Of a DNA stretch of 64,000 nucleotides, positions 1-64,000 are shown one piece after another. Made by a program: the position numbers and the translations under genes. This DNA is from Pseudobdellovibrionaceae bacterium (GTDB lineage: Bacteria > Bdellovibrionota > Bdellovibrionia > Bdellovibrionales > Bdellovibrionaceae): assembly GCA_022843825.1 (NCBI GenBank), contig JALHMX010000003.1:1-64000 (forward strand), read 5' to 3'. The first letter of the stretch is position 1. The number at the start of each line of letters is the position of its first letter. A model generated the notes under the pieces. The model made no database searches, was not told the origin of the DNA, and saw only the letters and a list, made by a program, of their open reading frames with translations.

Positions 1-2
1 TT

Positions 3-746
3 CAGTCCCTTCCCGATGACGCAGGACCGACCTCTCTTTATAATTTATTTCAAGAACTCAAAATAGCCTGGCCAAAAAGTTTGCCTGCAGATATCTCTGT
101 GTATGAATTTTGCCGAACAGTTCGCATTTCACCGTTACCAAAAGCGGCACAAAGTGCTTTATATTATTTCTACACGGATAAATATCCGCTTGAAATTCTG
201 CCCTTTGAACCCGAACCCTTAGAGCTTTTAAAATTACAAATTAAAGGAAAAAGAGTTCTTACTTTTGAAGCGAACTATAGTTTATGGCCGACCTTAAAAT
301 ATGGAGAAAGAGATGTTCTTAGTTTTTGGTTGCATGATCTTATACATGCCGAACACTTTCTTTCAGATTCAAAAAAACTACGCGGTCAAATCGGCTTTTA
401 TTTTTTTGTTTATGAAATAATGAATCAAAAGTTACTTGAACCCTTGCTGGTAAGTCATGAATTTTATAAAGACTTCTCGTATTTGATTTCGGACATGAAT
501 TCCCATCCTGTGCACCTGATCAAAACTTTGAAAGCCCTTATTTGCATATACAATCAAATTCACGAAACTACAGATAATGCTGAAAATATAGTATGGAAGC
601 GCATTATGCAGTTGCCTATTTTAAGCTCAAATAGCGAAATGCAGCAAATTTTTGAGAAGCTAAATACCAGTAATTTCACAGATATACATGCTATAAAATT
701 AACCGATTTTTTTCAGCAGGACCTGTACCATTTAACATTATCATAA
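3..746 (+). CDS. Hypothetical protein, 5' end outside window
   Basis: The reading frame is already open at base 3 and has no stop before 746, so this is the C-terminal part (at least 247 residues) of a gene that begins upstream; the TTG at 81 is only an internal codon. I do not recognise the family. The visible part is soluble, with many aromatic residues and no membrane segment. A cluster HDLIHAEHF near the middle resembles a histidine/acid metal-binding helix, but that is only a resemblance. It is followed by about 230 bases with a possible 46-residue ORF and then a tRNA gene on the same strand. Confidence 0.6.
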   Translation, partial: QSLPDDAGPTSLYNLFQELKIAWPKSLPADISVYEFCRTVRISPLPKAAQSALYYFYTDKYPLEILPFEPEPLELLKLQIKGKRVLTFEANYSLWPTLKYGERDVLSFWLHDLIHAEHFLSDSKKLRGQIGFYFFVYEIMNQKLLEPLLVSHEFYKDFSYLISDMNSHPVHLIKTLKALICIYNQIHETTDNAENIVWKRIMQLPILSSNSEMQQIFEKLNTSNFTDIHAIKLTDFFQQDLYHLTLS

Positions 747-774
747 TACACCGCAACTTCGGTATATTGTCCTC

Positions 775-915
775 ATGGAAACGCAAACTTTTACATCAAC
801 TAACATGTCGACCAAAAGCAAAGACACCCACCCATCAAGTGGCTCTACGGCCAGCTCTGAAATCACGACTAAAAAACTGAGCCGGAGAAAACACAAAGTT
901 CTTAAAGGCTGGTAG
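775..915 (+). CDS. Small hydrophilic ORF, 46 residues, possibly leaderless
   Basis: ATG at 775 opens a 46-codon frame that is Ser/Thr-rich at the N-terminus and basic at the end (LSRRKHKVLKGW). There is no Shine-Dalgarno sequence. However, a -10-like TATATT (763-768) lies exactly six bases before the ATG, the same geometry seen at three other genes in this window, so a leaderless mRNA is plausible. The -35 region is poor. I know of no family for it. It could be chance coding in the gap before the tRNA gene. Confidence 0.3.
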   Translation: METQTFTSTNMSTKSKDTHPSSGSTASSEITTKKLSRRKHKVLKGW

Positions 916-977
916 TTCGTTTTTGACTTTTAACCCTGCTGCATTTAAAAAAGTAGTTCGTCATTTTTTCAGGCCGT

Positions 978-1054
<77 letters not shown>

Positions 1055-1075
1055 AATTTTTCAAGAATGAAAAAC

Positions 1076-2353
1076 TCATTCGCCTTTTAGTTTGCGTTCA
1101 ACACTTAATTGAACGCTGGTACCGTTTAAAATATCGAATGATTTTTCTTCAAATTCTGCATTCCAAATCGAGTCCATTTTCCCAGTCATTAAAATTTCAA
1201 TAACTGCTGATGGCGCATGACCTAATTGTTTAAATAAAACAAAAACTCTCTCTTGCGAGTTTTTTTGATTTTCAAAGTGATAGTAGGCTTGCGCTGCCGA
1301 GGTCGCAGGATCATCCTCTCCTTGTAAATAGACAATTTTTTCACGCAAAGAAACTTTTGCAGAGTCATAGGGTCTATCTGTCTTAAATCCATCACATGAT
1401 TTATCATTTTTCCCATTAACGGTGGATCTTACAATTAGTTTTCCATTTTCAAAAATGAGCTCTTGCCCGTCTGGATTGCTTAATTCTCTGCACCAAATCT
1501 GCGACCATAAGTTAAGATACATTTGCCCTTCATTGCTCAAAGAATCTTCGTTTGGACTGGGAGTGTAGTAGTCGGCTTTAAATTTGCTAAAATCTTGTTG
1601 AAGTAGATCCAGTGGTGTGTCCAAAACATGACCCACACTTCCCCACGCTCCAAACAATAAATAACCATTCAAAAACGATGCAAACATAGATGAATCTAAA
1701 TTATTCGATACTACTGCCAAAGTTACACTCTTTCTAAAATTATCACCGCCTTTTCGGGATACATATCGCTCCCAAGATGTTGCATACTGATTTAAGTACT
1801 CTTCACCTAAAAAGGCCTTTCCTAGTGTTCCCTCGAGGACCAACGTTTTAAATGGTTTATTGCCAAGACGATTATTCAAATCTGCTGTTGTTGTCGCAAG
1901 TACAGTTCCATAAGAGGCCCCATATAAAATAGTTTGTTCGGGCTGTAACGAAAGGTTTTTGAGGATACTTAAAATATCTCTGGCCATTAAAGAAGTTTGT
2001 AAGTCGCTTTTTTTCAGATTATCACTGAAATTACATCCAACACCTCTGGGGTCTGTTAGTATCAAACCAAACCTAGGTGGCACAGTTTTAGGTTGAGTTA
2101 ATAAGTTATCAATACTTGTCTGCCCAGGACCACCGGGAAGAAAAATCACAGTCGGAAAACCCGGCTCTGCTTTGCGCACTAATCTATATTTATATTCAAA
2201 AGAACGACCTGATTGATCTAAAACAATTTGGTTGGAAAATATACTCGAGTCGGCACAAGAATGACTTCCATCACTAGCCTGTGCTGTATAACAATTTAAC
2301 AATAGGCTTAAAACTGCCCCTATAAACGAATATACGTTACCTCTAAAATACAT
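1076..2353 (-). CDS. Secreted alpha/beta hydrolase, peptidase S33-like
   Basis: A 425-residue protein with an N-terminal signal peptide ending near AQA. Hydrolase-fold landmarks appear in order: the oxyanion segment FLPGGPGQ (about residues 71-78), TDPRGVG, the nucleophile elbow GASYG with Ser147, an acid-bearing loop QGEDDPA and a late LGHAPSA with the likely catalytic His. This order matches prolyl aminopeptidase/TAP-like peptidases, which trim N-terminal residues from peptides; the actual substrate is unknown. The ATG at 2353 is chosen because AGGAG lies six bases before it; an upstream ATG at 2371 has no such site. It lies inside the tRNA-repeat-bracketed segment and starts about 20 bases after the tRNA, in opposite orientation. 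Confidence 0.85.
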   Translation of the reverse strand: MYFRGNVYSFIGAVLSLLLNCYTAQASDGSHSCADSSIFSNQIVLDQSGRSFEYKYRLVRKAEPGFPTVIFLPGGPGQTSIDNLLTQPKTVPPRFGLILTDPRGVGCNFSDNLKKSDLQTSLMARDILSILKNLSLQPEQTILYGASYGTVLATTTADLNNRLGNKPFKTLVLEGTLGKAFLGEEYLNQYATSWERYVSRKGGDNFRKSVTLAVVSNNLDSSMFASFLNGYLLFGAWGSVGHVLDTPLDLLQQDFSKFKADYYTPSPNEDSLSNEGQMYLNLWSQIWCRELSNPDGQELIFENGKLIVRSTVNGKNDKSCDGFKTDRPYDSAKVSLREKIVYLQGEDDPATSAAQAYYHFENQKNSQERVFVLFKQLGHAPSAVIEILMTGKMDSIWNAEFEEKSFDILNGTSVQLSVERKLKGE

Positions 2354-2477
2354 TTTAACTCCTATATACATTGAAGCAAAATGTGGAGCAGCGTTTCGAA
2401 CTAAACGTAAGATATCATTTTAGAACTGATCTCTTTTAGGCTATAGGTATAATCTACACAACTCAGCTTTGTCATGA

Positions 2478-2801
2478 CTAAGATGCTTTTTTGAGTTGGC
2501 TGCTCTTCACCGAAACCGACAATTTTAAATTTTCTTTACTCACTTGATCTTGTAACACCACTTGAACTACCAGCTCAGGCAATAAACCAATTTTTTTGGC
2601 AATACCCACCGCTCGACGAATACTCGGAGGCTTACGACTGCTTTCTAAGTCATTGAGGCTTTGTTTTGAAAGCCCTAACAATTTTGCAAATTGCACCTGA
2701 GTCATTTCTTCACCCAGCCGGTGAGCTTTAAGTAGACCACCAAAAGTTAAAGGACCAAATTCTTTTTCAATCTCTTTAGTTCCAATTTTTTTAGTATTCA
2801 T
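2478..2801 (-). CDS. HigA-like antitoxin, XRE helix-turn-helix
   Basis: A 107-residue protein with a Cro/C1-type helix-turn-helix at about residues 25-75, including the recognition-helix region LLGLSKQSLNDLE. Its start overlaps the end of the upstream toxin gene by 11 bases, the toxin-first order typical of higBA loci. In that family the antitoxin binds and neutralises the toxin and represses the shared promoter. A basic, Ser-rich C-terminal tail follows the HTH. Family-level assignment is good; the exact subtype is inferred. Confidence 0.8.
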   Translation of the reverse strand: MNTKKIGTKEIEKEFGPLTFGGLLKAHRLGEEMTQVQFAKLLGLSKQSLNDLESSRKPPSIRRAVGIAKKIGLLPELVVQVVLQDQVSKENLKLSVSVKSSQLKKAS

Positions 2802-3066
2802 GCTTATTTACCTCTTCAATAATAATTAAGTTGATGGTGCCGTCGTGCTCTTCTGTATATATCGCGCGGTAGGCCTTGTTTAAACGTATTGATCTCTGCC
2901 CCTGACGATCTCCCTTTAAGGGTTCATCATGATAACCAGGAAGTTTTCGAATCTCACGAAGCCCCTTAAGTTCCACTGATTGAGCCCAAGCTAAAAGCTT
3001 AGTAACTACATGCTGTGGTAATTTCTTTAAGCTTTTGTGGACTTTATCAAAGATCACTTTATCCAT
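2791..3066 (-). CDS. HigB/RelE-fold toxin
   Basis: A 91-residue protein resembling HigB-type ribosome-dependent mRNA interferases. The segments GLREIRKLPGYHDEPLKGD, QRSIRLNKAYRAIY and NLIIIEEVNKHEY correspond to the core strands of the RelE fold and include the basic and aromatic residues expected at the RNA-cleaving surface. It is the first gene of the pair and overlaps the antitoxin gene by 11 bases, so the two are translationally linked. A GGAG lies 12 bases before the ATG, rather far. Its position within the tRNA-end repeats fits a maintenance role for an integrated segment, which is inference. Confidence 0.8.
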   Translation of the reverse strand: MDKVIFDKVHKSLKKLPQHVVTKLLAWAQSVELKGLREIRKLPGYHDEPLKGDRQGQRSIRLNKAYRAIYTEEHDGTINLIIIEEVNKHEY

Positions 3067-3241
3067 GCTTTATAAGTACTCCAAATCGACGTACTTTGCA
3101 AGAAAATACTTAGTTTACCTCTAGATGAGCTCCTCGATAGAATAGAGCGGAATCACTTAAGTATACGATATTTCTTGTATTTTTTAGTTTACTTTTCGTT
3201 GATTTTTCGATACGTTGCCGTTTGGGTGCCTGGTTTAATAA

Positions 3242-3264
3242 CGCCTCTCACTACCAAATTTTTC
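3242..3264. repeat. Direct repeat copy 2 of tRNA-Met 3' end
   Basis: An exact 23-base copy of 1040-1062, including the last tRNA bases, CCA and AAATTTTTC. The bases to its left do not form a tRNA, so this is a detached copy rather than a second gene. It ends one base before the stop codon of the minus-strand ORF 3265-3549. Confidence 0.7.
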
Positions 3265-3549
3265 TTATTTGAATATTAGTAATTTATTCCTTACTTCGTT
3301 GGTAATTTCTAATTTATCATGAGAAGTCAGCGTACTCTCTGAAGGTTCGTGAGACTTGGGTTTTTTTATTTTTACGGCATCTTCTAAGTAGGCCATGAGG
3401 ATTTCTTTAAAGGCATCTGTGTCGCCAACTTTAATTGCTTCTAATAACGATTTCCCTAAATCATCTTCTTCATTTAGAAACTGACTTTGAACCTTAATTC
3501 TATGAGCTGATAAGGCCGCTTGTTTTTTTGATCTCTTTTTCTTTTTCAT
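3265..3549 (-). CDS. Small Lys-rich protein, possibly truncated antitoxin-like regulator
   Basis: A 94-residue ORF with a very basic start (MKKKKRSKKQ) followed by an acidic helical segment DDLGKSLLEAIKVGDTDAF and a Lys/Ser-rich tail. The middle resembles the N-terminal helical part of small XRE antitoxins whose helix-turn-helix follows, but no HTH is present here. Its stop codon directly abuts the second tRNA-end repeat, so a longer gene may have been cut at the integration boundary. No clear ribosome binding site is visible. Function is not assigned. Confidence 0.5.
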   Translation of the reverse strand: MKKKKRSKKQAALSAHRIKVQSQFLNEEDDLGKSLLEAIKVGDTDAFKEILMAYLEDAVKIKKPKSHEPSESTLTSHDKLEITNEVRNKLLIFK

Positions 3550-3770
3550 ATGTTTATGTACAGCAAGTCAGTGACCAATTCTAATCGATTTAATCCTGTT
3601 TAAAACCCCAAAATCTGAGGATAAAATATTCGCTTTTCACTTCACAGCTTAACGTGACTTACTATACTTTAAAGATTATAGTAGGTTATCGTCTGCTTTT
3701 GCTTAACTGTTAGAAAATGCTACAGTGTTAACTCGTTCAACAGTAAAACCATCTCATTCAGAAACACTAT

Positions 3771-4202
3771 TTATCGAATCTTTGCATCTCTACTAAAAAT
3801 TCTAAGCATTTTTTCAAGAGGTTTTGCACTTGATATAACTTGGCCTTCACGAGCTAATTCAAAAAGCTCTAGCATGGATTGGGCGGAGGGCTGAGTTTCT
3901 TTAAATTCTTCAATATAGCCCATACTCCACTTGTCCATGATCCGATTTTCTATTGAAGCTTTTCCCTGCAAGGTAATGCGATGATGTCTTTTATCCATCG
4001 AGATCTTATTATAAAGTTGCAAGACAGCATCCTCAGGACCTTCTAAGAGTTGCAAAAAATAATTGCCCCTAACCATTAGGAAGCCAGTAATGTTATTTTG
4101 TGAATTGAAAGTCTGGGCGACATTTAAAATAGCATCAATCATTTCGCCGTCGACGGGCTGACGTGATTGGCTGGTATAAACAAGAAGTATAAGTGGTTGC
4201 AT
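3771..4202 (-). CDS. BLUF-domain blue-light sensor protein
   Basis: A 143-residue single-domain protein. BLUF domains bind FAD and signal by rearranging a Tyr-Gln hydrogen-bond network. All key positions are present at the spacing known from AppA: Tyr9, Asn33 (flavin contact), Gln51, Trp92 and Met94, together with the landmarks NITGFL, LEGP and DKRHH. No output domain is fused, so the signal must pass to a partner. The gene stops 3' of, and starts only three bases from, the end of an AI-2E-type permease gene transcribed in the same direction, and GAAGG before its ATG lies within the end of that gene, suggesting co-translation. Confidence 0.9.
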   Translation of the reverse strand: MQPLILLVYTSQSRQPVDGEMIDAILNVAQTFNSQNNITGFLMVRGNYFLQLLEGPEDAVLQLYNKISMDKRHHRITLQGKASIENRIMDKWSMGYIEEFKETQPSAQSMLELFELAREGQVISSAKPLEKMLRIFSRDAKIR

Positions 4203-4205
4203 TGG

Positions 4206-5159
4206 CTAACCTTCAATCGCGGGAAGATACAACTCGCGGTAAAGGCAAATCATAACGGCCACAAGCGGCGGCGCTACGAATACACCAAGTAAACCAAACC
4301 AGAAGCCGAAAAAAAGCATAACAATAATCAACAAAGCCTCTGGAATTTCCGCTTTCCCCTTCATCACCATGGGAAGGACCACGTTTCCCTCAATTTGCTG
4401 AGTCACCAAAAAGACCACAATCACCCACGGCACTTGGCTAGGGTCCGTGGCTAAGGTAATAAGACTTACGACGACGACCACGATCATCACACCGACATAG
4501 GGAATAATTCCTAAGATCGCTGTCAACAAACCAAAAAGTGCCCAGTATTGAACACCGACGATCCACAATCCAATCGTCGTGATCAGTCCAACGATAAGCA
4601 TACTTATAAGTTGTGCTTTGAACCAAACACGAACGACGTGGGAACACTTAACTAAAAGCTTCGAGGCGCGCTGACGAAGTTTCGGTGGAAACGCCCTGAC
4701 CGCCCCATTGAAGTAATAATCCCCGTCCACGGCCAAATATATACCAATAATTAACGCAAATATGGCTCCGCCGACAGCGACGACACTGGCCTGAGCGCCT
4801 TTTAAAATAAATTGAAATGCATTTTGAAGGGTGGCGGCAAAATCAAAATCTTTTATTTGCTCCAGCATCCATGGAAATCGATCAAACAGTCTTTCCAATG
4901 TGCCGCGAAGTTGGGTTGAATATTCCGGTAAACCCGCGATCAAAGCATTCGCCTGGTCTACGATAATCCAGCCAAAGAAAGCCAGTATGGTCAGAGTTAA
5001 AATAGCTACGCCTAAAATAAATAGAAGCGCTCCGTACCCTCTTTTGAGTTTCAACTTTTTATGAATTAAATCTAAAAGCGGCGACAACAACACGCCGATG
5101 CCAATTCCTATCAGGGCCGCGATCACCACCAGGCTTGACATGTAAAGCACGACCAACAA
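4206..5159 (-). CDS. AI-2E family (PerM-like) membrane transporter
   Basis: About seven membrane segments, a soluble loop at roughly residues 70-130, and the C-terminal LGVFVAPPLVAVM typical of the AI-2E/PerM (UPF0118) family. Members export quorum signals or drive cation exchange; the substrate here is unknown. The TTG at 5159 is the first conventional start, but it falls inside the first membrane helix. The frame stays open for 20 more codons, and a GGAG sits six bases before an ATT codon at 5210, so the true protein may begin there with a rare start. The BLUF gene follows three bases after the stop, an arrangement suggesting an operon. Confidence 0.85.
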   Translation of the reverse strand: MLVVLYMSSLVVIAALIGIGIGVLLSPLLDLIHKKLKLKRGYGALLFILGVAILTLTILAFFGWIIVDQANALIAGLPEYSTQLRGTLERLFDRFPWMLEQIKDFDFAATLQNAFQFILKGAQASVVAVGGAIFALIIGIYLAVDGDYYFNGAVRAFPPKLRQRASKLLVKCSHVVRVWFKAQLISMLIVGLITTIGLWIVGVQYWALFGLLTAILGIIPYVGVMIVVVVVSLITLATDPSQVPWVIVVFLVTQQIEGNVVLPMVMKGKAEIPEALLIIVMLFFGFWFGLLGVFVAPPLVAVMICLYRELYLPAIEG

Positions 5160-5299
5160 AACAATTAAAAACAGGAACTTGTAAAGTGGGTGTATTTGTG
5201 AAGTGGTAATTGAATTCTCCGGGTATGTTTAGATTCAAGATATAATACCCAGATTTTATAGAGAAGCAAGCGCCATAGGGAAGTGTACCTAAAATGGAC

Positions 5300-5536
5300 T
5301 TATCTTAATGATCTTCGATAACCGGCCACGCTGGCTTCTGATTCAGACTTGAAGCACACGCGATGGTCTTCATATTTTTTAGTGTGCATCTGGTCATAAA
5401 ACTGACCGCCTGGGGCATGGTATATTAAGGTATTCGCATTTCCTACAACTGAGCATCCATTCGAACTAAAGTCGATGGCCTTCACCAGGGATGCCACTAA
5501 AATTACTCCTAAAAACGTTAAGCCAAATCTTTTCAT
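5300..5536 (-). CDS. Small secreted sunset-domain-like protein
   Basis: A 78-residue protein with a signal peptide (cleavage near VKA) and a mature part of about 58 residues. The motifs VGNANTLIYHAPGG, an aromatic/Met segment FYDQMH, a Cys in HRVCFKSE and the end AGYRRSL match the short zinc-ribbon-like sunset module found next to nucleases and ComEC-type proteins. Two cysteines remain after cleavage. AAGGA lies upstream of the ATG. The role is unknown; export to the periplasm is inferred. A tandem 9-base repeat lies about 70 bases upstream. Confidence 0.7.
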   Translation of the reverse strand: MKRFGLTFLGVILVASLVKAIDFSSNGCSVVGNANTLIYHAPGGQFYDQMHTKKYEDHRVCFKSESEASVAGYRRSLR

Positions 5537-5604
5537 TTTAAAAATCCTTCTTTTTGTTAAACACTTATCCTATATGCTCTACTTTCGGCTAGATTGAGGA
5601 AAAA

Positions 5605-5622
5605 CTGTATACCTTGTATACC
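5605..5622. promoter_or_regulatory. Tandem 9-base repeat upstream of secreted small gene
   Basis: CTGTATACC is directly followed by TTGTATACC, about 70 bases upstream of the start at 5536. Tandem head-to-tail boxes can be operator half-sites, but nothing else here identifies a regulator. Confidence 0.25.
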
Positions 5623-5760
5623 AAAAAACTTAAATAGTTTTTTCTATTTTGGAAATGTGTTGAAAAGTGTAAATCTTATAGACTGAAAAATGAAGATTCT
5701 CAAAATGAGATTTTTTCATAGACATTAATATTAAGGTGGAATGCACATTTTTAGAATTAA

Positions 5761-8073
5761 TTATTTAATGGCAATACTATGTTGATCACCAGCGGCGACC
5801 TCAGCCCACGAGGTCCCAACCTGCACCGGTGAAGAACGGTTTGTGGTGCTATTGTTACCCATCTGACCTGAGCTATTACGACCCCAAGTCCATAAGGTGC
5901 CATTTGATTTTATAGCCAGACTATGCGACCCGCCCGCATAAGGAGTGGACCAATTATTTAATAATCCAACCTGCACCGGTGAAGAACGGTTTGTGGTGCT
6001 ATTATCACCCAGTTGTCCGTTGTTATTATAACCCCAGGTCCAAAGTGTTCCATCGGTTTTAGTAGCCAGTGTATGATTGTTTCCGGCAGCTACTTTTGAC
6101 CACGTCGTTAAAGCACCAATTGCCTTTGGTGTCTTAACGGCAACCTGCGTTCCATCACCAACTTCTCCATATAAATTACGGCCCCAGGCCCAAAGTGTTC
6201 CATCGGTTTTAGTGGCAACTGAATGATCACTACCCGCACCTATGTCTGCCCAATTTGTGGATGCATCAATTTGAATCGGTGAGCTTTTACCGGCTGATGA
6301 GATTGAATTATTTCCCAGCTGACCATTGTCATTTGAACCCCAAGCCCAAAGTGAGCCTCCGGTTTTAACAGCGACCGCGTGGTTTCCTAATGCGCTGTTC
6401 GCCACTAAACTGAAATCGCTGTGTGATCCCAACTGTACAGGGGATGAACGATTAGGACCATTTTCTCCTAATTGAACAACCGTGTTTGCACCCCAAGTCC
6501 ATAAAGTACCATCCGTTTTGATTGCCATACTACAGTGTTGACCTGCAGCCACGTTAGACCACGTGGTTAAAGCTCCGATCTGCACCGGAGACGATTTATT
6601 CACAGAAGTGCCATCCCCTAGTTGACCACTGGCATTTCCACCCCAAACCCATAAGGTGCCATCGGATTTTACGGCCATACTATGTGATGCTCCTGCAGAG
6701 ACTTTTAACCATGTGGTTAAAGCTCCGATCTGCACCGGAGACGATTTATTAACAGAAGTACCATCCCCTAGTTGACCGCTGGCATTGTCACCCCACGCCC
6801 ACAAGGTGCCATCGGTTTTAACTGAGAGCACGTGAGCACTTCCCGCAGAAATAGATCCCCAGTTGGTTAAGGCCCCCACCTGAGTGGGGGTTGAAACTAC
6901 GCTGGTATTTCCATTTCCTACTTGTCCCAGACCATTATGTCCCCAGCCCCAAAGCGTTCCATCAGTTTTTAATGCTACTCCCCCCGCACCATAGCACGAA
7001 ACCACCGACCAATCGGTAGCTACCCCAATCTGAGTAGGCGTGTTAAATGCCCCAGCAGGCCTTCCCAATTGATTCATATTAAACTGACTCATTCCCCAAC
7101 CCCAAAGGGTTCCATCGCTTTTAGTCGCCATAGTGTGCAAAGAGCCGGCTGAAATTGTACTCCAGGTGGTTAGAGCACCAACTTGGACAGGGGAAAGGTC
7201 TACATACTCTGAAAAGGTTCCGATTCCTAAGTAGCCATTGCCGTTACTGCCCCATGCCCATAAGGTTCCATCAGTTTTAATGGCGTGGGTCCAGTTGGGT
7301 CCCGCTGAAACTTTAGACCAATTAGTTAGGGCTCCGATTTGCTGATAGGCAGTATCGATTACGCCCAGTTGCCAAAAATCATTTCGCCCCCAACCCCAGA
7401 GTGTTCCATCAGTTTTAATCGCTAAAGTATGATACCCTCCTGCAACCACCTTTGACCAATTAGTTAAAGCTCCGATTTGTACCGGCGATGAGCGTTGTGT
7501 GTTTGAGGTATCACCAACCTGTCCATAAAAATTATTGCCCCAGCCCCAAAGCGTCCCGTCAGTTTTGATAGCTAAAGTGTGATAGTGTCCCGCTCCTACT
7601 TTTGACCAATTAGTTAAAGCACCGATTTGTACCGGTGAAGACCGATTTGTCAGGCTGTTGTCACCTAGCTGGCCATTATTATTGGCCCCCCATGCCCATA
7701 AGGTGCTGTCAGTTTTAGTTGTCACCGTATGGTTATAGCCAGCAGTCACTTTAGCCCATATTACACCCGTACCTATGCTGGAAGGTGTCGATCGACTTGT
7801 CAGATCGCCTAGTCCCAGCTGCCCAGTTGTATTTAGTCCAAAGCCAAATATATTGGCCTGCGGAGTTTTTTTTCTCCAGGCGGCATGGGGAATCATTTGG
7901 GCTAAAACATTTTTAGACGCTAACATTAAGCCTGCCGCTATAGAAATTTTATTCCACAGTCTTAAACCAGCATAGGTGCCCGTTAGTTCCAACGGATATT
8001 TAAGGAAATCTCGTCTTGAAATACTACTTTTAGCTTCAGCACAAGAAAGCAGTTTAATATTTTTATCTGGCAT
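5761..8073 (-). CDS. Tat-exported RCC1-repeat beta-propeller protein
   Basis: A 770-residue protein with a twin-arginine signal: SRRDFLK at residues 19-25, a hydrophobic stretch and a likely cleavage after VLA near residue 58. The rest is 14 copies of an RCC1 repeat of about 50 residues, each with the core TDGTLWxWGxNxxGQLGD and the linker SSPVQIGALTNWSKV. RCC1 propellers have seven blades, so 14 repeats would fit two propellers, and Tat export implies folding in the cytoplasm first. The ligand is unknown. It is the last gene of a minus-strand group with a glycosyltransferase-like gene and a giant fibre gene. It has its own promoter that puts the transcript start at the ATG (see 8080). Confidence 0.85.
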   Translation of the reverse strand: MPDKNIKLLSCAEAKSSISRRDFLKYPLELTGTYAGLRLWNKISIAAGLMLASKNVLAQMIPHAAWRKKTPQANIFGFGLNTTGQLGLGDLTSRSTPSSIGTGVIWAKVTAGYNHTVTTKTDSTLWAWGANNNGQLGDNSLTNRSSPVQIGALTNWSKVGAGHYHTLAIKTDGTLWGWGNNFYGQVGDTSNTQRSSPVQIGALTNWSKVVAGGYHTLAIKTDGTLWGWGRNDFWQLGVIDTAYQQIGALTNWSKVSAGPNWTHAIKTDGTLWAWGSNGNGYLGIGTFSEYVDLSPVQVGALTTWSTISAGSLHTMATKSDGTLWGWGMSQFNMNQLGRPAGAFNTPTQIGVATDWSVVSCYGAGGVALKTDGTLWGWGHNGLGQVGNGNTSVVSTPTQVGALTNWGSISAGSAHVLSVKTDGTLWAWGDNASGQLGDGTSVNKSSPVQIGALTTWLKVSAGASHSMAVKSDGTLWVWGGNASGQLGDGTSVNKSSPVQIGALTTWSNVAAGQHCSMAIKTDGTLWTWGANTVVQLGENGPNRSSPVQLGSHSDFSLVANSALGNHAVAVKTGGSLWAWGSNDNGQLGNNSISSAGKSSPIQIDASTNWADIGAGSDHSVATKTDGTLWAWGRNLYGEVGDGTQVAVKTPKAIGALTTWSKVAAGNNHTLATKTDGTLWTWGYNNNGQLGDNSTTNRSSPVQVGLLNNWSTPYAGGSHSLAIKSNGTLWTWGRNSSGQMGNNSTTNRSSPVQVGTSWAEVAAGDQHSIAIK

Positions 8074-8079
8074 AAAAAT

Positions 8080-8107
8080 ATGTTAGCGAATTACTCCTTA
8101 ACTGCAA
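8080..8107 (-). promoter_or_regulatory. Promoter of RCC1 gene, leaderless geometry
   Basis: Read on the minus strand: -35 TTGCAG (8107-8102), a 16-base spacer, -10 TAACAT (8085-8080), then exactly six bases to the ATG at 8073. Transcription starting at the usual distance would begin at or next to the A of ATG, giving a leaderless mRNA. An AAGGAG lies in the spacer, too far from the ATG to act as a ribosome binding site. Confidence 0.55.
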
Positions 8108-8152
8108 GAAATTAATGGTCTGACGATGGTCGGGTTATTTCTTCAAACGAAA

Positions 8153-9199
8153 CTAAGTATTTTCTTCCTTCAGTGCCTTTTCAATTTCCGTGAAAACGTT
8201 AGACCAATCACCAAACCGGGACTGGCGGAACAAACGAACAGAGCCGTACCATGGTGAAGTTGCGCCAGGTAATGCCCAAATATAATAAGGAAGCAGTGGC
8301 ACAATCACCCAGGTTTTTTTACCTAAAGCAGCGCTGGCATGAGCTACACTAGTACAGGACGTAATTACAAGATCAAGGTGAGCTAAAACAGCTAAAGTAT
8401 CTTCCCATGTTTCCAGTTTTAAATCAGATTCTTCTTTCTGTAGATTAATCCATGGTCGATCACCTAAAACATTAATCAAATCTTGTGGTGGAAACTTACG
8501 ATGCTGTTCATGCTCAAATTTTGGATTGCCATAAAATCGAAGTCCTATTTTTAAATCGCCGGCTTTAAACGTATTTTGGTTGATAAAATAATCCCGCCAT
8601 TTTTTTTTGTAATCCGGATGAGCTGATAAATAGGCTTTACCACTTAAAGTTTTATACTCTTTACTCAACACCCTTGCTGCACTCATCGCCGGAACCCAAA
8701 AATCGTGATACACATCTACCGCTGCACGATGATTAATGGCCGCACTGACTCCGGGAACTCTAGAGAAAACACTGGTTAGACTGGAATCACAAGCCACTAC
8801 GACTTTTGCACCCTTTTGCGCAAATTCTTCCGCAAAGCGCACATTGATGATTTCATCACCTAGTCCGCCTTCGCCGCAAATAAGAAGTGATTTGTTTTTT
8901 AAATCTTCATCTTTATAAATAGATTTGTTAGTGGGAAGAGGTTGACCACCAAATACTTTGATCCAGCGACCGGCATCTAATAATGACAAACCTTCTAAAA
9001 GTTTTCCTTCCATCATTTTATACCAAGCGCGATTAAAAGCGGCTCGTGGATCCTGAGGCGATGTTTTTTCTAGATAGTCGGCGATTTCAAAACCGCGCTT
9101 AAAATCTCCGCGCAGCCCCGCTTGCAGTTGCTCATCCAACGGATGCAGCACCGGGTGAGGTGCAAATGATTTATTAAAGCTATGAAGGTCTTTGGACAT
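8153..9199 (-). CDS. TPR/glycosyltransferase-9-like protein
   Basis: A 348-residue protein. The N-terminal 90 residues are helical and TPR-like (AAFNRAWYKMMEGKLLEG). The remainder resembles the tetratricopeptide glycosyltransferases related to the heptosyltransferase/GT9 fold: LLICGEGGLGDEI, VVVACDSSL, LKIGLRFYGNP, DLVITSCTSVAHASAALG. The last motif is the conserved acceptor/nucleotide-binding segment near the C-terminus. Such proteins often sit beside genes for secreted Ser/Thr-rich surface proteins and may glycosylate them, which is an inference here. It lies 42 bases after the fibre gene and 79 bases before the RCC1 gene. No ribosome binding site is seen; the start follows a -10 box by six bases. 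Confidence 0.75.
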   Translation of the reverse strand: MSKDLHSFNKSFAPHPVLHPLDEQLQAGLRGDFKRGFEIADYLEKTSPQDPRAAFNRAWYKMMEGKLLEGLSLLDAGRWIKVFGGQPLPTNKSIYKDEDLKNKSLLICGEGGLGDEIINVRFAEEFAQKGAKVVVACDSSLTSVFSRVPGVSAAINHRAAVDVYHDFWVPAMSAARVLSKEYKTLSGKAYLSAHPDYKKKWRDYFINQNTFKAGDLKIGLRFYGNPKFEHEQHRKFPPQDLINVLGDRPWINLQKEESDLKLETWEDTLAVLAHLDLVITSCTSVAHASAALGKKTWVIVPLLPYYIWALPGATSPWYGSVRLFRQSRFGDWSNVFTEIEKALKEENT

Positions 9200-9205
9200 G
9201 AAAAC

Positions 9206-9233
9206 ATGTTAGGATATACCTACCTATTTTCAA
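9206..9233 (-). promoter_or_regulatory. Promoter of glycosyltransferase-like gene, leaderless geometry
   Basis: On the minus strand: -35 TTGAAA (9233-9228), a 16-base spacer, -10 TAACAT (9211-9206), six bases, then ATG at 9199. It has the same -10, spacer length and -10-to-ATG distance as the RCC1 gene promoter, which argues that the start codons are placed at the transcript 5' end. Confidence 0.55.
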
Positions 9234-9241
9234 GGATTTTA

Positions 9242-12200
9242 TTACATCCCTGGCATCCACGTTATGTATACGTCGCCACCAGCCACTATGATTGAATAAA
9301 AAGTGTGCTTAGCGTTGGTTGTTTCTCCATGATCAGTTGGCATTTTTACGTTTCCCCCGGCATACTGCCCTGTACCACTTCCACTATAAATTGTGAAAGA
9401 ACAGGTCGCTGGTGTCCCACCTTTGACGATAAAAGTGTATGATCCACCTTCTTTAACGTTGTAAAGATTGTAAGCGCCACAGTTTTGAGTTGTATGTTGA
9501 ATGTTACCGGTTCCAAAGTCGATAATGCCGGTTGCATTAGATGTTGAAGCTTTGTATAAAACCACCCCGCCAGAAAATGTGGTTGTTGTTCCACTAAATG
9601 TTTTATCACCGGCTATAGTTTGAGCTGTTGTTTTATCCACGATCCCCGCTGCGTCTTTGGTTCCCGAAGCCCATGTCGAAGCACCAGTTGCATAAACCAC
9701 GTTTCCTGCTGAGCCACCAGCCAAACTCGTAATCGCTGAAGTTCCTGCTCCTACAAGTAAACTTCCAGCTGTATGAGTCGCAGCACCTGTGCCGCCGTAT
9801 TGCACTCCTATAGCTGTTCCGTTCCATGTGCCTGATGTAATGGTTCCTACGGTAGTAATACTACCTGATCCTGCAGCCGGAGCCCGCGAAGTATCAACCG
9901 GATGCACATGATCTTCTCGAGAATATCTTAATGAGGTTCCTACTGCCACAGTATTATTCATTAATGGACTGCTTGATCCCGCTTGCCCCACAACATACGC
10001 CGTAGTCGCTAACTGAGTAGTATTCGTGTTAACTGCAGCGGTCGGAGCTGCCGGAGTTCCCGTAAATGTTGGCGAGGCTGAGAATACTAAATTCCCAGAT
10101 CCTGTTTCATTACTGATAACAGCAGCAAGTTGCGCTGATGATGTAGTTGCGAACTGTCCAAGTCCCAATGTTGTTGATGCATCACCTGTTCCTATTGCAG
10201 TACCATTAACTCTGAACGCGCCGCCAGTTAGATTAATGTCGCCCGATACATCAAGCGCGTAAGATGGAGTGGTTTTTCCAATAGCTACTTGACCCGCAAA
10301 ATAAGACTTCGCCGCAGCAGAAGAGTATATCGCGTAGTTATTTGCACCTGCAGCAGGAGATGTGATTTCTATAGCTCTGTTATTGGTAGCTCCTGATATC
10401 GACATTGATAAACCCGTGTTGGTCGTTGCGGCCCCACTGACAGCGACAGTTATACCTGCATTCGATGAAGAAGCGCCTGAAGCAGAGACACCTACTCCTA
10501 TATTTGATATAGCTGCCCCTGAAGCCCAAGCTTTTACCCCGGTATTAGAAGCTGAACTGCCAGAACCCACTGCTTGGGCATCAATACCTATAAAATTAAC
10601 TAAATAGGTTGATGCGTTTCCTGAGGCTAACCCTCGCAATCCTGTAAACAGCGAAGCCGAATCGGTACCATTGATCGTTCCACCCTGTAAGGTTGCATGA
10701 CCCTGTACTCCAACAGCAGAAACAGCTCCAAAAAAATGGGTCTGCGCCCCTGAAAAAGTAGATGTTGATGATGTGGCGATCAGGCTATGCGCATCATATT
10801 TAGCATTAGTTCCAGAGTACGTTAGAGCTACACTTTGACCAGTTTTACTGTATGCATTAGCACCGTCACCAGTAGGTAAATTTCCGCTTTCTGTCAGCTG
10901 TATTTGCTGAGCAACTACAGCTGAATTATCTACAGAGCTAGCCTGTACCACGTGCAATTTCGAAGTTGGAGCCGTCGTTCCAATACCCACATTAGTACTT
11001 CGATAAATATCTCCAGAAACAGTATTTGTCCACTTGGAACCCGCACTGTTAAACGTTGTCCAATCCGCTGAAGTCAATAAACCAGTTGTCGTTCCACTAG
11101 CCAAAGTTGTAGAGGTTGGAATGTTTACTCCGTTAATTTTAAAATTACCTGTTACATTTACATCACCGGATACATCAAGCGCGTATGAGGGAGAGGACAT
11201 ACGAACACCTACAGCACCACCACCCATACCAAAATAAGTCGGAGCCGTATGCGCACCGATCTGCGCGTCTACTGTTGTGGTATTATCTCCGCGCATAAAC
11301 TGCATCGATCTTACGCCGGTAGTATTGGTGTTACGAAAAATTCTAAGACTAGCAGAGCTTGTTCCATTATTGGGACGAGGATCAAAATCAAAAGTTGCGG
11401 ATCCTGCAGCAGTATTTTTAAGAATACTAAAGTTATTTCCATCCTCTTCCATGATTGTGTTGTAACCAGTTGCAAAATCACTGTCATTTAATCTGATTAT
11501 AGGTGCTGCATTATGAATATGTAATGGCGTAAGCGGAAGACTTATGCCCAAACCGACAAAACCAGTCGCTCTATAAATATCGCCTGAAGCATTTTGCGTC
11601 CACTTAGAAGATCCACTTGAAAACGTTGTCCAATCAGCTGATGTTAATAATCCTGTTGTCGTTCCACTAGCTAAAGTTGTAGAGGTTGGAAGATTCACTC
11701 CGTTAATTTTAAAGTTTCCACCGGTAAGATTAATGTCGCCTGAAACATCAAGCGCGTAACCTGGATTAGTAACTCCTCCAATACCAACAAAACCAGCAAC
11801 ACCGGCTGATGGAGCGCTTTCTATGGTAATGCTTGGTACTGTTGAATTGGCACCTAACATTAAAGAATCAGCTACGCTATTAACTAAACGACTGCCATTG
11901 GTGCGACCGCTTCCGATAACAGCAGATCTTGTGTTGTTCGCAGTCACAAACTGACCTATAGCTAAACTATTATCTCGTGAGGCTATCGCACTTCTTGATG
12001 AAGCACTGTGATCTGTAGCGCCAATAGCAACAGCATAAGCTCCGCTTGCAACAGTGCCCGCACCAATAGATACACCATATGCTGCGCCAGCCGTAACTGA
12101 TGCTAGTGACCCAATTGCTACCGATCTTGTAGAATAGCTGTTAGCATAATTACCCATGGTGATCGAATCACTTTCAGTACTCTCCGCATTAGGCCCTACA

Positions 12201-13291
12201 ACAAAGGAACTTGATCCTTGCGCTATAGCATTTAAACCCATAGCGATGGAATCTTGACCAATGTTTGCATGGTTCCACTGAGTACCATCGACTGTCCCAA
12301 CACGAAAAGCTGATTTTGAAGGAATCCACATCATGCGTGCGCCTGCTCCAGATGCAGGCGTAATATCAGTAGAATCTCCTGTCGCTAAAAATGAACCATT
12401 GATTGCAACATTACTAGCGCGCGATATATCACCAGACGCATCTTGAGTCCACTTAGAAGATCCGCTTGAAAAGGTTGTCCAATCAGCGCTTGTTAATAAA
12501 CCAGTTGTCGTTCCACTAGCCAAAGTTGTAGAGGTTGGAATGTTTACTCCGTTAATTTTAAAATTATAACCCGCAGTTAAATTAATATCGCCCGACACAT
12601 CAAGAGCATATGAAGGAGTTTTTCCGATACCCACTTGACCACTTGAAGTAATTCTCATTTTTTCTGTTGTCGTCACATCCGCCGAGGCCGCATTTGGACC
12701 CATCGTATAAAATATTAAAGATCCATCTTTAGAGTTGTTAGCAGCATCATCCCACACGCCAGCTATGCGCGCGGCTTCTCGGGATGCTTCGTTTGTTGTC
12801 GTTTCTAAGTTAAAGGTCAATGCAGCTCCAATTCCATTGGAGGCTGCAGAGTTCGAGTCCTCGCGGCTTAATCGCAAAGTTTCTACAATGTCATTACCAG
12901 CAGTGTTTGGGGCATTCACATGCAAGTGTGCCTGTGGACCAGTATTATATGTATTTATACCTGTTCTTTGGGCTTCACTACCAAGTGTAATACCAAAAGC
13001 ATCGGCATACATAAAGCCATAACGATCATTATTATCTGGATTTCCTATTCCTATGGTTAAGTTAGCTGGGTCAAGATAAATTCCAAAAAAGCCACCATTA
13101 TCAAATGCGGCGGCAGAAGTTGCCGATCGAACGTGAAGAGGATAATCTGGCGCAGTATTTCCAATACCCACACGGCTGGCACGATGAATATCGCCAGAGG
13201 CATTCTGTGTCCACTTAGATACACCACTTGAAAAAGTTGACCAGTCTGTGGAAGTTAAATATCCATCATTCGCAGCACTAGCCGCGATCAT
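9242..13291 (-). CDS. Trimeric fibre-like protein, C-terminal part (frameshifted)
   Basis: An open frame of 1,349 codons that continues the protein of 13288-17787. Its apparent ATG is an internal codon of a repeat (SAKQDAMIAASAAND) with no ribosome binding site. It contains repeated segments of the type FKINGVNIPTSTTLASG and LLTSADWTTFSSGSSKWTQ, alternating with distinct inserts that begin VGIGTTAP. One insert, around residues 350-480, is a left-handed-roll-like run (SVAIGSL, VSIGAGT, AVAIGAT) as in YadA/Hia adhesin heads. The C-terminus is a unique domain with two Cys (QNCGAYNLY, ATCSFTIYS). This modular architecture matches phage tail fibres and the mosaic adhesive trimer proteins described in Bdellovibrio, which act in prey recognition. 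Confidence 0.85.
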   Translation of the reverse strand: MIAASAANDGYLTSTDWSTFSSGVSKWTQNASGDIHRASRVGIGNTAPDYPLHVRSATSAAAFDNGGFFGIYLDPANLTIGIGNPDNNDRYGFMYADAFGITLGSEAQRTGINTYNTGPQAHLHVNAPNTAGNDIVETLRLSREDSNSAASNGIGAALTFNLETTTNEASREAARIAGVWDDAANNSKDGSLIFYTMGPNAASADVTTTEKMRITSSGQVGIGKTPSYALDVSGDINLTAGYNFKINGVNIPTSTTLASGTTTGLLTSADWTTFSSGSSKWTQDASGDISRASNVAINGSFLATGDSTDITPASGAGARMMWIPSKSAFRVGTVDGTQWNHANIGQDSIAMGLNAIAQGSSSFVVGPNAESTESDSITMGNYANSYSTRSVAIGSLASVTAGAAYGVSIGAGTVASGAYAVAIGATDHSASSRSAIASRDNSLAIGQFVTANNTRSAVIGSGRTNGSRLVNSVADSLMLGANSTVPSITIESAPSAGVAGFVGIGGVTNPGYALDVSGDINLTGGNFKINGVNLPTSTTLASGTTTGLLTSADWTTFSSGSSKWTQNASGDIYRATGFVGLGISLPLTPLHIHNAAPIIRLNDSDFATGYNTIMEEDGNNFSILKNTAAGSATFDFDPRPNNGTSSASLRIFRNTNTTGVRSMQFMRGDNTTTVDAQIGAHTAPTYFGMGGGAVGVRMSSPSYALDVSGDVNVTGNFKINGVNIPTSTTLASGTTTGLLTSADWTTFNSAGSKWTNTVSGDIYRSTNVGIGTTAPTSKLHVVQASSVDNSAVVAQQIQLTESGNLPTGDGANAYSKTGQSVALTYSGTNAKYDAHSLIATSSTSTFSGAQTHFFGAVSAVGVQGHATLQGGTINGTDSASLFTGLRGLASGNASTYLVNFIGIDAQAVGSGSSASNTGVKAWASGAAISNIGVGVSASGASSSNAGITVAVSGAATTNTGLSMSISGATNNRAIEITSPAAGANNYAIYSSAAAKSYFAGQVAIGKTTPSYALDVSGDINLTGGAFRVNGTAIGTGDASTTLGLGQFATTSSAQLAAVISNETGSGNLVFSASPTFTGTPAAPTAAVNTNTTQLATTAYVVGQAGSSSPLMNNTVAVGTSLRYSREDHVHPVDTSRAPAAGSGSITTVGTITSGTWNGTAIGVQYGGTGAATHTAGSLLVGAGTSAITSLAGGSAGNVVYATGASTWASGTKDAAGIVDKTTAQTIAGDKTFSGTTTTFSGGVVLYKASTSNATGIIDFGTGNIQHTTQNCGAYNLYNVKEGGSYTFIVKGGTPATCSFTIYSGSGTGQYAGGNVKMPTDHGETTNAKHTFYSIIVAGGDVYITWMPGM

Positions 13292-16200
13292 CGCATCTTG
13301 TTTTGCACTGAACGATGACCAGTCTGCAGAGGATAATAAACCCCTCGCCCCAGCACTAGCTGTTGGGATATCAAAGGTATGAACATCGCCTGATGAGCTA
13401 ATAACGAAGTCAGTGCCTGCGGCACCGACTGCAAAACTTTGAGTTGTTCCAGTTTGGCCATTAATGTACTTAATGTTCCTGCAGCATTACCAGGTGTGTA
13501 CCCTAAAGCTGTAATAACATCACCAGAAGTAATTCCAGAGATTTTACTATTAAATAAAGACCAGTCGCTAGATGTTAAATATCCATCATTACTTGCAGTC
13601 GCTGCCAATAATGCATCTTGTTTGTTATTAAATATAGACCAATCACTTGAAGTTAAATATCCATCATTTGCAGCACTAGCTGCAACCATAGCATCTTGTT
13701 TTGCGCTGAATGATGACCAGTCTGCAGAGGATAATAGACCCCTCGCCCCAGCACTTGCGGTTGGGATATCAAATGTATGAACATCACCTGATGAACTGAT
13801 CACAAAATCAGATCCAGCAGTGCCTGCTGCAAAACTTTGAGTTACGCCAGTTTGGCCGTTTAATGTACTTAAAGTTCCCGCAGCATTACCAGGGGTATAA
13901 CCTAATGCTGTTACTATTTCGCCTGAAGTTAATGAGGCCGCTGATAATACTCCCGAAGTACTACGCACAAATCCATCTGGTAAGGCTAAGGCTGTGTTAA
14001 TATCAGTAGATGTAATTCCAGATATTTTACTGTTAAATATTGACCAGTCTGCAGAGGACAATAGACCCCTCGCCCCAGCGCTTGCGGTTGGGATACTAAA
14101 GGTATGAATGTCATTTGAAGATTGAATCGCAAAATCAGATCCCGAAGCATCGAAAGCAAAACTTTGAGTGACACCAGTTTGTCCGTTTAATGTACTTAAT
14201 GTTCCAGCTGCATTTCCAGGTGTGTAACCTAAAGCTGTGATAACATCGCCAGAAGTAATTCCAGATATTTTACTATTAAATATAGACCAGTCTGAACTTG
14301 TTAAATATCCATCATTACTTGCAGTTGCTGCTAGTAATGCATTTTGTTTATTGTTGAATATAGACCAATCACTTGATGTTAAATAACCATCATTAGCAGC
14401 ACTAGCTGCAACCATGGCATCTTGTTTTGCGCTGAATATTGACCAGTCTGCACTTGATAATAGACCCCTCGCCCCAGCACTTGCGGTTGGGATATCAAAT
14501 GTATGAACATCACCTGATGAACTGATCACAAAATCAGATCCAGCAGTGCCTGCTGCAAAATTTTGATTTGTTCCAGTTTGTCCATTAAGTGAAGTTAATC
14601 CACTTCCTGCGCTTGGTGTATAACCTAATGCAGTAATGACTTCACCTGATGTTAAAGTTGCTGCTGATAATACGCCAGAAGTACTTCGCACAAATCCATC
14701 TGGTAAGGCTAACGCTGTATGAATATCACCAGATGTAATTCCCGATATCTTACTGTTAAATAGTGACCAGTCTGTGGAAGTTAAATATCCGTCATTAGCA
14801 GCACTTGCTGCAACCATGGCATCTTGTTTTGCGCTAAATATAGACCAGTCTGCACTTGATAATAGACCCCTCGCCCCAGCGCTTGCGGTTGGGATACTAA
14901 AGGTATGAATGTCATTTGAAGATTGAATTGCAAAATCAGATCCCGAAGCATCAAAAGCAAAACTTTGAGTAACACCAGTCTGTCCGTTTAATGTACTTAA
15001 AGTGCCTGCAGCGTTTCCAGGGGTATAACCTAAAGCTGTGATAACATCGCCAGATGTAATTCCAGATATTTTACTGTTAAATAGTGACCAGTCTGAACTT
15101 GTTAAATATCCATCATTCGCAGCACTAGCAGCGATCATCGCATCTTGTTTTGCGCTGAATGATGACCAGTCTGCAGAGGATAATAGACCCCTCGCCCCAG
15201 CGCTTGCGGTTGGGATATCAAACGTATGAACATCACCTGATGAACTGATCACAAAATCAGATCCAGCAGTGCCTGCTGCAAAACTTTGAGTAACACCAGT
15301 CTGTCCGTTTAATGTACTTAAAGTGCCTGCAGCATTTCCAGGGGTATAACCAAGGGCTGTTACTATTTCACCAGAAGTTAATGATGCTGCTGATAATACT
15401 CCCGAAGTACTTCGCACAAATCCATCTGGCAAAGCTAATGCTGTGTGAATATCACCAGATGTAATACCCGATATCTTACTGTTAAATAGTGACCAGTCTG
15501 TGGAAGTTAAATATCCATCATTTGCAGCACTAGCTGCAACCATAGCATCTTGTTTTGCGCTGAATATAGACCAGTCGGCAGATGACAATAGACCCCTCGC
15601 CCCAGCGCTTGCGGTTGGGATACTGAAGGTATGAATGTCATTTGAAGATTGAATCGCAAAATCTGATCCTGAAGCATCGAAAGCAAAACTTTGTGTAACG
15701 CCGGTTTGTCCATTTAATGTATTTAAAGTACCTGCAGCGTTTCCAGGGGTATAACCTAAAGCTGTGATAACATCGCCAGATGTAATTCCAGAGATTTTAC
15801 TATTAAATAAAGACCAATCACTTGAAGTTAAATATCCATCATTTGCAGCACTAGCCGCAATCATCGCATCTTGTTTTGCGCTGAATATAGACCAGTCTGC
15901 AGATGATAATAGGCCCCTCGCCCCGGCCGATGCGGTTGGGATACTAAAGGTATGAATGTCATTTGAAGATTGAATCGCAAAATCTGATCCTGAAGCATCG
16001 AAAGCAAAACTTTGTGTAACGCCGGTTTGTCCGTTTAATGTATTTAAAGTTCCAGCTGCGTTTCCAGGTGTGTAACCAAGAGCTGTTACTATTTCACCTG
16101 ATGTTAATGAGGCCGCTGACAATACGCCAGAAGTACTTCGCACAAATCCATCTGGCAAGGCTAACGCCGTATGAATATCACCAGATGTGATTCCAGAAAT

Positions 16201-17787
16201 TTTACTATTAAATAGTGACCAGTCTGTGGAAGTTAAATAACCATCATTCGCAGCACTAGCTGCACTTAATGCTGCTTGTTTCGCGTTAAATACAGACCAG
16301 TCTGTGGAAGTTAAATATCCATCATTCGCAGCACTGGCTGCGCTTAATGCTGCTTGTTTCGCGTTAAATACAGACCAATCTGTGGAAGTTAAGTAACCCG
16401 AAGCACCGGCTCCGGCTTGAGTAATGGTAATATTCGGCGTAGGCCCGCCTGTTGATGATAGCGGTGCACTGGCTGTTACATCAGTAACACTTCCACTACT
16501 AGCTGGAATCCAACTGGTGTTTCCACTGCCATCAGTGGCTAGTACATATCCGTTGCTTCCGGTGTTAGCTGGAAGCGTGAAAGAATAATCCCCTGAGGTT
16601 AAGGCGTTCGGTGCTTTTAATAATATACGATCAGTATTAGTAATATCATAAAGATAAAAATTTCTGCCCAATACATTGGTGGCACTTAATCCAGTCAACG
16701 TCGCATTACCAGATCCATCCCGTTTTACTATTGTTGATGGATCATTGGAATGCGTTGCCGCTTGAGTATCATTCACTGAAGTTGCGATCTCTGCAGCAGT
16801 CTTTGTTCCAACTGTTGAAACAACAGTTGCGGCTAAAGTTCCCGTGACATCTCCTGATAAAGAGCTTGCGCTCTGCCATGCTCCGGTAATACGCGCATCA
16901 TCACCTTCTACCAAAGTTCCTGAAGTTGTTCCGATATTCACACTTAAAGTTGGAGTCGTGTTAGGGTTTGTTACTGTTATAAAAGTATTATCACTGCTGA
17001 CAGCGGTTACGGTTCCACCACTACTAACAACTGGAGCCGCCACCCATGCAGTACCATTATACATTAACACTTCACCTGATGATGGAGACGCAATAGATAG
17101 CGTAGTATTCTGAAGTCGCGATACCACCGTAGCGCCTTGAGTACCGGTCACATCTCCTGAAAGTGTTCCCGTAAAATTCGCTTGCGCCCCAGGAGCAGCA
17201 CAACTAAAAACTGTTCCGTTATAAGTTAAAAACTGACCACCACCGCAGGTTGTGAAATCCGCAAATCGTGCAAAAGTATTCGCACTAAATCCACCCAACT
17301 GGTCCGAGTTCGTAGCTTGAGAGGCGTACATCGCAAATGGCACTGAGTTAATCGTTGTTCCAGAAATAGCTTGAATACCATTTGATCCCGGATAACTAAA
17401 TTCAACGATAAACAAGCGACCTTCGTTTGTCGTTAGCGGAGCGTAAGTTCCACCCTCTAAACAGGCCATGATGTTAGTTGAAGCATTATTAAAAATATCA
17501 TAAAGCGTAACACCAGCTACAGGAAATGAGGGAACTCCACTTCCTAGTTGAAGATTTATTCCTCCGCCAGATCCGGTCATGTCGATATTGGCGTAGGTTT
17601 CAATAAATACCGTACAGTTGTCGGCAACGTTCTTATATCTGAAAGTAAAAGTGACAGCGTTTGATTCTAAGGGCTGACCGTTAGGTTTAGAAATATGAGC
17701 TTGAAAATTAGTGGTCTCTGGCGCAGCTTGCGCCAGAGCTAAACTAAAAAAGTAGCTCAAAAGTATTCCAACGAAATAGCGGTTCAA
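13288..17787 (-). CDS. Trimeric fibre-like protein, N-terminal part (frameshifted)
   Basis: TTG start at 17787 with AGAGGAG upstream, a signal peptide (LALAQA) and an N-terminal domain of about 190 residues with a Cys pair. Low-complexity Ser/Thr/Gly modules follow: eight copies of a module containing ALGYTPGNAAGTL, STLNGQTGVTQSF, FSIPTASAGARGLLSSADW and AASAANDGYLTSSDW. In the eighth copy (about 13461) one T is missing on the plus strand (TT instead of TTT), so the last 60 residues are out of frame. The expected frame resumes on the far side as the 9242-13291 ORF. Repaired, the protein has about 2,845 residues and would be exported and form a long surface fibre. Confidence 0.85.
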   Translation of the reverse strand: MNRYFVGILLSYFFSLALAQAAPETTNFQAHISKPNGQPLESNAVTFTFRYKNVADNCTVFIETYANIDMTGSGGGINLQLGSGVPSFPVAGVTLYDIFNNASTNIMACLEGGTYAPLTTNEGRLFIVEFSYPGSNGIQAISGTTINSVPFAMYASQATNSDQLGGFSANTFARFADFTTCGGGQFLTYNGTVFSCAAPGAQANFTGTLSGDVTGTQGATVVSRLQNTTLSIASPSSGEVLMYNGTAWVAAPVVSSGGTVTAVSSDNTFITVTNPNTTPTLSVNIGTTSGTLVEGDDARITGAWQSASSLSGDVTGTLAATVVSTVGTKTAAEIATSVNDTQAATHSNDPSTIVKRDGSGNATLTGLSATNVLGRNFYLYDITNTDRILLKAPNALTSGDYSFTLPANTGSNGYVLATDGSGNTSWIPASSGSVTDVTASAPLSSTGGPTPNITITQAGAGASGYLTSTDWSVFNAKQAALSAASAANDGYLTSTDWSVFNAKQAALSAASAANDGYLTSTDWSLFNSKISGITSGDIHTALALPDGFVRSTSGVLSAASLTSGEIVTALGYTPGNAAGTLNTLNGQTGVTQSFAFDASGSDFAIQSSNDIHTFSIPTASAGARGLLSSADWSIFSAKQDAMIAASAANDGYLTSSDWSLFNSKISGITSGDVITALGYTPGNAAGTLNTLNGQTGVTQSFAFDASGSDFAIQSSNDIHTFSIPTASAGARGLLSSADWSIFSAKQDAMVAASAANDGYLTSTDWSLFNSKISGITSGDIHTALALPDGFVRSTSGVLSAASLTSGEIVTALGYTPGNAAGTLSTLNGQTGVTQSFAAGTAGSDFVISSSGDVHTFDIPTASAGARGLLSSADWSSFSAKQDAMIAASAANDGYLTSSDWSLFNSKISGITSGDVITALGYTPGNAAGTLSTLNGQTGVTQSFAFDASGSDFAIQSSNDIHTFSIPTASAGARGLLSSADWSIFSAKQDAMVAASAANDGYLTSTDWSLFNSKISGITSGDIHTALALPDGFVRSTSGVLSAATLTSGEVITALGYTPSAGSGLTSLNGQTGTNQNFAAGTAGSDFVISSSGDVHTFDIPTASAGARGLLSSADWSIFSAKQDAMVAASAANDGYLTSSDWSIFNNKQNALLAATASNDGYLTSSDWSIFNSKISGITSGDVITALGYTPGNAAGTLSTLNGQTGVTQSFAFDASGSDFAIQSSNDIHTFSIPTASAGARGLLSSADWSIFNSKISGITSTDINTALALPDGFVRSTSGVLSAASLTSGEIVTALGYTPGNAAGTLSTLNGQTGVTQSFAAGTAGSDFVISSSGDVHTFDIPTASAGARGLLSSADWSSFSAKQDAMVAASAANDGYLTSSDWSIFNNKQDALLAATASNDGYLTSSDWSLFNSKISGITSGDVITALGYTPGNAAGTLSTLMAKLEQLKVLQSVPQALTSLLAHQAMFIPLISQQLVLGRGVYYPLQTGHRSVQNKMR
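13300..16420 (-). repeat. Eight imperfect coding repeats inside the fibre gene
   Basis: Eight modules of roughly 300-450 bp, many differing by only a few bases, are arrayed through this part of the fibre gene. Stretches such as the one encoding PTASAGARGLLSSADW are almost identical in every copy. Two submodule variants (FDASGSDFAIQSSND and AAGTAGSDFVISSSGD) alternate irregularly, which suggests past duplication and exchange between copies. Unequal recombination would change fibre length without changing the frame. Confidence 0.85.
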
Positions 17788-18270
17788 CCTAACTCCTCTA
17801 ATTACGTACTATTTTTATGCGGTTTTTTTCTGAAACATTTATTAACTGCATACCGATATATCGGTGAAGAGCGTTGATAAGTTTAACATTTTTGAAAAAC
17901 TGCGCCTTATTCTGGGATAAGAATATTAATAAGCGATATAAGCGTTACTTCTAAAAAAGCACTTGCAATAATATCATTTTAAAACAGCACTTAGTCTGGC
18001 TTTACATCCAAAGTCCAGCGACCCAAAGTGAACAAAAGTAAAAACTCTCGTTTCTGCAGTATTTACAACGGCACCGACAATTAATGCGTCTGAGCTTAAA
18101 ATTTAAGCTTATAGATAGAGTTTCACTATCAATAAAAATAAATACTTAAAGGGATTTTTATTTTTTTGTCGTGTGGCCCATCAATTGCTTTGGGCTTTGA
18201 GCATACAATTAACAAACGACATCGTTATCTAAAAAAATTGATGTCGGCAATTCCAAAAAAAGGGGAAAAA
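17788..18270. other. Divergent intergenic region with 14-bp palindrome
   Basis: This 483-base gap lies between the divergent fibre gene (start 17787) and the 11-mer-repeat gene (start 18271). It should hold both promoters. A perfect palindrome ACCGATATATCGGT at 17852-17865, 65 bases before the fibre start, is a candidate operator. The frame of the plus-strand gene stays open back to 18166 but lacks a ribosome binding site there. I see no RNA gene or other ORF. Confidence 0.4.
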
Positions 18271-19419
18271 ATGAAAATGAAATCATTGGTATCAATTATT
18301 ATGGCAGCATCGCTAGCCAGTGCACCGATCAGCTCAACTTGGGCTAGCACATCAACTCTGTCTTACAACATGAACACCATGGACTATGATATGAGCGCAG
18401 AAAATTTGTCTGAAGAAGCTATGGAAGATATCGAAATTAATGTAGAGGAATCTGAAAAAAAAGACGGCAATCCATTCACAAGTGTTCTAAAGAAAATTTT
18501 TGTAAAAGCTCCCGTAGGTTTAGCTAAGCTTATCGGAAAAGGCATGAAAGGCATGGCCAAGGGAATTAAAATTGGCGTGGTCTACGTGGCTAAAGAAACT
18601 AAAGATGGAATAGTCGAAGTGGCTGAATTAACTAAATACGTAGGGAAGAAAATCGGTCAAGGCACTGTGTTTGTTGCAAAGAAAACCGCTCAAGGTGTTA
18701 AACTTGTTTCCTTAGAAATCAAAGATGTAACTTTAGCTGTGGCACATGTCACTAAGCAAGGGGTTATTTTCCTGGCTGATCAAACCGGAAATGCGGTCAA
18801 AGCTATTTTTAATGGCGGGGTTTATGTGATTAAAAAAACTGCTCAAGGAACTGTATGGGTAGCAAAAGAACTTTCTAAATTTACTTTAACAGCAGCGGAT
18901 AAGTTAAAAGACGGAACGGTTTATGTGGCTCGAAAAACAGCGAGTGGCGCTTATTCAATTTATAAAGCGACCCGTTTCGTGGCTGAAGAATTAAAAGACG
19001 GAGTGGTTTATATAGCAAAACAAACAGGAAAAGGGATAGCACTCGTTGCTGTTAATGTTGCAAAACTTTCAGTTAAAACCATAAAAATCGCTGCTGATGG
19101 CGCCGTTTTTCTTTACTCTTCGGCTAAAAAAATAATCGGCATGATTGTCGATGGCGTAGTGTATGTTGCGGTAAAAACGGCCCAAGGCACAATTTATTTG
19201 GCTCAACAAGTGGTGAACGGAACAGTGTATTTAACTGAAGAAATTTTTGATGGCGTTAAATACATCGCTGTAAAAACTGCACGCGGAATTGAGTTCGCTG
19301 CCGAAGGAACTGCTGAAGCAGCCCGTTTAACTGCTAAAGGTGTAAAAATCAGTGCTGTGTTTATAGCTAAGAAAATTTCAGGTGGATTTATTTTTTATGT
19401 AAATTCATTTAAGAACTAG
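18271..19419 (+). CDS. Secreted 11-residue-repeat (synuclein-like) amphipathic protein
   Basis: A 382-residue protein. The ATG at 18271 follows AGGGG by six bases; earlier in-frame codons lack a site. A signal peptide ends near STWA (residue 25), followed by an acidic segment to about residue 65. Residues 101-366 parse without remainder into 21 eleven-residue units and five seven-residue units (123, 174, 236, 287, 349). The consensus is xGxVYVAxKTx, and Gly holds position 2 in 18 of 21 units. Eleven-mers of this type form lipid-binding amphipathic 11/3 helices in alpha-synuclein (compare EGVLYVGSKTK with DGVVYVAVKTA here) and related proteins. I infer a membrane-surface-binding exported protein and know of no named family. 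It is transcribed away from the fibre gene and ends at a strong terminator. Confidence 0.8.
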   Translation: MKMKSLVSIIMAASLASAPISSTWASTSTLSYNMNTMDYDMSAENLSEEAMEDIEINVEESEKKDGNPFTSVLKKIFVKAPVGLAKLIGKGMKGMAKGIKIGVVYVAKETKDGIVEVAELTKYVGKKIGQGTVFVAKKTAQGVKLVSLEIKDVTLAVAHVTKQGVIFLADQTGNAVKAIFNGGVYVIKKTAQGTVWVAKELSKFTLTAADKLKDGTVYVARKTASGAYSIYKATRFVAEELKDGVVYIAKQTGKGIALVAVNVAKLSVKTIKIAADGAVFLYSSAKKIIGMIVDGVVYVAVKTAQGTIYLAQQVVNGTVYLTEEIFDGVKYIAVKTARGIEFAAEGTAEAARLTAKGVKISAVFIAKKISGGFIFYVNSFKN

Positions 19420-19442
19420 TTTGTTAGTGTTACCTTAATCAT

Positions 19443-19473
19443 AAAAAAGTCTGGCCAAGGTCAGACTTTTTTT
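19443..19473. terminator. Bidirectional Rho-independent terminator
   Basis: The stem AAAAAAGTCTG/CAGACTTTTTT is extended by GCC/GGT wobble pairing, with T-runs on both strands. It serves the plus-strand repeat protein gene and the convergent antiporter gene, whose stop codon lies at its edge. Confidence 0.8.
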
Positions 19474-21721
19474 ATTTCTCTACGCCTTCTACGGTTCTTT
19501 TTAAATCACGAATGCGATCTTGATGTCCGAAGACCCAAATTAAATCCTTAGCTTGCAAAGCCACAGAGGACTCAGGGTTTAGTATACGCTGCCCGCCTCT
19601 TTCGATTCCGACAATAAGACCACCAAACTCCTCACCAACTCCAATCTCACGAATGGTTTGACCACGATATAAAGAGTTTTCCTCAATCAAAACAAATTCT
19701 AATCTAAACGATTCGTCATGCACAGTAGATATCTGCGGGTTTTCCATTTCAAGTAAGGACTGCGCAGCAGAAAGTTGTTCGTCCGTTCCAATAAGAAATA
19801 TTTCATCGCTTGGCAACAGTCGTTCTGATCTGTTGGGTGCAAATATTCGACGCTTACCCCGATCAATCATCGCCACAGTAGCTCCGGTGTGAGATCTGAA
19901 TTTCAACTCCTCCAGTGAGTGGCCAGCGGCATTGGAGTCCGCAGATATTACAAACTTAGTTAGTGTGGCATTCCAAGGAAGAAGCTCAGGCTTTTTAAGC
20001 AACAGATTGGCCTCTTCTATTTCTTTTGAATTAAAATTTAACAAAAATCTATTCTCTACACGATAATAAAAAGGCTTAATAAATCTTCGCAAGAAGTACA
20101 TAAAAATAAATGCCGTAATCGACACAAAAATAAATAAAAATCGAATGGCCGCATACTGATTAATAATCAACGCGATAAGCGTCAGTCCAACAATGATTTT
20201 AAAAAATAAAATTCCGAACTGCAAATTTTTCAGTCGCGCTAAAGCTTCGATTTCTTCCTGAGAACGTTTTTTGGGAGAGTCCAACATAATCGCAACGATA
20301 AACGGAGAACAAGCTAACAATGTAATAACGGCTGACACTGTACGAATAACAATATGGTTATCTAATATACTTCCCAGTAACGGGACCAAGAAACGCCCAA
20401 AAAATAAAACAATAGCAATAACAACCACCGAATTTAATAACGCCGAAAGACCATACATTCTCCACAGCATTCCCACTGTGCCTTCTTTATTTTGGCTGGC
20501 CATGGCCAATTCATACCTTCTTAAAGTATCTAATACCCGTCGAGACAGTTTAGATTCGATAAAGTTATAAACTAATACTGAATGTTTTATCATGTACGGC
20601 GTGGTGAACGTCGTGATGGCGGAAACCGCAATAATCACAGGATAAACATAATCACTGATTACATTTAACGACAGACCCAAAGTAATAATAATAAATGAGA
20701 ACTCACCGATTTGAGCCAAACTCATTCCTGCTTGGACGGACTGTTTTAAACTACGACCTGAAATCAATGACCCTAGGCCTGAACCGACAAATTTTCCAAA
20801 AATAGCAACTGCTGTAATCGCTACAATAATTCCGAAATGATCTTTTAAAATACTCGGGTCTATCATCATTCCGACAGAAACAAAAAACACAGCGGCAAAC
20901 AAATTTTTAACAGGAACTAAAAGATGTTCAATCCTCGTCCCTTTATTTGTCTCGGCTAAAATAGAACCCATGATGAATGCACCAAGAGCAGGAGAAAATT
21001 GTGCATTGGTCGATAGCACCACCATAAGAAAACACAACGCAATCGATACGATCAACATGATTTCATCGGTTAAATGATTTTTTATTTTTTTAAGCAACGA
21101 CGGTAAAATATATATTCCTACTAAAAACCAAATAAGTAAGAAGAAAATCAACCGAGCCGATAAGTACAGTAAACTTCCCCCAGAGAACGCGCCAACCGTA
21201 CTGATCGCTGTAAGCAAAACTATTAGTAATATAGCCATTAAATCTTCAACAATAAGTATGCCGAAAACTAAGTTAACAAAGGCTTTTCCTTTTAGTTTGG
21301 CCTCATCGAAGGCACGAATGATAATAGTCGTGGATGATATGGATAAAGCGGCACCTAAATAGATACTTTCCATAACCGTCCAACCAAAGGCTTGCCCCAG
21401 TATGTACCCTATGGCTGAAACCATAACCATTTCAAAGGTGGTGGCAATAGTTGCGCTTTTTCCTACCTTAGCTAATTTTTTAAAACTAAACTCTAAACCT
21501 AAGCTAAATAATAAAAATATAACGCCGATTTCAGCCCAAAGCTTAACGCCTTCGGTATCGGTTATAGCAGGAACATATTTAAAGTGCGGACCCACCGCAA
21601 AGCCTGCGATAAGATATCCAAGCACGATGGGCTGCTTTAAGCGACTAAAAATTAATGTACTGATAGCAGCTGCCGCAAGAATAATGGCCAAATCATTAAT
21701 CATCGGCGGTAAATGAGTCAT
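19472..21721 (-). CDS. Kef-type cation/H+ antiporter (CPA2) with two RCK_C domains
   Basis: A 749-residue membrane protein. The N-terminal 390 residues have about 12 membrane segments with the CPA2 landmarks VLGYLIAGFAVGP, FLLFSLGLEFS, SISSTTIIIRAF and FGILIVEDLMA; the ED pair lies in the ion-binding region. A second hydrophobic block (about 420-545) is followed by two RCK_C/TrkA-C-like domains near residues 580-660 and 665-745. No NAD-binding TrkA-N domain is present, which separates it from classical KefB/KefC. The likely role is K+ or Na+ efflux in exchange for protons, gated by a small ligand. The ATG has GGGGGAG upstream. Confidence 0.88.
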   Translation of the reverse strand: MTHLPPMINDLAIILAAAAISTLIFSRLKQPIVLGYLIAGFAVGPHFKYVPAITDTEGVKLWAEIGVIFLLFSLGLEFSFKKLAKVGKSATIATTFEMVMVSAIGYILGQAFGWTVMESIYLGAALSISSTTIIIRAFDEAKLKGKAFVNLVFGILIVEDLMAILLIVLLTAISTVGAFSGGSLLYLSARLIFFLLIWFLVGIYILPSLLKKIKNHLTDEIMLIVSIALCFLMVVLSTNAQFSPALGAFIMGSILAETNKGTRIEHLLVPVKNLFAAVFFVSVGMMIDPSILKDHFGIIVAITAVAIFGKFVGSGLGSLISGRSLKQSVQAGMSLAQIGEFSFIIITLGLSLNVISDYVYPVIIAVSAITTFTTPYMIKHSVLVYNFIESKLSRRVLDTLRRYELAMASQNKEGTVGMLWRMYGLSALLNSVVVIAIVLFFGRFLVPLLGSILDNHIVIRTVSAVITLLACSPFIVAIMLDSPKKRSQEEIEALARLKNLQFGILFFKIIVGLTLIALIINQYAAIRFLFIFVSITAFIFMYFLRRFIKPFYYRVENRFLLNFNSKEIEEANLLLKKPELLPWNATLTKFVISADSNAAGHSLEELKFRSHTGATVAMIDRGKRRIFAPNRSERLLPSDEIFLIGTDEQLSAAQSLLEMENPQISTVHDESFRLEFVLIEENSLYRGQTIREIGVGEEFGGLIVGIERGGQRILNPESSVALQAKDLIWVFGHQDRIRDLKRTVEGVEK

Positions 21722-21790
21722 GCTCCCCCTAAATGTAAGATGACTCTATTTAATCATAAAAACTTTTCTTTTAGCAAGAAGGCGAAGCAA

Positions 21791-22486
21791 TTAAGGCAAT
21801 TTTGTTTTCAATGCTTCCTTATCGTACTGATCAACCGCTTTCCAATTAACAACTTTCCAGAAATTTTTTAAATATTCAGGGCGCTTATTTTCATATCGAA
21901 GATAATAAGCATGCTCCCAAACATCTGCTGCCAAAATTGGCCAACCTCGACGTGGCACTACATCCATTAATGGATTGTCTTGATTTGGTGTTCCCATAAT
22001 CTCTAAACCCTCAGTTGTGCGAACAAGCCACACCCAACCAGAACCAAAATGTCCTGCGCCGGCCTTTTCAAACTCTGCCTGAAAATTTTCAAAACTTTGC
22101 CATTTATCAACAATGACTTTCATCATTCTGGATGACACTTTATTATCCGATTCTTTTCCACTAAGAATGCTCCAAAAGAATGTATGATTCCAGTGGCCAC
22201 CTGAATTGTTTCTAATGGTTGCTGATTGTGTGGATGCCGACGTCAGCAGATCAATGAGTTTTACCTTTTTTCCATCTAGTGCTTTATTTAAATTATCAAC
22301 ATAAGCCTGATGATGTTTACCGTGATGAATAAGCATCGTTTTTTCATCAAAAGCTTTTTCAAGACTATTTGCCGCATAGGGCAAAGGAGCTAATTTAAAA
22401 ACCCCAGACTCCGAATTCATTTTTTTAAAACTGGCTTCCACCGACAGACATGCAGCTATAATTGCCATACCAAATATTTTTTTCAC
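21791..22486 (-). CDS. Exported superoxide dismutase, Mn-type signature
   Basis: A 231-residue Fe/Mn SOD with a GTG start preceded by a perfect AAGGAGG site and an N-terminal signal sequence (MKKIFGMAIIAACLSVEA). The four metal ligands are visible: His54 (IHHGKHH), His101 (NHTFFW), Asp188 and His192 (DVWEHAYY). GGHWNH and Gln169 in NQDNPLM, the second-sphere Gln position of Mn enzymes, favour Mn over Fe, though cambialistic use is possible. It converts superoxide to peroxide and O2, here most likely in the periplasm. Most Mn/Fe SODs are cytoplasmic, so the signal is notable; it would protect against external or host-derived superoxide. Confidence 0.9.
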   Translation of the reverse strand: MKKIFGMAIIAACLSVEASFKKMNSESGVFKLAPLPYAANSLEKAFDEKTMLIHHGKHHQAYVDNLNKALDGKKVKLIDLLTSASTQSATIRNNSGGHWNHTFFWSILSGKESDNKVSSRMMKVIVDKWQSFENFQAEFEKAGAGHFGSGWVWLVRTTEGLEIMGTPNQDNPLMDVVPRRGWPILAADVWEHAYYLRYENKRPEYLKNFWKVVNWKAVDQYDKEALKTKLP

Positions 22487-22607
22487 AAATCCTCCTTATT
22501 CTTGTTCCAATGCTTATATCACTAATAAGCTTAATTAAGTTAATTACTAAATTTATGTGTCCTAAAGGCCGCATTTTGCCCTAAATGACAAACTCAAAAG
22601 TTTAACG

Positions 22608-22636
22608 TTGCCTTTTGTCTCTATATTCGTTACAAT
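22608..22636 (+). promoter_or_regulatory. Promoter of XRE gene, leaderless geometry
   Basis: -35 TTGCCT (22608-22613), a 17-base spacer, -10 TACAAT (22631-22636), then exactly six bases to ATG at 22643. There is no Shine-Dalgarno sequence between them. The arrangement matches the two promoters at 8080 and 9206. Confidence 0.6.
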
Positions 22637-22642
22637 ATACGC

Positions 22643-22930
22643 ATGAAATCAAAAAAGAAAACTCAATCACACTTAGGCGCTTTAATTAAGGAATACCGAC
22701 TTAAAGCTAATATGACACAATCTCAACTAGCTACTAAGCTAAATTATAGCATTCCGCAATTTGTCTCTTTAATGGAAAACGGTCACTCCAAGATTCCATT
22801 AAATGTTTTAGGAGAGTTAATCGCTATCCTAAATATTCCGGAGAAAAAAGCGCTTGATTTGCTCGTGTCGATTTATCTTACGGAAGCCAAAGCGACTATT
22901 TCAGCAAGTCGTAAAAAAGTGGCCGGCTAA
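22643..22930 (+). CDS. XRE-family helix-turn-helix regulator
   Basis: A 95-residue protein with a single Cro/C1-type HTH spanning about residues 12-68: IKEYRLKANMTQSQLATKL, then YSIPQFVSLMENGHSKIPL and LGELIAILNIP. A short helical tail ends in basic residues. It has no partner toxin next to it, so it is more likely a small transcription regulator than an antitoxin. The gene is divergent from the SOD gene (157-base gap), which could be a target. It lacks a ribosome binding site and is probably read from a leaderless transcript. Confidence 0.8.
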   Translation: MKSKKKTQSHLGALIKEYRLKANMTQSQLATKLNYSIPQFVSLMENGHSKIPLNVLGELIAILNIPEKKALDLLVSIYLTEAKATISASRKKVAG

Positions 22931-22953
22931 GATACAGTCTTTTATTATGATTA

Positions 22954-23898
22954 CTATGGCTTCAGATCTAAAAACTGGGTGAAGTCGCCAATAATCCTTG
23001 TAATATCATTTTTTAGCGCATCCACCTTTTTTTGCCCTTTAGGCGTGGCCATTTGTTTTCCTTTGTAACCTGGAAATAATCGATTCATCGTAAATGCAAT
23101 CCGAACACCCGCTATGTAGACGCGTTGATCGACAGTGTCTAAAAACCGCTTAGTGTACTTTTGCGCGCCCTCGTCCTTATACTTATAGGCGTTAAAACGT
23201 GGCTGCATAGACTCATGTATCCAATCATCATATTTTAAAGTATTTTGATCCGGCAACTTTAAGGTTTTATATTTTTGTTGTAAGTAATGAGCATAGCGAG
23301 TGATTTGCTCTACCCGGTCGCCATGGGCAAATAAATTTTTATGCCCTAAAGCAATAATCTGAGAATCCCATATCTGATGAAGATTCATATTAAATCCCAG
23401 CCATTTTACAATAACTTTATTCCCTCCATTATCATCCACTCGTCCAGTGTGTAATGGCTGATGCATGTCTCCGATAAAATGGATTATAAACTTCAAGGCA
23501 TGTTTGCGATCATCTGCTGAAGAACGCTTATCCAACAATAAAACTTCGCTGGCCAAAAGAGCCTGAACTGTTCCGCCGCGCACACGGTCTTCTGCCGATT
23601 GTTTTTTTAAATGCGGTAGATACCTATCTGAGTCATTCATTTTTTCAAAATGAAACCATATTGTATTTTTCCATTCATTCGATGACCCACGTATTTCATC
23701 GGCCCAGGTTGAGGCTTCAACAAAATCATCCGCTTTAAGAATTTTATGAATTTCCCGCAACGCAGGTGAGTTTTGAGCTTTTAAAATATCATAAGCGATC
23801 TGCGCTGAAGCGTGGTGACCTACGATCCCCCACGCCTGAACTTTTGAAGAAAGACCTAAAGCCAATACCACGATGATGACCTGGTTAAAACATTTCAT
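22954..23898 (-). CDS. Secreted S1/P1-type nuclease
   Basis: A 314-residue zinc-dependent nuclease of the S1/P1 family, which cleaves single-stranded DNA and RNA. The ATG at 23898 follows AAGGG; the earlier in-frame start has no such site. The signal peptide ends KVQA and the mature protein begins WGIVGHH. In this family the N-terminal Trp amino and carbonyl groups bind zinc, so cleavage directly before W is expected and supports the start choice. Further ligands are seen in STWADEIR, HFIGDMHQPLHTG and NLHQIWDSQII. Digestion of external nucleic acid would suit a predatory or scavenging lifestyle (inference). Confidence 0.9.
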   Translation of the reverse strand: MKCFNQVIIVVLALGLSSKVQAWGIVGHHASAQIAYDILKAQNSPALREIHKILKADDFVEASTWADEIRGSSNEWKNTIWFHFEKMNDSDRYLPHLKKQSAEDRVRGGTVQALLASEVLLLDKRSSADDRKHALKFIIHFIGDMHQPLHTGRVDDNGGNKVIVKWLGFNMNLHQIWDSQIIALGHKNLFAHGDRVEQITRYAHYLQQKYKTLKLPDQNTLKYDDWIHESMQPRFNAYKYKDEGAQKYTKRFLDTVDQRVYIAGVRIAFTMNRLFPGYKGKQMATPKGQKKVDALKNDITRIIGDFTQFLDLKP

Positions 23899-24081
23899 AT
23901 ACGCCCTTCGATATGAGTTTAACAACTGTTGTGTTTTTAATCTCAATAAACTTTCGCGCTTTTTTCAATGGAATTATACAAAGAGACGTTTTAACGCTGG
24001 GCTGAAATAACAGGTTTTATATTATTATCTTGCTATGATAGATAAGATTAACACTGATCCATCTGTAGAGCGTTGACTCTA

Positions 24082-25473
24082 CTAGAACAATGCATTTTTT
24101 GGCGTACGAGGAAATGGGATCACATCGCGAATATTCGACATGCCGGTGACATACATTAAAATTCGCTCAAAGCCTAAACCAAAGCCCGAATGTGGGAAGC
24201 TTCCATAACGACGAAGATCAGTATAAAAAGCATAATCTTCAAGTTTTAAATTTATAGCTTTCATTTTTTCAATCAGAATATCATAATTATCTTCACGCTG
24301 CGAACCGCCGATAATTTCTCCTATTCCAGGGGCTAATAAATCCATAGCGCGTACGGTTTTTTTATCATCATTTAACTTCATATAAAAAGCTTTAATCTCT
24401 TTTGGATAATCTGTGACAAAAACTGGTTTCTTAAAGTGCTCTTCCGCTAAAAATCTTTCGTGCTCAGACTGAAGATCCATTCCCCACTTAACCGCATACT
24501 CAAACTTTTTTCCTGATTTAAGAAGAATATCAACTGCATCTGTATATGTGACCCGTGCAAACTGATTGCTGGTTACGTTTTTAAGCTTATCAAACAATCC
24601 CTTTTCGACAAACTGATTAAAAAACGCCATCTCTTCGGGACATTCCTTCATCACGTAATTTATAATATACTTAATCATGTCTTCGGCTAAATCCATATTC
24701 ACGCCTAAATCAGCAAACGCAATTTCAGGCTCAATCATCCAAAACTCAGCGGCATGCCGAGAGGTATTTGAATTTTCCGCACGAAATGTAGGCCCAAATG
24801 TGTAAATATTTTTAAAAGCTGAACAATAGGCTTCACCGTGGAGCTGACCCGTGACCGTAAGGCTGGTCTCTTTTCCAAAAAAATCCGATTGAAAATCAAG
24901 CTGACCTTCGGCTGTCTTAGGTATTTTATCTAAATTCATAGTTGTAACGCGAAAAAGTTCTCCTGCTCCTTCGCCGTCAAGCCCTGTAACGATAGGAGTA
25001 GTGACATACACAAATCCTTGCTCCTGAAAAAATTTGTGTAAGGCATAAGCTAAGACCGAGCGCACTCGGAAAACCGCAGAAAAGGTATTAGTTCTTGGGC
25101 GCAAGTGTGCGATTTCGCGTAAAAATTCAAAACTGTGTCGTTTGTTTTGCAAAGGGTATTCAAGGTCAGCCAGTTGAAAGACAGCTACTTCTTTCGCTTG
25201 AAGTTCAAAGTCTTGGCCAGAGCCCTGAGATTTAATTAAGCGCCCCTTAACGTGAATCGATGATGAAATTGAAAGCTTAGCTACCTCGTTGAAATTTGGT
25301 AAATTTTGATCAAATACAACCTGAAGTCCTTTAAAAAAAGTGCCATCATTAAGCTCTATAAAACCAAAGTTTTTTTGATCACGAATTTTCCTGACCCAAC
25401 CTGAAATTTCTATATCTTTATCTAAAAATTCAGCGGCACTTCTATAAATGGATTTAACGCTTACAGCGGTCAT
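24082..25473 (-). CDS. asnS: Asparaginyl-tRNA synthetase
   Basis: A 463-residue class IIb synthetase charging tRNA-Asn. It has an N-terminal OB anticodon-binding domain (residues about 10-105, [19 protein letters not shown]) and a catalytic domain with motif 2 ([26 protein letters not shown] region) and motif 3 ([15 protein letters not shown]). The [11 protein letters not shown] sequence and the ending [12 protein letters not shown] are characteristic of AsnRS. The ATG at 25473 is preferred because AAGGA lies seven bases upstream; an ATG 15 bases earlier has none. It is divergent from prs, with 73 bases between starts. Confidence 0.95.
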
Positions 25474-25546
25474 ATAATTCCTTGTCATTCTACTATCTGT
25501 AACCTAGTATCTTCATTAAATTCAGTCTAAACACTCGGAAAAAAAT

Positions 25547-26500
25547 ATGCCACACAAAAATCAGTTTAGAATATTTTCTGGTAACACCAATGAACAACTC
25601 GCAAAAGATGTTTGCAAAATTTTGCAAGTTCCCTTGGGCGAAAGCCAGGTCAATAAATTTGCAGATGGTGAAACCCAAGTTGAAATCAAAGAAAGTGTCC
25701 GCGGCATGGACGTTTTCGTGATTCAAAGCACTTGCACCCCAGTCAACCAAAGCTATATGGAACTTTTTATTATTTTGGACGCTTTAAAAAGAGCATCTGC
25801 TGCCTCTATCACTGCGGTTATGCCCTACTTTGGTTACGCTCGCCAGGACCGAAAAGTTGCGCCTCGAGCCCCTATTTCGGCTAAGTGCATGTCTGATTTA
25901 CTGACCACGGCCGGCGCCAATCGGGTGATTTCTATCGACTTTCATTCTGCCCAAATTCAAGGCTTTTTTAATTGTCCGGTGGATCATTTATTTGCTATCC
26001 CTACCCTTGCTCGGGCATGGAAAGATCAGTTCGGCACAGGGGATGAGTTTGTCACAGTGAGTCCAGATGCCGGCGGCGTAGAAAGAGCCCGCGCCTTTGC
26101 AAAAAGAATTAACTCATCCTTAGCCATTGTCGATAAACGTCGATCTAGCCCCGGAGAAGCAAAAGCCATGCATTTGATAGGCGATGTGAATGGAAAAATT
26201 GCCGTAATCGTTGACGATATGATAGATACAGCAGGGACTTTAACACAAGCTGTTGACAGTTTATTAAAAAATGGTGCAAAACAGGTGTTCGCCATTGCCA
26301 CTCATCCGGTTTTTTCGGGGCCTGCGCTAGCACGTCTTAAGGAAAGTCCTATTGAGAAAGTTTTTGTGACCGATACAATTCCTTTAAGTGCAGCGGCAAA
26401 AGAGACTGATAAAGTCAGTGTAATTAGCATAGCCCCTGTTTTAGCAGAGGCTATCAAGCGAATTAATGACCATACTTCCGTAAGTTCATTGTTCGACTAA
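25547..26500 (+). CDS. prs: Ribose-phosphate pyrophosphokinase (PRPP synthetase)
   Basis: A 317-residue cytoplasmic enzyme converting ribose-5-phosphate and ATP to PRPP, the substrate of PurF in the purine operon 12 kb away and of histidine, pyrimidine and NAD synthesis. Seen here: FSGNTNEQLA at the start, the ATP-site FADGETQVEI, the dimer/allosteric segment PYFGYARQDRK, FHSAQIQGFF, DAGGVERARAFA and the PRPP loop VDDMIDTAGTL. Length and motifs are standard for class I. The next gene is rplY, 43 bases downstream, a common prs-ctc pairing. Confidence 0.97.
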   Translation: MPHKNQFRIFSGNTNEQLAKDVCKILQVPLGESQVNKFADGETQVEIKESVRGMDVFVIQSTCTPVNQSYMELFIILDALKRASAASITAVMPYFGYARQDRKVAPRAPISAKCMSDLLTTAGANRVISIDFHSAQIQGFFNCPVDHLFAIPTLARAWKDQFGTGDEFVTVSPDAGGVERARAFAKRINSSLAIVDKRRSSPGEAKAMHLIGDVNGKIAVIVDDMIDTAGTLTQAVDSLLKNGAKQVFAIATHPVFSGPALARLKESPIEKVFVTDTIPLSAAAKETDKVSVISIAPVLAEAIKRINDHTSVSSLFD

Positions 26501-26543
26501 TTATATGAGCTAGAAAATTTAAAAAGAAATAAGGACAACTGCT

Positions 26544-27221
26544 ATGAAACAAAGAATTGAATTAAATGTTGAAAATCGTGAAGCCGGCCGAAGAAATTCT
26601 CGTGGATTACGAGTTAATAAAATGGTTCCCGGTGTAATCTATGGGTCATTAGATCCTGTCAGTATTTCATTACATGTTAATGATGTATTAAAGTACAACT
26701 CTCGAGCCTATGAAAATGCCTTAATGAATATTAAATCGAGCAACACGACGCTTAACGGAAAAGTAGCTTTATTTAAAGAGGTTATTGTTAATCCATTAAC
26801 TCGAACACCAGAGCACGTTGACTTGGTTGCGATAGACCTTAAAAAGTCAGTTCGCGTATCTGTCGAGATTAAAATCGAGGGTAAGGCGATCGGTCTATCT
26901 GAGGGTGGTCTACTTAATGTGATTGTTCGTCAGGTGGAAATTGAATGTCTTCCGACTGAAATTCCCGAATCGATTACAGTTGATGTGACTAATCTTGGTA
27001 TCGGAGATTCAATCCATGCGTCTGATTTGACTATCCCAGATGGGATTAAATTAATCTCGCGTCCAGAAATTACAATCGTATCGGTTGTTGAGCAGGCTGA
27101 AGAAGAAGCAGCACCTGTAGCAGCAGCAGCGGCGGCGACTCCAGCGGCAGGCGCAGCAGCTCCGGCAGCTGATGCTAAGGCTCCGGCAGCTGATGCCAAG
27201 GCTCCAGCAGCTAAAAAATAG
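26544..27221 (+). CDS. rplY: 50S ribosomal protein L25/general stress protein Ctc
   Basis: A 225-residue long-form L25 (Ctc). The N-terminal domain (about 1-90) binds 5S rRNA: GRRNSRGLRVNKMVPGVIYG and NPLTRTPEHVDLVAIDLKK. A TL5-type C-terminal domain (about 95-185) follows, with EGGLLNVIVRQVEIECLPT and SIHASDLTIPDGIKL. The last 35 residues are an Ala/Pro-rich tail repeating PAADAKA and ending in lysines, probably disordered. It has AAGGAC upstream of the ATG, follows prs and ends at a strong terminator, so the two likely form an operon. Confidence 0.95.
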   Translation: MKQRIELNVENREAGRRNSRGLRVNKMVPGVIYGSLDPVSISLHVNDVLKYNSRAYENALMNIKSSNTTLNGKVALFKEVIVNPLTRTPEHVDLVAIDLKKSVRVSVEIKIEGKAIGLSEGGLLNVIVRQVEIECLPTEIPESITVDVTNLGIGDSIHASDLTIPDGIKLISRPEITIVSVVEQAEEEAAPVAAAAAATPAAGAAAPAADAKAPAADAKAPAAKK

Positions 27222-27243
27222 TTATTTACTAATAAATAAGTTT

Positions 27244-27283
27244 AAAAAAAAGACCAATCTCATAAGAAGTTGGTCTTTTTTTT
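27244..27283 (+). terminator. Rho-independent terminator after rplY
   Basis: AGACCAA/TTGGTCT stem flanked by an A-run and an eight-T run, about 20 bases after the rplY stop. The 230 bases from here to the next gene contain no ORF or RNA that I can recognise. Confidence 0.85.
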
Positions 27284-27512
27284 CGTTTTTTTTAAATCAA
27301 GTACATAAGTTCTGAGATGTATATATTCTAAACGACAACAAATAAACTGAGTTAAAATTCACAACTAGTTATAATAATTATTATATTTCATGTCACAATC
27401 TTGATTTGATACATCGAAGTGTAAAAACTCATGCACCTGTATTCAAACTAACCGCACATCGCCTAGGCCATTTCTTTGCATTACCTTTTAATAGTTAGCC
27501 TGGGGGATATAT

Positions 27513-28547
27513 ATGAAGAGCGAAAGAAACAGATACTTTATTTTAATTGTACTACTGTTTGGATTACTGATGTTAAGTTTTCAGAACTGCTCTAAGACAC
27601 AGTTCACGGAAGCATCAAGTGGTCTATCTGATTCAAACAATACAGGCGCTAATGTTCCCGTTATCACAGCTCCCGAAGGATATATCGGTCGCAGTATAAA
27701 CTTTACCATTTCAGATCAGCCCAATCCTAATGTCGATATCCTATTTATCATGGACAACTCAGGATCAATGACGCAAGAACAGACTAAAGTTGCGAATGCC
27801 TTCTCAACCTTTTTATCCCACATCAATCACTTAAACTTTCGCGTCGCTATTACTACGACTGATAATGCATCTGATGTTACCTGCAAAAAAGGAAACCTAT
27901 GCCGCGCAGAGCACCAAAGCGACGGCGCATTTTTTATTGATAATACAACACCGAATGCCAATCAAGTTTTTATGAATACGATTAACGTTGGAACTAACGG
28001 ATCTGGACATGAAAAAGCATTTGATTCAATTTACAATTTTGTAGCCCATAAAAAACAAGGTTACACTCAGTTTATGAGAAGTGATGCTTCACTTGTTACT
28101 ATTATCGTGAGCGACTCTGATCAGTACAGCAGTCAAACAGCGGAATCTTTCTTAAGTGATTTAAATACAAAACTTGATGCTAATAAAAGTTATACTAATT
28201 ACTCAAGTATTGTATTACCCGGAGATACCGCGTGTCGTTCTACCGGTGAAAACTATGGGCCAAAATATCAAAAGTTATCCCAGTTAACCAGCGGGTTTTC
28301 TGTTTCTATCTGTGAAGAAAACTATGCCGAACAATTTTCTCAGATCGCCCGATCAATTACTCAAGACGAAAAAGTATTGGACTGTTTTCCAGCGGACACC
28401 AACAATGATGGTACGCCTGATGTTACAGTTACAGGTCCTAATGGAAGTTTAATCACAGCGTTCACTGTCTCTTCAAAAACAGTTCGCTTCAATCCTGCAT
28501 TAAGTGTCGCTGGCGCTTACAGAATCGATTACTTTTGCGCGCCATAA
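27513..28547 (+). CDS. VWA-domain lipoprotein
   Basis: A 344-residue exported protein with a hydrophobic leader and LMLSFQNC, Cys26 being the likely lipidated residue; Asn at -1 and Phe at -3 are unusual. A von Willebrand factor A domain (about 73-280) carries the MIDAS start DNSGS (81-85) after VDILFIM, with SDSD later. VWA domains bind protein ligands through a metal ion, so this may be a surface adhesin or scaffold. The C-terminal part is beta-rich and Cys-containing. GGGGG lies before the ATG. It heads a plus-strand group with two further lipoproteins sharing the same unusual FQNCS. Confidence 0.82.
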   Translation: MKSERNRYFILIVLLFGLLMLSFQNCSKTQFTEASSGLSDSNNTGANVPVITAPEGYIGRSINFTISDQPNPNVDILFIMDNSGSMTQEQTKVANAFSTFLSHINHLNFRVAITTTDNASDVTCKKGNLCRAEHQSDGAFFIDNTTPNANQVFMNTINVGTNGSGHEKAFDSIYNFVAHKKQGYTQFMRSDASLVTIIVSDSDQYSSQTAESFLSDLNTKLDANKSYTNYSSIVLPGDTACRSTGENYGPKYQKLSQLTSGFSVSICEENYAEQFSQIARSITQDEKVLDCFPADTNNDGTPDVTVTGPNGSLITAFTVSSKTVRFNPALSVAGAYRIDYFCAP

Positions 28548-28560
28548 TGAAACGCAGCTG

Positions 28561-28596
28561 AATAAAGTCTTTTTATATTAGGACTTTATTTCACGT
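28561..28596 (+). terminator. Weak terminator after VWA lipoprotein gene
   Basis: AATAAAGTC/GACTTTATT stem of nine pairs, 13 bases after the stop, with only a short T tract. It may be an attenuating hairpin rather than a full terminator. Confidence 0.4.
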
Positions 28597-28681
28597 TTTG
28601 GTAAGATTTATTTATATTATAAATGTTACTTACCGAAATGAAATGGCTAGCTATATAGCGCTCAATTTTTAAGGGGGATCG

Positions 28682-30997
28682 GTGAAAAAAGAACGCAAGC
28701 TCCAACGAAAGTTTCGCACCTTTTTTATTATCTTGATCTTTATTTTTCTTCCGACCGCTATGGTTTTTCAAAATTGTTCTCCGGCACCTTTGTCATCTGG
28801 TATTAAATCAAGTGAATCTACACAAAATACACCAGGAGAAACTCCAGCAGCAACCAACCAAGCTCCGATCGCTAATGCTGGCGCCGATAGCTCCATCACT
28901 TTACCCTCTACTGCGTCTTTAAGTGGATCAGTTAGTGACGATGGACTTCCGAATGGCTCAGTATTAACTGCTGCTTGGAGTAAAGTCTCCGGAATTGGAA
29001 CTGTAACTTTCGCGAATGCTTCTGCAGCCATAACTACCGCTACTTTTTCTGCGGCTGGCACTTATGTTCTTCGCTTAACCGCTTCGGATGGAGTTTTATC
29101 TTCCTCTGACACAGTAACCGTTATTGTAGCTTCAGCTTCTACACCAGCTCCACCAAATCAAGCACCAACAGTTGATGCGGGACCTGATCGCTCAATCACT
29201 TTACCTGCAACCGCTTCTTTAAATGGCTCAGCCTCTGATGATGGCTTACCGGCAGGATCAACATTAACTCGTACCTGGATTAAAGACTCTGGAGCTGGAA
29301 CAGTCACTTTTGCAAACGCATCAGCAGCAGCAACTACCGCAACTTTTTCTCAAGCAGGAACATATGTTCTTCGTTTAACGGCATCGGATGGAACACTTTC
29401 CAGCTCCGACACTATGAGTGTCGTGGTCGCTGCCGCTCCTCCTCCTGGGTCCGGTAATATTTTAAATGTACCTTCACAGTACTCTACTATTCAGGCTGCA
29501 GTTAATGCCGCTAGCCGGGGCGATACGATTATTGTTCAAGCGGGTAGAACCTACACCGAAACTGTTAATTTACCTTATAAAGGACCCGGAACAGAATATA
29601 TCACGATTCAAAGCTCAGCACTTTCAAGTTTGCCTGCAGCAGGAAATCGTGTGCAACCATCTGATTCTGTCAATATGCCGACAATCAGATCCCCATACGC
29701 AGGATCCGAGGCCGCTATTCGAGCCGAACCTGCCTCTAATCCGCCTTCTTATTACAAATTTGTGGGTATTCAAATACTACGACATAACTCGACTCAATTT
29801 CAACAGTCCCCAATCTATCTTGGAGATTTTGGAACCGGACAGGATACCTACGGTGAAGTTCCACATCACTTTATTTTCGACAGATGTATCGTCCGTGGCG
29901 CTGATAACGCATCTACTGCTCGTGGATTTTATTTTAATGTTCGGGACTCACAAATAATAAATAGTTATATTGATAATTTTTGGCAAGATGGCGGAGATTC
30001 TCAAGGAATACTTATGACCAATGGCGCTGAAAGAAATCTTGTGGCAAATAACTTTATAGAAGCAGGCAGCGAAAACATTATGCTTGGTGGTGCTGACCCA
30101 GATATTCCAAATTTTGTTCCTAATAATATTACAATTCAAAATAACCATTTCTTTAAACGTTTATCATGGAGAAATGCCAACCCAAGAAGAGTTGTAAAAA
30201 ATCTTTTCGAAATCAAAAACGGTAAAAATATTATTCTTGAAAATAACATTTTTGAAAACAACTGGTATGAAGCCCAAGCGGGACACTCTATTTTATTTAC
30301 CTGTAGAAGTGACGGGCAAGCTCCGTGGACAGTCTGCCAGGATATCACTTTCCGTTATAATATTGTTAAAAATGTGCGTAGTGGATTTAACATTACGCGA
30401 ACTGATGACTGGACACGCATTCAACTTACAAACAATATAAACGTTAACAACAATCTTTGGATAATTGCAGGAACCGCGATGGGTGATGACGGCTGGCTTG
30501 GCATGTTTGCTGGCGCAGGTAACAACACCACGCTAGGGCCTATGTCTAATATTAAGTTTGACCACAATACATTTATTACCACATCTAATTCTGGATCTTG
30601 GCTTTGGGGGGCTAACGACAGTGGCGATCCGTTGTTCAATAATTTTGTCTGGACAAATAACATTGTCGCTAGTGCCGCCGGCGGTACGTGGTCAGGATTG
30701 CGTAACGACGCGGGGGCAACAGGCACTGCGGCACTGAACAACATCGCCCCTAGCCAATGGACAATGACGGGCAATGTATTTCAAATAAATTCATCAGGGT
30801 ATCCTGCTTCAAATAACTATGTTTCAAATATAGCGAGCATTGGTTTTATCAACCCTAGTCAAAGTAATTTTGAGTTATCACCAAGCTCTCCCTACAAAGG
30901 CGCAGCCCCAGGTGGAAAAGATATTGGGGCTGATATGACGGAATTAAATAAACGTACCGCATGCGTGGTCTCGGGACAAAGAAGTTTGTGTCCTTAA
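28682..30997 (+). CDS. Lipoprotein with two PKD-like domains and parallel beta-helix
   Basis: A 771-residue protein; GTG start with AAGGGGG upstream. Its leader ends MVFQNC (Cys32). After a short Ser/Thr/Pro linker come two near-identical PKD/REJ-like Ig domains (about 58-155 and 160-255), each with ADGxDxSITLP, LRLTASDG and SSSDT. The rest (about 260-765) starts VPSQYSTIQAAVNAASRGD, the hallmark of parallel beta-helix (pectate-lyase-like) proteins, with Asn-rich coils (NNFIEAGSENIML, IQNNHFF, FDHNTF). Such folds bind or cleave polysaccharide; no catalytic set can be named. The next gene is a paralogue with the same first 45 residues. Confidence 0.85.
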   Translation: MKKERKLQRKFRTFFIILIFIFLPTAMVFQNCSPAPLSSGIKSSESTQNTPGETPAATNQAPIANAGADSSITLPSTASLSGSVSDDGLPNGSVLTAAWSKVSGIGTVTFANASAAITTATFSAAGTYVLRLTASDGVLSSSDTVTVIVASASTPAPPNQAPTVDAGPDRSITLPATASLNGSASDDGLPAGSTLTRTWIKDSGAGTVTFANASAAATTATFSQAGTYVLRLTASDGTLSSSDTMSVVVAAAPPPGSGNILNVPSQYSTIQAAVNAASRGDTIIVQAGRTYTETVNLPYKGPGTEYITIQSSALSSLPAAGNRVQPSDSVNMPTIRSPYAGSEAAIRAEPASNPPSYYKFVGIQILRHNSTQFQQSPIYLGDFGTGQDTYGEVPHHFIFDRCIVRGADNASTARGFYFNVRDSQIINSYIDNFWQDGGDSQGILMTNGAERNLVANNFIEAGSENIMLGGADPDIPNFVPNNITIQNNHFFKRLSWRNANPRRVVKNLFEIKNGKNIILENNIFENNWYEAQAGHSILFTCRSDGQAPWTVCQDITFRYNIVKNVRSGFNITRTDDWTRIQLTNNINVNNNLWIIAGTAMGDDGWLGMFAGAGNNTTLGPMSNIKFDHNTFITTSNSGSWLWGANDSGDPLFNNFVWTNNIVASAAGGTWSGLRNDAGATGTAALNNIAPSQWTMTGNVFQINSSGYPASNNYVSNIASIGFINPSQSNFELSPSSPYKGAAPGGKDIGADMTELNKRTACVVSGQRSLCP

Positions 30998-31025
30998 ATG
31001 ATAAAATATTTTTCGGGGGCGAAAA

Positions 31026-32753
31026 ATGAAAAGAAAACTTAAGGCTTTTTTAATTATCGTAGGATTTGTGTTTCTTCCCACGACTATGGTTTTTCAAAAT
31101 TGTTCTCCGGCTCCTTTATCATCTGGTCCTAGCTCCTTGCAGGGATCACAAAATACACCAGGAGAAACTCCAAATCCCCCGCCACCAACTACAAATCTAA
31201 ACTGTACTTTTTATATCAGTGTTAATGGATCTTCCGCTAATTCTGGAACTCAAAATAGTCCTTGGTCTTTAGGTTATGCTTTCGATGGCGCCAATGGAAG
31301 CATACGACCAGGAGATACCGTGTGTATTTCCGGTGGAACTTATGCAGGACGCTTTGTGGGTAAATTAAATGGTACGGCCAGCAACCCTATTATTGTAAGA
31401 GCTATCCCTGGCCAACGTGCGATTATTGACGGCGGACCTCCGATAGGGTCGCTGACTCAAGCTACGGGAACACACACTGCGTATCAGTACGACGATATCT
31501 ATGTATCTGATGCATCAAAAATCCAAGGTGTTGGATTGATCGTTATTAATAATGAAGAAATGCAAGTGGCAGGAATCGTAGGAAACAAAGTCACCGTGGT
31601 ACGAGGCTGGAGCGGAAGTTGCGGCCCCCCACCGACACCGTGTCCTGATCACGCCGCCAATGCTCCGATCAAAGCTTATCAAAATCTTTTTACGGCTAAA
31701 GGCTCTTACACTTGGTATTGGGGTCTTGAAATTACCAACACAGGACACGTCACACGCGTGGCCCAGCAAGGTAAAATTGATATGGGTGCAGCCATAAGTG
31801 ATGAGTGCACCATCGGTTGTAAATTTATTAATAACATTGCCAGCAACGGCGGCGGTGGAATTGGAACTTTTAACAACTCCAACGGAAGTGAATATTATGG
31901 TAATATTCTTTTTTATAACGGTTGGGAAGATACTTCCGGCGGAGATCCGGGTAAAGGGCACGGGCTGTATATCCAAAACTTTTCCCCCACAGCCCCAGTA
32001 CGACTAAGTAAAGACAATCTTTCATTTTCAAACTTTGGCTTTAATATGCAAGCTTACACCGATAATGGTGGAATTCATAATCTACACTTTGAAGGAAATG
32101 TTTTTTTCGAAAGTAGTAATCCTGTCCCTAATGGGCCAACCTTTAATTTTCTAATCGGCGGCGGTAACACGGCCTTTGTGGGCTTTAAAATGATTTCTAA
32201 TTATACCTATGGGCCAACCTTAAATGGAGATCGCCGAGGGACTGATGTCGTAGGCTGGGGAGGAACTCCGTGCACCACACCCGAAGTGAAAAACAACTAT
32301 TTGGCTTCTGGGAATTTTGAATTGGGATCAAATTGCTCTAATCCAGTGATGACCGGAAATACTTTATATACAAGTTTTGCGCGCTCATCGAGTTTTCCAA
32401 GTAATACCTACTTCACTGCAAAACCTACCGGAGCTAACGCCACCAAAATTTTTGTAAGACCTAACTTTTACGAGCCTGGACGAGGTCACATCATCGTTTA
32501 TAATTGGAGTCGCGCAGATTCGGTACAGGTTGACTTAAGTTCTTTAGGCTTAACGAACGGACAAGCGTTCAGTATTAAAGATTCTCAAAACATTAATGGA
32601 ACCGCAGTTTTTAGTTCAACTTTTAATAGCGCTTCTCCAATAATAACTCTGCCGATGACGGCCACTGCTGTTTCACCACTTTATGGAACAGTCTCAAAGC
32701 CGCCTCATCATTCAGATAAAGAATTTGGAACTTTTGTGGTTATTCCGCAGTAA
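31026..32753 (+). CDS. Lipoprotein with parallel beta-helix, paralogue of upstream gene
   Basis: A 575-residue protein whose leader and linker (FLPTTMVFQNCSPAPLSSG, QNTPGETP) nearly repeat those of the gene 28 bases upstream; Cys26 would be lipidated. It lacks the PKD domains. The body begins CTFYISVNGSSANSGTQNSPW and PGDTVCISGGTYAGRF, a start typical of surface beta-helix proteins, followed by Asn/Gly-rich coils. The C-terminal part (RGHIIVYNWSRADSVQVDLSSLG) resembles a glycoside-binding beta domain. Several Cys could form disulfides. GGGGGCGAAAA precedes the ATG. Polysaccharide binding or cleavage is inferred from the fold only. Its last 14 bases overlap the convergent gene. Confidence 0.82.
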   Translation: MKRKLKAFLIIVGFVFLPTTMVFQNCSPAPLSSGPSSLQGSQNTPGETPNPPPPTTNLNCTFYISVNGSSANSGTQNSPWSLGYAFDGANGSIRPGDTVCISGGTYAGRFVGKLNGTASNPIIVRAIPGQRAIIDGGPPIGSLTQATGTHTAYQYDDIYVSDASKIQGVGLIVINNEEMQVAGIVGNKVTVVRGWSGSCGPPPTPCPDHAANAPIKAYQNLFTAKGSYTWYWGLEITNTGHVTRVAQQGKIDMGAAISDECTIGCKFINNIASNGGGGIGTFNNSNGSEYYGNILFYNGWEDTSGGDPGKGHGLYIQNFSPTAPVRLSKDNLSFSNFGFNMQAYTDNGGIHNLHFEGNVFFESSNPVPNGPTFNFLIGGGNTAFVGFKMISNYTYGPTLNGDRRGTDVVGWGGTPCTTPEVKNNYLASGNFELGSNCSNPVMTGNTLYTSFARSSSFPSNTYFTAKPTGANATKIFVRPNFYEPGRGHIIVYNWSRADSVQVDLSSLGLTNGQAFSIKDSQNINGTAVFSSTFNSASPIITLPMTATAVSPLYGTVSKPPHHSDKEFGTFVVIPQ

Positions 32754-32982
32754 TTAAAGTGACCGTAGCGGAACTAGCATCAAAAACTATTTTGATTTTA
32801 TTTTTTTGCAGTTGATTAAACACTTGCTCTTTCTTTCGAGCTAAACTGACTTCAACCGCGCCATAGTCAGTCCCTTCGCGCAAAATGTATTCCTCAATCA
32901 CAGCGTCCAGGATTTCGGGCGATAGTCGCCCAATAGGCACTTCAATGGGCGGCTCTGGCTTCTTTTCCATATCTTTGCTCAT
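32740..32982 (-). CDS. YheU-family (UPF0270) small protein
   Basis: An 80-residue cytoplasmic protein. The core IEVPIGRLSPEILDAVIEEY, then LREGTDYG and the following charged helix EVSLARKKEQVFNQL, matches the YheU/UPF0270 family, whose function is not known. The ATG at 32982 is preferred over two in-frame GTG/TTG codons just upstream. It overlaps the end of the convergent beta-helix lipoprotein gene by 14 bases. Confidence 0.8.
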   Translation of the reverse strand: MSKDMEKKPEPPIEVPIGRLSPEILDAVIEEYILREGTDYGAVEVSLARKKEQVFNQLQKNKIKIVFDASSATVTLITAE

Positions 32983-33090
32983 CACCAAAGCCTATTACCA
33001 AGTTTATAGAGGATCAATGCTTTAAACTTTGGCTTTGAACTTGATTTTTTGCCTATTTTTTGGTATAAACGCTTCAGCTTCGGAGGAAGT

Positions 33091-33858
33091 ATGAGAAATG
33101 TAATTATAGTATTATTATTTGCGCTATTAGGGGCAGCCTGTTCAAAGCAATCAGATACACCTAAAATTACTCCGACAAATCAAGGAGTTAACAACACAGG
33201 CACGACTGGTTTAGGCTACAGTGAGTCCGACGTTGCCACTCAAGTGGCCACAGGTAATAGCGATACGGGTAGCCAGCAAACGACTTCTCCCCAGGTGTCC
33301 GAGGATGCCCCAAAACAATCTGAAGCTATTATATTGCCAGTTATGTCGGGCTTAGGAAGCTCAATCGAAGATTGTAATGGGTTGGGATCCCTGCAGCTAT
33401 TCAAAGACGACACAGCTTCCGCTGCTTTAGCCATGAAGGCGGTTATGGTTTATGGCACTGACTTACACTCTACAGGCTACAAAATATACTCTTATACGCG
33501 GGAGCAAATTTCTAATAGCTCTTTACCACTTAAAGGCTCAAAACAAGAGATTCAACTTAAAGTATCTATTAATTCCCCTCAGTCAGAGTTACTTGTAAAG
33601 GATGTTACGTATTCAGCGGATTTAGTTTTATCTGTTTGGGATGACAGCGCTCAGAGCTGGACACTGATTGTAGCAACCACAGAGGCGCGGGTCACAATTA
33701 AAGATTTTTCTTTTCAACCTTTAAATAGCGAGCATAATCTTTTCTGCTCGGGCGTTGTAAATGCGGAAATCGAAGCTGATTATCAGCTGTCTGCGGAAAA
33801 TGAGCGAATCAAGTTCAACGTTGTAGCGCCTTTACTCACTCCACATTTTCCAAAATAA
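33091..33858 (+). CDS. Lipoprotein of unknown function
   Basis: A 255-residue protein. The ATG at 33091 is fixed by GGAGGAAGT directly upstream; the frame is open 14 codons further back without a site. The leader MRNVIIVLLFALLGAAC is a canonical lipobox with Cys17. A Thr/Ser/Gln-rich, probably disordered linker runs to about residue 90, followed by a beta-rich domain of about 160 residues with a Cys pair (EDCNGLG, LFCSGVV). I do not recognise the domain. It stops four bases before the convergent CNNM/CBS gene. Confidence 0.75.
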   Translation: MRNVIIVLLFALLGAACSKQSDTPKITPTNQGVNNTGTTGLGYSESDVATQVATGNSDTGSQQTTSPQVSEDAPKQSEAIILPVMSGLGSSIEDCNGLGSLQLFKDDTASAALAMKAVMVYGTDLHSTGYKIYSYTREQISNSSLPLKGSKQEIQLKVSINSPQSELLVKDVTYSADLVLSVWDDSAQSWTLIVATTEARVTIKDFSFQPLNSEHNLFCSGVVNAEIEADYQLSAENERIKFNVVAPLLTPHFPK

Positions 33859-33862
33859 TTCT

Positions 33863-34915
33863 TTATCTTTTTTGGGGTAAATTCATTGTTCTTATTTTCG
33901 AGTTAGATGACAATAGGAACTGCGGGTTGTCATCTTCATCATAGATATCCCCGACGACCTCTTCAAAAATATCTTCTAAAGTCACAATCCCTATAATCTC
34001 GTTTTTACTTTTCACGACAGCCATGTGACTACGTTTATTTTGTAATGTTTTGAGTGCATTAAGAATCGGTTCTTCAGCGCTCATAAAAAATATTGGACGA
34101 ATGAGCTCATTCCAACTTAAAGTAGAAATTTCTACTTCCGACGTGAAATCTTTAGAGTGCAATATTCCAATCGGTTGATCGTCTTCAGTTATGGGTATGC
34201 GTGTATATTTTGTACTTCGAATTAAGGCTAAAACTTCACGGTAATGTGCACCTTTTTCTATTTTTGTCACCTTACTCCAAGGCACAAGAATATCTTTTAG
34301 TTTACGCTTGTCTAAAGCAATTAAGTTAAACACATATTGTTTATTTGTATCCATTAAATCATCAATGTCGATATTACCTGGCTGTTCACTGATAGCCTCG
34401 ACTCCCATTTGTTTTATAAATGGTGATATAATAAATTTCGTCGATATCTCGAGTAAAAAAACCACCGGAGCGAATAGTCGATCTAATATAGACAAAAAAT
34501 AACTTCCCATTTTCGCAAACTTCATTGGAAAACGCAGAGCCAAAGTTTTGGGTACTAGTTCACCAATCACGACCGATAAATATGTTAAAGGAACGACGAC
34601 GATAACGATAGCCAATGTCCCTGATGCTTGTTCTGAAAGCCCGAAATTGCTTTGAAAAAACGGATTTAGCAAATCATCAGCCCCAGCTCCTCCTACTGCA
34701 GCCGAAACAGCTCCAACTAGGGTAATACCAATTTGCAAAACAGAAAGTACTCTTTCCGGATTTCCCCTGAGTTTTAAAATTTTAGCGGCTGCTTTGTCGC
34801 CTTCATTGGAAAGCTTTCTAAGGTGAGGTTTCGAAACGGTAACAAACGCCATTTCAACACAAGACAATATAGCATTTAAAATAAGACACACGATGATAAC
34901 TAATATAGAAATCAC
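33863..34915 (-). CDS. CNNM-type membrane protein with CBS pair
   Basis: A 350-residue protein with a GTG start. An N-terminal CNNM (DUF21) membrane domain (about 1-190) includes the motifs CVEMAFVTVSKPHL, VLSVLQIGITLVGAVSAAVGG and VVIGELVPKTLALRFP. A CBS pair (about 205-325) includes YTRIPITEDDQPIGILHSKD and SHMAVVKSKNEIIGIVTLEDIFEEVVGDIYDE. Members move or sense Mg2+/Co2+ and bind adenine nucleotides in the CBS pair. The usual C-terminal CorC_HlyC domain is missing: the protein ends about 25 residues after the CBS pair, shorter than typical 420-residue relatives. Confidence 0.88.
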   Translation of the reverse strand: MISILVIIVCLILNAILSCVEMAFVTVSKPHLRKLSNEGDKAAAKILKLRGNPERVLSVLQIGITLVGAVSAAVGGAGADDLLNPFFQSNFGLSEQASGTLAIVIVVVPLTYLSVVIGELVPKTLALRFPMKFAKMGSYFLSILDRLFAPVVFLLEISTKFIISPFIKQMGVEAISEQPGNIDIDDLMDTNKQYVFNLIALDKRKLKDILVPWSKVTKIEKGAHYREVLALIRSTKYTRIPITEDDQPIGILHSKDFTSEVEISTLSWNELIRPIFFMSAEEPILNALKTLQNKRSHMAVVKSKNEIIGIVTLEDIFEEVVGDIYDEDDNPQFLLSSNSKIRTMNLPQKR

Positions 34916-35128
34916 TTAATCCCGCCTAACTGGATTAAAAATATAGAAAAACAACTTTAGCTTGTCATCAAATGTATTTTTATTTGCCTACTTAGAATGC
35001 AACAGTAAGCCCCTAGGTCAAGTTCTGACCCACAGAAGTCTCTCGTTGCGTTATATTTTTGATTTTAAATTTTCATTATAAAATGTTGTGAGTAAACTTA
35101 AGACTTATCTATTACAAAAGGAATGACC

Positions 35129-35557
35129 ATGAGTGAAAGTAAAATTATCGATGTTTTGAACAAAATTTTAGAATGTGAATTGGCCGGCGTAGTACGCTAT
35201 ACACATTATTCATTAATGGTCTTTGGTCATAATCGCATACCGATCGTTAAGTGGTTACGCGATCAAGCCAATGAGTCACTTATGCACGCTAGCGTAGCTG
35301 GAGAACATATTACGACTTTGGGCGGTCACCCAAGTCTTAAAATTGGTAAACTTATTGAAACCTCGAAACACTCTTTAAATGATATTTTAAATGAAAGCCT
35401 TCAGCATGAACAATCACAAGTTGAAAATCTTTACGAACTACTTAAAATGGTTGAAGGCAAGTCCGTTTATCTTGAAGAATATGCTCGCGAAATGATTACA
35501 GAAGAAGAAAATCACATCGCGGAAGTTAAAAAAATGCTTAAGCCGCAACCGAAGTAA
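35129..35557 (+). CDS. bfr: Bacterioferritin-family protein
   Basis: A 142-residue ferritin-like four-helix protein. Ferroxidase-centre residues are visible in helix 1 (ECELAGVVRYTHY), helix 2 (ANESLMHASVAGEH), helix 3 (ESLQHEQSQV) and helix 4 (EEENHIAEV). It stores iron or acts as a Dps/Bfr-like detoxifier. The haem-ligand Met of classical Bfr is not certain here. The second ATG (35129) is chosen since AAAGG stands eight bases before it; the first (35123) is too close. bioY starts one base after its stop, so the two are co-transcribed. Confidence 0.85.
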   Translation: MSESKIIDVLNKILECELAGVVRYTHYSLMVFGHNRIPIVKWLRDQANESLMHASVAGEHITTLGGHPSLKIGKLIETSKHSLNDILNESLQHEQSQVENLYELLKMVEGKSVYLEEYAREMITEEENHIAEVKKMLKPQPK

Positions 35558-35558
35558 T

Positions 35559-36128
35559 ATGTATATAAGCTCAGAAGCACTCATCCCACAAATTATCTCT
35601 AAGGCAGAACGTAAGACACTATCTGATTTTATTTCTATAATTGCTGGAGTAGCTGTCTTAAGTCTATTAGCACAGATTATTATTCCGTTGCCGTGGACAC
35701 CTGTTCCTATCACCGGGCAAACTTTTGGTGTAACTTTAGTTGCCCTCTCTTGGGGTAGAAAACGCGCCTTAGCTGTTCTACTTTTGTACATGGCGCTTGG
35801 TGGCTTTGGACTTCCCGTTTTCGCCGCTGGTAAAAGTGGATTACTGCTTGGTCCCACTTTAGGTTATTTGGCGGGAATGGTTTGCTCTAGTTATGTCGTG
35901 GGATACTTAGCTGACAAGGGATTTACTCGTACTTTTAAGAAAAGTCTTATCGCGGCTTTTTGTGGAAGCGCTTTAGTTTTTCTCTTTGGACTGATTGGAC
36001 TTTCTTTTTTTGTTCCCTTTGAGGCCCTAATGGCCGCTGGATTATTGCCGTTTATTCCTGGTGATATTATTAAAAATACTTTAGCCGCATACTTGTCGGC
36101 CAAAGTCAGAACACAGAAATATTTTTAG
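35559..36128 (+). CDS. bioY: Biotin transporter substrate-binding subunit BioY
   Basis: A 189-residue membrane protein, the S component of an ECF-type biotin importer. About six membrane segments are present, with the conserved VPITGQTFGVTLVALSWGRK, LLLYMALGGFGLPVFA and GPTLGYLAGMV, and FIPGDIIKNTLAAYLS near the end. No bioM/bioN energising subunits are nearby, so it must share a general ECF module or act alone, as some BioY proteins do. It directly follows bfr. The next gene is an unrelated exporter ATPase nine bases on. Confidence 0.93.
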   Translation: MYISSEALIPQIISKAERKTLSDFISIIAGVAVLSLLAQIIIPLPWTPVPITGQTFGVTLVALSWGRKRALAVLLLYMALGGFGLPVFAAGKSGLLLGPTLGYLAGMVCSSYVVGYLADKGFTRTFKKSLIAAFCGSALVFLFGLIGLSFFVPFEALMAAGLLPFIPGDIIKNTLAAYLSAKVRTQKYF

Positions 36129-36136
36129 TTCTTTTT

Positions 36137-37078
36137 ATGCAATATGCGATTCAAGTTGAAAACCTAAAACGAGTCTATAAAACCTATTCCAAAAAAGAAG
36201 GCGTGATTGAATCGATCAAAGGGCTTTGGAGTCGTGAGTACATCGAAAAAGTCGCTTTGCAAAATATTAATTTAAATATCGAGTCCGGAAAAATCGTAGG
36301 CCTGATCGGAGCTAATGGAGCTGGAAAAACCACGCTGCTTAAAATTTTATCCGGCCTAATTTATCCGTCAGAAGGAAAAGTTTCTGTTTTGGGTTACAAT
36401 CCTTGGCAACGTGATTACGATTATTTAAAACAAATGAGTTTGCTTTTAGGTCAAAAAAATCAATTATGGTGGGACATTTCTGCGCGCGACAGTTACGCCT
36501 TACTGACTAACATTTACGACATCGATCGGACAGAAGCAAAAAAAAGAGTGCAAGAGCTGGCTGAAATGTTTGATTGCACGCATGTACTGGATACCCAGCT
36601 ACGACGTTTAAGTCTGGGTGAGCGTATGAAAATGGAAATTATTGGAGCACTCCTTCACCGTCCGCGCGTTTTATTTTTAGATGAACCGACTATAGGATTG
36701 GATATTGTTGCTCAAAACGCAATTCGCCATTTCTTAGAACACTACGTAAAACTGTATAAACCCGTTGTAATTTTAACTTCACACTATATGGATGATATTT
36801 CCGAACTTGCCGATCGATTGTTGCTTATTTCAAAAGGACGTCTTGTTTACGACGGCACCGTTGAAGAATTTACGACTGAAGCTAAGCAGGCTAAAAAAAT
36901 TATCTATCGATATAAAAATGATATTTTAGAAAGAGAGTTGGTTTATGAATCAGACGAACTTTCTGAAAAACTCAGTGACATTTTAAAGTCGGGAGAAGTC
37001 GTAGATCTGAAAATAGATGAGGTTGATTTTGAAGAAGTTATTCACCGCTTTTTGGCGAAGGAATCAAGCGTTCTTTAA
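36137..37078 (+). CDS. ABC transporter ATP-binding protein (ABC-2 exporter)
   Basis: A 313-residue ATPase. Walker A GANGAGKTT (about 58-66), Q-loop in LLGQKNQLWWD, signature LSLGERMKME, Walker B VLFLDEPTIGLD and the switch His in LTSHYMDD are all present. The WWD after the Q-loop and the C-terminal 80-residue extension match the ATPases paired with DUF990-type permeases. It probably energises export or flipping by the two permeases that follow; the substrate is unknown. Its last 62 bases overlap the first permease frame, implying translational coupling. Confidence 0.9.
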   Translation: MQYAIQVENLKRVYKTYSKKEGVIESIKGLWSREYIEKVALQNINLNIESGKIVGLIGANGAGKTTLLKILSGLIYPSEGKVSVLGYNPWQRDYDYLKQMSLLLGQKNQLWWDISARDSYALLTNIYDIDRTEAKKRVQELAEMFDCTHVLDTQLRRLSLGERMKMEIIGALLHRPRVLFLDEPTIGLDIVAQNAIRHFLEHYVKLYKPVVILTSHYMDDISELADRLLLISKGRLVYDGTVEEFTTEAKQAKKIIYRYKNDILERELVYESDELSEKLSDILKSGEVVDLKIDEVDFEEVIHRFLAKESSVL

Positions 37079-37847
37079 ATTGGCGGTCGTCTCCAATTTA
37101 GAGTACAGATTCAATTTTTTTATTGATAGCATTCTGCAGCCAGCAATTTCCGTAGGTATCGAACTTATTTTATGGATTGCTATTTTTGCAGTTGCTGGAA
37201 CAACTGAAATTGGTGGCTTTGGCAAGGATATGTATTTAGCCTATGCTGTTTGGGCCCCTTTTTTAGGCCGCGTCGGCATCAGTTGGATGTATGAAGGAAT
37301 GATGGTCGAAGAGGTCAGCAGCGGTAACATCAACATAATACTGACAAGACCTATTAGTTTTTATGAATACTATTTGTCTCAATTAATGGGATACAAAGTT
37401 ATAACCACAATTATTTCATTAAGTTTTCCATTGGCAATAACTATTGCCTACGATCTTCCCGTAGACTTCTCCAGACTTCCCTTAGCGATGCTTTTAGTTT
37501 TGTGCTATCTTTTTTTGATTCACAATCTGAGTTTTATTGTCAGCAGTTTTGCTTTTTACATAACCAAAGTTAAGTCGTTTACTTTGGTCAAGAATTTGTC
37601 GCTCTGGCTATTAGCCGGCGAATTAGTTCCTATTGATTTAATGCCGGCAGTTTTGACCAAGGTTTTATTGATACTGCCTTTCTCTGCAGGCGTCTACACA
37701 CCCGTAGCCTATATGACAGGGCGTTGCGGAAGTGACTTAGTTTTTCAGGGCTTTCTATCCATATTTGTCAGCTTTTTAGTTACTTCTGTCGTTGCTCGCA
37801 TTTTGTGGACTCGTGGATTGCGCGGTTACACAGGAATAGGGGCCTAA
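37017..37847 (+). CDS. ABC-2 permease, DUF990 type (subunit 1)
   Basis: A 276-residue membrane protein with six or so segments. NLEYRFNFFIDSI near the start, MYEGMMVEEVSSGNINIILTRP and the ending PVAYMTGRCG resemble ABC-2 permeases of the DUF990 family, which occur as tandem pairs after their ATPase. The start is uncertain: the ATG at 37017 lies deep in the ATPase gene and has a weak ribosome site, while a TTG at 37080 would begin just after the ATPase stop. Residues before TTG (KLFTAFWRRNQAFF) look like a normal cytoplasmic N-terminus, so I keep the ATG. Confidence 0.85.
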   Translation: MRLILKKLFTAFWRRNQAFFKLAVVSNLEYRFNFFIDSILQPAISVGIELILWIAIFAVAGTTEIGGFGKDMYLAYAVWAPFLGRVGISWMYEGMMVEEVSSGNINIILTRPISFYEYYLSQLMGYKVITTIISLSFPLAITIAYDLPVDFSRLPLAMLLVLCYLFLIHNLSFIVSSFAFYITKVKSFTLVKNLSLWLLAGELVPIDLMPAVLTKVLLILPFSAGVYTPVAYMTGRCGSDLVFQGFLSIFVSFLVTSVVARILWTRGLRGYTGIGA

Positions 37848-38663
37848 GTGAGTCTATTCCAGCTGTTAAAAAAATATATAATACTTTATGCCTCTTTCTT
37901 TAAGGCCAGCCTTGTCGCTGATCTTGAGTTTCGTTTTAATTTCGTCATTCTAATTATTGGCGAACTCATATGGTATGGAACGCAATTAATTTTGTATGAA
38001 GTTTTATATCTTCACACATCCTCTTTAGCGGGATGGAACTTATCTGAAATGCGCGTCTTTATTTTTTTGGCTTTGTTTGTGGATTCTATTTATATGATTT
38101 TATGGGACCCCAATTTCATCAAATTTGCTGAGGATCTTCGTCGCGGAAATATAGATATGTTACTGACCAAGCCTGTAAATGAAATTTTCATGCTGACTTC
38201 GCAGAAACTTTCGATCTCTCATCTTCCATGCTTTTTTATTACTGGCAGCGGATTAATATGGGCGCTTTCTCAAATACCTGATTTTACCTGGTGGAGAATA
38301 CTGTGGTTACTTATTATGGTGCCCGCCGGATTAAGCGTTATTTTCTGCGGACGATTTATGTTGAATGCCACTTCCATTCTGTTCGAACGCGCTGATTTTC
38401 TTCAGTATGTATGGCACTCTGTTTTTAAACTAGGACTTCGTCCCGATGGAATATACGGCACAGTTGGCCAAGGGGTTCTGAGATATGTCCTGATCTTTAT
38501 TCTGCCGTTTGCTATGGTCGCTTCAATTCCTGCCCGCTTTTTGATTGAACCACTGAATACAGTTTATTTAGCTTGGGGAATAATTATGCCTTGTCTACTT
38601 ATCTTCATCACTAAAAAATACTGGGCATTCTGCGTAAAGCACTATTCAAGCGCCAGCTCCTAA
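37848..38663 (+). CDS. ABC-2 permease, DUF990 type (subunit 2)
   Basis: A 271-residue membrane protein starting with GTG immediately after the previous stop codon. It is a diverged paralogue of subunit 1: DLEFRFNFVILIIGELIWYG, FAEDLRRGNIDMLLTKPVNE and PARFLIEPLNTVYLAWG occupy equivalent places. The two likely form a heterodimeric channel. Its TAA stop is the TAA inside the left arm of the 32-bp hairpin that follows, which it shares with the convergent purM. Confidence 0.88.
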   Translation: MSLFQLLKKYIILYASFFKASLVADLEFRFNFVILIIGELIWYGTQLILYEVLYLHTSSLAGWNLSEMRVFIFLALFVDSIYMILWDPNFIKFAEDLRRGNIDMLLTKPVNEIFMLTSQKLSISHLPCFFITGSGLIWALSQIPDFTWWRILWLLIMVPAGLSVIFCGRFMLNATSILFERADFLQYVWHSVFKLGLRPDGIYGTVGQGVLRYVLIFILPFAMVASIPARFLIEPLNTVYLAWGIIMPCLLIFITKKYWAFCVKHYSSASS

Positions 38664-38725
38664 AAGGTGCCAGGCTACATTTCGGAATGCACTGCATTCC
38701 GAAATGTAGCCTGGCACCTTTTAGG
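38659..38725. terminator. Perfect 32-bp hairpin, bidirectional terminator/repeat
   Basis: Arms 38659-38690 and 38694-38725 are perfect inverted copies (32 pairs) around a three-base centre. The arm begins CCTAAAAGGTGCCAGGC. The plus-strand permease stop TAA (38661-38663) and the minus-strand purM stop TAA (38723-38721) are symmetric positions inside the two arms. Long RNA stems from both directions would terminate transcription. The outer 15 bases recur at the purH stop (39752-39766). Confidence 0.8.
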
Positions 38726-39698
38726 AAAGTAGTTTTCCGCTACCCTTGTGAACGGCGCCTAGGCGCCAGCATTTTTGATCCTGCGAGTGAATCGATTTCA
38801 TCACTGCTTCGGCCTGTTCTTTTTTAACTAACAAAACTAAACCCACTCCCATATTAAAAGTTTCCATAAGCTGACGACGCGACATTTGGCTGCGATCGCT
38901 GATGGTTTGGAATACTGATGGTAATTCGGAAAGTTGCGGCCACCCTTGGATATCATAATCAAATTTTTCACTCATTCGTGGAATGTTTTCAATACCCCCG
39001 CCAGTGATATGAGCCATGGCTAATACAATCTGAGGAAATTCTTTTTTAATATCATTTACTAAGGAAACATATATTTTTGTGGGAGTTAACAATTGTTGAA
39101 TCAGATCAGTTTCGTGATCTTCAACCAGCTTTCTTAGAAGTGAATACCCGTTGGAATGAAAGCCACTAGAAGCAACACCGATAAGAACATCGCCCTCTTT
39201 TATTTTGTCTTCACTGTACATACTTTCTGGACTAAGTTGACCAACACTAAAGCCGGCCAAATCATACTCTTCTTGACTGTACATTCCGGGCATTTCTGCC
39301 GTTTCCCCGCCAATCAGCGCCATTCCCGACTGCTTACACCCATCGACCATGCCAGCGATCAGCTCTTCACTGACTTCTGTATTTAATTTTCCAAAGGCCA
39401 TGTAGTCCAAGAAAAATAATGGAGTGGCCCCAACGCATAACAAATCATTCACACACATCGCCACTAAGTCTATTCCAATACCATGATGCTTTTGTGTGGC
39501 TTGAGCCCATTTCAATTTGGTGCCTACACCATCGGTGCTAGCTGCTAAATAGTTTTGATGTGAAAGTTTGTAAACCGCTGCAAAACCGCCAATTCCCTGC
39601 ATCACATTTTCGTTAAAAGTTTGCGGAACTAATTTTTTGATTCGATCGACGAACATATCAGCTTTTTCGACATCGACTCCGGCTTTTTTATAATCCAT
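38721..39698 (-). CDS. purM: Phosphoribosylformylglycinamidine cyclo-ligase (AIR synthetase)
   Basis: A 325-residue enzyme closing the imidazole ring of AIR from FGAM with ATP, step 5 of IMP synthesis. Motifs seen: YKKAGVDVEKAD at the start, GIGGFAAVYKL, ASTDGVGTKLKWA, GIDLVAMCVND, LIGGETAEMPGMY, GFHSNGYSLLRK and HITGGGIENIPR. It is the last gene of the purine operon, 65 bases after purH; that gap holds the purH end repeat. The family is related to PurL, which has duplicated PurM-like domains. Confidence 0.96.
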   Translation of the reverse strand: MDYKKAGVDVEKADMFVDRIKKLVPQTFNENVMQGIGGFAAVYKLSHQNYLAASTDGVGTKLKWAQATQKHHGIGIDLVAMCVNDLLCVGATPLFFLDYMAFGKLNTEVSEELIAGMVDGCKQSGMALIGGETAEMPGMYSQEEYDLAGFSVGQLSPESMYSEDKIKEGDVLIGVASSGFHSNGYSLLRKLVEDHETDLIQQLLTPTKIYVSLVNDIKKEFPQIVLAMAHITGGGIENIPRMSEKFDYDIQGWPQLSELPSVFQTISDRSQMSRRQLMETFNMGVGLVLLVKKEQAEAVMKSIHSQDQKCWRLGAVHKGSGKLLS

Positions 39699-39751
39699 AT
39701 TTTTCTCTTTCTATAATATACAACTTTTGCTGCACTGTTTACAGTTTGGTT

Positions 39752-39766
39752 GCCTGGCACCTTTTA
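39752..39766. repeat. 15-base repeat at purH stop codon
   Basis: GCCTGGCACCTTTTA is identical to 38709-38723, the purM-stop arm of the 32-bp hairpin. In both places the same TTA is the reverse-complement TAA stop of the gene read on the minus strand. Only one arm is present here, flanked by TTT/AAA-rich DNA. Confidence 0.65.
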
Positions 39767-41302
39767 ATGTAAAAAGTGTCTGCGTCCGGTAAAGGCCATG
39801 GCTAAACCAAGCTTGTCAGCTTCAGCTATGACTTCTGGATCTTTAACTGATCCGCCGGGTTGTACTATGGTTTTTATTCCCAATTGGGCAGCTGCTTGCA
39901 CTGAGTCTGCAAAGGGAAAAAAAGCATCTGACGCCAAAACAACTTTTGTAAGATCATTGACATTTTTATCTTTTAAGCGCGAGGCAATTAATTTTTCAAT
40001 GCAATCTATGCGATTGGTTTGACCAGATCCCATTGTTAGCAACTCAAATGAGTTGTCCGTATCAATGTTTTGCGCCAACGATATCGCATTACTTTTTAAG
40101 TTTTTTACACAAATAAAAGCAAACTCAGTCGTCGCTGACAACTCAGCGGACATTTTGTTTTGAGTCACCCATTTTAAATCGAAGTGCTGAAATCGATCCT
40201 TATCTTGCACCAACAAACCGCCATCTACAGTACGAACATTTTTTGATGTCGTTGCTGCTCGCATCTGCAAATCAACTTCAATTAAACGGCAATTCTTCTT
40301 TAAAATATTTATAGCGGCGCGATCTATTTGCGGAGCCATTATAACTTCAACAAATTTTCCTTCAAAAAATTGAGCTATCGTTTCCGTTAAAGGAAAGTTT
40401 AAAGCCAATACTCCGCCGAAAGAGCTTTTCTCGTCGCCTTTCCAAGCGCTATCGAGTGCCTTTAGAGGGTCCTGGTGAAGAGCTATTCCACAGGGAGTAT
40501 TGTGCTTCACCACAACAGCTGCTGAAAGATCACTTCTCCAGTGGTGAAGATCTTTTAGTGTTTGTAAGGCAAAATCCGCATCTAAATAATTATTATACGA
40601 CATTTCTTTTCCGGCCAAGGGCTCAGTATGCAGTAATCCTTTTTCAAAAGGATTTTTTAAAGCCACCGCTTTTTGGTGAGGATTTTCACCATAACGCAAA
40701 GATGTCGATGTCGTTGCTAGATACCCTGATACCGCCAAATCATAAAATGCTGTTAGCGTATAAGCTTCAGCAGACCATTTTTTTCGACTTTCCAAAACAG
40801 TACCACCACCAGACTCAATCAACTGAGAGATAAACTCTCGATACTGATTCGGAGAGCTGAGCACAGCTACTGATTGATAATTCTTTGCGCCGGCACGAAG
40901 TAAAGTAGGACCGCCAATATCAATATTTTCAATGACTGCCGATAGTTCGGCACCGCGCTCAACTGTTTGATGAAACGGATATAGATTAACTACGACTAAA
41001 TCAATCGGTTCAATCTTTAATTGTACAGCTTGTGCTTTGTCTTTTTCATCACCGCGTTTAAACAATAGACTGGACGAAATTTCAAAACTTAAAGTTTTCA
41101 TACGACCTTGGAAGGCTTCACCGTGCCCACTTAATTTTTCTACGGGCGTAACTTTATAGCCTGATTCCATAAGTGTCTTAGCGGTGCCGCCACTTGCAAT
41201 CATCTCAATATTAAAATCATTTAGCTTTTTTGCCAAAGTTAGCAAATCTGTTTTATCAGATACACTTAATAATGCTCGCTTTATCTTTACTAACTCATTC
41301 AT
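39764..41302 (-). CDS. purH: Bifunctional AICAR transformylase/IMP cyclohydrolase
   Basis: A 512-residue bifunctional enzyme for the last two steps to IMP. The N-terminal MGS-like cyclohydrolase domain (about 1-195) starts KRALLSVSDKTDL and includes MIASGGTAKTL and NIDIGGPTLLRAGAKN. The C-terminal transformylase has SLRYGENPHQKA, the catalytic KHNTPCG, and ends LAMAFTGRRHFLH. The ATG at 41302 overlaps the purQ stop by one base (TAATG), with AGGGAG upstream; a GTG six bases earlier is less likely. Its stop codon lies inside a short repeat. Confidence 0.96.
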   Translation of the reverse strand: MNELVKIKRALLSVSDKTDLLTLAKKLNDFNIEMIASGGTAKTLMESGYKVTPVEKLSGHGEAFQGRMKTLSFEISSSLLFKRGDEKDKAQAVQLKIEPIDLVVVNLYPFHQTVERGAELSAVIENIDIGGPTLLRAGAKNYQSVAVLSSPNQYREFISQLIESGGGTVLESRKKWSAEAYTLTAFYDLAVSGYLATTSTSLRYGENPHQKAVALKNPFEKGLLHTEPLAGKEMSYNNYLDADFALQTLKDLHHWRSDLSAAVVVKHNTPCGIALHQDPLKALDSAWKGDEKSSFGGVLALNFPLTETIAQFFEGKFVEVIMAPQIDRAAINILKKNCRLIEVDLQMRAATTSKNVRTVDGGLLVQDKDRFQHFDLKWVTQNKMSAELSATTEFAFICVKNLKSNAISLAQNIDTDNSFELLTMGSGQTNRIDCIEKLIASRLKDKNVNDLTKVVLASDAFFPFADSVQAAAQLGIKTIVQPGGSVKDPEVIAEADKLGLAMAFTGRRHFLH

Positions 41303-42027
41303 TAGCACTCCCTTAAGTAATTAACAGCATTTGCAAAAAACTTTTGACCGTAGGCCACACCTTGATAAGGCAATTGCCAGTCATAAACCGCAGCTTCTGG
41401 ATGTGGCATTAACGCAAATATCCGTCCAGAAGTATCACATATTCCCGCAATGCGCTCTGTAGATCCATTTTCATCATTACAATATCTTAAAACCACCTGT
41501 TGATTTTGATTTAAACATTCAAGCTCTTTGGAATCTTTAACCACAAAGCGGCCTTCTCCGTGCCGAATGGGTAAAGCAAAATTTTCAGGTAAATTTTTGG
41601 TCCAGATACAGGGACTCATGGTGTTCAGGTGTACATCAGCCCAACGATTAATAAAATGACCTTGCTTATTTTTAATCAGGGCACAACTACGATGAAACGT
41701 AGGCGTTGGAAGCAATCCCAGTTTAGTTAGTGTTTGAAATCCGTTACATACACCTATGACCACGCCGGTCTCGCAGAATTTTAACAACTCTTGATTTAAA
41801 TTTTTCTCTAACTTTAAAGCCAAAATTTGACCGCTTCCCAAGTGATCCCCAAATGAAAACCCTCCAGGAATAGCAAAGCCCTGATAATTTAAAAGCTTTT
41901 TAGGATTAGACACCAGTTCGTTGACATGAACCTTGTCGGCCTTTGCACCTGCATTTTCTATGGCTTGCGCCGTTTCGTTTTCGCAATTTATTCCATCTCC
42001 GAAGAGAACTAAAAATTTAGTTTTCAT
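41302..42027 (-). CDS. purQ: FGAM synthase, glutaminase subunit
   Basis: A 241-residue class I glutamine amidotransferase supplying ammonia to PurL. The nucleophile Cys is in VIGVCNGFQTL, the His/Glu pair in MPHPEA near the C-terminus, and the oxyanion segment in GGFSFGDHLGSG. It overlaps purL by 11 bases and purH by one. It corresponds to the glutaminase domain that is fused to the C-terminus of PurL in E. coli. PurQ normally partners a small PurL plus PurS; here it sits beside a 1,019-residue PurL, so the pair looks like a split version of the large enzyme. Confidence 0.94.
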   Translation of the reverse strand: MKTKFLVLFGDGINCENETAQAIENAGAKADKVHVNELVSNPKKLLNYQGFAIPGGFSFGDHLGSGQILALKLEKNLNQELLKFCETGVVIGVCNGFQTLTKLGLLPTPTFHRSCALIKNKQGHFINRWADVHLNTMSPCIWTKNLPENFALPIRHGEGRFVVKDSKELECLNQNQQVVLRYCNDENGSTERIAGICDTSGRIFALMPHPEAAVYDWQLPYQGVAYGQKFFANAVNYLREC

Positions 42028-45000
42028 AAATTTCTAACACCCCTTTCGACCATTTTTGTTTTAAATCCTTGAGTTGAACTTGATGTGGTCTGTTTTCAAA
42101 GACCCAAGAAATCGTGGTCTGTGGAATCACTTGACCCAATAGATGACATCTCTTGTTAAACTGTTTTTCAAACTCTTCTTTAAGTTCCGGCTTAAGGCTG
42201 ATCACAAACTGTGATCCAGACTCTGACCACAATTGATTCCAATTGAAATGATGCAAATCCAAATCCGCCCCCAGGTCATTTCCGAAACAACTTTCCGACA
42301 CTGCCGTTAAAAGCCCTCCATCAGAAATATCATGACAAGAAGAAATCGGATGCCTTTGAATAAATTGAAAAATATCAGAATATAATTTTTTATTTTTTTC
42401 TAACTGAGGATAATGAATCGATAGATTTTCTTCAGCTTCAAATTCATGTGTATAAGCAGATCCATACAGATCTTCGACTAAATCTCCCACAAAATAAATT
42501 AAGTCTCCGGATTGTTTAAAGTAACCCGGCACTATTTTCTCAGCGTTTGGAATTCGCGCCATGGCAGTAACAAGTAATGTCGGCGGCACAGAAATTTTTA
42601 TGGACTCACCGGCTTTGTTTAAGCCAATAAAGTCATTTTTCATACTGTCTTTACCGCTGACCAGCGGGGCCTCGTAGACTTTAGCGCTTTCATAAAGCCC
42701 CGCACAGGCACGCACCAACTGAGCCAGTTTGTAGCTGGCATCGGGATTTCGCGGACCATCTAAAGGATCCGGCCAGCAAAAATTATCAACTAATGCAACT
42801 TGAGAGGGGTCTGCTCCTGTGGCCACTAAATTTCTCATTGCTTCATCCACTGCACGCATCGCCATTAAATAGGTGTCGTGATAAGATAGCTGAGGACAAA
42901 GTCCGCAAGATACGGCGACCGCATTGTTTTTCTCACCACCATGAATATGTAAATCGATAACTCCGGCATCACTAGCCCCTTGTTGCGTTTTTCCGCTGTA
43001 GGGTTTTAGCCGGGTCGCTGCTTGCACTTCATGATCATAATAACGAATGAGTGATTCTTTAGACGCTACGTTCATAGAGGACAGAATCTTTTTTAAAACA
43101 GCTTCAATGCCTGCCGCTGTTTTTTGGGGCTTAGGCAAGCGTGGAGTGTGTCGGTGAAACTCTTTATAATTCACCGGTCCTGTGTAGTGAGCTTTAAGTT
43201 TCATCTTTTCTAAACCATCATGCAGAAAATCAAGTTGAAGATATGCCAGTGGTTGATCTTTGTAATTCACTTCAAAATAGCCTGAATCGTTAAACTCCCC
43301 TAAGACAAAGGCTTCTACTCCGTATTGACTAGCTAATTGCAAAAAGGCTTCTTTATTTTCTGGGCGAACGGCATAGGACATACGTTCTTGAGATTCGCTG
43401 ACCAACATCTCCCAATATTCAAGGCCATGATATTTTACCGGATGTTTAGATAGATCAATCTTTGCTCCACCACTTAAACTAGCCATTTCACCAATCGATG
43501 AACTAACTCCGCCTGCTCCATTATCAGTGATAGCCTGGATTAAGCCTAGATCTCGTGCTTTCAAGGTAAAATCTAATGTTCGTTTCTGAGTAATACTGTC
43601 ACCAATTTGAACTACGCTGGATGACATATTGTCTGCCAAGGCCAGCGAACTAAAAGTCGCACCGTGAACTCCGTCCTTACCCAGTCGGCCTCCGGCTACA
43701 ACAACTAAATCTCCGGAATTTACTTTTTTTTCTTCACTGGGTCGGCCCTGAACTTTTTTTGGCATAACCCCGACGGATCCAACAAAGATCAAAGGCTTGG
43801 CTGCAAATTCACTGGCAAAATGAAAAGCCCCATTCAAAGTGGGTATACCACTTTGGTTTCCACCCTCTTCTACTCCAGCATGAACACCGCGGAATAATGT
43901 ACCCGGATCTTTTAATTTTTCAGGACGACGAGGGTCATCTGCGGAGGGAAATAAATCCGCGGTGGATAAACAAAAGACGTCGGTATTAGCTATGGGTTTG
44001 GCGGATAAGCCACAACCTAAAATATCTCGATTAACCCCCAATATTCCTGTCAAAGCTCCACCAAAAGGATCCAGCGCAGAAGGACTGTTGTGAGTCTCCA
44101 CCTTAATACAAAGATTTACATTTTTATCAAAGTTAACAATGCCCGCATTGTCTTTGAAAACCGATACTAAATAGCTTTCACTTTTTTCTTTCAACATTTT
44201 TTCATCTAGCTCTTTAGTGACTTTTTGAATGTATGATTTATAAAGACTGTTGATTTTTTTTGACCCCAATCGCGGCTGCTCTGAATACTCAGGTAGCTCT
44301 TCAGTGTAATCGATATCCGCCGCAAATATTTTGTGTTTACAATGCTCACTCCAGGTTTGCGCGAAACATTCAAGTTCGACTTCCGTTATTTTTTTATCCC
44401 ACCCCTTTGAACTGCGGGATTTTTGAACTTCAGGTTTAGAATATTCAGTGATTAAAGCTTGAATTTCGTTGGTACTTAAAGCCAGACCACGGTCGTAATT
44501 CAACTTCATAAGAACGTCGAAATTCAGGTCGAAAGTTTTAAGCTCTAAGTTTTTAGATTTAGGACTAATCCAATATTTATCAAATTCCTTCCAAGCATTC
44601 ATTTTCAAAAGTTCTTCGCCCTGCACGACTTGAATCACGTTAAGTAATGGATTAGCAAATACTTCATATATCGCTGCTTTAACCTGGTCGTGACTTATTT
44701 TTGCATTATCTAGTGGAGATATTTCTAGCTGCCAACCGCTATGGACTTTTAACTTGTAATCTTGCCATGAGGACTTGTCTGATGGATCAAACAGCATTAA
44801 AGCTTCCGTAGCCGAGCGAGCTATATTGTCAGTTACACCTGCCTGAAAGCGAACTTCTACATAAATACTCTGGGGATAAAAAACCGGAAATTCAGCGGTC
44901 ATTTCTTCAGATATAGGATCATAAAATATTTTATCCAATGGATAGTCACGGACATCACCTGATAACCAGTAAACCCTACTGACCGCTAGGTTTTTAATTT

Positions 45001-45076
45001 TATCTGATCCTAAGATTTTAGTGAGTCGATCTTGAGTTGAGGTGTCAAATTTACTTTTTACAGAAAGTCTTAACAT
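42017..45076 (-). CDS. purL: FGAM synthase, large-type synthetase subunit
   Basis: A 1,019-residue enzyme converting FGAR and ATP to FGAM with ammonia from PurQ. It has an N-terminal PurS-like region (about 1-180), a linker with ECFAQTWSEHCKHKIF, and two PurM-like halves: KVETHNSPSALDPFGGALTG and GGRLGKDGVHGATFSS in the first, SCHDISDGGLLTAVSE in the second. No glutaminase Cys domain follows; the protein ends at residue 1,019, about 270 residues short of E. coli PurL, and that domain is encoded by the overlapping purQ. The start directly abuts the purN stop. Confidence 0.95.
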   Translation of the reverse strand: MLRLSVKSKFDTSTQDRLTKILGSDKIKNLAVSRVYWLSGDVRDYPLDKIFYDPISEEMTAEFPVFYPQSIYVEVRFQAGVTDNIARSATEALMLFDPSDKSSWQDYKLKVHSGWQLEISPLDNAKISHDQVKAAIYEVFANPLLNVIQVVQGEELLKMNAWKEFDKYWISPKSKNLELKTFDLNFDVLMKLNYDRGLALSTNEIQALITEYSKPEVQKSRSSKGWDKKITEVELECFAQTWSEHCKHKIFAADIDYTEELPEYSEQPRLGSKKINSLYKSYIQKVTKELDEKMLKEKSESYLVSVFKDNAGIVNFDKNVNLCIKVETHNSPSALDPFGGALTGILGVNRDILGCGLSAKPIANTDVFCLSTADLFPSADDPRRPEKLKDPGTLFRGVHAGVEEGGNQSGIPTLNGAFHFASEFAAKPLIFVGSVGVMPKKVQGRPSEEKKVNSGDLVVVAGGRLGKDGVHGATFSSLALADNMSSSVVQIGDSITQKRTLDFTLKARDLGLIQAITDNGAGGVSSSIGEMASLSGGAKIDLSKHPVKYHGLEYWEMLVSESQERMSYAVRPENKEAFLQLASQYGVEAFVLGEFNDSGYFEVNYKDQPLAYLQLDFLHDGLEKMKLKAHYTGPVNYKEFHRHTPRLPKPQKTAAGIEAVLKKILSSMNVASKESLIRYYDHEVQAATRLKPYSGKTQQGASDAGVIDLHIHGGEKNNAVAVSCGLCPQLSYHDTYLMAMRAVDEAMRNLVATGADPSQVALVDNFCWPDPLDGPRNPDASYKLAQLVRACAGLYESAKVYEAPLVSGKDSMKNDFIGLNKAGESIKISVPPTLLVTAMARIPNAEKIVPGYFKQSGDLIYFVGDLVEDLYGSAYTHEFEAEENLSIHYPQLEKNKKLYSDIFQFIQRHPISSCHDISDGGLLTAVSESCFGNDLGADLDLHHFNWNQLWSESGSQFVISLKPELKEEFEKQFNKRCHLLGQVIPQTTISWVFENRPHQVQLKDLKQKWSKGVLEIYEN

Positions 45077-45682
45077 CTAATTATCCTTATAAAAAAAGGT
45101 CTGGATTTTTTGTGTCGCCAAGTCATTTAAAAAATTTCTATACAGCTGATATTCTGTTTTGTGCACTAAACTTTTAAAATCAGCAAATGTATGATTAGAA
45201 TCTAAGGCCACTTTACTTTGATACAAAATAGGTCCTGTATCTACTCCCGAATCAACATAGTGAAGCGAAGCGCCGCCTTCAGCTACTTTGTCCTGGTAGG
45301 CGCGCTCGATTGAATTCAAGCCTGGATACTGTGGAAGTAATGAGGGATGAATATTAACCACCTGAGATTTATTTTCATGCCAGCTAGAGAATTCATTTAA
45401 AAAATTTTCTGACAAAATTCTCATATACCCCGCCATACAGATCCAATCGATTTTGTAATGCTTAAGAATTTTTAAAATTTCCGACTCGTGATCTTGTTTG
45501 CTGGATTTTTTTTCCACGATATAAGTTTTAACACCAAGATTTTGTGCTTTCTTAACAACTGGCGCCAGTGGCTGATCACTTATAACAATTTCTGTTCGAA
45601 CTGGGGTACTACAACTTTCAATTATTGATACTGCATTAGTGCCTTGACCTGAAGCGAGTATGGCAAGGCGAATAGGCTTCAT
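45077..45682 (-). CDS. purN: Phosphoribosylglycinamide formyltransferase
   Basis: A 201-residue enzyme that formylates GAR using 10-formyl-tetrahydrofolate. It begins RLAILASGQGTNAVSI (phosphate binding). The catalytic Asn-His-Asp set is visible in NIHPSLLPQYPGLNS and in VDSGVDTGPILYQ. Its length is close to the 212 residues of E. coli PurN. It overlaps purD by four bases and abuts purL. There is no purT alternative in the window. Confidence 0.94.
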   Translation of the reverse strand: MKPIRLAILASGQGTNAVSIIESCSTPVRTEIVISDQPLAPVVKKAQNLGVKTYIVEKKSSKQDHESEILKILKHYKIDWICMAGYMRILSENFLNEFSSWHENKSQVVNIHPSLLPQYPGLNSIERAYQDKVAEGGASLHYVDSGVDTGPILYQSKVALDSNHTFADFKSLVHKTEYQLYRNFLNDLATQKIQTFFYKDN

Positions 45683-46893
45683 AACCCTATGTCCTTTCTA
45701 AAGTAAGAACCAGCAAAGTGAATATTCTTAATTTCGCTGTAGGCTTTTTCGCGGGCTCTCTCGATATCTTTTGCTAAGGCCGTAATACCTAAAACTCGCC
45801 CTCCTGAATTGATTAACCCTTCGGAACCTAGTTTAACTCCCGAGAAAAAGATCATATCTGGTTGATTATTAATGCTAATTTTATGATTTAAATTCATGTC
45901 AGCAGTGGGATAACCTTGGCTTGTCATAACTACATGAACCGAAGTTTCAACAGACAAATCACATCTATTCTGGCCCGGATTCATTAAAAGTTCTAAAATA
46001 TCACTTTTTAACCGCGGAAGCAAAGCTTGAGTTTCTGGGTCACCCATGCGGACATTAAATTCAATAACCGCAATACCCTTTTCTGTTTTCATCAGGCCAG
46101 CAAATAAAAAACCTTGGTAGTTTAAATTTTTCTGTGCTGTTAGCTTTAAAATCTTGGAAAAAATATTTTCAATCTCTTTTTGATCCTTTTCTTCAATAAA
46201 GTGACATGGGCTATAGGCCCCCATACCGCCCGTATTAGCACTGAATGGATTCTCATCGATTCTTTTATAATCCACTGCAGTTCCTAAAAAGCTATAACTT
46301 TCATTCTGGCAGATCGCAAAGGCTGAAAGTTCACGCCCTACAAGACAGTGCTCAAATAACACTGGAAAACCAAAGGACTTTATAAGATGCTCAAAGGATT
46401 TCAAAGCACTTGCTAAATCTTTGCAAACCCACACTCCTTTTCCTTGGGCCAAGCCATCCGCTTTCAACACCAATGGACTTGAAAAATTATGTTTCTCAAT
46501 AGCTTGTAGTCCTTCTTCCTGATTAAGTATAAGCTGATAATCGGCTGTTAAAATTCCTGCTTCTTGAAGGATTTGTTTGCAAAAAACCTTAGATGACTCT
46601 AGCCGCGCAATTTGCGGATCTGGCGAAAAACACTTTATTCCGTAAACTTTCAACTTTTCTTTAATAGGCGATAAAATAACAGTTTCGTTTCCGGGGATAA
46701 CTAAATCTATATTTTCAGTTCGACAAAAATTAACAATATCATCAACTGCATTAACTTCTATACATTCTATACCCAAAAGTTTCATTCCAGGATTTCCAGG
46801 AATTACGACTACTCTCGAAGCTTTCGGAGATCGCAGAATAGCTTGAGCCAATGCCTGCTCTCGGCCGCCTTGACCTAGAACTACTACCTTCAC
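45679..46893 (-). CDS. purD: Phosphoribosylamine-glycine ligase
   Basis: A 404-residue ATP-grasp enzyme joining glycine to phosphoribosylamine to give GAR. It begins MKVVVLGQGGREQALA (the usual GGREHA, with Gln for His). ATP-grasp segments include PLVLKADGLAQGKGVWVC, the substrate segment FSANTGGMGAYSPC and the metal-site FNVRMGDPETQALLPRL. A C-terminal barrel domain ends the protein. It overlaps purC and purN by four bases each, so translation is probably coupled throughout. Confidence 0.95.
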   Translation of the reverse strand: MKVVVLGQGGREQALAQAILRSPKASRVVVIPGNPGMKLLGIECIEVNAVDDIVNFCRTENIDLVIPGNETVILSPIKEKLKVYGIKCFSPDPQIARLESSKVFCKQILQEAGILTADYQLILNQEEGLQAIEKHNFSSPLVLKADGLAQGKGVWVCKDLASALKSFEHLIKSFGFPVLFEHCLVGRELSAFAICQNESYSFLGTAVDYKRIDENPFSANTGGMGAYSPCHFIEEKDQKEIENIFSKILKLTAQKNLNYQGFLFAGLMKTEKGIAVIEFNVRMGDPETQALLPRLKSDILELLMNPGQNRCDLSVETSVHVVMTSQGYPTADMNLNHKISINNQPDMIFFSGVKLGSEGLINSGGRVLGITALAKDIERAREKAYSEIKNIHFAGSYFRKDIGL

Positions 46894-47936
46894 AAGCTAA
46901 CACCTACAGCCTTTAATGTGCGCCTAACTCGATCACTCCAGTTTTCTAAATTTTTATTTTCTGCAAATGGCAATGGTTTTCTTAAAGCTTTAGCTAAAGT
47001 ATTTGCCAATGACAAATAAAGATCTGAAGCCAATTCCAACTGATCTTCTGATAGGCGTTCAGGTACAGAATGCAGTTCGTCCTTACAGATTTTCTTCCAA
47101 TCTTGCTGTCCTCTGGATGCCGCAATAGCCTTCGCCTTGGAAACATTATCCGCCCACGAAGATCGCGCGTACATTTGCCTTAAAAATTCTTTTGATAAAG
47201 GCAAGCCATCCACTGTTAGTCTTAACTCATCGGGTCCGATAGAGTCGACTAAGAATAGTTCACGCTCTCCATTGGATTTTTTTTGTCCAAATCCGTACTC
47301 AACTTTTCCATCCCATAAATCAATTCCACATTTATAAAATAGGCTTTTTAGTTCTGCTGCGACGTCTTGAGTAAATTGTTTAATATAAACTTGCTCAGTC
47401 TTTGAAAGCACTTGCATTTCAGTCAATTCTTTTTGATTCAGATAACGGTCCGTTGTTTCCAATTTAGTCGAAAATTCCACTAAAGCAGGATTAAACTCTG
47501 TCATCGCGTTAGGAACGTCCTCTAGGTTCAAGTCCGCCAAATAAGCAGGATTATTTTTCAATCTTTTCTCTAAAGAATTTCCCAACCCTAAGCGATAACG
47601 AAATATAATTTCTAATGGCACCAAACACTCAGTCGGTCGATTGTCATAGACGCCGTAGTTATATTTACCGTCTGTCCATCCTGGCCGTATGACCTCGACC
47701 GGTTTTACTAGGATACTATTCTTCTCAGCACTGCCAATGTAGTGAGATAAGATATTTTTGGTTTTAAGATGTTCAAAAAAAGCTGCCGCCATGAAAGCCA
47801 AAGCTTCCCCTTTGTGGGGGATATGATCTGGCATTTCACCCCAATCATAAATGGAATATCGATCACTATAAACAAATTTAAGATTTTTACCGTCTTGATA
47901 AATGTCTTTAACTGAACCCCGATAAACTAAACTCAT
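46890..47936 (-). CDS. purC: SAICAR synthetase
   Basis: A 348-residue enzyme condensing CAIR with aspartate. It begins VYRGSVKDIYQ, followed by FVYSDRYSIYDWGEMPDHIPHKGEA, the ATP-binding start of the family; ECLVPLEIIFRYRLG and later FLVDSIGPDELRLT complete the signature. It is much longer than the about 237-residue bacterial type and resembles the longer SAICAR synthetases with an inserted helical segment (about 120-185) and a C-terminal extension. It follows purE by 14 bases and overlaps purD by four. Confidence 0.93.
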   Translation of the reverse strand: MSLVYRGSVKDIYQDGKNLKFVYSDRYSIYDWGEMPDHIPHKGEALAFMAAAFFEHLKTKNILSHYIGSAEKNSILVKPVEVIRPGWTDGKYNYGVYDNRPTECLVPLEIIFRYRLGLGNSLEKRLKNNPAYLADLNLEDVPNAMTEFNPALVEFSTKLETTDRYLNQKELTEMQVLSKTEQVYIKQFTQDVAAELKSLFYKCGIDLWDGKVEYGFGQKKSNGERELFLVDSIGPDELRLTVDGLPLSKEFLRQMYARSSWADNVSKAKAIAASRGQQDWKKICKDELHSVPERLSEDQLELASDLYLSLANTLAKALRKPLPFAENKNLENWSDRVRRTLKAVGVSL

Positions 47937-47950
47937 AGATCTCCCCGACT

Positions 47951-48421
47951 TTAAGCTTTAATTTTTTTCAACTTCATTTGAAGGGCCTCGTCTACATAAG
48001 AATCTTTAGCAGTTCTATTCCAATTCAATCGTAATGTTGTTGTATCAGCTTCCGAAATTTTTTTCAAAAATGTGTACACATCTGCAATGTTATTTTCAGT
48101 GACACACATAACCGGTATATCTTTTGGCATCTGCACTATAGACAAAAAGGCATCGAGACCACCAAAGGCACCATTCACAGCAACTCCAAATACGCTCTTT
48201 TTGGTTAATGAAGCTACTACTCCAGGTAAGTGATCCGCTAAGCCTGCGCCAGCTACGTAGACATCGGCCTCATCGCTGGTCACAATTTCCTTAACTTTTA
48301 AAGGATCTCTATGGGTCGACGCCACCGTCATTTTTACTTCACCCAGTGGGCTTAAAAAGTCGACTAATGGGTTAAATATTCTCTCGTCACTTTGGCTTCC
48401 AAATAAAACTTGTATTCTCAT
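47951..48421 (-). CDS. purE: AIR carboxylase PurE, possibly class II
   Basis: A 156-residue enzyme producing CAIR. Class motifs: LFGSQSDERIFNPLV, STHRDPLKV, YVAGAGLADHLPGVVAS and VNGAFGGLDAFLSIVQMPKDIPV. The GLDAFLSIVQMP form, and the absence of purK anywhere in this otherwise near-complete operon, suggest a class II PurE that carboxylates AIR directly with CO2. Class I needs PurK to make N5-CAIR. The class call is inference. The gene overlaps purF by four bases. Confidence 0.9.
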   Translation of the reverse strand: MRIQVLFGSQSDERIFNPLVDFLSPLGEVKMTVASTHRDPLKVKEIVTSDEADVYVAGAGLADHLPGVVASLTKKSVFGVAVNGAFGGLDAFLSIVQMPKDIPVMCVTENNIADVYTFLKKISEADTTTLRLNWNRTAKDSYVDEALQMKLKKIKA

Positions 48422-49902
48422 TGCAACCTTCTTGCTTTTACTTCTTCATTTGAAGTATTTTTGTTTTTTAAATTACTTTTATGATGAGACAAAAAATCAT
48501 CTTTGTTCACTGGGACAACGTAGTCTCCGTCAACACAGGCCGAACATAAATTAGGTATCCCTATACCTTCATTCAGTCGATTCAATGGTAAATACTGAAT
48601 TCCATCGACTCCAAGAATGTCGGCTATTTGTAAATCTGTTTTATTATGGGCAACCAAAGCTTCGCTGCGAGGGAAATCAATTCCATAATAACAGGCGTGG
48701 CGAATCGCAGGACAAGTGCTGGCTAAATAAACTTTCGCAGCCCCTGCTTCTTTAAGCAATTTAACTATTCGTTTAGAGGTCGTTCCTCGAACTACGCTGT
48801 CATCGACCAAAAGAATATTTTTTCCCTTAATTTGGCTTTCAATAGGTAGCAGTTTTAAATTCACCATCAACGAACGCAAATCTGCCTGGTGAGTAATAAA
48901 ACTGCGCTGCACGTAGCGATTTTTAGCTAAAACTTCTCGGTAGGGCTTTTGTAAAATCTCAGCTAAGCGAATGGCTGAAGTTCGTGCCGTATCGGGAACA
49001 GGTGTTACAATATCGATATCAAATTGCTCCAGGTGCATTTTCTTCTGAAACTCTTCCGCCAGAATCTCTCCTAATTTTAGTCTTACTTCATACATGGGGC
49101 GTCCATGCCATTCCGATTCGCTACCGGCGAAGTAAATCCACTCAAACATACAAGGTCTGGCTTTTTTCTCGGAAAGGTTAAAGGTATGAATATCTAATTG
49201 ATGATCAATAAATATTAATTCACCAGGCCTAACATCGCGCCAATATTCATATTCTAAAACTTGGAAAACTTGTTTTTCAGAGGAAAAACAATAACTAAAT
49301 TTATCACCTTGTTTTTTTCGACCAATAAGCAACGGTCGAATACCGTTCTGATCACAAAAAGCAAAAAGTCCTTGATCAGCCAGCACTCCAATCACACTGT
49401 AGGCGCCTTCCACTTTAGACAACAGGCTTTGTACTGATAATGATAATGCTTGCGGAAGTGTTTTATCTTTATGATCGGCCAGGCCGACACCGGTCATATG
49501 CAACAGTAGCTCTAAGTCGCTTTGAGAAAAAGTTTTTCGCAACTCGCGCTCTCTTAAAAAATTAACAACTTCTTTGTAATTAGTGACATTGCCATTGTGA
49601 ACCATCCCAATACCGTGCGGATAACTAAGAAACATCGGTTGAATATCGTCTTTATTTAGGCTGCCAATGGTTGAATATCTTGTATGACCCAAAGCCATGC
49701 TGCCTTGCATGTCTTGATATTTAGCGCTGCTAAAAACATCTTGGACAAGCCCAATATCTTTATGGAGAAAAAATTCGTTTTGATCGAAATCGTAGCTTAG
49801 GATGCCCGCAGCATCTTGACCGCGGTGTTGAAGAGCAAAAAGTGCTGGGTATAATTTTTCGCCGGCCGAAGGTTCTCCAATAAGGCCAACTACTCCGCAC
49901 AT
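48418..49902 (-). CDS. purF: Amidophosphoribosyltransferase
   Basis: A 494-residue enzyme for the first committed step of purine synthesis, using PRPP and glutamine. Met is followed by Cys2 (MCGVVGLIG), which becomes the N-terminal nucleophile of the glutaminase; a propeptide is absent, unlike the Bacillus type. Ntn-fold landmarks HRGQDAAGI and LGHTRYSTIG are followed by the PRTase PRPP loop LLVDDSVVRGTTSKRI and the Cys-bearing ending NLCSACVDGDY. It leads the operon purF-E-C-D-N-L-Q-H-M. About 150 bases separate it from the hairpin upstream; I see no purine riboswitch there. Confidence 0.95.
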   Translation of the reverse strand: MCGVVGLIGEPSAGEKLYPALFALQHRGQDAAGILSYDFDQNEFFLHKDIGLVQDVFSSAKYQDMQGSMALGHTRYSTIGSLNKDDIQPMFLSYPHGIGMVHNGNVTNYKEVVNFLRERELRKTFSQSDLELLLHMTGVGLADHKDKTLPQALSLSVQSLLSKVEGAYSVIGVLADQGLFAFCDQNGIRPLLIGRKKQGDKFSYCFSSEKQVFQVLEYEYWRDVRPGELIFIDHQLDIHTFNLSEKKARPCMFEWIYFAGSESEWHGRPMYEVRLKLGEILAEEFQKKMHLEQFDIDIVTPVPDTARTSAIRLAEILQKPYREVLAKNRYVQRSFITHQADLRSLMVNLKLLPIESQIKGKNILLVDDSVVRGTTSKRIVKLLKEAGAAKVYLASTCPAIRHACYYGIDFPRSEALVAHNKTDLQIADILGVDGIQYLPLNRLNEGIGIPNLCSACVDGDYVVPVNKDDFLSHHKSNLKNKNTSNEEVKARRLQ

Positions 49903-50056
49903 GCGATGCCCGTAGTAAGGGTGTTATTAGATTTGCCACATTCAAAAAAACTCATAAAAGCCTCATTTTTGAAACGCTGACCGTGAAATTCTTGCGCCTA
50001 GATTATCGATTTAGTCCTACTTAGGCAAGGTCGGCCTTTAAGGGGATGCAGTGCGC

Positions 50057-50111
50057 AGGTACCAGTTCCCTTTTTGTACTGTTCTGCAGTACAAAAAGGG
50101 AACTGGTACCT
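50057..50111. repeat. Perfect 25-bp hairpin between selO and purF
   Basis: Arms AGGTACCAGTTCCC... (50057-50081) and their exact inverse (50087-50111) enclose a five-base loop. The right arm ends two bases before the selO stop codon. The GGTACC-type core echoes the GGTGCC core of the 32-bp hairpin at the far end of the purine operon. On the minus strand it would form just after selO and could terminate that transcript; alternatively it is a dispersed palindromic repeat. Confidence 0.75.
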
Positions 50112-50113
50112 AA

Positions 50114-51631
50114 TTATGAGGAACAGGATAAAATAGAACACCCCGGTCGATCATTGGCCCACTCTGGTCTTTTAAAAGTAATAGGATCATCGGTTAAACT
50201 GCGATCATTAAAGGGCTGCATAAGCTCTTTAAGATAGGTTTCTATTAAAGTGTAGTCACCCTGATCTGCACGATCTATAGCTTGCTGTGCAAGATAGTTT
50301 CTAAATATGATGCTTGGGTTGACTTGTTTCATCGCATTCAACCTCTCAATACTTGTGTTACGACTTACTCTATCAATGTATTCTTTCAGCCAAACTTTCC
50401 ATCGATCGACGTATTCTTGTGAAACTTTTTCTAGATATGAATTTTTTTGAATAAAATCTAAAAAATGACTTTCAAAATTTTCGCTGCACAAATATCTAAA
50501 AAATCGCGTGTAGTCGTTTTGCGTTATATATAACAAACCAAGCATTTCAGAAATAAAACTGGCATCCATTTCGTTTGCGGCTAAATCTATCCCCAGCTTG
50601 TTCGAAAATTTTTGTAAAAAACTTGTCTCATATTGGCTTTGATAAATATCTAATGCCTTTTTGACCAAATCTTTATCTTGGATTAATGGAAGTAAAGCCT
50701 GTGCTAAGGCATTCAAATTCCATAAGGCGACTTGAGGTTGATGAGAAAACCGATACCTGCGATGTGAAAAATCTGTAGTGTTAGGGGTGAAATCCGGATC
50801 AAATTCTTCCACCCAACCATAAGGCCCATAATCGATAGTTAGTCCCAATATAGACATATTATCAGTATTCATCACACCGTGCACAAATCCGACCGCCATC
50901 CAATCCGACATCAAATCTGCTGTCTTAGTCACAACCTGCCTAAAAAATTCTGCATATCGAGTGGGACCTTCAAGCTCCATAGAAGCTGGAAAATGCGTCT
51001 GAATAATGTAGTCTGCTAGTTTTCTTAATGCGTCCACATTTTTATCAGCTGCTAAAATTTCAAAGTTTCCAAATCTTACAAAAGAGGGACTAACGCGAGT
51101 CACGATGGCCCCCTTTTCTGATTGGGGGTTTCCATCATACAAAATATCACGAATAACTTTTTCTCCGGTCAGACTTAAGGAAAGCGCTCGAGTTGTTGGA
51201 ATATTCAAGGCAAACATAGCTTCGCTGCAAATAAATTCGCGCAATGAGGAACGCAATACGGCCCGGCCATCACCCCTTCGAGAATATGGAGTAAGACCTG
51301 ATCCCTTAATCTGTACTTCAAAAATACCTTTCAAGTTAACAACTTGTCCCAAGGTAATTGCACGTCCATCACCAAGTTGCCCTGCCCAGTGACCAAATTG
51401 ATGGCCACCGTAACGAGAAGCATAAGGTTTAAATCCTGGCGGGAGCTTATTTCCAGCTAGAATTTGCAGTGTTACCTCTGATCGATCAATATTTAATAGT
51501 TGAGCTAAAGATGCCGACCATCCAATAAGCTCAGGTCTAGGCATTGGAGTCGGAGAAACAGATGATAAAAAAACCGATCCTTCTTTTGAGAAATGATCAA
51601 AGTAACTACTTTTTATTTCGTCAACGGTCAT
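50114..51631 (-). CDS. selO: SelO/YdiU family protein adenylyltransferase
   Basis: A 505-residue pseudokinase-fold enzyme. SelO proteins transfer AMP to protein hydroxyls and are linked to redox regulation. Seen here: PYASRYGGHQFGHWAGQLGDGRA, FEVQIKGSGLTPYSRRGDGRAVLRSSLREF, the VGFVHGVMNTDNMSILG catalytic segment and TIDYGPYGW with the metal-binding Asp. It ends CSILSCSS; the Cys near the C-terminus is where eukaryotic SelO has selenocysteine. Its ATG overlaps the stop of the upstream hydrolase gene by one base, so the two are coupled. Confidence 0.93.
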   Translation of the reverse strand: MTVDEIKSSYFDHFSKEGSVFLSSVSPTPMPRPELIGWSASLAQLLNIDRSEVTLQILAGNKLPPGFKPYASRYGGHQFGHWAGQLGDGRAITLGQVVNLKGIFEVQIKGSGLTPYSRRGDGRAVLRSSLREFICSEAMFALNIPTTRALSLSLTGEKVIRDILYDGNPQSEKGAIVTRVSPSFVRFGNFEILAADKNVDALRKLADYIIQTHFPASMELEGPTRYAEFFRQVVTKTADLMSDWMAVGFVHGVMNTDNMSILGLTIDYGPYGWVEEFDPDFTPNTTDFSHRRYRFSHQPQVALWNLNALAQALLPLIQDKDLVKKALDIYQSQYETSFLQKFSNKLGIDLAANEMDASFISEMLGLLYITQNDYTRFFRYLCSENFESHFLDFIQKNSYLEKVSQEYVDRWKVWLKEYIDRVSRNTSIERLNAMKQVNPSIIFRNYLAQQAIDRADQGDYTLIETYLKELMQPFNDRSLTDDPITFKRPEWANDRPGCSILSCSS

Positions 51632-53718
51632 TATGGATGCTCTGGATGGGCCGTAGAAAGAGTGTTGTTAAATATCCAGGCCTCATACAAATTTTCACTA
51701 GAAAATATTTTAAAGATCGCCTTTTCATTTCGGATTTTCATAAAATCATTAAAAGAAATATAAAAAGTTATGCGCGAGTCTTCATCAACTTTGCTGATAA
51801 CCGAACGATCAAAGTGTTTTCCGGCAATTTCCAAAATTGGTAAAGAATTTTGTATCTTGAATTTTTTTGGAGACGAAAAAGTAATTGCGACATCTATGCT
51901 TCCATTATCTGCTTTTGAATTCAGAAAATTAACTTGAACGATCTTATTTTTTTCATCTTGATGGAATGTTCTAGTTTCAAATACGGTCGGAGTCTCATGA
52001 GCTTGATTCTCTCCGTTTTCATTCATTCTATAAATAGAAGAATCTTGCAATTTTCGTGATGACGATTTGTTTGTAAAACGAACATGAGCCAAAAGCACCT
52101 CACCCGCAGCGGGTTGTAGAAAATTAAACTTAATGCTTTTTAATTGTTTTAGATTAATGCCCTTAACTCCCTTAATAGGAATTCTAATTGTTTGATAAAG
52201 CGCTTTATTAAACGGATTGAAACTTTTGTCTGAAAAATCAGAAAAAAGTATTGGCTGACTGGAGCTCCCGTTTACATCAATAAGTTGTAATTCAAAATTC
52301 ACCGCTACAGGAATCATTGACCGCCCTGGCAGACTGACTCTAAAGTCTAAGGTTTGCATTTCTGATATATCTACAGGAAACTCTTTAGATAAACTCAGTG
52401 TTGAACGAGCTCCAGCTTCTAAACTGCTGTCCCACTTCACACGCAACTGTCCGGCCAAACCCAGATCTCCGCGCTGTTGGTTAACTACTGTTCCCGCTGA
52501 AGTGACCCGTTTCACATCAGTCGAATCTTTTAAAAAGTCATCAAATCTGAGTTGTGTAGATAAACTTGGATTCAAAGTGAAGTCTCTGTCAATTTTTGTA
52601 ATCGTTGAGATCTCTAGCGCTACAGGATTAAGAGGATTCAGCGCATCGATTATTTTGTAAGGCGATTTCCCCACGTATGAACGAAAGAAATCTGTGACAA
52701 TAAGTTTTCCTATCATTTGCTGCCTCGGCGAACTCCAGTCAGCCTTAGTCCATAGCGGTTCGTGATAAGCACAGCCATGAGATTCATTCTCTTGCCATTC
52801 CGTATTAAAAAAATTGTGATTTGCTCCATAAATGATATAGATACTTTTTTGACCTTCCATTGTCGCCCGCGCCGTTTGCATCATGCGATTAAATGGTCGA
52901 ATGCCATCGAAATTAGAGACATCTCCATCGCAAACTGGAATTATCTGATTCCATACGACATGATCTGCATCCAAAGTTCGACTGGTTTGCCCATCAACAG
53001 CGGCAATCTCGAAGATACCTTTAATATGCATTTGTGGAATTTTTGTAGCCCATATACTTCCTATATCATAATACAAATTATAGGCCGCGCGCGCGCCTTC
53101 GCCGCCTCGCGAATGTCCCATCAACCCCACATTACTGAAATCAATTTTACCCATGAAAAGATCTGGACTGTTTTTTAAGCTCACAGGAGCTGTCGCTGAG
53201 TTATTCCAATTATTCCAAAGCTCAAGATGCTTCAATATCAACCTTCCCCGTGCTAAGTTGAGTCCACCATCCCCAGCGACTCCCTTGCCTCCGTTTATTC
53301 CTCGGTTGGCATTAATTGAAAAAACAATATAGCCATAAGACGCCAAGTGTTCAGCGATATAGTTATACCCTTCGTGATTCGGAGTTACTGTATATCCCTC
53401 TGGGCAAATACCTGTGTCCGTATATGTCTGTATATCATCGATACGGGGATTTGAACCAGTACCGCAGGTACCGTGATTGCCATGTAAAAAAACAATCAAC
53501 GGAGATTGCAACGGTATTTTTCCGTTATCTTTTCTTACCGGCCAAAAAGCACGGGCCCACAGCTCGGTTTTGCGATCGGCTAAAATGTCTGGATTCACCT
53601 GAGCATCAAATTTATATTCACCAGTTTCAACTTTATATGGACCCTCAACTTTTAGTTGAGCGTGCGCGAAAGCGGAAATAAAACTGAAAAATAAAAAAAA
53701 TGCTTTTGCATTCCACAT
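51631..53718 (-). CDS. Large secreted alpha/beta hydrolase (lipase/esterase-like)
   Basis: A 695-residue exported protein: signal peptide ending FAHA, then an alpha/beta hydrolase domain (about 60-370). The oxyanion strand is IVFLHGNHGTCG and the nucleophile elbow is GHSRGGEG; the acid and His of the triad are probably in VCDGDVSNFDG and ESHGC/ANHNFF. Related bacterial proteins are annotated as chlorophyllase- or lipase-like. The remaining 300 residues are beta-rich (galactose-binding-like jelly rolls) and could be a carbohydrate- or surface-binding part. It is coupled to selO by an ATGA-type overlap. The substrate is unknown. Confidence 0.82.
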   Translation of the reverse strand: MWNAKAFFLFFSFISAFAHAQLKVEGPYKVETGEYKFDAQVNPDILADRKTELWARAFWPVRKDNGKIPLQSPLIVFLHGNHGTCGTGSNPRIDDIQTYTDTGICPEGYTVTPNHEGYNYIAEHLASYGYIVFSINANRGINGGKGVAGDGGLNLARGRLILKHLELWNNWNNSATAPVSLKNSPDLFMGKIDFSNVGLMGHSRGGEGARAAYNLYYDIGSIWATKIPQMHIKGIFEIAAVDGQTSRTLDADHVVWNQIIPVCDGDVSNFDGIRPFNRMMQTARATMEGQKSIYIIYGANHNFFNTEWQENESHGCAYHEPLWTKADWSSPRQQMIGKLIVTDFFRSYVGKSPYKIIDALNPLNPVALEISTITKIDRDFTLNPSLSTQLRFDDFLKDSTDVKRVTSAGTVVNQQRGDLGLAGQLRVKWDSSLEAGARSTLSLSKEFPVDISEMQTLDFRVSLPGRSMIPVAVNFELQLIDVNGSSSQPILFSDFSDKSFNPFNKALYQTIRIPIKGVKGINLKQLKSIKFNFLQPAAGEVLLAHVRFTNKSSSRKLQDSSIYRMNENGENQAHETPTVFETRTFHQDEKNKIVQVNFLNSKADNGSIDVAITFSSPKKFKIQNSLPILEIAGKHFDRSVISKVDEDSRITFYISFNDFMKIRNEKAIFKIFSSENLYEAWIFNNTLSTAHPEHP

Positions 53719-53731
53719 AGCTAATTAATCT

Positions 53732-54379
53732 CTACTTCTTTTTTGGAATTTTTGACTCATCCACTGCGATTTCAATTTCAACACGTCTATTTTTAGAGCG
53801 CGCCGCCGCTGTATTGGCAACATCAACTGGATTCGCGGATCCCATACCCAATGATGAAACTGTATTGGCTGGAATTCCCGAAGCTACTAATTTATTGTGC
53901 ACGGCCTTTGCTCTTTTTTCTGAAAGTGGCTTATTCACTTTATCAGTACCCGTATTATCCGTGTAGCCCTTTACAGTTATTACATTTTCTGGATACTTTT
54001 TCATGATACTTGCAAGTTCAGAAATATTCGTTTGTGCTTGTGGCTTTAAATCAGCTTTACCTGTATCAAACAAAATATCACTTTTTAATTTTGTGATTAA
54101 ACCCTGCTCTGTACGCTGAGTTTCTGCAATTCGATCTAATTCTTTTTTTTGTTTATCTAAACGACTGCCCACGACGCCACCGGCTCCTGCGCCGATAGCT
54201 GCCCCAATCAATGCTCCTTTTTCACGGTTACCAGATTGATGACCAATGATCGCTCCAGCCAACGCACCGACTCCTGCGCCAATTCCAACGCCTTTAGCCG
54301 TGTTTGGATTTTCATCTACTGACGCACACGACATAAAAAATAAAGGTAATACTATAATTAGCGCGAAAAATTTTTTCAT
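53732..54379 (-). CDS. OmpA-family lipoprotein with glycine zipper
   Basis: A 215-residue protein. The ATG at 54379 follows AGGAG; the frame is open 18 codons further but without a site. Lipobox FFMSC, Cys18. Residues about 30-75 form a glycine-zipper segment (GVGIGAGVGALAGAIIG, GAAIGAGAGGVVG), a short coiled coil follows, and an OmpA C-terminal peptidoglycan-binding domain (about 95-210) has FDTGKADL, VKGYTDNTG, LSEKRA and AARSKNRRVEI, with the Asp and Arg that hold diaminopimelate. It would tie the outer membrane to the cell wall, as in YiaD-type proteins. Confidence 0.9.
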   Translation of the reverse strand: MKKFFALIIVLPLFFMSCASVDENPNTAKGVGIGAGVGALAGAIIGHQSGNREKGALIGAAIGAGAGGVVGSRLDKQKKELDRIAETQRTEQGLITKLKSDILFDTGKADLKPQAQTNISELASIMKKYPENVITVKGYTDNTGTDKVNKPLSEKRAKAVHNKLVASGIPANTVSSLGMGSANPVDVANTAAARSKNRRVEIEIAVDESKIPKKK

Positions 54380-54659
54380 TCTCTTCTCCTTTAAAAAGGC
54401 TATTCTTAGCCTTGAAGATTCTATTAATATCAATACTTTTTACAACCGTTTTCTCTTCTGAAAATTGTTATTACACAGAAATTTGGCACGCTGAGTAAAT
54501 ATGGAAATATGCCCCTGTAGGCAGGTGTATCTCCTTATTTTGAATCCACACACTTGTTTAATTGCAATGGGCAAATTATTGAATTTATTAAACTACTAGC
54601 TCTTCCCATGATTGGGACAGTTTTTGCTTTAGCTTATATTAACAACAAAGGAGGGTGCC

Positions 54660-55046
54660 GTGAGAACAAGAGAGAAAAATAATAATGATTTTGTAAATAA
54701 CGAGGGTTTTCACGAGTGGACCGAGCGTGCTAACCGCAGACGATCGTCTGAGCACTCGCAACCGGAGCAAGACTATAATCGCAGTAGTAGTTCAGACTAT
54801 GACTTTAATCGCGCAGGCTTTCGAGGAGATTCGTCAGGGTTTTCGGGCCAAGGGCGCAACGGTGTGTCGCGCAGTGATTACTCGCGTACAGACTATGCGA
54901 GCCCCCATGACGAACAAAGCCAAGAAGGTCGGTTCTCGCCGCCTTACAGCGAATCATGGTCTGCGCGCTCCAATCAAAATAAGCAGAGCACTGATGACAG
55001 CGATATTAGTCATGCGTCATCAGACGAAAATAAATCATTACAATAG
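54660..55046 (+). CDS. Disordered Ser/Arg/Asp-rich small protein
   Basis: A 128-residue ORF with a GTG start and a strong AAAGGAGGG upstream. The composition is very polar (Ser, Arg, Asp, Asn, Gln, Tyr), with no hydrophobic core, signal or membrane segment, so it should be intrinsically disordered. EWTERANRRRSSE and SRSDYSRTDY are typical stretches. I recognise no family. An overlapping frame (54727-55053) lacks a ribosome site and is rejected. With the next basic protein and several stress-type genes nearby, a desiccation or stress role can be guessed but not shown. Confidence 0.7.
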   Translation: MRTREKNNNDFVNNEGFHEWTERANRRRSSEHSQPEQDYNRSSSSDYDFNRAGFRGDSSGFSGQGRNGVSRSDYSRTDYASPHDEQSQEGRFSPPYSESWSARSNQNKQSTDDSDISHASSDENKSLQ

Positions 55047-55111
55047 CAAATAAGATCATTCCCGGATCTCATAGTGAAATCCGGGAGTTACTTTTTTACA
55101 AGGGGATTTTT

Positions 55112-55435
55112 ATGAAAAAAGCGAAAACTAAAACAAAGACAGCAACAAAAAGCATCTCTAAGACGATAACAACTCCTCAAAAGCGAAATAAGTCCTATGC
55201 ACTAGCTGATAGTGCCTACATACATTCAGATAGCGACCCTGCACACGCCCCCGGACACAAGAAGATGAATTTAAGAAATCAATTTGAAAAAACAGGACAA
55301 AAAAATACGTCTCAAAACGCGCAAGCTTTAAATAATATGTCTGCCTCGAGTAAAATTAAAAGGACGTCTTCGACCAACAGACGCATTATTACCGGAGCAG
55401 CCATTGGTAAAACCGGTCAAATAGTCATTAAGTAG
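55112..55435 (+). CDS. Basic Lys/Thr-rich small protein
   Basis: A 107-residue ORF with AAGGGG before the ATG. The first 28 residues are almost all Lys, Thr and Ser (AKTKTKTATKSISKT), resembling histone-H1-like tails or nucleoid-binding peptides; the rest is polar and Asn/Ser-rich and ends in a small hydrophobic segment GAAIGKTGQIVIK. It may bind nucleic acid; no family is recognised. It stops directly against the stop codon of the convergent EEP gene. Confidence 0.65.
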   Translation: MKKAKTKTKTATKSISKTITTPQKRNKSYALADSAYIHSDSDPAHAPGHKKMNLRNQFEKTGQKNTSQNAQALNNMSASSKIKRTSSTNRRIITGAAIGKTGQIVIK

Positions 55436-56194
55436 TTATTTTATTTCTCGACCACCAATTGCCACTTCACAGAACAAAGGCAGGTGGTCAGAGAAATGAT
55501 GTGTGGATCCTTTCGGTAGAACATACGAATGTTTGACTGTCATGTTACGCACATAAATACGATCTAAAGTAAACAGTGGAAACAATGCTGGAAAAGTTTT
55601 AGCGAATGTGCCATGCAAACTTTTGTGCGCCTCTACCAACTTCAGATCTGTTTCAAGTATTTTGACTGATTTTTTGTCCCAATCATTAAAGTCACCTGCT
55701 AAGATTAAGGGATCATTTTCAGACAAGTTTAAATCAAGAACCACTTCCTTAATCTTCTCGTATTGTAACTGACGCCCACGATTGAATAGGTCCAAGTGAG
55801 CGCACAAAACATACAAGCTGGTCGGTTTCTCTGTAGGTAATGCAATTTGACAAACAAGTAGACCTCGTTTTTCCATATTATTTGTGGAGATATTAATATT
55901 TTTCCAATTTATGATGGGAAACTCGCTTAAAACTAAGTTTCCGTGGTGCCCGTGATCATAGACAGCATTTTTAGCATAAGAGAAATGTGTCCATACTGAA
56001 TCAGCCAGATACTCAAATTGCGTATCTATCAACCCCTTCTTCTTGATCTTATGGCTTTCGCCTACGACTTCTTGCAAAAAAACTAAGTTTGCATGGGACT
56101 CTCGGACAAGCTCTTTAACTTCCTTAAGGAAGTACTTTTTATTATTCCAGTCAAAACCTTTGTGAATATTATAGGTTAAAATTTTTAAATTCAT
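55436..56194 (-). CDS. Endonuclease/exonuclease/phosphatase (EEP) family protein
   Basis: A 252-residue metal-dependent hydrolase. ATG at 56194 with GAGAGAAG upstream. The EEP fold signature is complete: LTYNIHKG (metal Asn), FLQEVVGE (metal Glu), LVLSEFPI, CAHLDLFNRGR (catalytic His), LILAGDFNDW (Asp/Asn) and the final SDHLPLFCEV (Asp-His). These enzymes cleave nucleic-acid or phosphoester substrates. The sequence is closest in feel to the cardiolipin-associated/YbhP group, but substrate choice cannot be read from it. There is no signal peptide, so it is probably cytoplasmic. Confidence 0.88.
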   Translation of the reverse strand: MNLKILTYNIHKGFDWNNKKYFLKEVKELVRESHANLVFLQEVVGESHKIKKKGLIDTQFEYLADSVWTHFSYAKNAVYDHGHHGNLVLSEFPIINWKNINISTNNMEKRGLLVCQIALPTEKPTSLYVLCAHLDLFNRGRQLQYEKIKEVVLDLNLSENDPLILAGDFNDWDKKSVKILETDLKLVEAHKSLHGTFAKTFPALFPLFTLDRIYVRNMTVKHSYVLPKGSTHHFSDHLPLFCEVAIGGREIK

Positions 56195-56395
56195 CACTTC
56201 TCTCAAATAAAAATGGCCTGCTGTAGAGTAAAGCAAGCCTTTTTTATTTTGACTATCTTTATTTTAAGGCAATTAAATTTTCAAGTCCTAATTCTAAAAA
56301 CGTAGTTTTTTGCCCCGGAATAAAATAAAAAGCAAATCGGCTTTAAAATACCCTTCAATTCCTTTATAAGCTGTAAATATTCAAGGAGAATAGCA

Positions 56396-57199
56396 TTGGA
56401 AAAAATTCAAAACTTTATCAATCAAGCCGATGAGCATGAGATTTTTGTAATGGCTGCAGCTCTTGCTTATGCTACCGCCTTAGCATTAGCTCCATTTACA
56501 TTGATTATTTTAGCTTTAATTTCTTTTTTAAATGTGAATCTTCAGGCTCGGTTTTCATACGAGATGGAACAATCACTCGGCGTTGAGGCCGGAGCTGCTG
56601 TAACAGCCATTATACAAAACGCGGGACAACATCCCAAAATTGCAAGCCTCTCTGGTCTTGCTGGCTTTGTTGTCCTTATCATATCAGCATCAATTGTTTT
56701 TACCCAACTTCAGATTGCCTTGAATAAAATTAATAACTACACAGCTCCGAAGCATATTAGCGGAATAAAACTCTATTTAAAAAACAAATTTTTATCCTTA
56801 GGTTTAGTACTGGGGTTTGCTTTTTTATCGATAGTATCCTTAGTCACAACAGCAGCTATCTCAATAGTATATCCTAATACAGATGGTCAAATCTGGCACG
56901 CGCTTTCATTCATAATAAGTTTTATAATGTTTACTCTGTTGTTTACTTGTATTTATCGCTTTGTTCCTACAGAGAAAATGAATTGGAAGAAATGTTTTTT
57001 ATCAGGACTAATTAGCACTGTTTTCTATCTTATAGGCAAAAGCCTAATCAGTCTTTACTTGGGAAAGACTGGAATAGGCTCTGCGTATGGTGCTGCGGGT
57101 TCATTAATTGTTTTTCTGGTTTGGGTCTACTACACGTCATTAACCTTACTACTCAGTTATGAATTAAGCGTTAACGTTATTTTCAAAAAAACTGACTGA
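56396..57199 (+). CDS. YihY/BrkB-family inner-membrane protein
   Basis: A 267-residue membrane protein with TTG start and AAGGAG upstream. It has about six segments and the family features AAALAYATALALAPFTLIIL at the start, YRFVPTEKMNWKKCFLSGLI and GAAGSLIVFLVWVYYTSLTLLLSYEL at the end. YihY/BrkB proteins (once misnamed RNase BN) may be lipid or protein transporters; the function is unsettled. It is convergent with the barrel gene, four bases apart. Confidence 0.9.
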   Translation: MEKIQNFINQADEHEIFVMAAALAYATALALAPFTLIILALISFLNVNLQARFSYEMEQSLGVEAGAAVTAIIQNAGQHPKIASLSGLAGFVVLIISASIVFTQLQIALNKINNYTAPKHISGIKLYLKNKFLSLGLVLGFAFLSIVSLVTTAAISIVYPNTDGQIWHALSFIISFIMFTLLFTCIYRFVPTEKMNWKKCFLSGLISTVFYLIGKSLISLYLGKTGIGSAYGAAGSLIVFLVWVYYTSLTLLLSYELSVNVIFKKTD

Positions 57200-57203
57200 C
57201 GAC

Positions 57204-57761
57204 TTAATACCAATATTTTGCCACTGCACTTAGAGTAAACGTGTCTACTTCATCATCGGCCACGATAGCATAACGAGCTAATGCTCCTAATGACATTCGA
57301 TCTAATTCGGCTACACCTAATGGTATATCGAATCCTAACATAGGAGCTGCGGCTAATGAGGTCCCATCCTCTTTAAATACAGCACCTAACCCTGCTGCAA
57401 CATAGCTGTGTCTGATAATGCTCATGTCGCCGCCAAAATTATATGAAGCTTTTGCCCATACAGTGGTGCGCTCACTCGTATCAATTCCATCATCAATGTT
57501 GGCATAAGAAATTTCTGCTCCAAGTCCGAAAGGAACAAACGGTTGATACCCAAAATCTAAACCAAACTCTGATGCTGTAGCACCACTTCCTTCGGGAAGT
57601 GCCGCACCTGCTAAAAGTCCAAAGTGAGGCTTCCACTCTGACGCCTGCTCTACTGGACGCGGCTGTGTTAATATCGATCGTCTTTCTAGGTCTTGTGCCT
57701 GAGCACTCAGGCCTAAAATTAGCGTAACTACTGCAACTACTATAAAAATTTTGTTCTGCAT
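57204..57761 (-). CDS. Small outer-membrane beta-barrel protein
   Basis: A 185-residue protein. The ATG at 57761 is preferred, with GAGG seven bases before it; an ATG 12 bases earlier is too near that site. The signal peptide ends SAQAQ. The mature part alternates polar and hydrophobic residues in short strands (HFGLLAGAALP, EFGLDFGYQPFVPFGLGAEISYA, TVWAKASYNFG) and ends with an aromatic residue (AKYWY), the typical C-terminal signal for barrel assembly. Perhaps eight strands. Role unknown. Confidence 0.75.
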   Translation of the reverse strand: MQNKIFIVVAVVTLILGLSAQAQDLERRSILTQPRPVEQASEWKPHFGLLAGAALPEGSGATASEFGLDFGYQPFVPFGLGAEISYANIDDGIDTSERTTVWAKASYNFGGDMSIIRHSYVAAGLGAVFKEDGTSLAAAPMLGFDIPLGVAELDRMSLGALARYAIVADDEVDTFTLSAVAKYWY

Positions 57762-57809
57762 ATATATCCTCATTTCTTTTTGGTTTTGTTTGTCGTACTT
57801 TTTATTTGT

Positions 57810-57860
57810 CTATCTATTGTCACCGATCACTAACGCTAAGACTGTAATTATATTTTTCAT
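57810..57860 (-). pseudogene. Sixteen-codon ORF with strong ribosome site, leader-peptide or gene remnant
   Basis: AAGGAG stands eight bases before an ATG at 57860 encoding MKNIITVLALVIGDNR and a stop. The first 13 residues look like the start of a signal peptide. It lies 48 bases upstream of the barrel gene on the same strand. It may be the start of a decayed secreted-protein gene or a leader peptide for the gene that follows. Confidence 0.3.
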
Positions 57861-58059
57861 ATATTTCTCCTTGATTAACCATGAAGTATATTTGCAAGAT
57901 TTCGTCCAATTTTATTATTTCCCTTCTGCTGGGGCATTAATCCATAATTGCCAACTTTGATCTCGACTAAACTGCAGTAGATTTAGGCCTTTAATTTGCT
58001 CTTCTATAGCATTCAAGGTTTTGTAATTTATTGCATGACTTGACACACAAGGAGGGATT

Positions 58060-58356
58060 ATGGAAATGAACAACAAAAACACTAAAGGCGATAAGCCGTT
58101 TAGAACATTAAAGTCGGCAAGCCCAGAGACTTTATTTGCTCGATTCCTTCAAAAGCAAAGTAAAAGTCCAAGCATGAATCAAATAGCTACTTGGGAGCTT
58201 GATGGTGGGCAAATACCTGACTATAACGATAAATGCGTCATAGTCCATGGCTATCTATGCAGTACATTTTCTGAAAAAGTACAAGCGCACATAACGTATT
58301 ACTGGCGACTACTCAAGCTCTACTTACTTGGACGCCAAACACAATACAGAAAGTAG
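58060..58356 (+). CDS. Hypothetical 98-residue protein
   Basis: ATG with AAGGAGGG upstream. A basic, polar N-terminal half (TLKSASPETLFARFLQKQ) is followed by ATWELDGGQIPDYNDKC and a basic aromatic C-terminal helix (AHITYYWRLLKLYLLGRQ) that could lie on a membrane. Two Cys are present. I recognise no family. The next gene starts six bases after its stop and is probably co-transcribed. Confidence 0.6.
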   Translation: MEMNNKNTKGDKPFRTLKSASPETLFARFLQKQSKSPSMNQIATWELDGGQIPDYNDKCVIVHGYLCSTFSEKVQAHITYYWRLLKLYLLGRQTQYRK

Positions 58357-58362
58357 GCTGAT

Positions 58363-58605
58363 ATGAAAACCCAGGATGTGTACATATACGACAGTAACTT
58401 TGAAATACAGGCTCAAGGGGAGCAGCTCATTTTCCCCTTGTTGCTTGTGGTTTTTATTTTTGGTCTATTCATGATGAGTTCGCCTTCTATAGAAAAATCG
58501 CCATTGCCGTATAAAAATACAGCTACGGCTACCTCTAGTAAAACTGATTCCAAAAAAAGCATTGTAGATATTATTTACTCGTGCACAGATCGCAACTGCA
58601 AATAA
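58363..58605 (+). CDS. Hypothetical single-membrane-span protein, 80 residues
   Basis: It starts seven bases after the previous stop, with AGTAGG as a weak ribosome site. A polar N-terminus of about 20 residues is followed by one hydrophobic segment (LIFPLLLVVFIFGLFMM, about 22-38) and a Lys/Ser/Thr-rich tail ending in SCTDRNCK with two Cys. Probably anchored in the inner membrane with the tail outside. No family recognised. The stop codon touches the terminator of the convergent barrel gene. Confidence 0.6.
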   Translation: MKTQDVYIYDSNFEIQAQGEQLIFPLLLVVFIFGLFMMSSPSIEKSPLPYKNTATATSSKTDSKKSIVDIIYSCTDRNCK

Positions 58606-58633
58606 AAAAAAGGGCCGCAATTATTGCAGCCCT
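58604..58633 (-). terminator. Terminator for barrel gene 58656
   Basis: On the minus strand the stem GGGCTGCAA/TTGCGGCCC (one mismatch) is followed by eight T. It directly follows the gene ending at 58656 and abuts the convergent small gene. Confidence 0.8.
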
Positions 58634-58655
58634 GATTTATTACTTCTAATATCAG

Positions 58656-59399
58656 TTATAACTCGACCGGAAATCCCAAAGTAAGAACATAACCATTGGT
58701 TCTAGAATCAACCGATACATCGTCATTTAAGGCCAATGATCCGATAGATTCAACTTCTGTCGTGTTGTATCTTAGATCTTGATATTCAACATTTACACTA
58801 ACTGGCCCTACGTGAAGCCCGGCACCCAGTCTCCATCCTGAAGCTTCTTTGAATTTTAAATCCAAACCTTGCACACCTGCTGCTGGGTTATTTTCACCCG
58901 TCAAGACGTAGCCTGCAAGCAAGCGAACTCCAAAAAGAGGCGTTTGCAATCCAACCATTGGTGCAATATTGTAAACATCTGCATCAGCTGATTGATAAAA
59001 AGAATCTTCCATTTGGTTTTTGCTGTAACGCCCATCAATTCCAATAAGAAAAACTTCTGAAACGTGTCCGCCAAAACGCAAGCCTACTCCATAACCACGT
59101 GATGTACCTGAAGTATCACTTAACAAACCAGAAATTTGTGAAGACTCAATGCTTGTATCTTCTTGCGAACCAAATATCATAGGTTCTATAAATAATCCGC
59201 CTTTAGAAATACGAGAGCGCTCTTCTTCTTGAGTTATGCTTGTCTGGCGTGTACTTTCACTTTCTCGAGTGTTTCCATATGCATCAGTTGTTTCAGTGCT
59301 TTGACGATCTGTTGTCGTTTGGCTTCTATCTTGAGCCATAGCTACGGTAGCCACTTGAAATAATCCAGTTACAATTGCTGCTAGTACTATTTTTTTCAT
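58656..59399 (-). CDS. Outer-membrane beta-barrel protein
   Basis: A 247-residue protein with signal peptide (VAMAQ), a polar Ser/Thr/Arg/Glu-rich segment (about 23-62) and a barrel domain of some 180 residues: GGLFIEPMIFGSQ, RGYGVGLRFGGHV, FLIGIDGRYS, GVRLLAGYVL, SGWRLGAGLHVGPVSVNVEYQDLRY, and the end GYVLTLGFPVEL. It resembles OmpW/OmpX-size eight-stranded barrels. The disordered N-terminal segment is unusual for small barrels and may face the periplasm. A terminator follows. Function unknown. Confidence 0.78.
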   Translation of the reverse strand: MKKIVLAAIVTGLFQVATVAMAQDRSQTTTDRQSTETTDAYGNTRESESTRQTSITQEEERSRISKGGLFIEPMIFGSQEDTSIESSQISGLLSDTSGTSRGYGVGLRFGGHVSEVFLIGIDGRYSKNQMEDSFYQSADADVYNIAPMVGLQTPLFGVRLLAGYVLTGENNPAAGVQGLDLKFKEASGWRLGAGLHVGPVSVNVEYQDLRYNTTEVESIGSLALNDDVSVDSRTNGYVLTLGFPVEL

Positions 59400-59432
59400 A
59401 TTTTTGTCCTTTTAATTGAGTTTCAAATTAGT

Positions 59433-60026
59433 CTAAACTAATCCTGAAGGTCTTGTTTGAGTTTTATCGTCCGACCACGTTTTTCTTTCCGTAAACGTAT
59501 CTTCATCGCCTTTTAATTCATCGGTTGATGAAATATCTTTCGCGCCAGTAGCTTCTAAAAATCTTTTTGCTTTTTTAGTCCATTCAGCGTCGTCCACATG
59601 AACTGAAATTAGAATCCCACCGTCTTTAACAAAGCCTTCATATTTTTTAGCTTCGTACTCTGGAATACCAAAACCTATAAGCGCACCACTGACTACTCCA
59701 ACCGTACCGCCTACTCCCATGCCTGCTAAAGCTGCCATTATCGGACCCGCTGCTATAAATGGTCCTACTCCTGGAATCGCAAGGGCACCGATACCAACAA
59801 GTAATCCCAGAGTTCCACCAATAACGGCACCCGTTCCAGCACCTGCTGCTGCACCTTCCGGCGCTTTAGTCCCTTTTGTATGGACTAATCCTTGATCACC
59901 ACTGTCTTGAGGTAATAAAACAGATATGTCACTCATTCTAAAACCATTGTCTTTAAGTGTTGTGATTCCATTTTCTACTGCGCTTCGACTTGGATAAATT
60001 CCAAAGACTATTTTGTTGCTTCTCAT
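59433..60026 (-). CDS. YflT-like stress protein with glycine-zipper insert
   Basis: A 197-residue protein. The N-terminal and C-terminal parts make a ferredoxin-like fold as in general-stress YflT/DUF1269-type proteins (VFGIYPSRSAVENGITTLKDNG, DISVLLP; GGILISVHVDDAEWTKKAKRFLEATGAKDI). Between them lies a Gly/Ala-rich hydrophobic segment (about 58-118: GAGTGAVIGGTLGLLVGIGALAIPGVG) that could insert in the membrane as a paired hairpin. The acidic, Thr-rich tail is polar. It sits between a barrel gene and a BON gene on the same strand with short gaps, an envelope-stress context. Confidence 0.78.
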   Translation of the reverse strand: MRSNKIVFGIYPSRSAVENGITTLKDNGFRMSDISVLLPQDSGDQGLVHTKGTKAPEGAAAGAGTGAVIGGTLGLLVGIGALAIPGVGPFIAAGPIMAALAGMGVGGTVGVVSGALIGFGIPEYEAKKYEGFVKDGGILISVHVDDAEWTKKAKRFLEATGAKDISSTDELKGDEDTFTERKTWSDDKTQTRPSGLV

Positions 60027-60062
60027 TTTTAACTCCTTTAGTTGATATTGATTTATAAGTTC

Positions 60063-60422
60063 TTACTTTACGACTATATCTATTTGATTATTGACACCTG
60101 ACACACCTGCAACGTCTCGTGCTTTTTGAAGAAGCGCATTTTGTTCTTGGGATGACCGAACGGGCCCCTTCAACGTAACCTCACCACCTCGTGTGATTAT
60201 TTTTATGTTTTTGGCATAAGTAGAAAGCGAATCATCTTCGATCAAAGCTTGTCGAATTTTTTTAGTTATCTCGACATCTGTCTTAGAGTCACCCTGTTTA
60301 TCTGCTGTGTACTCATAAGCCTGCTTGTCTCTTTTATTTACTGCGGAGTTATCGGCCTTCTGCGCCCAGCCTGCATAGGCTGATAAAGTCACAATTAATG
60401 TCGCTGCTAATTTTATTTTCAT
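60063..60422 (-). CDS. Periplasmic BON-domain protein
   Basis: A 119-residue protein with a signal peptide ending GWAQ and one BON domain (about 48-118): DVEITKKIRQALIEDDSLST, IKIITRGGEVTLKGPVRSSQEQNALLQKA and GVSGVNNQIDIVVK. BON domains bind phospholipid and are found in OsmY-type osmotic-shock proteins. A polar linker with many charged residues separates it from the signal. It is the first of the minus-strand run BON, YflT-like, barrel. Confidence 0.87.
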   Translation of the reverse strand: MKIKLAATLIVTLSAYAGWAQKADNSAVNKRDKQAYEYTADKQGDSKTDVEITKKIRQALIEDDSLSTYAKNIKIITRGGEVTLKGPVRSSQEQNALLQKARDVAGVSGVNNQIDIVVK

Positions 60423-60632
60423 CTGTACCTGCTTTCTTTTTATAGGGACTTATTTAAATTACACAAACAGCTCAGCAAGAACTCGACCATAGGGTTTTCC
60501 CACTAAAGTCCTGTGAAACAAGGCAATGTGCACCAAATAATGGGGCAAAAAAGGTCCCGAATAATATAAACTTTAATTTTTTATGTAAATAAAGTTAAAG
60601 TGTTCATTCAACTCAACGAAAGGAATAAAAGT

Positions 60633-60836
60633 ATGAGAAAAACTAAAACAATTCACCGTAAGACTCGCCCAAAAGCAACCTCTACTAAACAAAAAAAGAA
60701 CAATGAGACTTTGGTAGCTGATTGGAAAAAATGGACACAAACCATGTCTAAAAAACTTATACGTGGCTATGCCGTACCACTTGCTCGTATCGCTGAAAAC
60801 AAACTTGCACAATTTCAAAAACAATATAATTCATAG
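60633..60836 (+). CDS. Small basic protein, 67 residues
   Basis: ATG at 60633 with AAAGGA eight bases before it. The N-terminal third is Lys/Arg/Thr-rich (RKTKTIHRKTRPKATSTK). The rest is a probable amphipathic helix (WKKWTQTMSKKLIRGY, PLARIAENKLAQFQKQY). It may bind nucleic acid or a protein; no family recognised. The Hpt gene starts three bases after its stop, so the two should be made together. Confidence 0.6.
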   Translation: MRKTKTIHRKTRPKATSTKQKKNNETLVADWKKWTQTMSKKLIRGYAVPLARIAENKLAQFQKQYNS

Positions 60837-60839
60837 ATT

Positions 60840-61145
60840 ATGTCTGACATTGATATTCCACCAGAGATGCGTTTGAAATATTTAGAGCGCCGCAAAGCCG
60901 ATTTTGAAAGCTGCCAAAAAGCGATTATAGAAAATAACTTTGAAGTGCTCAAACGCGTCGGCCATCAAATTAAAGGAAACGCCTCGACATTTGGCTACGA
61001 CGACTTAAGTAAAATAGCTATAGAGCTTGAACAATGCGCCGAACACCAAGAAATCGACAAACTTAAGTCAATCATGGAGCAGTTCGCGAATTTTCTTTCG
61101 CGAACTCAGGGAGAGGCTTCATTCACTAAAAAAAGAAAGGTCTAA
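60840..61145 (+). CDS. Histidine phosphotransfer (Hpt) domain protein
   Basis: A 101-residue stand-alone Hpt protein. The four-helix phosphotransfer signature is KRVGHQIKGNASTFGYDDLS, with His42 as phosphoacceptor and Lys45-Gly46 following. It would shuttle phosphoryl groups between a hybrid kinase and a receiver protein. No kinase is in the window, but a receiver-only protein (61187) is convergent 40 bases away and an NtrC-type regulator follows. Two hairpins lie in its 3' end: one within the coding region (61081-61106) and one containing its stop codon. Confidence 0.87.
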   Translation: MSDIDIPPEMRLKYLERRKADFESCQKAIIENNFEVLKRVGHQIKGNASTFGYDDLSKIAIELEQCAEHQEIDKLKSIMEQFANFLSRTQGEASFTKKRKV

Positions 61146-61174
61146 AAGATTTATGGGGATAATCTTTTAGACCT
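61138..61174. terminator. Hairpin at convergent ends of Hpt and receiver genes
   Basis: AGGTCTAAAAGATT (61138-61151) pairs perfectly with its inverse at 61161-61174, leaving a nine-base loop. The Hpt stop TAA is inside the left arm. No T-run follows, so termination is likely but not of the classic type. It lies between the two convergent genes. Confidence 0.5.
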
Positions 61175-61186
61175 GTGGGCGACAAG

Positions 61187-61711
61187 TTAAGCGGTATAAT
61201 AACGAACTGTTTTTTCGTCTTCTATGTATTCACCAAAAGAATCAATAATGACACTTAATGGCTGAGTTTTTGAAATATAGCCAACATAATCAAAGTGTTT
61301 TGTTCTTCGAGGATGACATTTATTCTTCTGCGAAGCCGAAAAAATAACGACTGGAACTTTTTTAGTATCCCACTGAATAGGAAGACTGGGCTCTAAACGC
61401 AATCCTTTTTCAGTTTCCACCAGGGTATCTGTACCGTTTAGTCCCGGTAGTTGCCAATCCAGTATAATCAGATCATAAAACTTCTCTGTCATTAAATTCA
61501 TAGCTTCATACGGATCCTGTGCCACATCAATTACACAAGAATATTTCATCTTAAGTGCCTTGGTCACCACAGCAACCATGTCCTTATCATCTTCAATCAT
61601 TAAGATTTTTTTGGTTTTTTTCGACATCTTAAATGGTCTCAACAGAGACTGCTCAATTTGATTTAAATTATTTAATCGATTGAACGGTAATGCTTCCTGA
61701 ACTGTCGTCAT
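61187..61711 (-). CDS. Stand-alone response-regulator receiver protein
   Basis: A 174-residue protein with GAGGGG before the ATG. After a 34-residue N-terminal extension comes one receiver domain: acidic pocket IEDDKD (Asp41/42), phosphoacceptor Asp85 in LILDWQLPGLNG, Ser in VVIFSAS and Lys in GYISKTQP. No output domain exists, so it acts by protein contact or relays phosphate, perhaps with the convergent Hpt protein. The domain has an insertion (about 100-125, ETEKGLRLEPSLPIQ) and an HPRRTKH loop compared with CheY-like proteins. Confidence 0.88.
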   Translation of the reverse strand: MTTVQEALPFNRLNNLNQIEQSLLRPFKMSKKTKKILMIEDDKDMVAVVTKALKMKYSCVIDVAQDPYEAMNLMTEKFYDLIILDWQLPGLNGTDTLVETEKGLRLEPSLPIQWDTKKVPVVIFSASQKNKCHPRRTKHFDYVGYISKTQPLSVIIDSFGEYIEDEKTVRYYTA

Positions 61712-61876
61712 TTTATACCCCTCTTGCTATGTGTGTTAAGTTACATAGACTTATAAATGCAACGTGGGTGCCAGCTTTATTAAGTATAATTTACTTAATA
61801 ACTAATACATAAGCCCGCAACAAGAGCTAATTATGTATCGGAAAAAAATCCACACTGATAAGAAAAAAAGCACCAA

Positions 61877-61904
61877 ATAAAAAAGGCCCCTTTAAAAGGC
61901 CTTT
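61877..61904 (-). terminator. Terminator of NtrC-type regulator gene
   Basis: On the minus strand AAAGGCC/GGCCTTT stems around a nine-base loop, followed by six T. It lies 27 bases after the regulator stop codon. Confidence 0.75.
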
Positions 61905-61930
61905 AAACTAAAATGCTTATTTTTGATCAA

Positions 61931-63346
61931 CTAGTTTAACGTATGGCTTTCAGTAGCTTGACTGTTTATATCACGCAACTTGCGATACAAAGTTTTTCTG
62001 TCTATCTGTAAATCTTTAGCTGTTTTTTCTTTAACTCCATGGTTTAGCTCTAATACATGTTGAACATACTTATTAACTAATTCTTCTACTGTTAGAATCT
62101 TAGATTGATTACTCATAGGAAACTTAAATCCTACTTCTTCTTGAGCTTGCTCAGTTTTCTGAATAAGAGTTACCACGTCATCCAAACGTATAATTTCACT
62201 GCTTGATAATACAATTGCACGCTCAATCGTGTTTTCTAATTCGCGAACATTCCCAGTCCATGTGTTTTTCATTAGGTACTCAAGCGCCTCTTTGCTAAAC
62301 TGCTTCACTCGCGTGTTGTTCAAAGCACAGAACTTTCTCATGAAAAACTCAGCCAACGGCAAAATGTCTTCTTTACGCTCTCTTAAAGGTGGAATCCATA
62401 TTGGAATCACATTTAAGCGAAAGAACAGATCTTCACGAAACTTTTTGTCTTGGATCTCTTGTCTTAAGTTTTTATGCGTAGCTGACAGTATTCTAACATT
62501 TACAGGGCGAAGTTGATTTTCACCTATTCTTTTAATTTTCTTTTCTTGCAAGACCCTTAATAGCTTAGCTTGTAAAGCCAAACTTAAGTCACCAATTTCA
62601 TCTAGAAACAAAGTCCCGCCCTCGGCCTCTTCAAACAAACCCACTTTTTTATCGGCGGCACCAGTGAATGCGCCTTTAGCATGTCCAAACAGTTCTGATT
62701 CAAGTAAATTTTCAGGAATAGCTGAACAGTTAATAGCAATAAAGGGCGCTTTTTTCTTACCACTCATTGTATGTATCGCTTTAGCGATGACCTCTTTACC
62801 CGTACCACTCTCACCAGTAATTAAGATATTTGCAGAAGACTTGGCTACTCGACGCGCTAAATCTAAAGCATTTTTAATCCCTGGACTTTTCCCAACAACG
62901 CCCTCAAGGCTAGTGGGACCCTCTTGAAGTCGAACAACTTCTTTTAAGGCGTGGTTTTCCTCTTTGACAGAAGTTAAATATAAGGCTCTTTCCACAGACA
63001 CTAATAGTTGTGGAAAGTGCAAGGGCTTTACGACAAAGTCGTAGGCGCCAGCTTGGATTGCATCGACTGCCACTTCCACTTTCTTGTTCGCTGTGATTAA
63101 TATGATAGGCACCATGTTGCCTAAAGTTTTCATTCGCTGAGTAAACTCAATTCCTGAAATTCCTGGCAACATTAAATCAGTTATGATGACATCACACTCT
63201 ACCTTATTATTAGTTAAATCCTCTAGCGCCTTCTGAGCATCATCGTAAGGAACAACATCATAATTTCTCATTCTAAAAAAACTAGTAACCATCTCTTGTA
63301 TATCATGATCATCATCAATAACTAAAATTTTTGCTTTTTTTGACAT
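61931..63346 (-). CDS. Sigma-54-dependent response regulator (NtrC family)
   Basis: A 471-residue activator with three domains: receiver (1-120; acidic pocket IDDDHD, Asp57 phosphoacceptor in ITDLMLPG, Lys107); AAA+ (about 145-390; Walker A GESGTGKE near 178, the sigma-54 loop GAFTGA at 225-230, Walker B TLFLDEIG, arginine finger region FREDLFFRLNV); and a Fis-type helix-turn-helix at the end (AKDLQIDRKTLYRKLRDI). It would open sigma-54 promoters when phosphorylated. The ATG at 63346 is preferred; GTG nine bases earlier is too close to AAGG. No cognate kinase is adjacent. Confidence 0.93.
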   Translation of the reverse strand: MSKKAKILVIDDDHDIQEMVTSFFRMRNYDVVPYDDAQKALEDLTNNKVECDVIITDLMLPGISGIEFTQRMKTLGNMVPIILITANKKVEVAVDAIQAGAYDFVVKPLHFPQLLVSVERALYLTSVKEENHALKEVVRLQEGPTSLEGVVGKSPGIKNALDLARRVAKSSANILITGESGTGKEVIAKAIHTMSGKKKAPFIAINCSAIPENLLESELFGHAKGAFTGAADKKVGLFEEAEGGTLFLDEIGDLSLALQAKLLRVLQEKKIKRIGENQLRPVNVRILSATHKNLRQEIQDKKFREDLFFRLNVIPIWIPPLRERKEDILPLAEFFMRKFCALNNTRVKQFSKEALEYLMKNTWTGNVRELENTIERAIVLSSSEIIRLDDVVTLIQKTEQAQEEVGFKFPMSNQSKILTVEELVNKYVQHVLELNHGVKEKTAKDLQIDRKTLYRKLRDINSQATESHTLN

Positions 63347-63661
63347 GCTGGACACCCTTCTTGTAGATTTTTGACCCGTAAATAGTGTAGCATTTTTACA
63401 CTCAAAGGCAATTATTTTTTATAATTTAATGCGATGCTATTTTTATTATTACTTAAACTACAAAGTTAAACGGGAAGAGTAGATGTCTACAACTTCCCGT
63501 TCTATTCAAAAAGCAGTTAGGCGCCATTCAACTCAAATCCAATGTCTATGCGGCTTTCAGGCTAGTGAACGCTACGCGCTTCACAGATATTTTTAATTAC
63601 ATAAAAATTTATTGTGTAAAACGCAGCTTCTTCTTAACCAGCTCATTGAATATTTTTTGAA
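63347..63661. other. Intergenic region with hairpin 63469-63501
   Basis: This 315-base gap lies upstream of the NtrC-type gene and downstream of the CsbD gene. It contains AACGGGAAG/CTTCCCGTT (63469-63501) around an inner GTAGA/TCTAC stem, a strong two-part hairpin without a good T-run. It may be the CsbD terminator or part of a small RNA. No ORF of note. Confidence 0.4.
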
Positions 63662-63934
63662 CTATTTTCTTTTTAAATCATTTTTTATATTTTCAGTAGT
63701 ATCCGCGGCAGTCTGCTTTACGTTTTCGGTCTTATTATTAAAGCGTGCCATGATATTATTAAGTTTAAGCGATACGTCTTCTTTTTTTTGACCGTATTTT
63801 TGCTGAATAAGTCCTGATATAGATGTTAAGTTTCCTTTTGATTGCTCTAACTCATCTCCGGTAATGTCTCCCCATACTTTACGCACTTCCCCTTTAAACT
63901 CTTTCCATTTACCCTGCATGATATCGCTGTTCAT
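63662..63934 (-). CDS. CsbD-family stress protein
   Basis: A 90-residue protein. ATG at 63934 with AAAGGAG upstream; the frame runs on to the window edge without a site. The N-terminal 50 residues are the CsbD signature (MQGKWKEFKGEVRKVWGDIT, DELEQSKGN). The C-terminal half is a Lys/Asn/Thr-rich helix (TENVKQTAADTTENIKNDL). CsbD proteins are induced by general stress; the mechanism is not known. In this organism it fits with the BON, YflT-like and OmpA genes nearby. Confidence 0.9.
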   Translation of the reverse strand: MNSDIMQGKWKEFKGEVRKVWGDITGDELEQSKGNLTSISGLIQQKYGQKKEDVSLKLNNIMARFNNKTENVKQTAADTTENIKNDLKRK

Positions 63935-64000
63935 CACAATCTCCTTTTGTAGTTGTAATTTAAAATACTTGCACAGCAAATACAGCAAAGCAGGAACCAC

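Follow-up and report, generated by a model that had tools for sequence, protein, structure and literature searches.

The window examined here is a stretch of 64,000 nucleotides of contig JALHMX010000003.1 from a Pseudobdellovibrionaceae bacterium. It carries the gene for a 382-aa protein, P0001, on one side of which lies a giant fibre-like open reading frame (ORF) read in the opposite direction and on the other a sodium/proton antiporter gene. The ORF proposed at 18271 to 19419 in the first-pass annotation is real, and its ATG is preceded by AAGGGG. The features of the locus are as follows.

13288-17787, reverse strand: giant fibre-like ORF of 1499 aa, divergent from the P0001 gene (context only)
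18260-18265, forward strand: Shine-Dalgarno-like AAGGGG, 5 bases upstream of the P0001 ATG (sequence reading)
18271-19419, forward strand: coding sequence of P0001, a predicted exported 11-mer repeat protein of 382 aa (translation)
18271-18345, forward strand: putative Sec signal peptide, residues 1-25, MKMKSLVSIIMAASLASAPISSTWA, with cleavage probable after TWA (by inspection)
18346-18453, forward strand: acidic segment, residues 26-61, net charge -10
18454-18570, forward strand: basic hydrophobic lead, residues 62-100, with MKGMAKG, at which the match to the Pfam Synuclein model starts
18571-19368, forward strand: repeat region, residues 101-366, of 21 eleven-mers and five seven-mers, net charge +15
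19384-19416, forward strand: C-terminal motif GFIFYVNSFKN, the counterpart of GFSFYVSSFQN in the homologue P0002
19443-19472, forward strand: intrinsic terminator-like hairpin of 13 pairs with a T run, 3' of the P0001 gene
19472-21721: sodium/proton antiporter gene, adjoining the P0001 gene

The Shine-Dalgarno-like sequence together with the terminator-like hairpin suggests that the P0001 gene is a single-gene transcription unit. It is present in a single copy in the source genome (2.40 Mb, 99.5% complete), and base composition (GC of 39% versus 40%) shows no sign of recent gene transfer. The divergent giant fibre gene reported in the first-pass annotation was found, with 483 bp (17788 to 18270) separating the two starts; this intergenic region matched nothing in Rfam and showed no above-chance promoter signal, nor was an Rfam match found near the P0001 gene. 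The signal peptide that had also been proposed is likely, and of the Sec type, when judged by eye, and no strong transmembrane segment was apparent after it (19-residue hydropathy maximum of 1.49). On the other side of the intergenic region, the 1499-aa fibre-like ORF and a second of 1349 aa (together at 9242 to 17787 of the window, reverse strand) overlap by 4 bases. The repeat pattern of the 1499-aa ORF is lost near its end (GTLSTL, followed by unrelated residues) and is picked up again in the 1349-aa ORF, which gives the impression of a single giant fibre gene that a frameshift, either real or an assembly error, has divided. By eye, this apparent gene resembles those for the Bdellovibrio chimeric fibre proteins (PMC10769870). 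Close to it, at 5761 to 8073 (reverse strand), lies a gene whose 770-aa product has 13 RCC1 repeats and begins in a twin-arginine-like manner (SRRDFLK).

Residues 101 to 366 of P0001 tile exactly into 21 eleven-residue and five seven-residue units. This division, already described in the first-pass annotation, held when unit lengths of 4 to 15 were all permitted and lengths other than 11 were penalized at three levels. At the highest penalty the same tiling won; at the middle penalty 20 eleven-mers, four seven-mers, and one 13/5 pair were obtained, the last being an 11+7 pair redrawn as 13+5; and at the lowest penalty the tiling fragmented into 16 eleven-mers, five seven-mers, and odd lengths. 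Across residues 84 to 382 the repeat model scored 248, compared with 131 ± 10 for 60 residue shuffles (maximum, 160). The computed unit consensus, [DQK]-G-[TV]-V-Y-V-A-K-[KE]-T-A, agrees with the xGxVYVAxKTx read earlier, whereas the count of Gly at position 2, given as 18 of the 21 eleven-mers, is 15; four of the five seven-mers also carry it (19/26 units). DNA identity between units averages 43% (best, 70%), and the repeats are therefore not the product of a recent tandem expansion.

Profile searches of 369 Bdellovibrionota genomes identified P0001 and one further family member, P0002, a 335-aa protein encoded at G044 C2:99719-100723 in another family of the same order. It is the only full-length homologue found, so that the search for homologues and their spread called for by the first-pass annotation returned two of the 369 genomes of the phylum. 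The BLASTP E value between the two proteins is 1e-8, and as the pair is repetitive, their shared architecture is the stronger evidence of homology. Both have a signal-like start, an acidic segment (net charges of -10 and -23 in P0001 and P0002, respectively), a remaining part that is basic (net charges of +26 and +32), four units that align in register around KTAQGT...KDGxVYVA, and a C-terminal tail of the form GF[IS]FYV[NS]SF[KQ]N (GFxFYVxSFxN). P0002 tiles with the P0001 position matrix with a z score of 8.6, a score reached by none of 500 shuffles; it differs from P0001 in its less regular tiling, higher Gly content, extension by about 15 residues at its end, and lack of a Synuclein match. 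Judged from these sequences, Bdellovibrionota have a small family of exported repeat proteins, not named before, of which P0001 is one of at least two members. The distribution of this family is patchy. The P0001 gene is missing from all 13 other genomes of the same genus, no homologue was found when P0001 and A1 were used in wider searches over genome contigs, and none was found in viral contigs or, by tblastn, in phages and plasmids. Conserved adjacency to the antiporter gene was rejected: seven other genomes of the genus retain the antiporter, without the P0001 gene wherever the flank is readable (in G012 the contig ends there). The P0002 gene, in a neighbourhood unlike that of P0001, adjoins a ferrochelatase-like gene. 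Two Lys/Ala-rich low-complexity ORFs (KKATKKATKK; L034:4916-5320 and 12302-12889), histone-H1-like by eye, were also seen near the P0002 gene in G044.

The resemblance to synuclein noted in the first-pass annotation proved to be real as a position-specific 11-residue code. P0001 scores 28.0 bits against Pfam Synuclein (PF01387; E value of 2.9e-6), which is above the membership cut-off of 23.3 bits, and the same model gave 24.5 bits for P0001 in the genome search. A search of the sequences of solved structures with P0001 returned alpha-synuclein as the sole molecule listed up to an E value of 1, with a best E value of 0.062 that is not significant; with a two-member profile, alpha-synuclein filled the first 29 places (best E value, 0.011). 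Repeats of the KTKEGV type occur in register in P0001 (KTAQGT, ETKDGI, KTARGI, LTAKGV, and others), and the P0001 position matrix also tiles alpha-synuclein (z score of 8.2), a protein known to form a helix on lipid. The two proteins share 11-residue units with Gly-2, Val-3, Val/Ala-6, Ala-7, Lys-9, and Thr-10 and a 99-degree periodicity. In contrast to synuclein, P0001 is bacterial and probably exported, has 26 units, and is more hydrophobic (mean of 0.41 versus 0.21). Neither the acidic C-terminal tail nor the vertebrate cytosolic setting of synuclein is found in P0001, in which the acidic segment precedes the repeats, the tail is GFIFYVNSFKN, and a signal peptide is likely. When the composition at each position was kept and the order of units scrambled, 13 of 13 shuffles still matched Synuclein (8.1 to 26.5 bits, two over the cut-off), the best falling slightly below the real score. 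None of five residue-order controls (four shuffles and the reversed protein) matched, and P0002 has no Synuclein match and no Pfam match of any kind up to an E value of 10. As position-preserving shuffles match while residue-order controls and P0002 do not, the Synuclein match reflects the 11-mer code itself, and the likeness of P0001 to synuclein is best read as convergence on such a code, as had been suspected. The earlier remark that no described family was known for P0001 needs qualifying, in that the Pfam cut-off is passed, but Synuclein membership does not survive the controls or the homologue.

The hydrophobicity power spectrum of the P0001 repeats peaks at 98.5 to 99 degrees, with a power of 14.8 in the raw scan that exceeds the maximum of every one of 500 residue shuffles (mean maximum, 5.1; overall maximum, 9.3). 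At 160 to 180 degrees, where a beta periodicity would appear, the power is 1.7, and the lag-2 autocorrelation is negative. The observed peak agrees with the 3.64 residues per turn (98.8 degrees) predicted from 21 units of 11 and five of 7 residues. A seven-mer is an eleven-mer less four residues, about one helical turn, and its insertion thus keeps the apolar face in register. On the helical wheel, positions 2, 6, 10, 3, and 7 are adjacent and form an apolar arc, while positions 8, 1, and 9 are polar. The 11/3 amphipathic periodicity, for which a helical-wheel check had been suggested in the first-pass annotation, was confirmed, and beta periodicity is absent. The main misfit to an amphipathic helix is position 5, a Tyr or Phe in 12 of the 21 eleven-mers, which falls on the polar side. 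In P0001 the local helical moments are modest (0.14 to 0.43), and P0002 has several windows with very low moments (0.07 to 0.08) and a weaker spectrum (8.8). The 11-residue repeat also gives a first harmonic at 35 degrees that almost equals the helical peak of P0001 in strength; the same pair of harmonics (99 degrees and about 31 degrees) was observed in the N-terminal part of alpha-synuclein. AlphaFold2 drew short strands and beta hairpins both for the whole protein (mean pLDDT of 32) and for a block of four units (pLDDT of 49), in each case at unusable confidence.

Given the 98.5- to 99-degree peak, the register-keeping seven-mers, the apolar arc, and the tiling of alpha-synuclein and P0002, a helix on lipid is a better-supported reading of the repeats than a strand. 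We put at about one-half the probability that P0001 is an exported protein whose repeats adopt an 11/3 amphipathic helix of great length on an anionic membrane. After Sec export, the repeat domain would be largely unfolded in water, with the acidic segment balancing its basic charge and partly holding it soluble. Upon contact with an anionic membrane, the 266 residues of the repeats would fold as one extended 11/3 amphipathic helix, about 40 nm in length if continuous. The residues facing the lipid would be Gly-2, Thr/Val-3, Val/Ile-6, Ala-7, and Thr/Ile-10, with Lys at the sides of the helix and Asp/Gln/Lys at position 1 toward the water. Such a helix could coat or stabilize a cell-envelope membrane, by default the periplasmic leaflets of the cell itself and alternatively the prey envelope, and would work as the repeats of synuclein or perilipin do, with an independent origin.

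Two rival explanations concern structure, one concerns the target, and one concerns descent; the last two can overlap any structure. Tyr/Phe-5 on the polar side and the modest moments count against the lipid helix, as do the Gly-rich and beta-branched units, the low-confidence AlphaFold2 hairpins, and the 35-degree harmonic, which would also fit strand-turn units. The last three speak as well for a beta-structured exported fibre or functional amyloid of the surface or matrix, in which each 11-mer would be a short strand (GVVYVA) and a turn (KKTAQ) in a curli-like stack. The adjoining fibre gene and the fact that synuclein itself forms beta fibrils also point this way. As the AlphaFold2 models are unusable, a beta or amyloid form retains an appreciable chance, but we consider it unlikely: the alternation expected of strands is missing from the spectrum, a regular stack would be broken by the seven-residue units, the repeats contain 12 to 13% Lys, and neither curli nor any other amyloid family was matched in Pfam. 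The mixture of 11- and 7-residue units is also the classic hendecad/heptad pattern, and P0001 might instead form a coiled coil or bundle, a protein-protein assembly making an envelope rod rather than a lipid coat. This appears distinctly unlikely, as the composition of the repeats (Gly, 9%; Val, 15%; Leu, 6%; Glu, 4 to 5%) is unlike that of coiled coils, Gly is present in most units, and no coiled-coil family was matched in Pfam.

Regarding the target, the genus, which is most likely Pseudobdellovibrio as inferred here, contains the epibiotic predator P. exovorus (PMC11656739), and basic amphipathic repeats encoded divergently from a fibre gene would suit a predation effector released onto prey and inserting in or disrupting the prey membrane. 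We regard such a role as very unlikely and any action on prey as speculative: the 13 other genomes of the genus lack the gene, P0002 is encoded in an unrelated neighbourhood beside the ferrochelatase-like gene, and neither an immunity-like partner nor a secretion-system gene was seen adjacent to P0001. True homology with vertebrate synuclein, through ancient ancestry or gene transfer, would account for the Pfam score and for the extension of the Synuclein alignment to MKG[ML][SA]K ahead of the repeats. It is nevertheless extremely improbable in view of the matching position-preserving shuffles, the full-length homologue that lacks any Synuclein match, the unremarkable base composition, and the restriction of synucleins to vertebrates (PMC10451939).

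The folding of 11-mer repeats as an 11/3 helix on lipid has been established for synuclein and Plin4 (PMC5889406). The giant amphipathic helix of Perilipin-4 resembles P0001 in its very long 11-mer run and predicted 11/3 helix (PMC5889406); it is found on lipid droplets, whereas P0001 is probably exported and has no Pfam perilipin match. Plin4 is without bulky residues (PMC8064757), whereas P0001 has an aromatic residue in most units. Should P0001 prove to bind lipid, the synuclein/perilipin 11-mer helix would have an exported counterpart in bacteria, which would serve as a natural second experiment on the purpose of the 11-mer code: on the residues that membrane coating requires and on whether a tendency to form beta fibrils accompanies that code. 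A bolder proposal, which we hold to be a long shot, is that P0001 is a secreted synuclein analogue that evolved independently in a predator lineage and uses its 40-nm, 26-unit helix to remodel or seal membranes at predator-prey junctions; if so, the synuclein 11-mer code would be one on which exchangeable membrane coats have also converged outside eukaryotes. Since convergence can carry a protein over the Pfam cut-off for Synuclein, bacterial "synucleins" in databases are not to be taken as homologues of the Parkinson protein.

No Pfam match up to an E value of 1 was found between P0001 and the perilipin, apolipoprotein, LEA, or phasin families, and lesser matches to DUF5487, methylmalonyl epimerase, and PHROG 2327 were rejected because they fall short of the cut-offs or, the protein being repetitive, are unreliable. 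Candidates L015, L017, and L018 matched the pattern of the C-terminal motif but do not belong to proteins of the P0001 kind, and L007, L012, L013, and L004, named by eye as SPFH-like, YceI-like, RelA/SpoT-like, and aspartyl-tRNA synthetase, were caught by composition and were likewise discarded. A second pair of exported proteins rich in Val, Lys, Thr, and Gly, P0003 and a relative, was observed in G170 and G191 (L037:835-1659 and L060:1462-2277), two of the 369 genomes. With the P0001 11-mer matrix P0003 scored above shuffles (z scores of 5 to 6.8) and its relative barely so; the lack of profile-level homology to the P0001 family (hhalign probability of 0.3%) and the nonhelical spectrum of the relative place the pair in a separate family rather than among distant relatives of P0001. 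The two are 32% identical to each other and share a conserved Cys pair.
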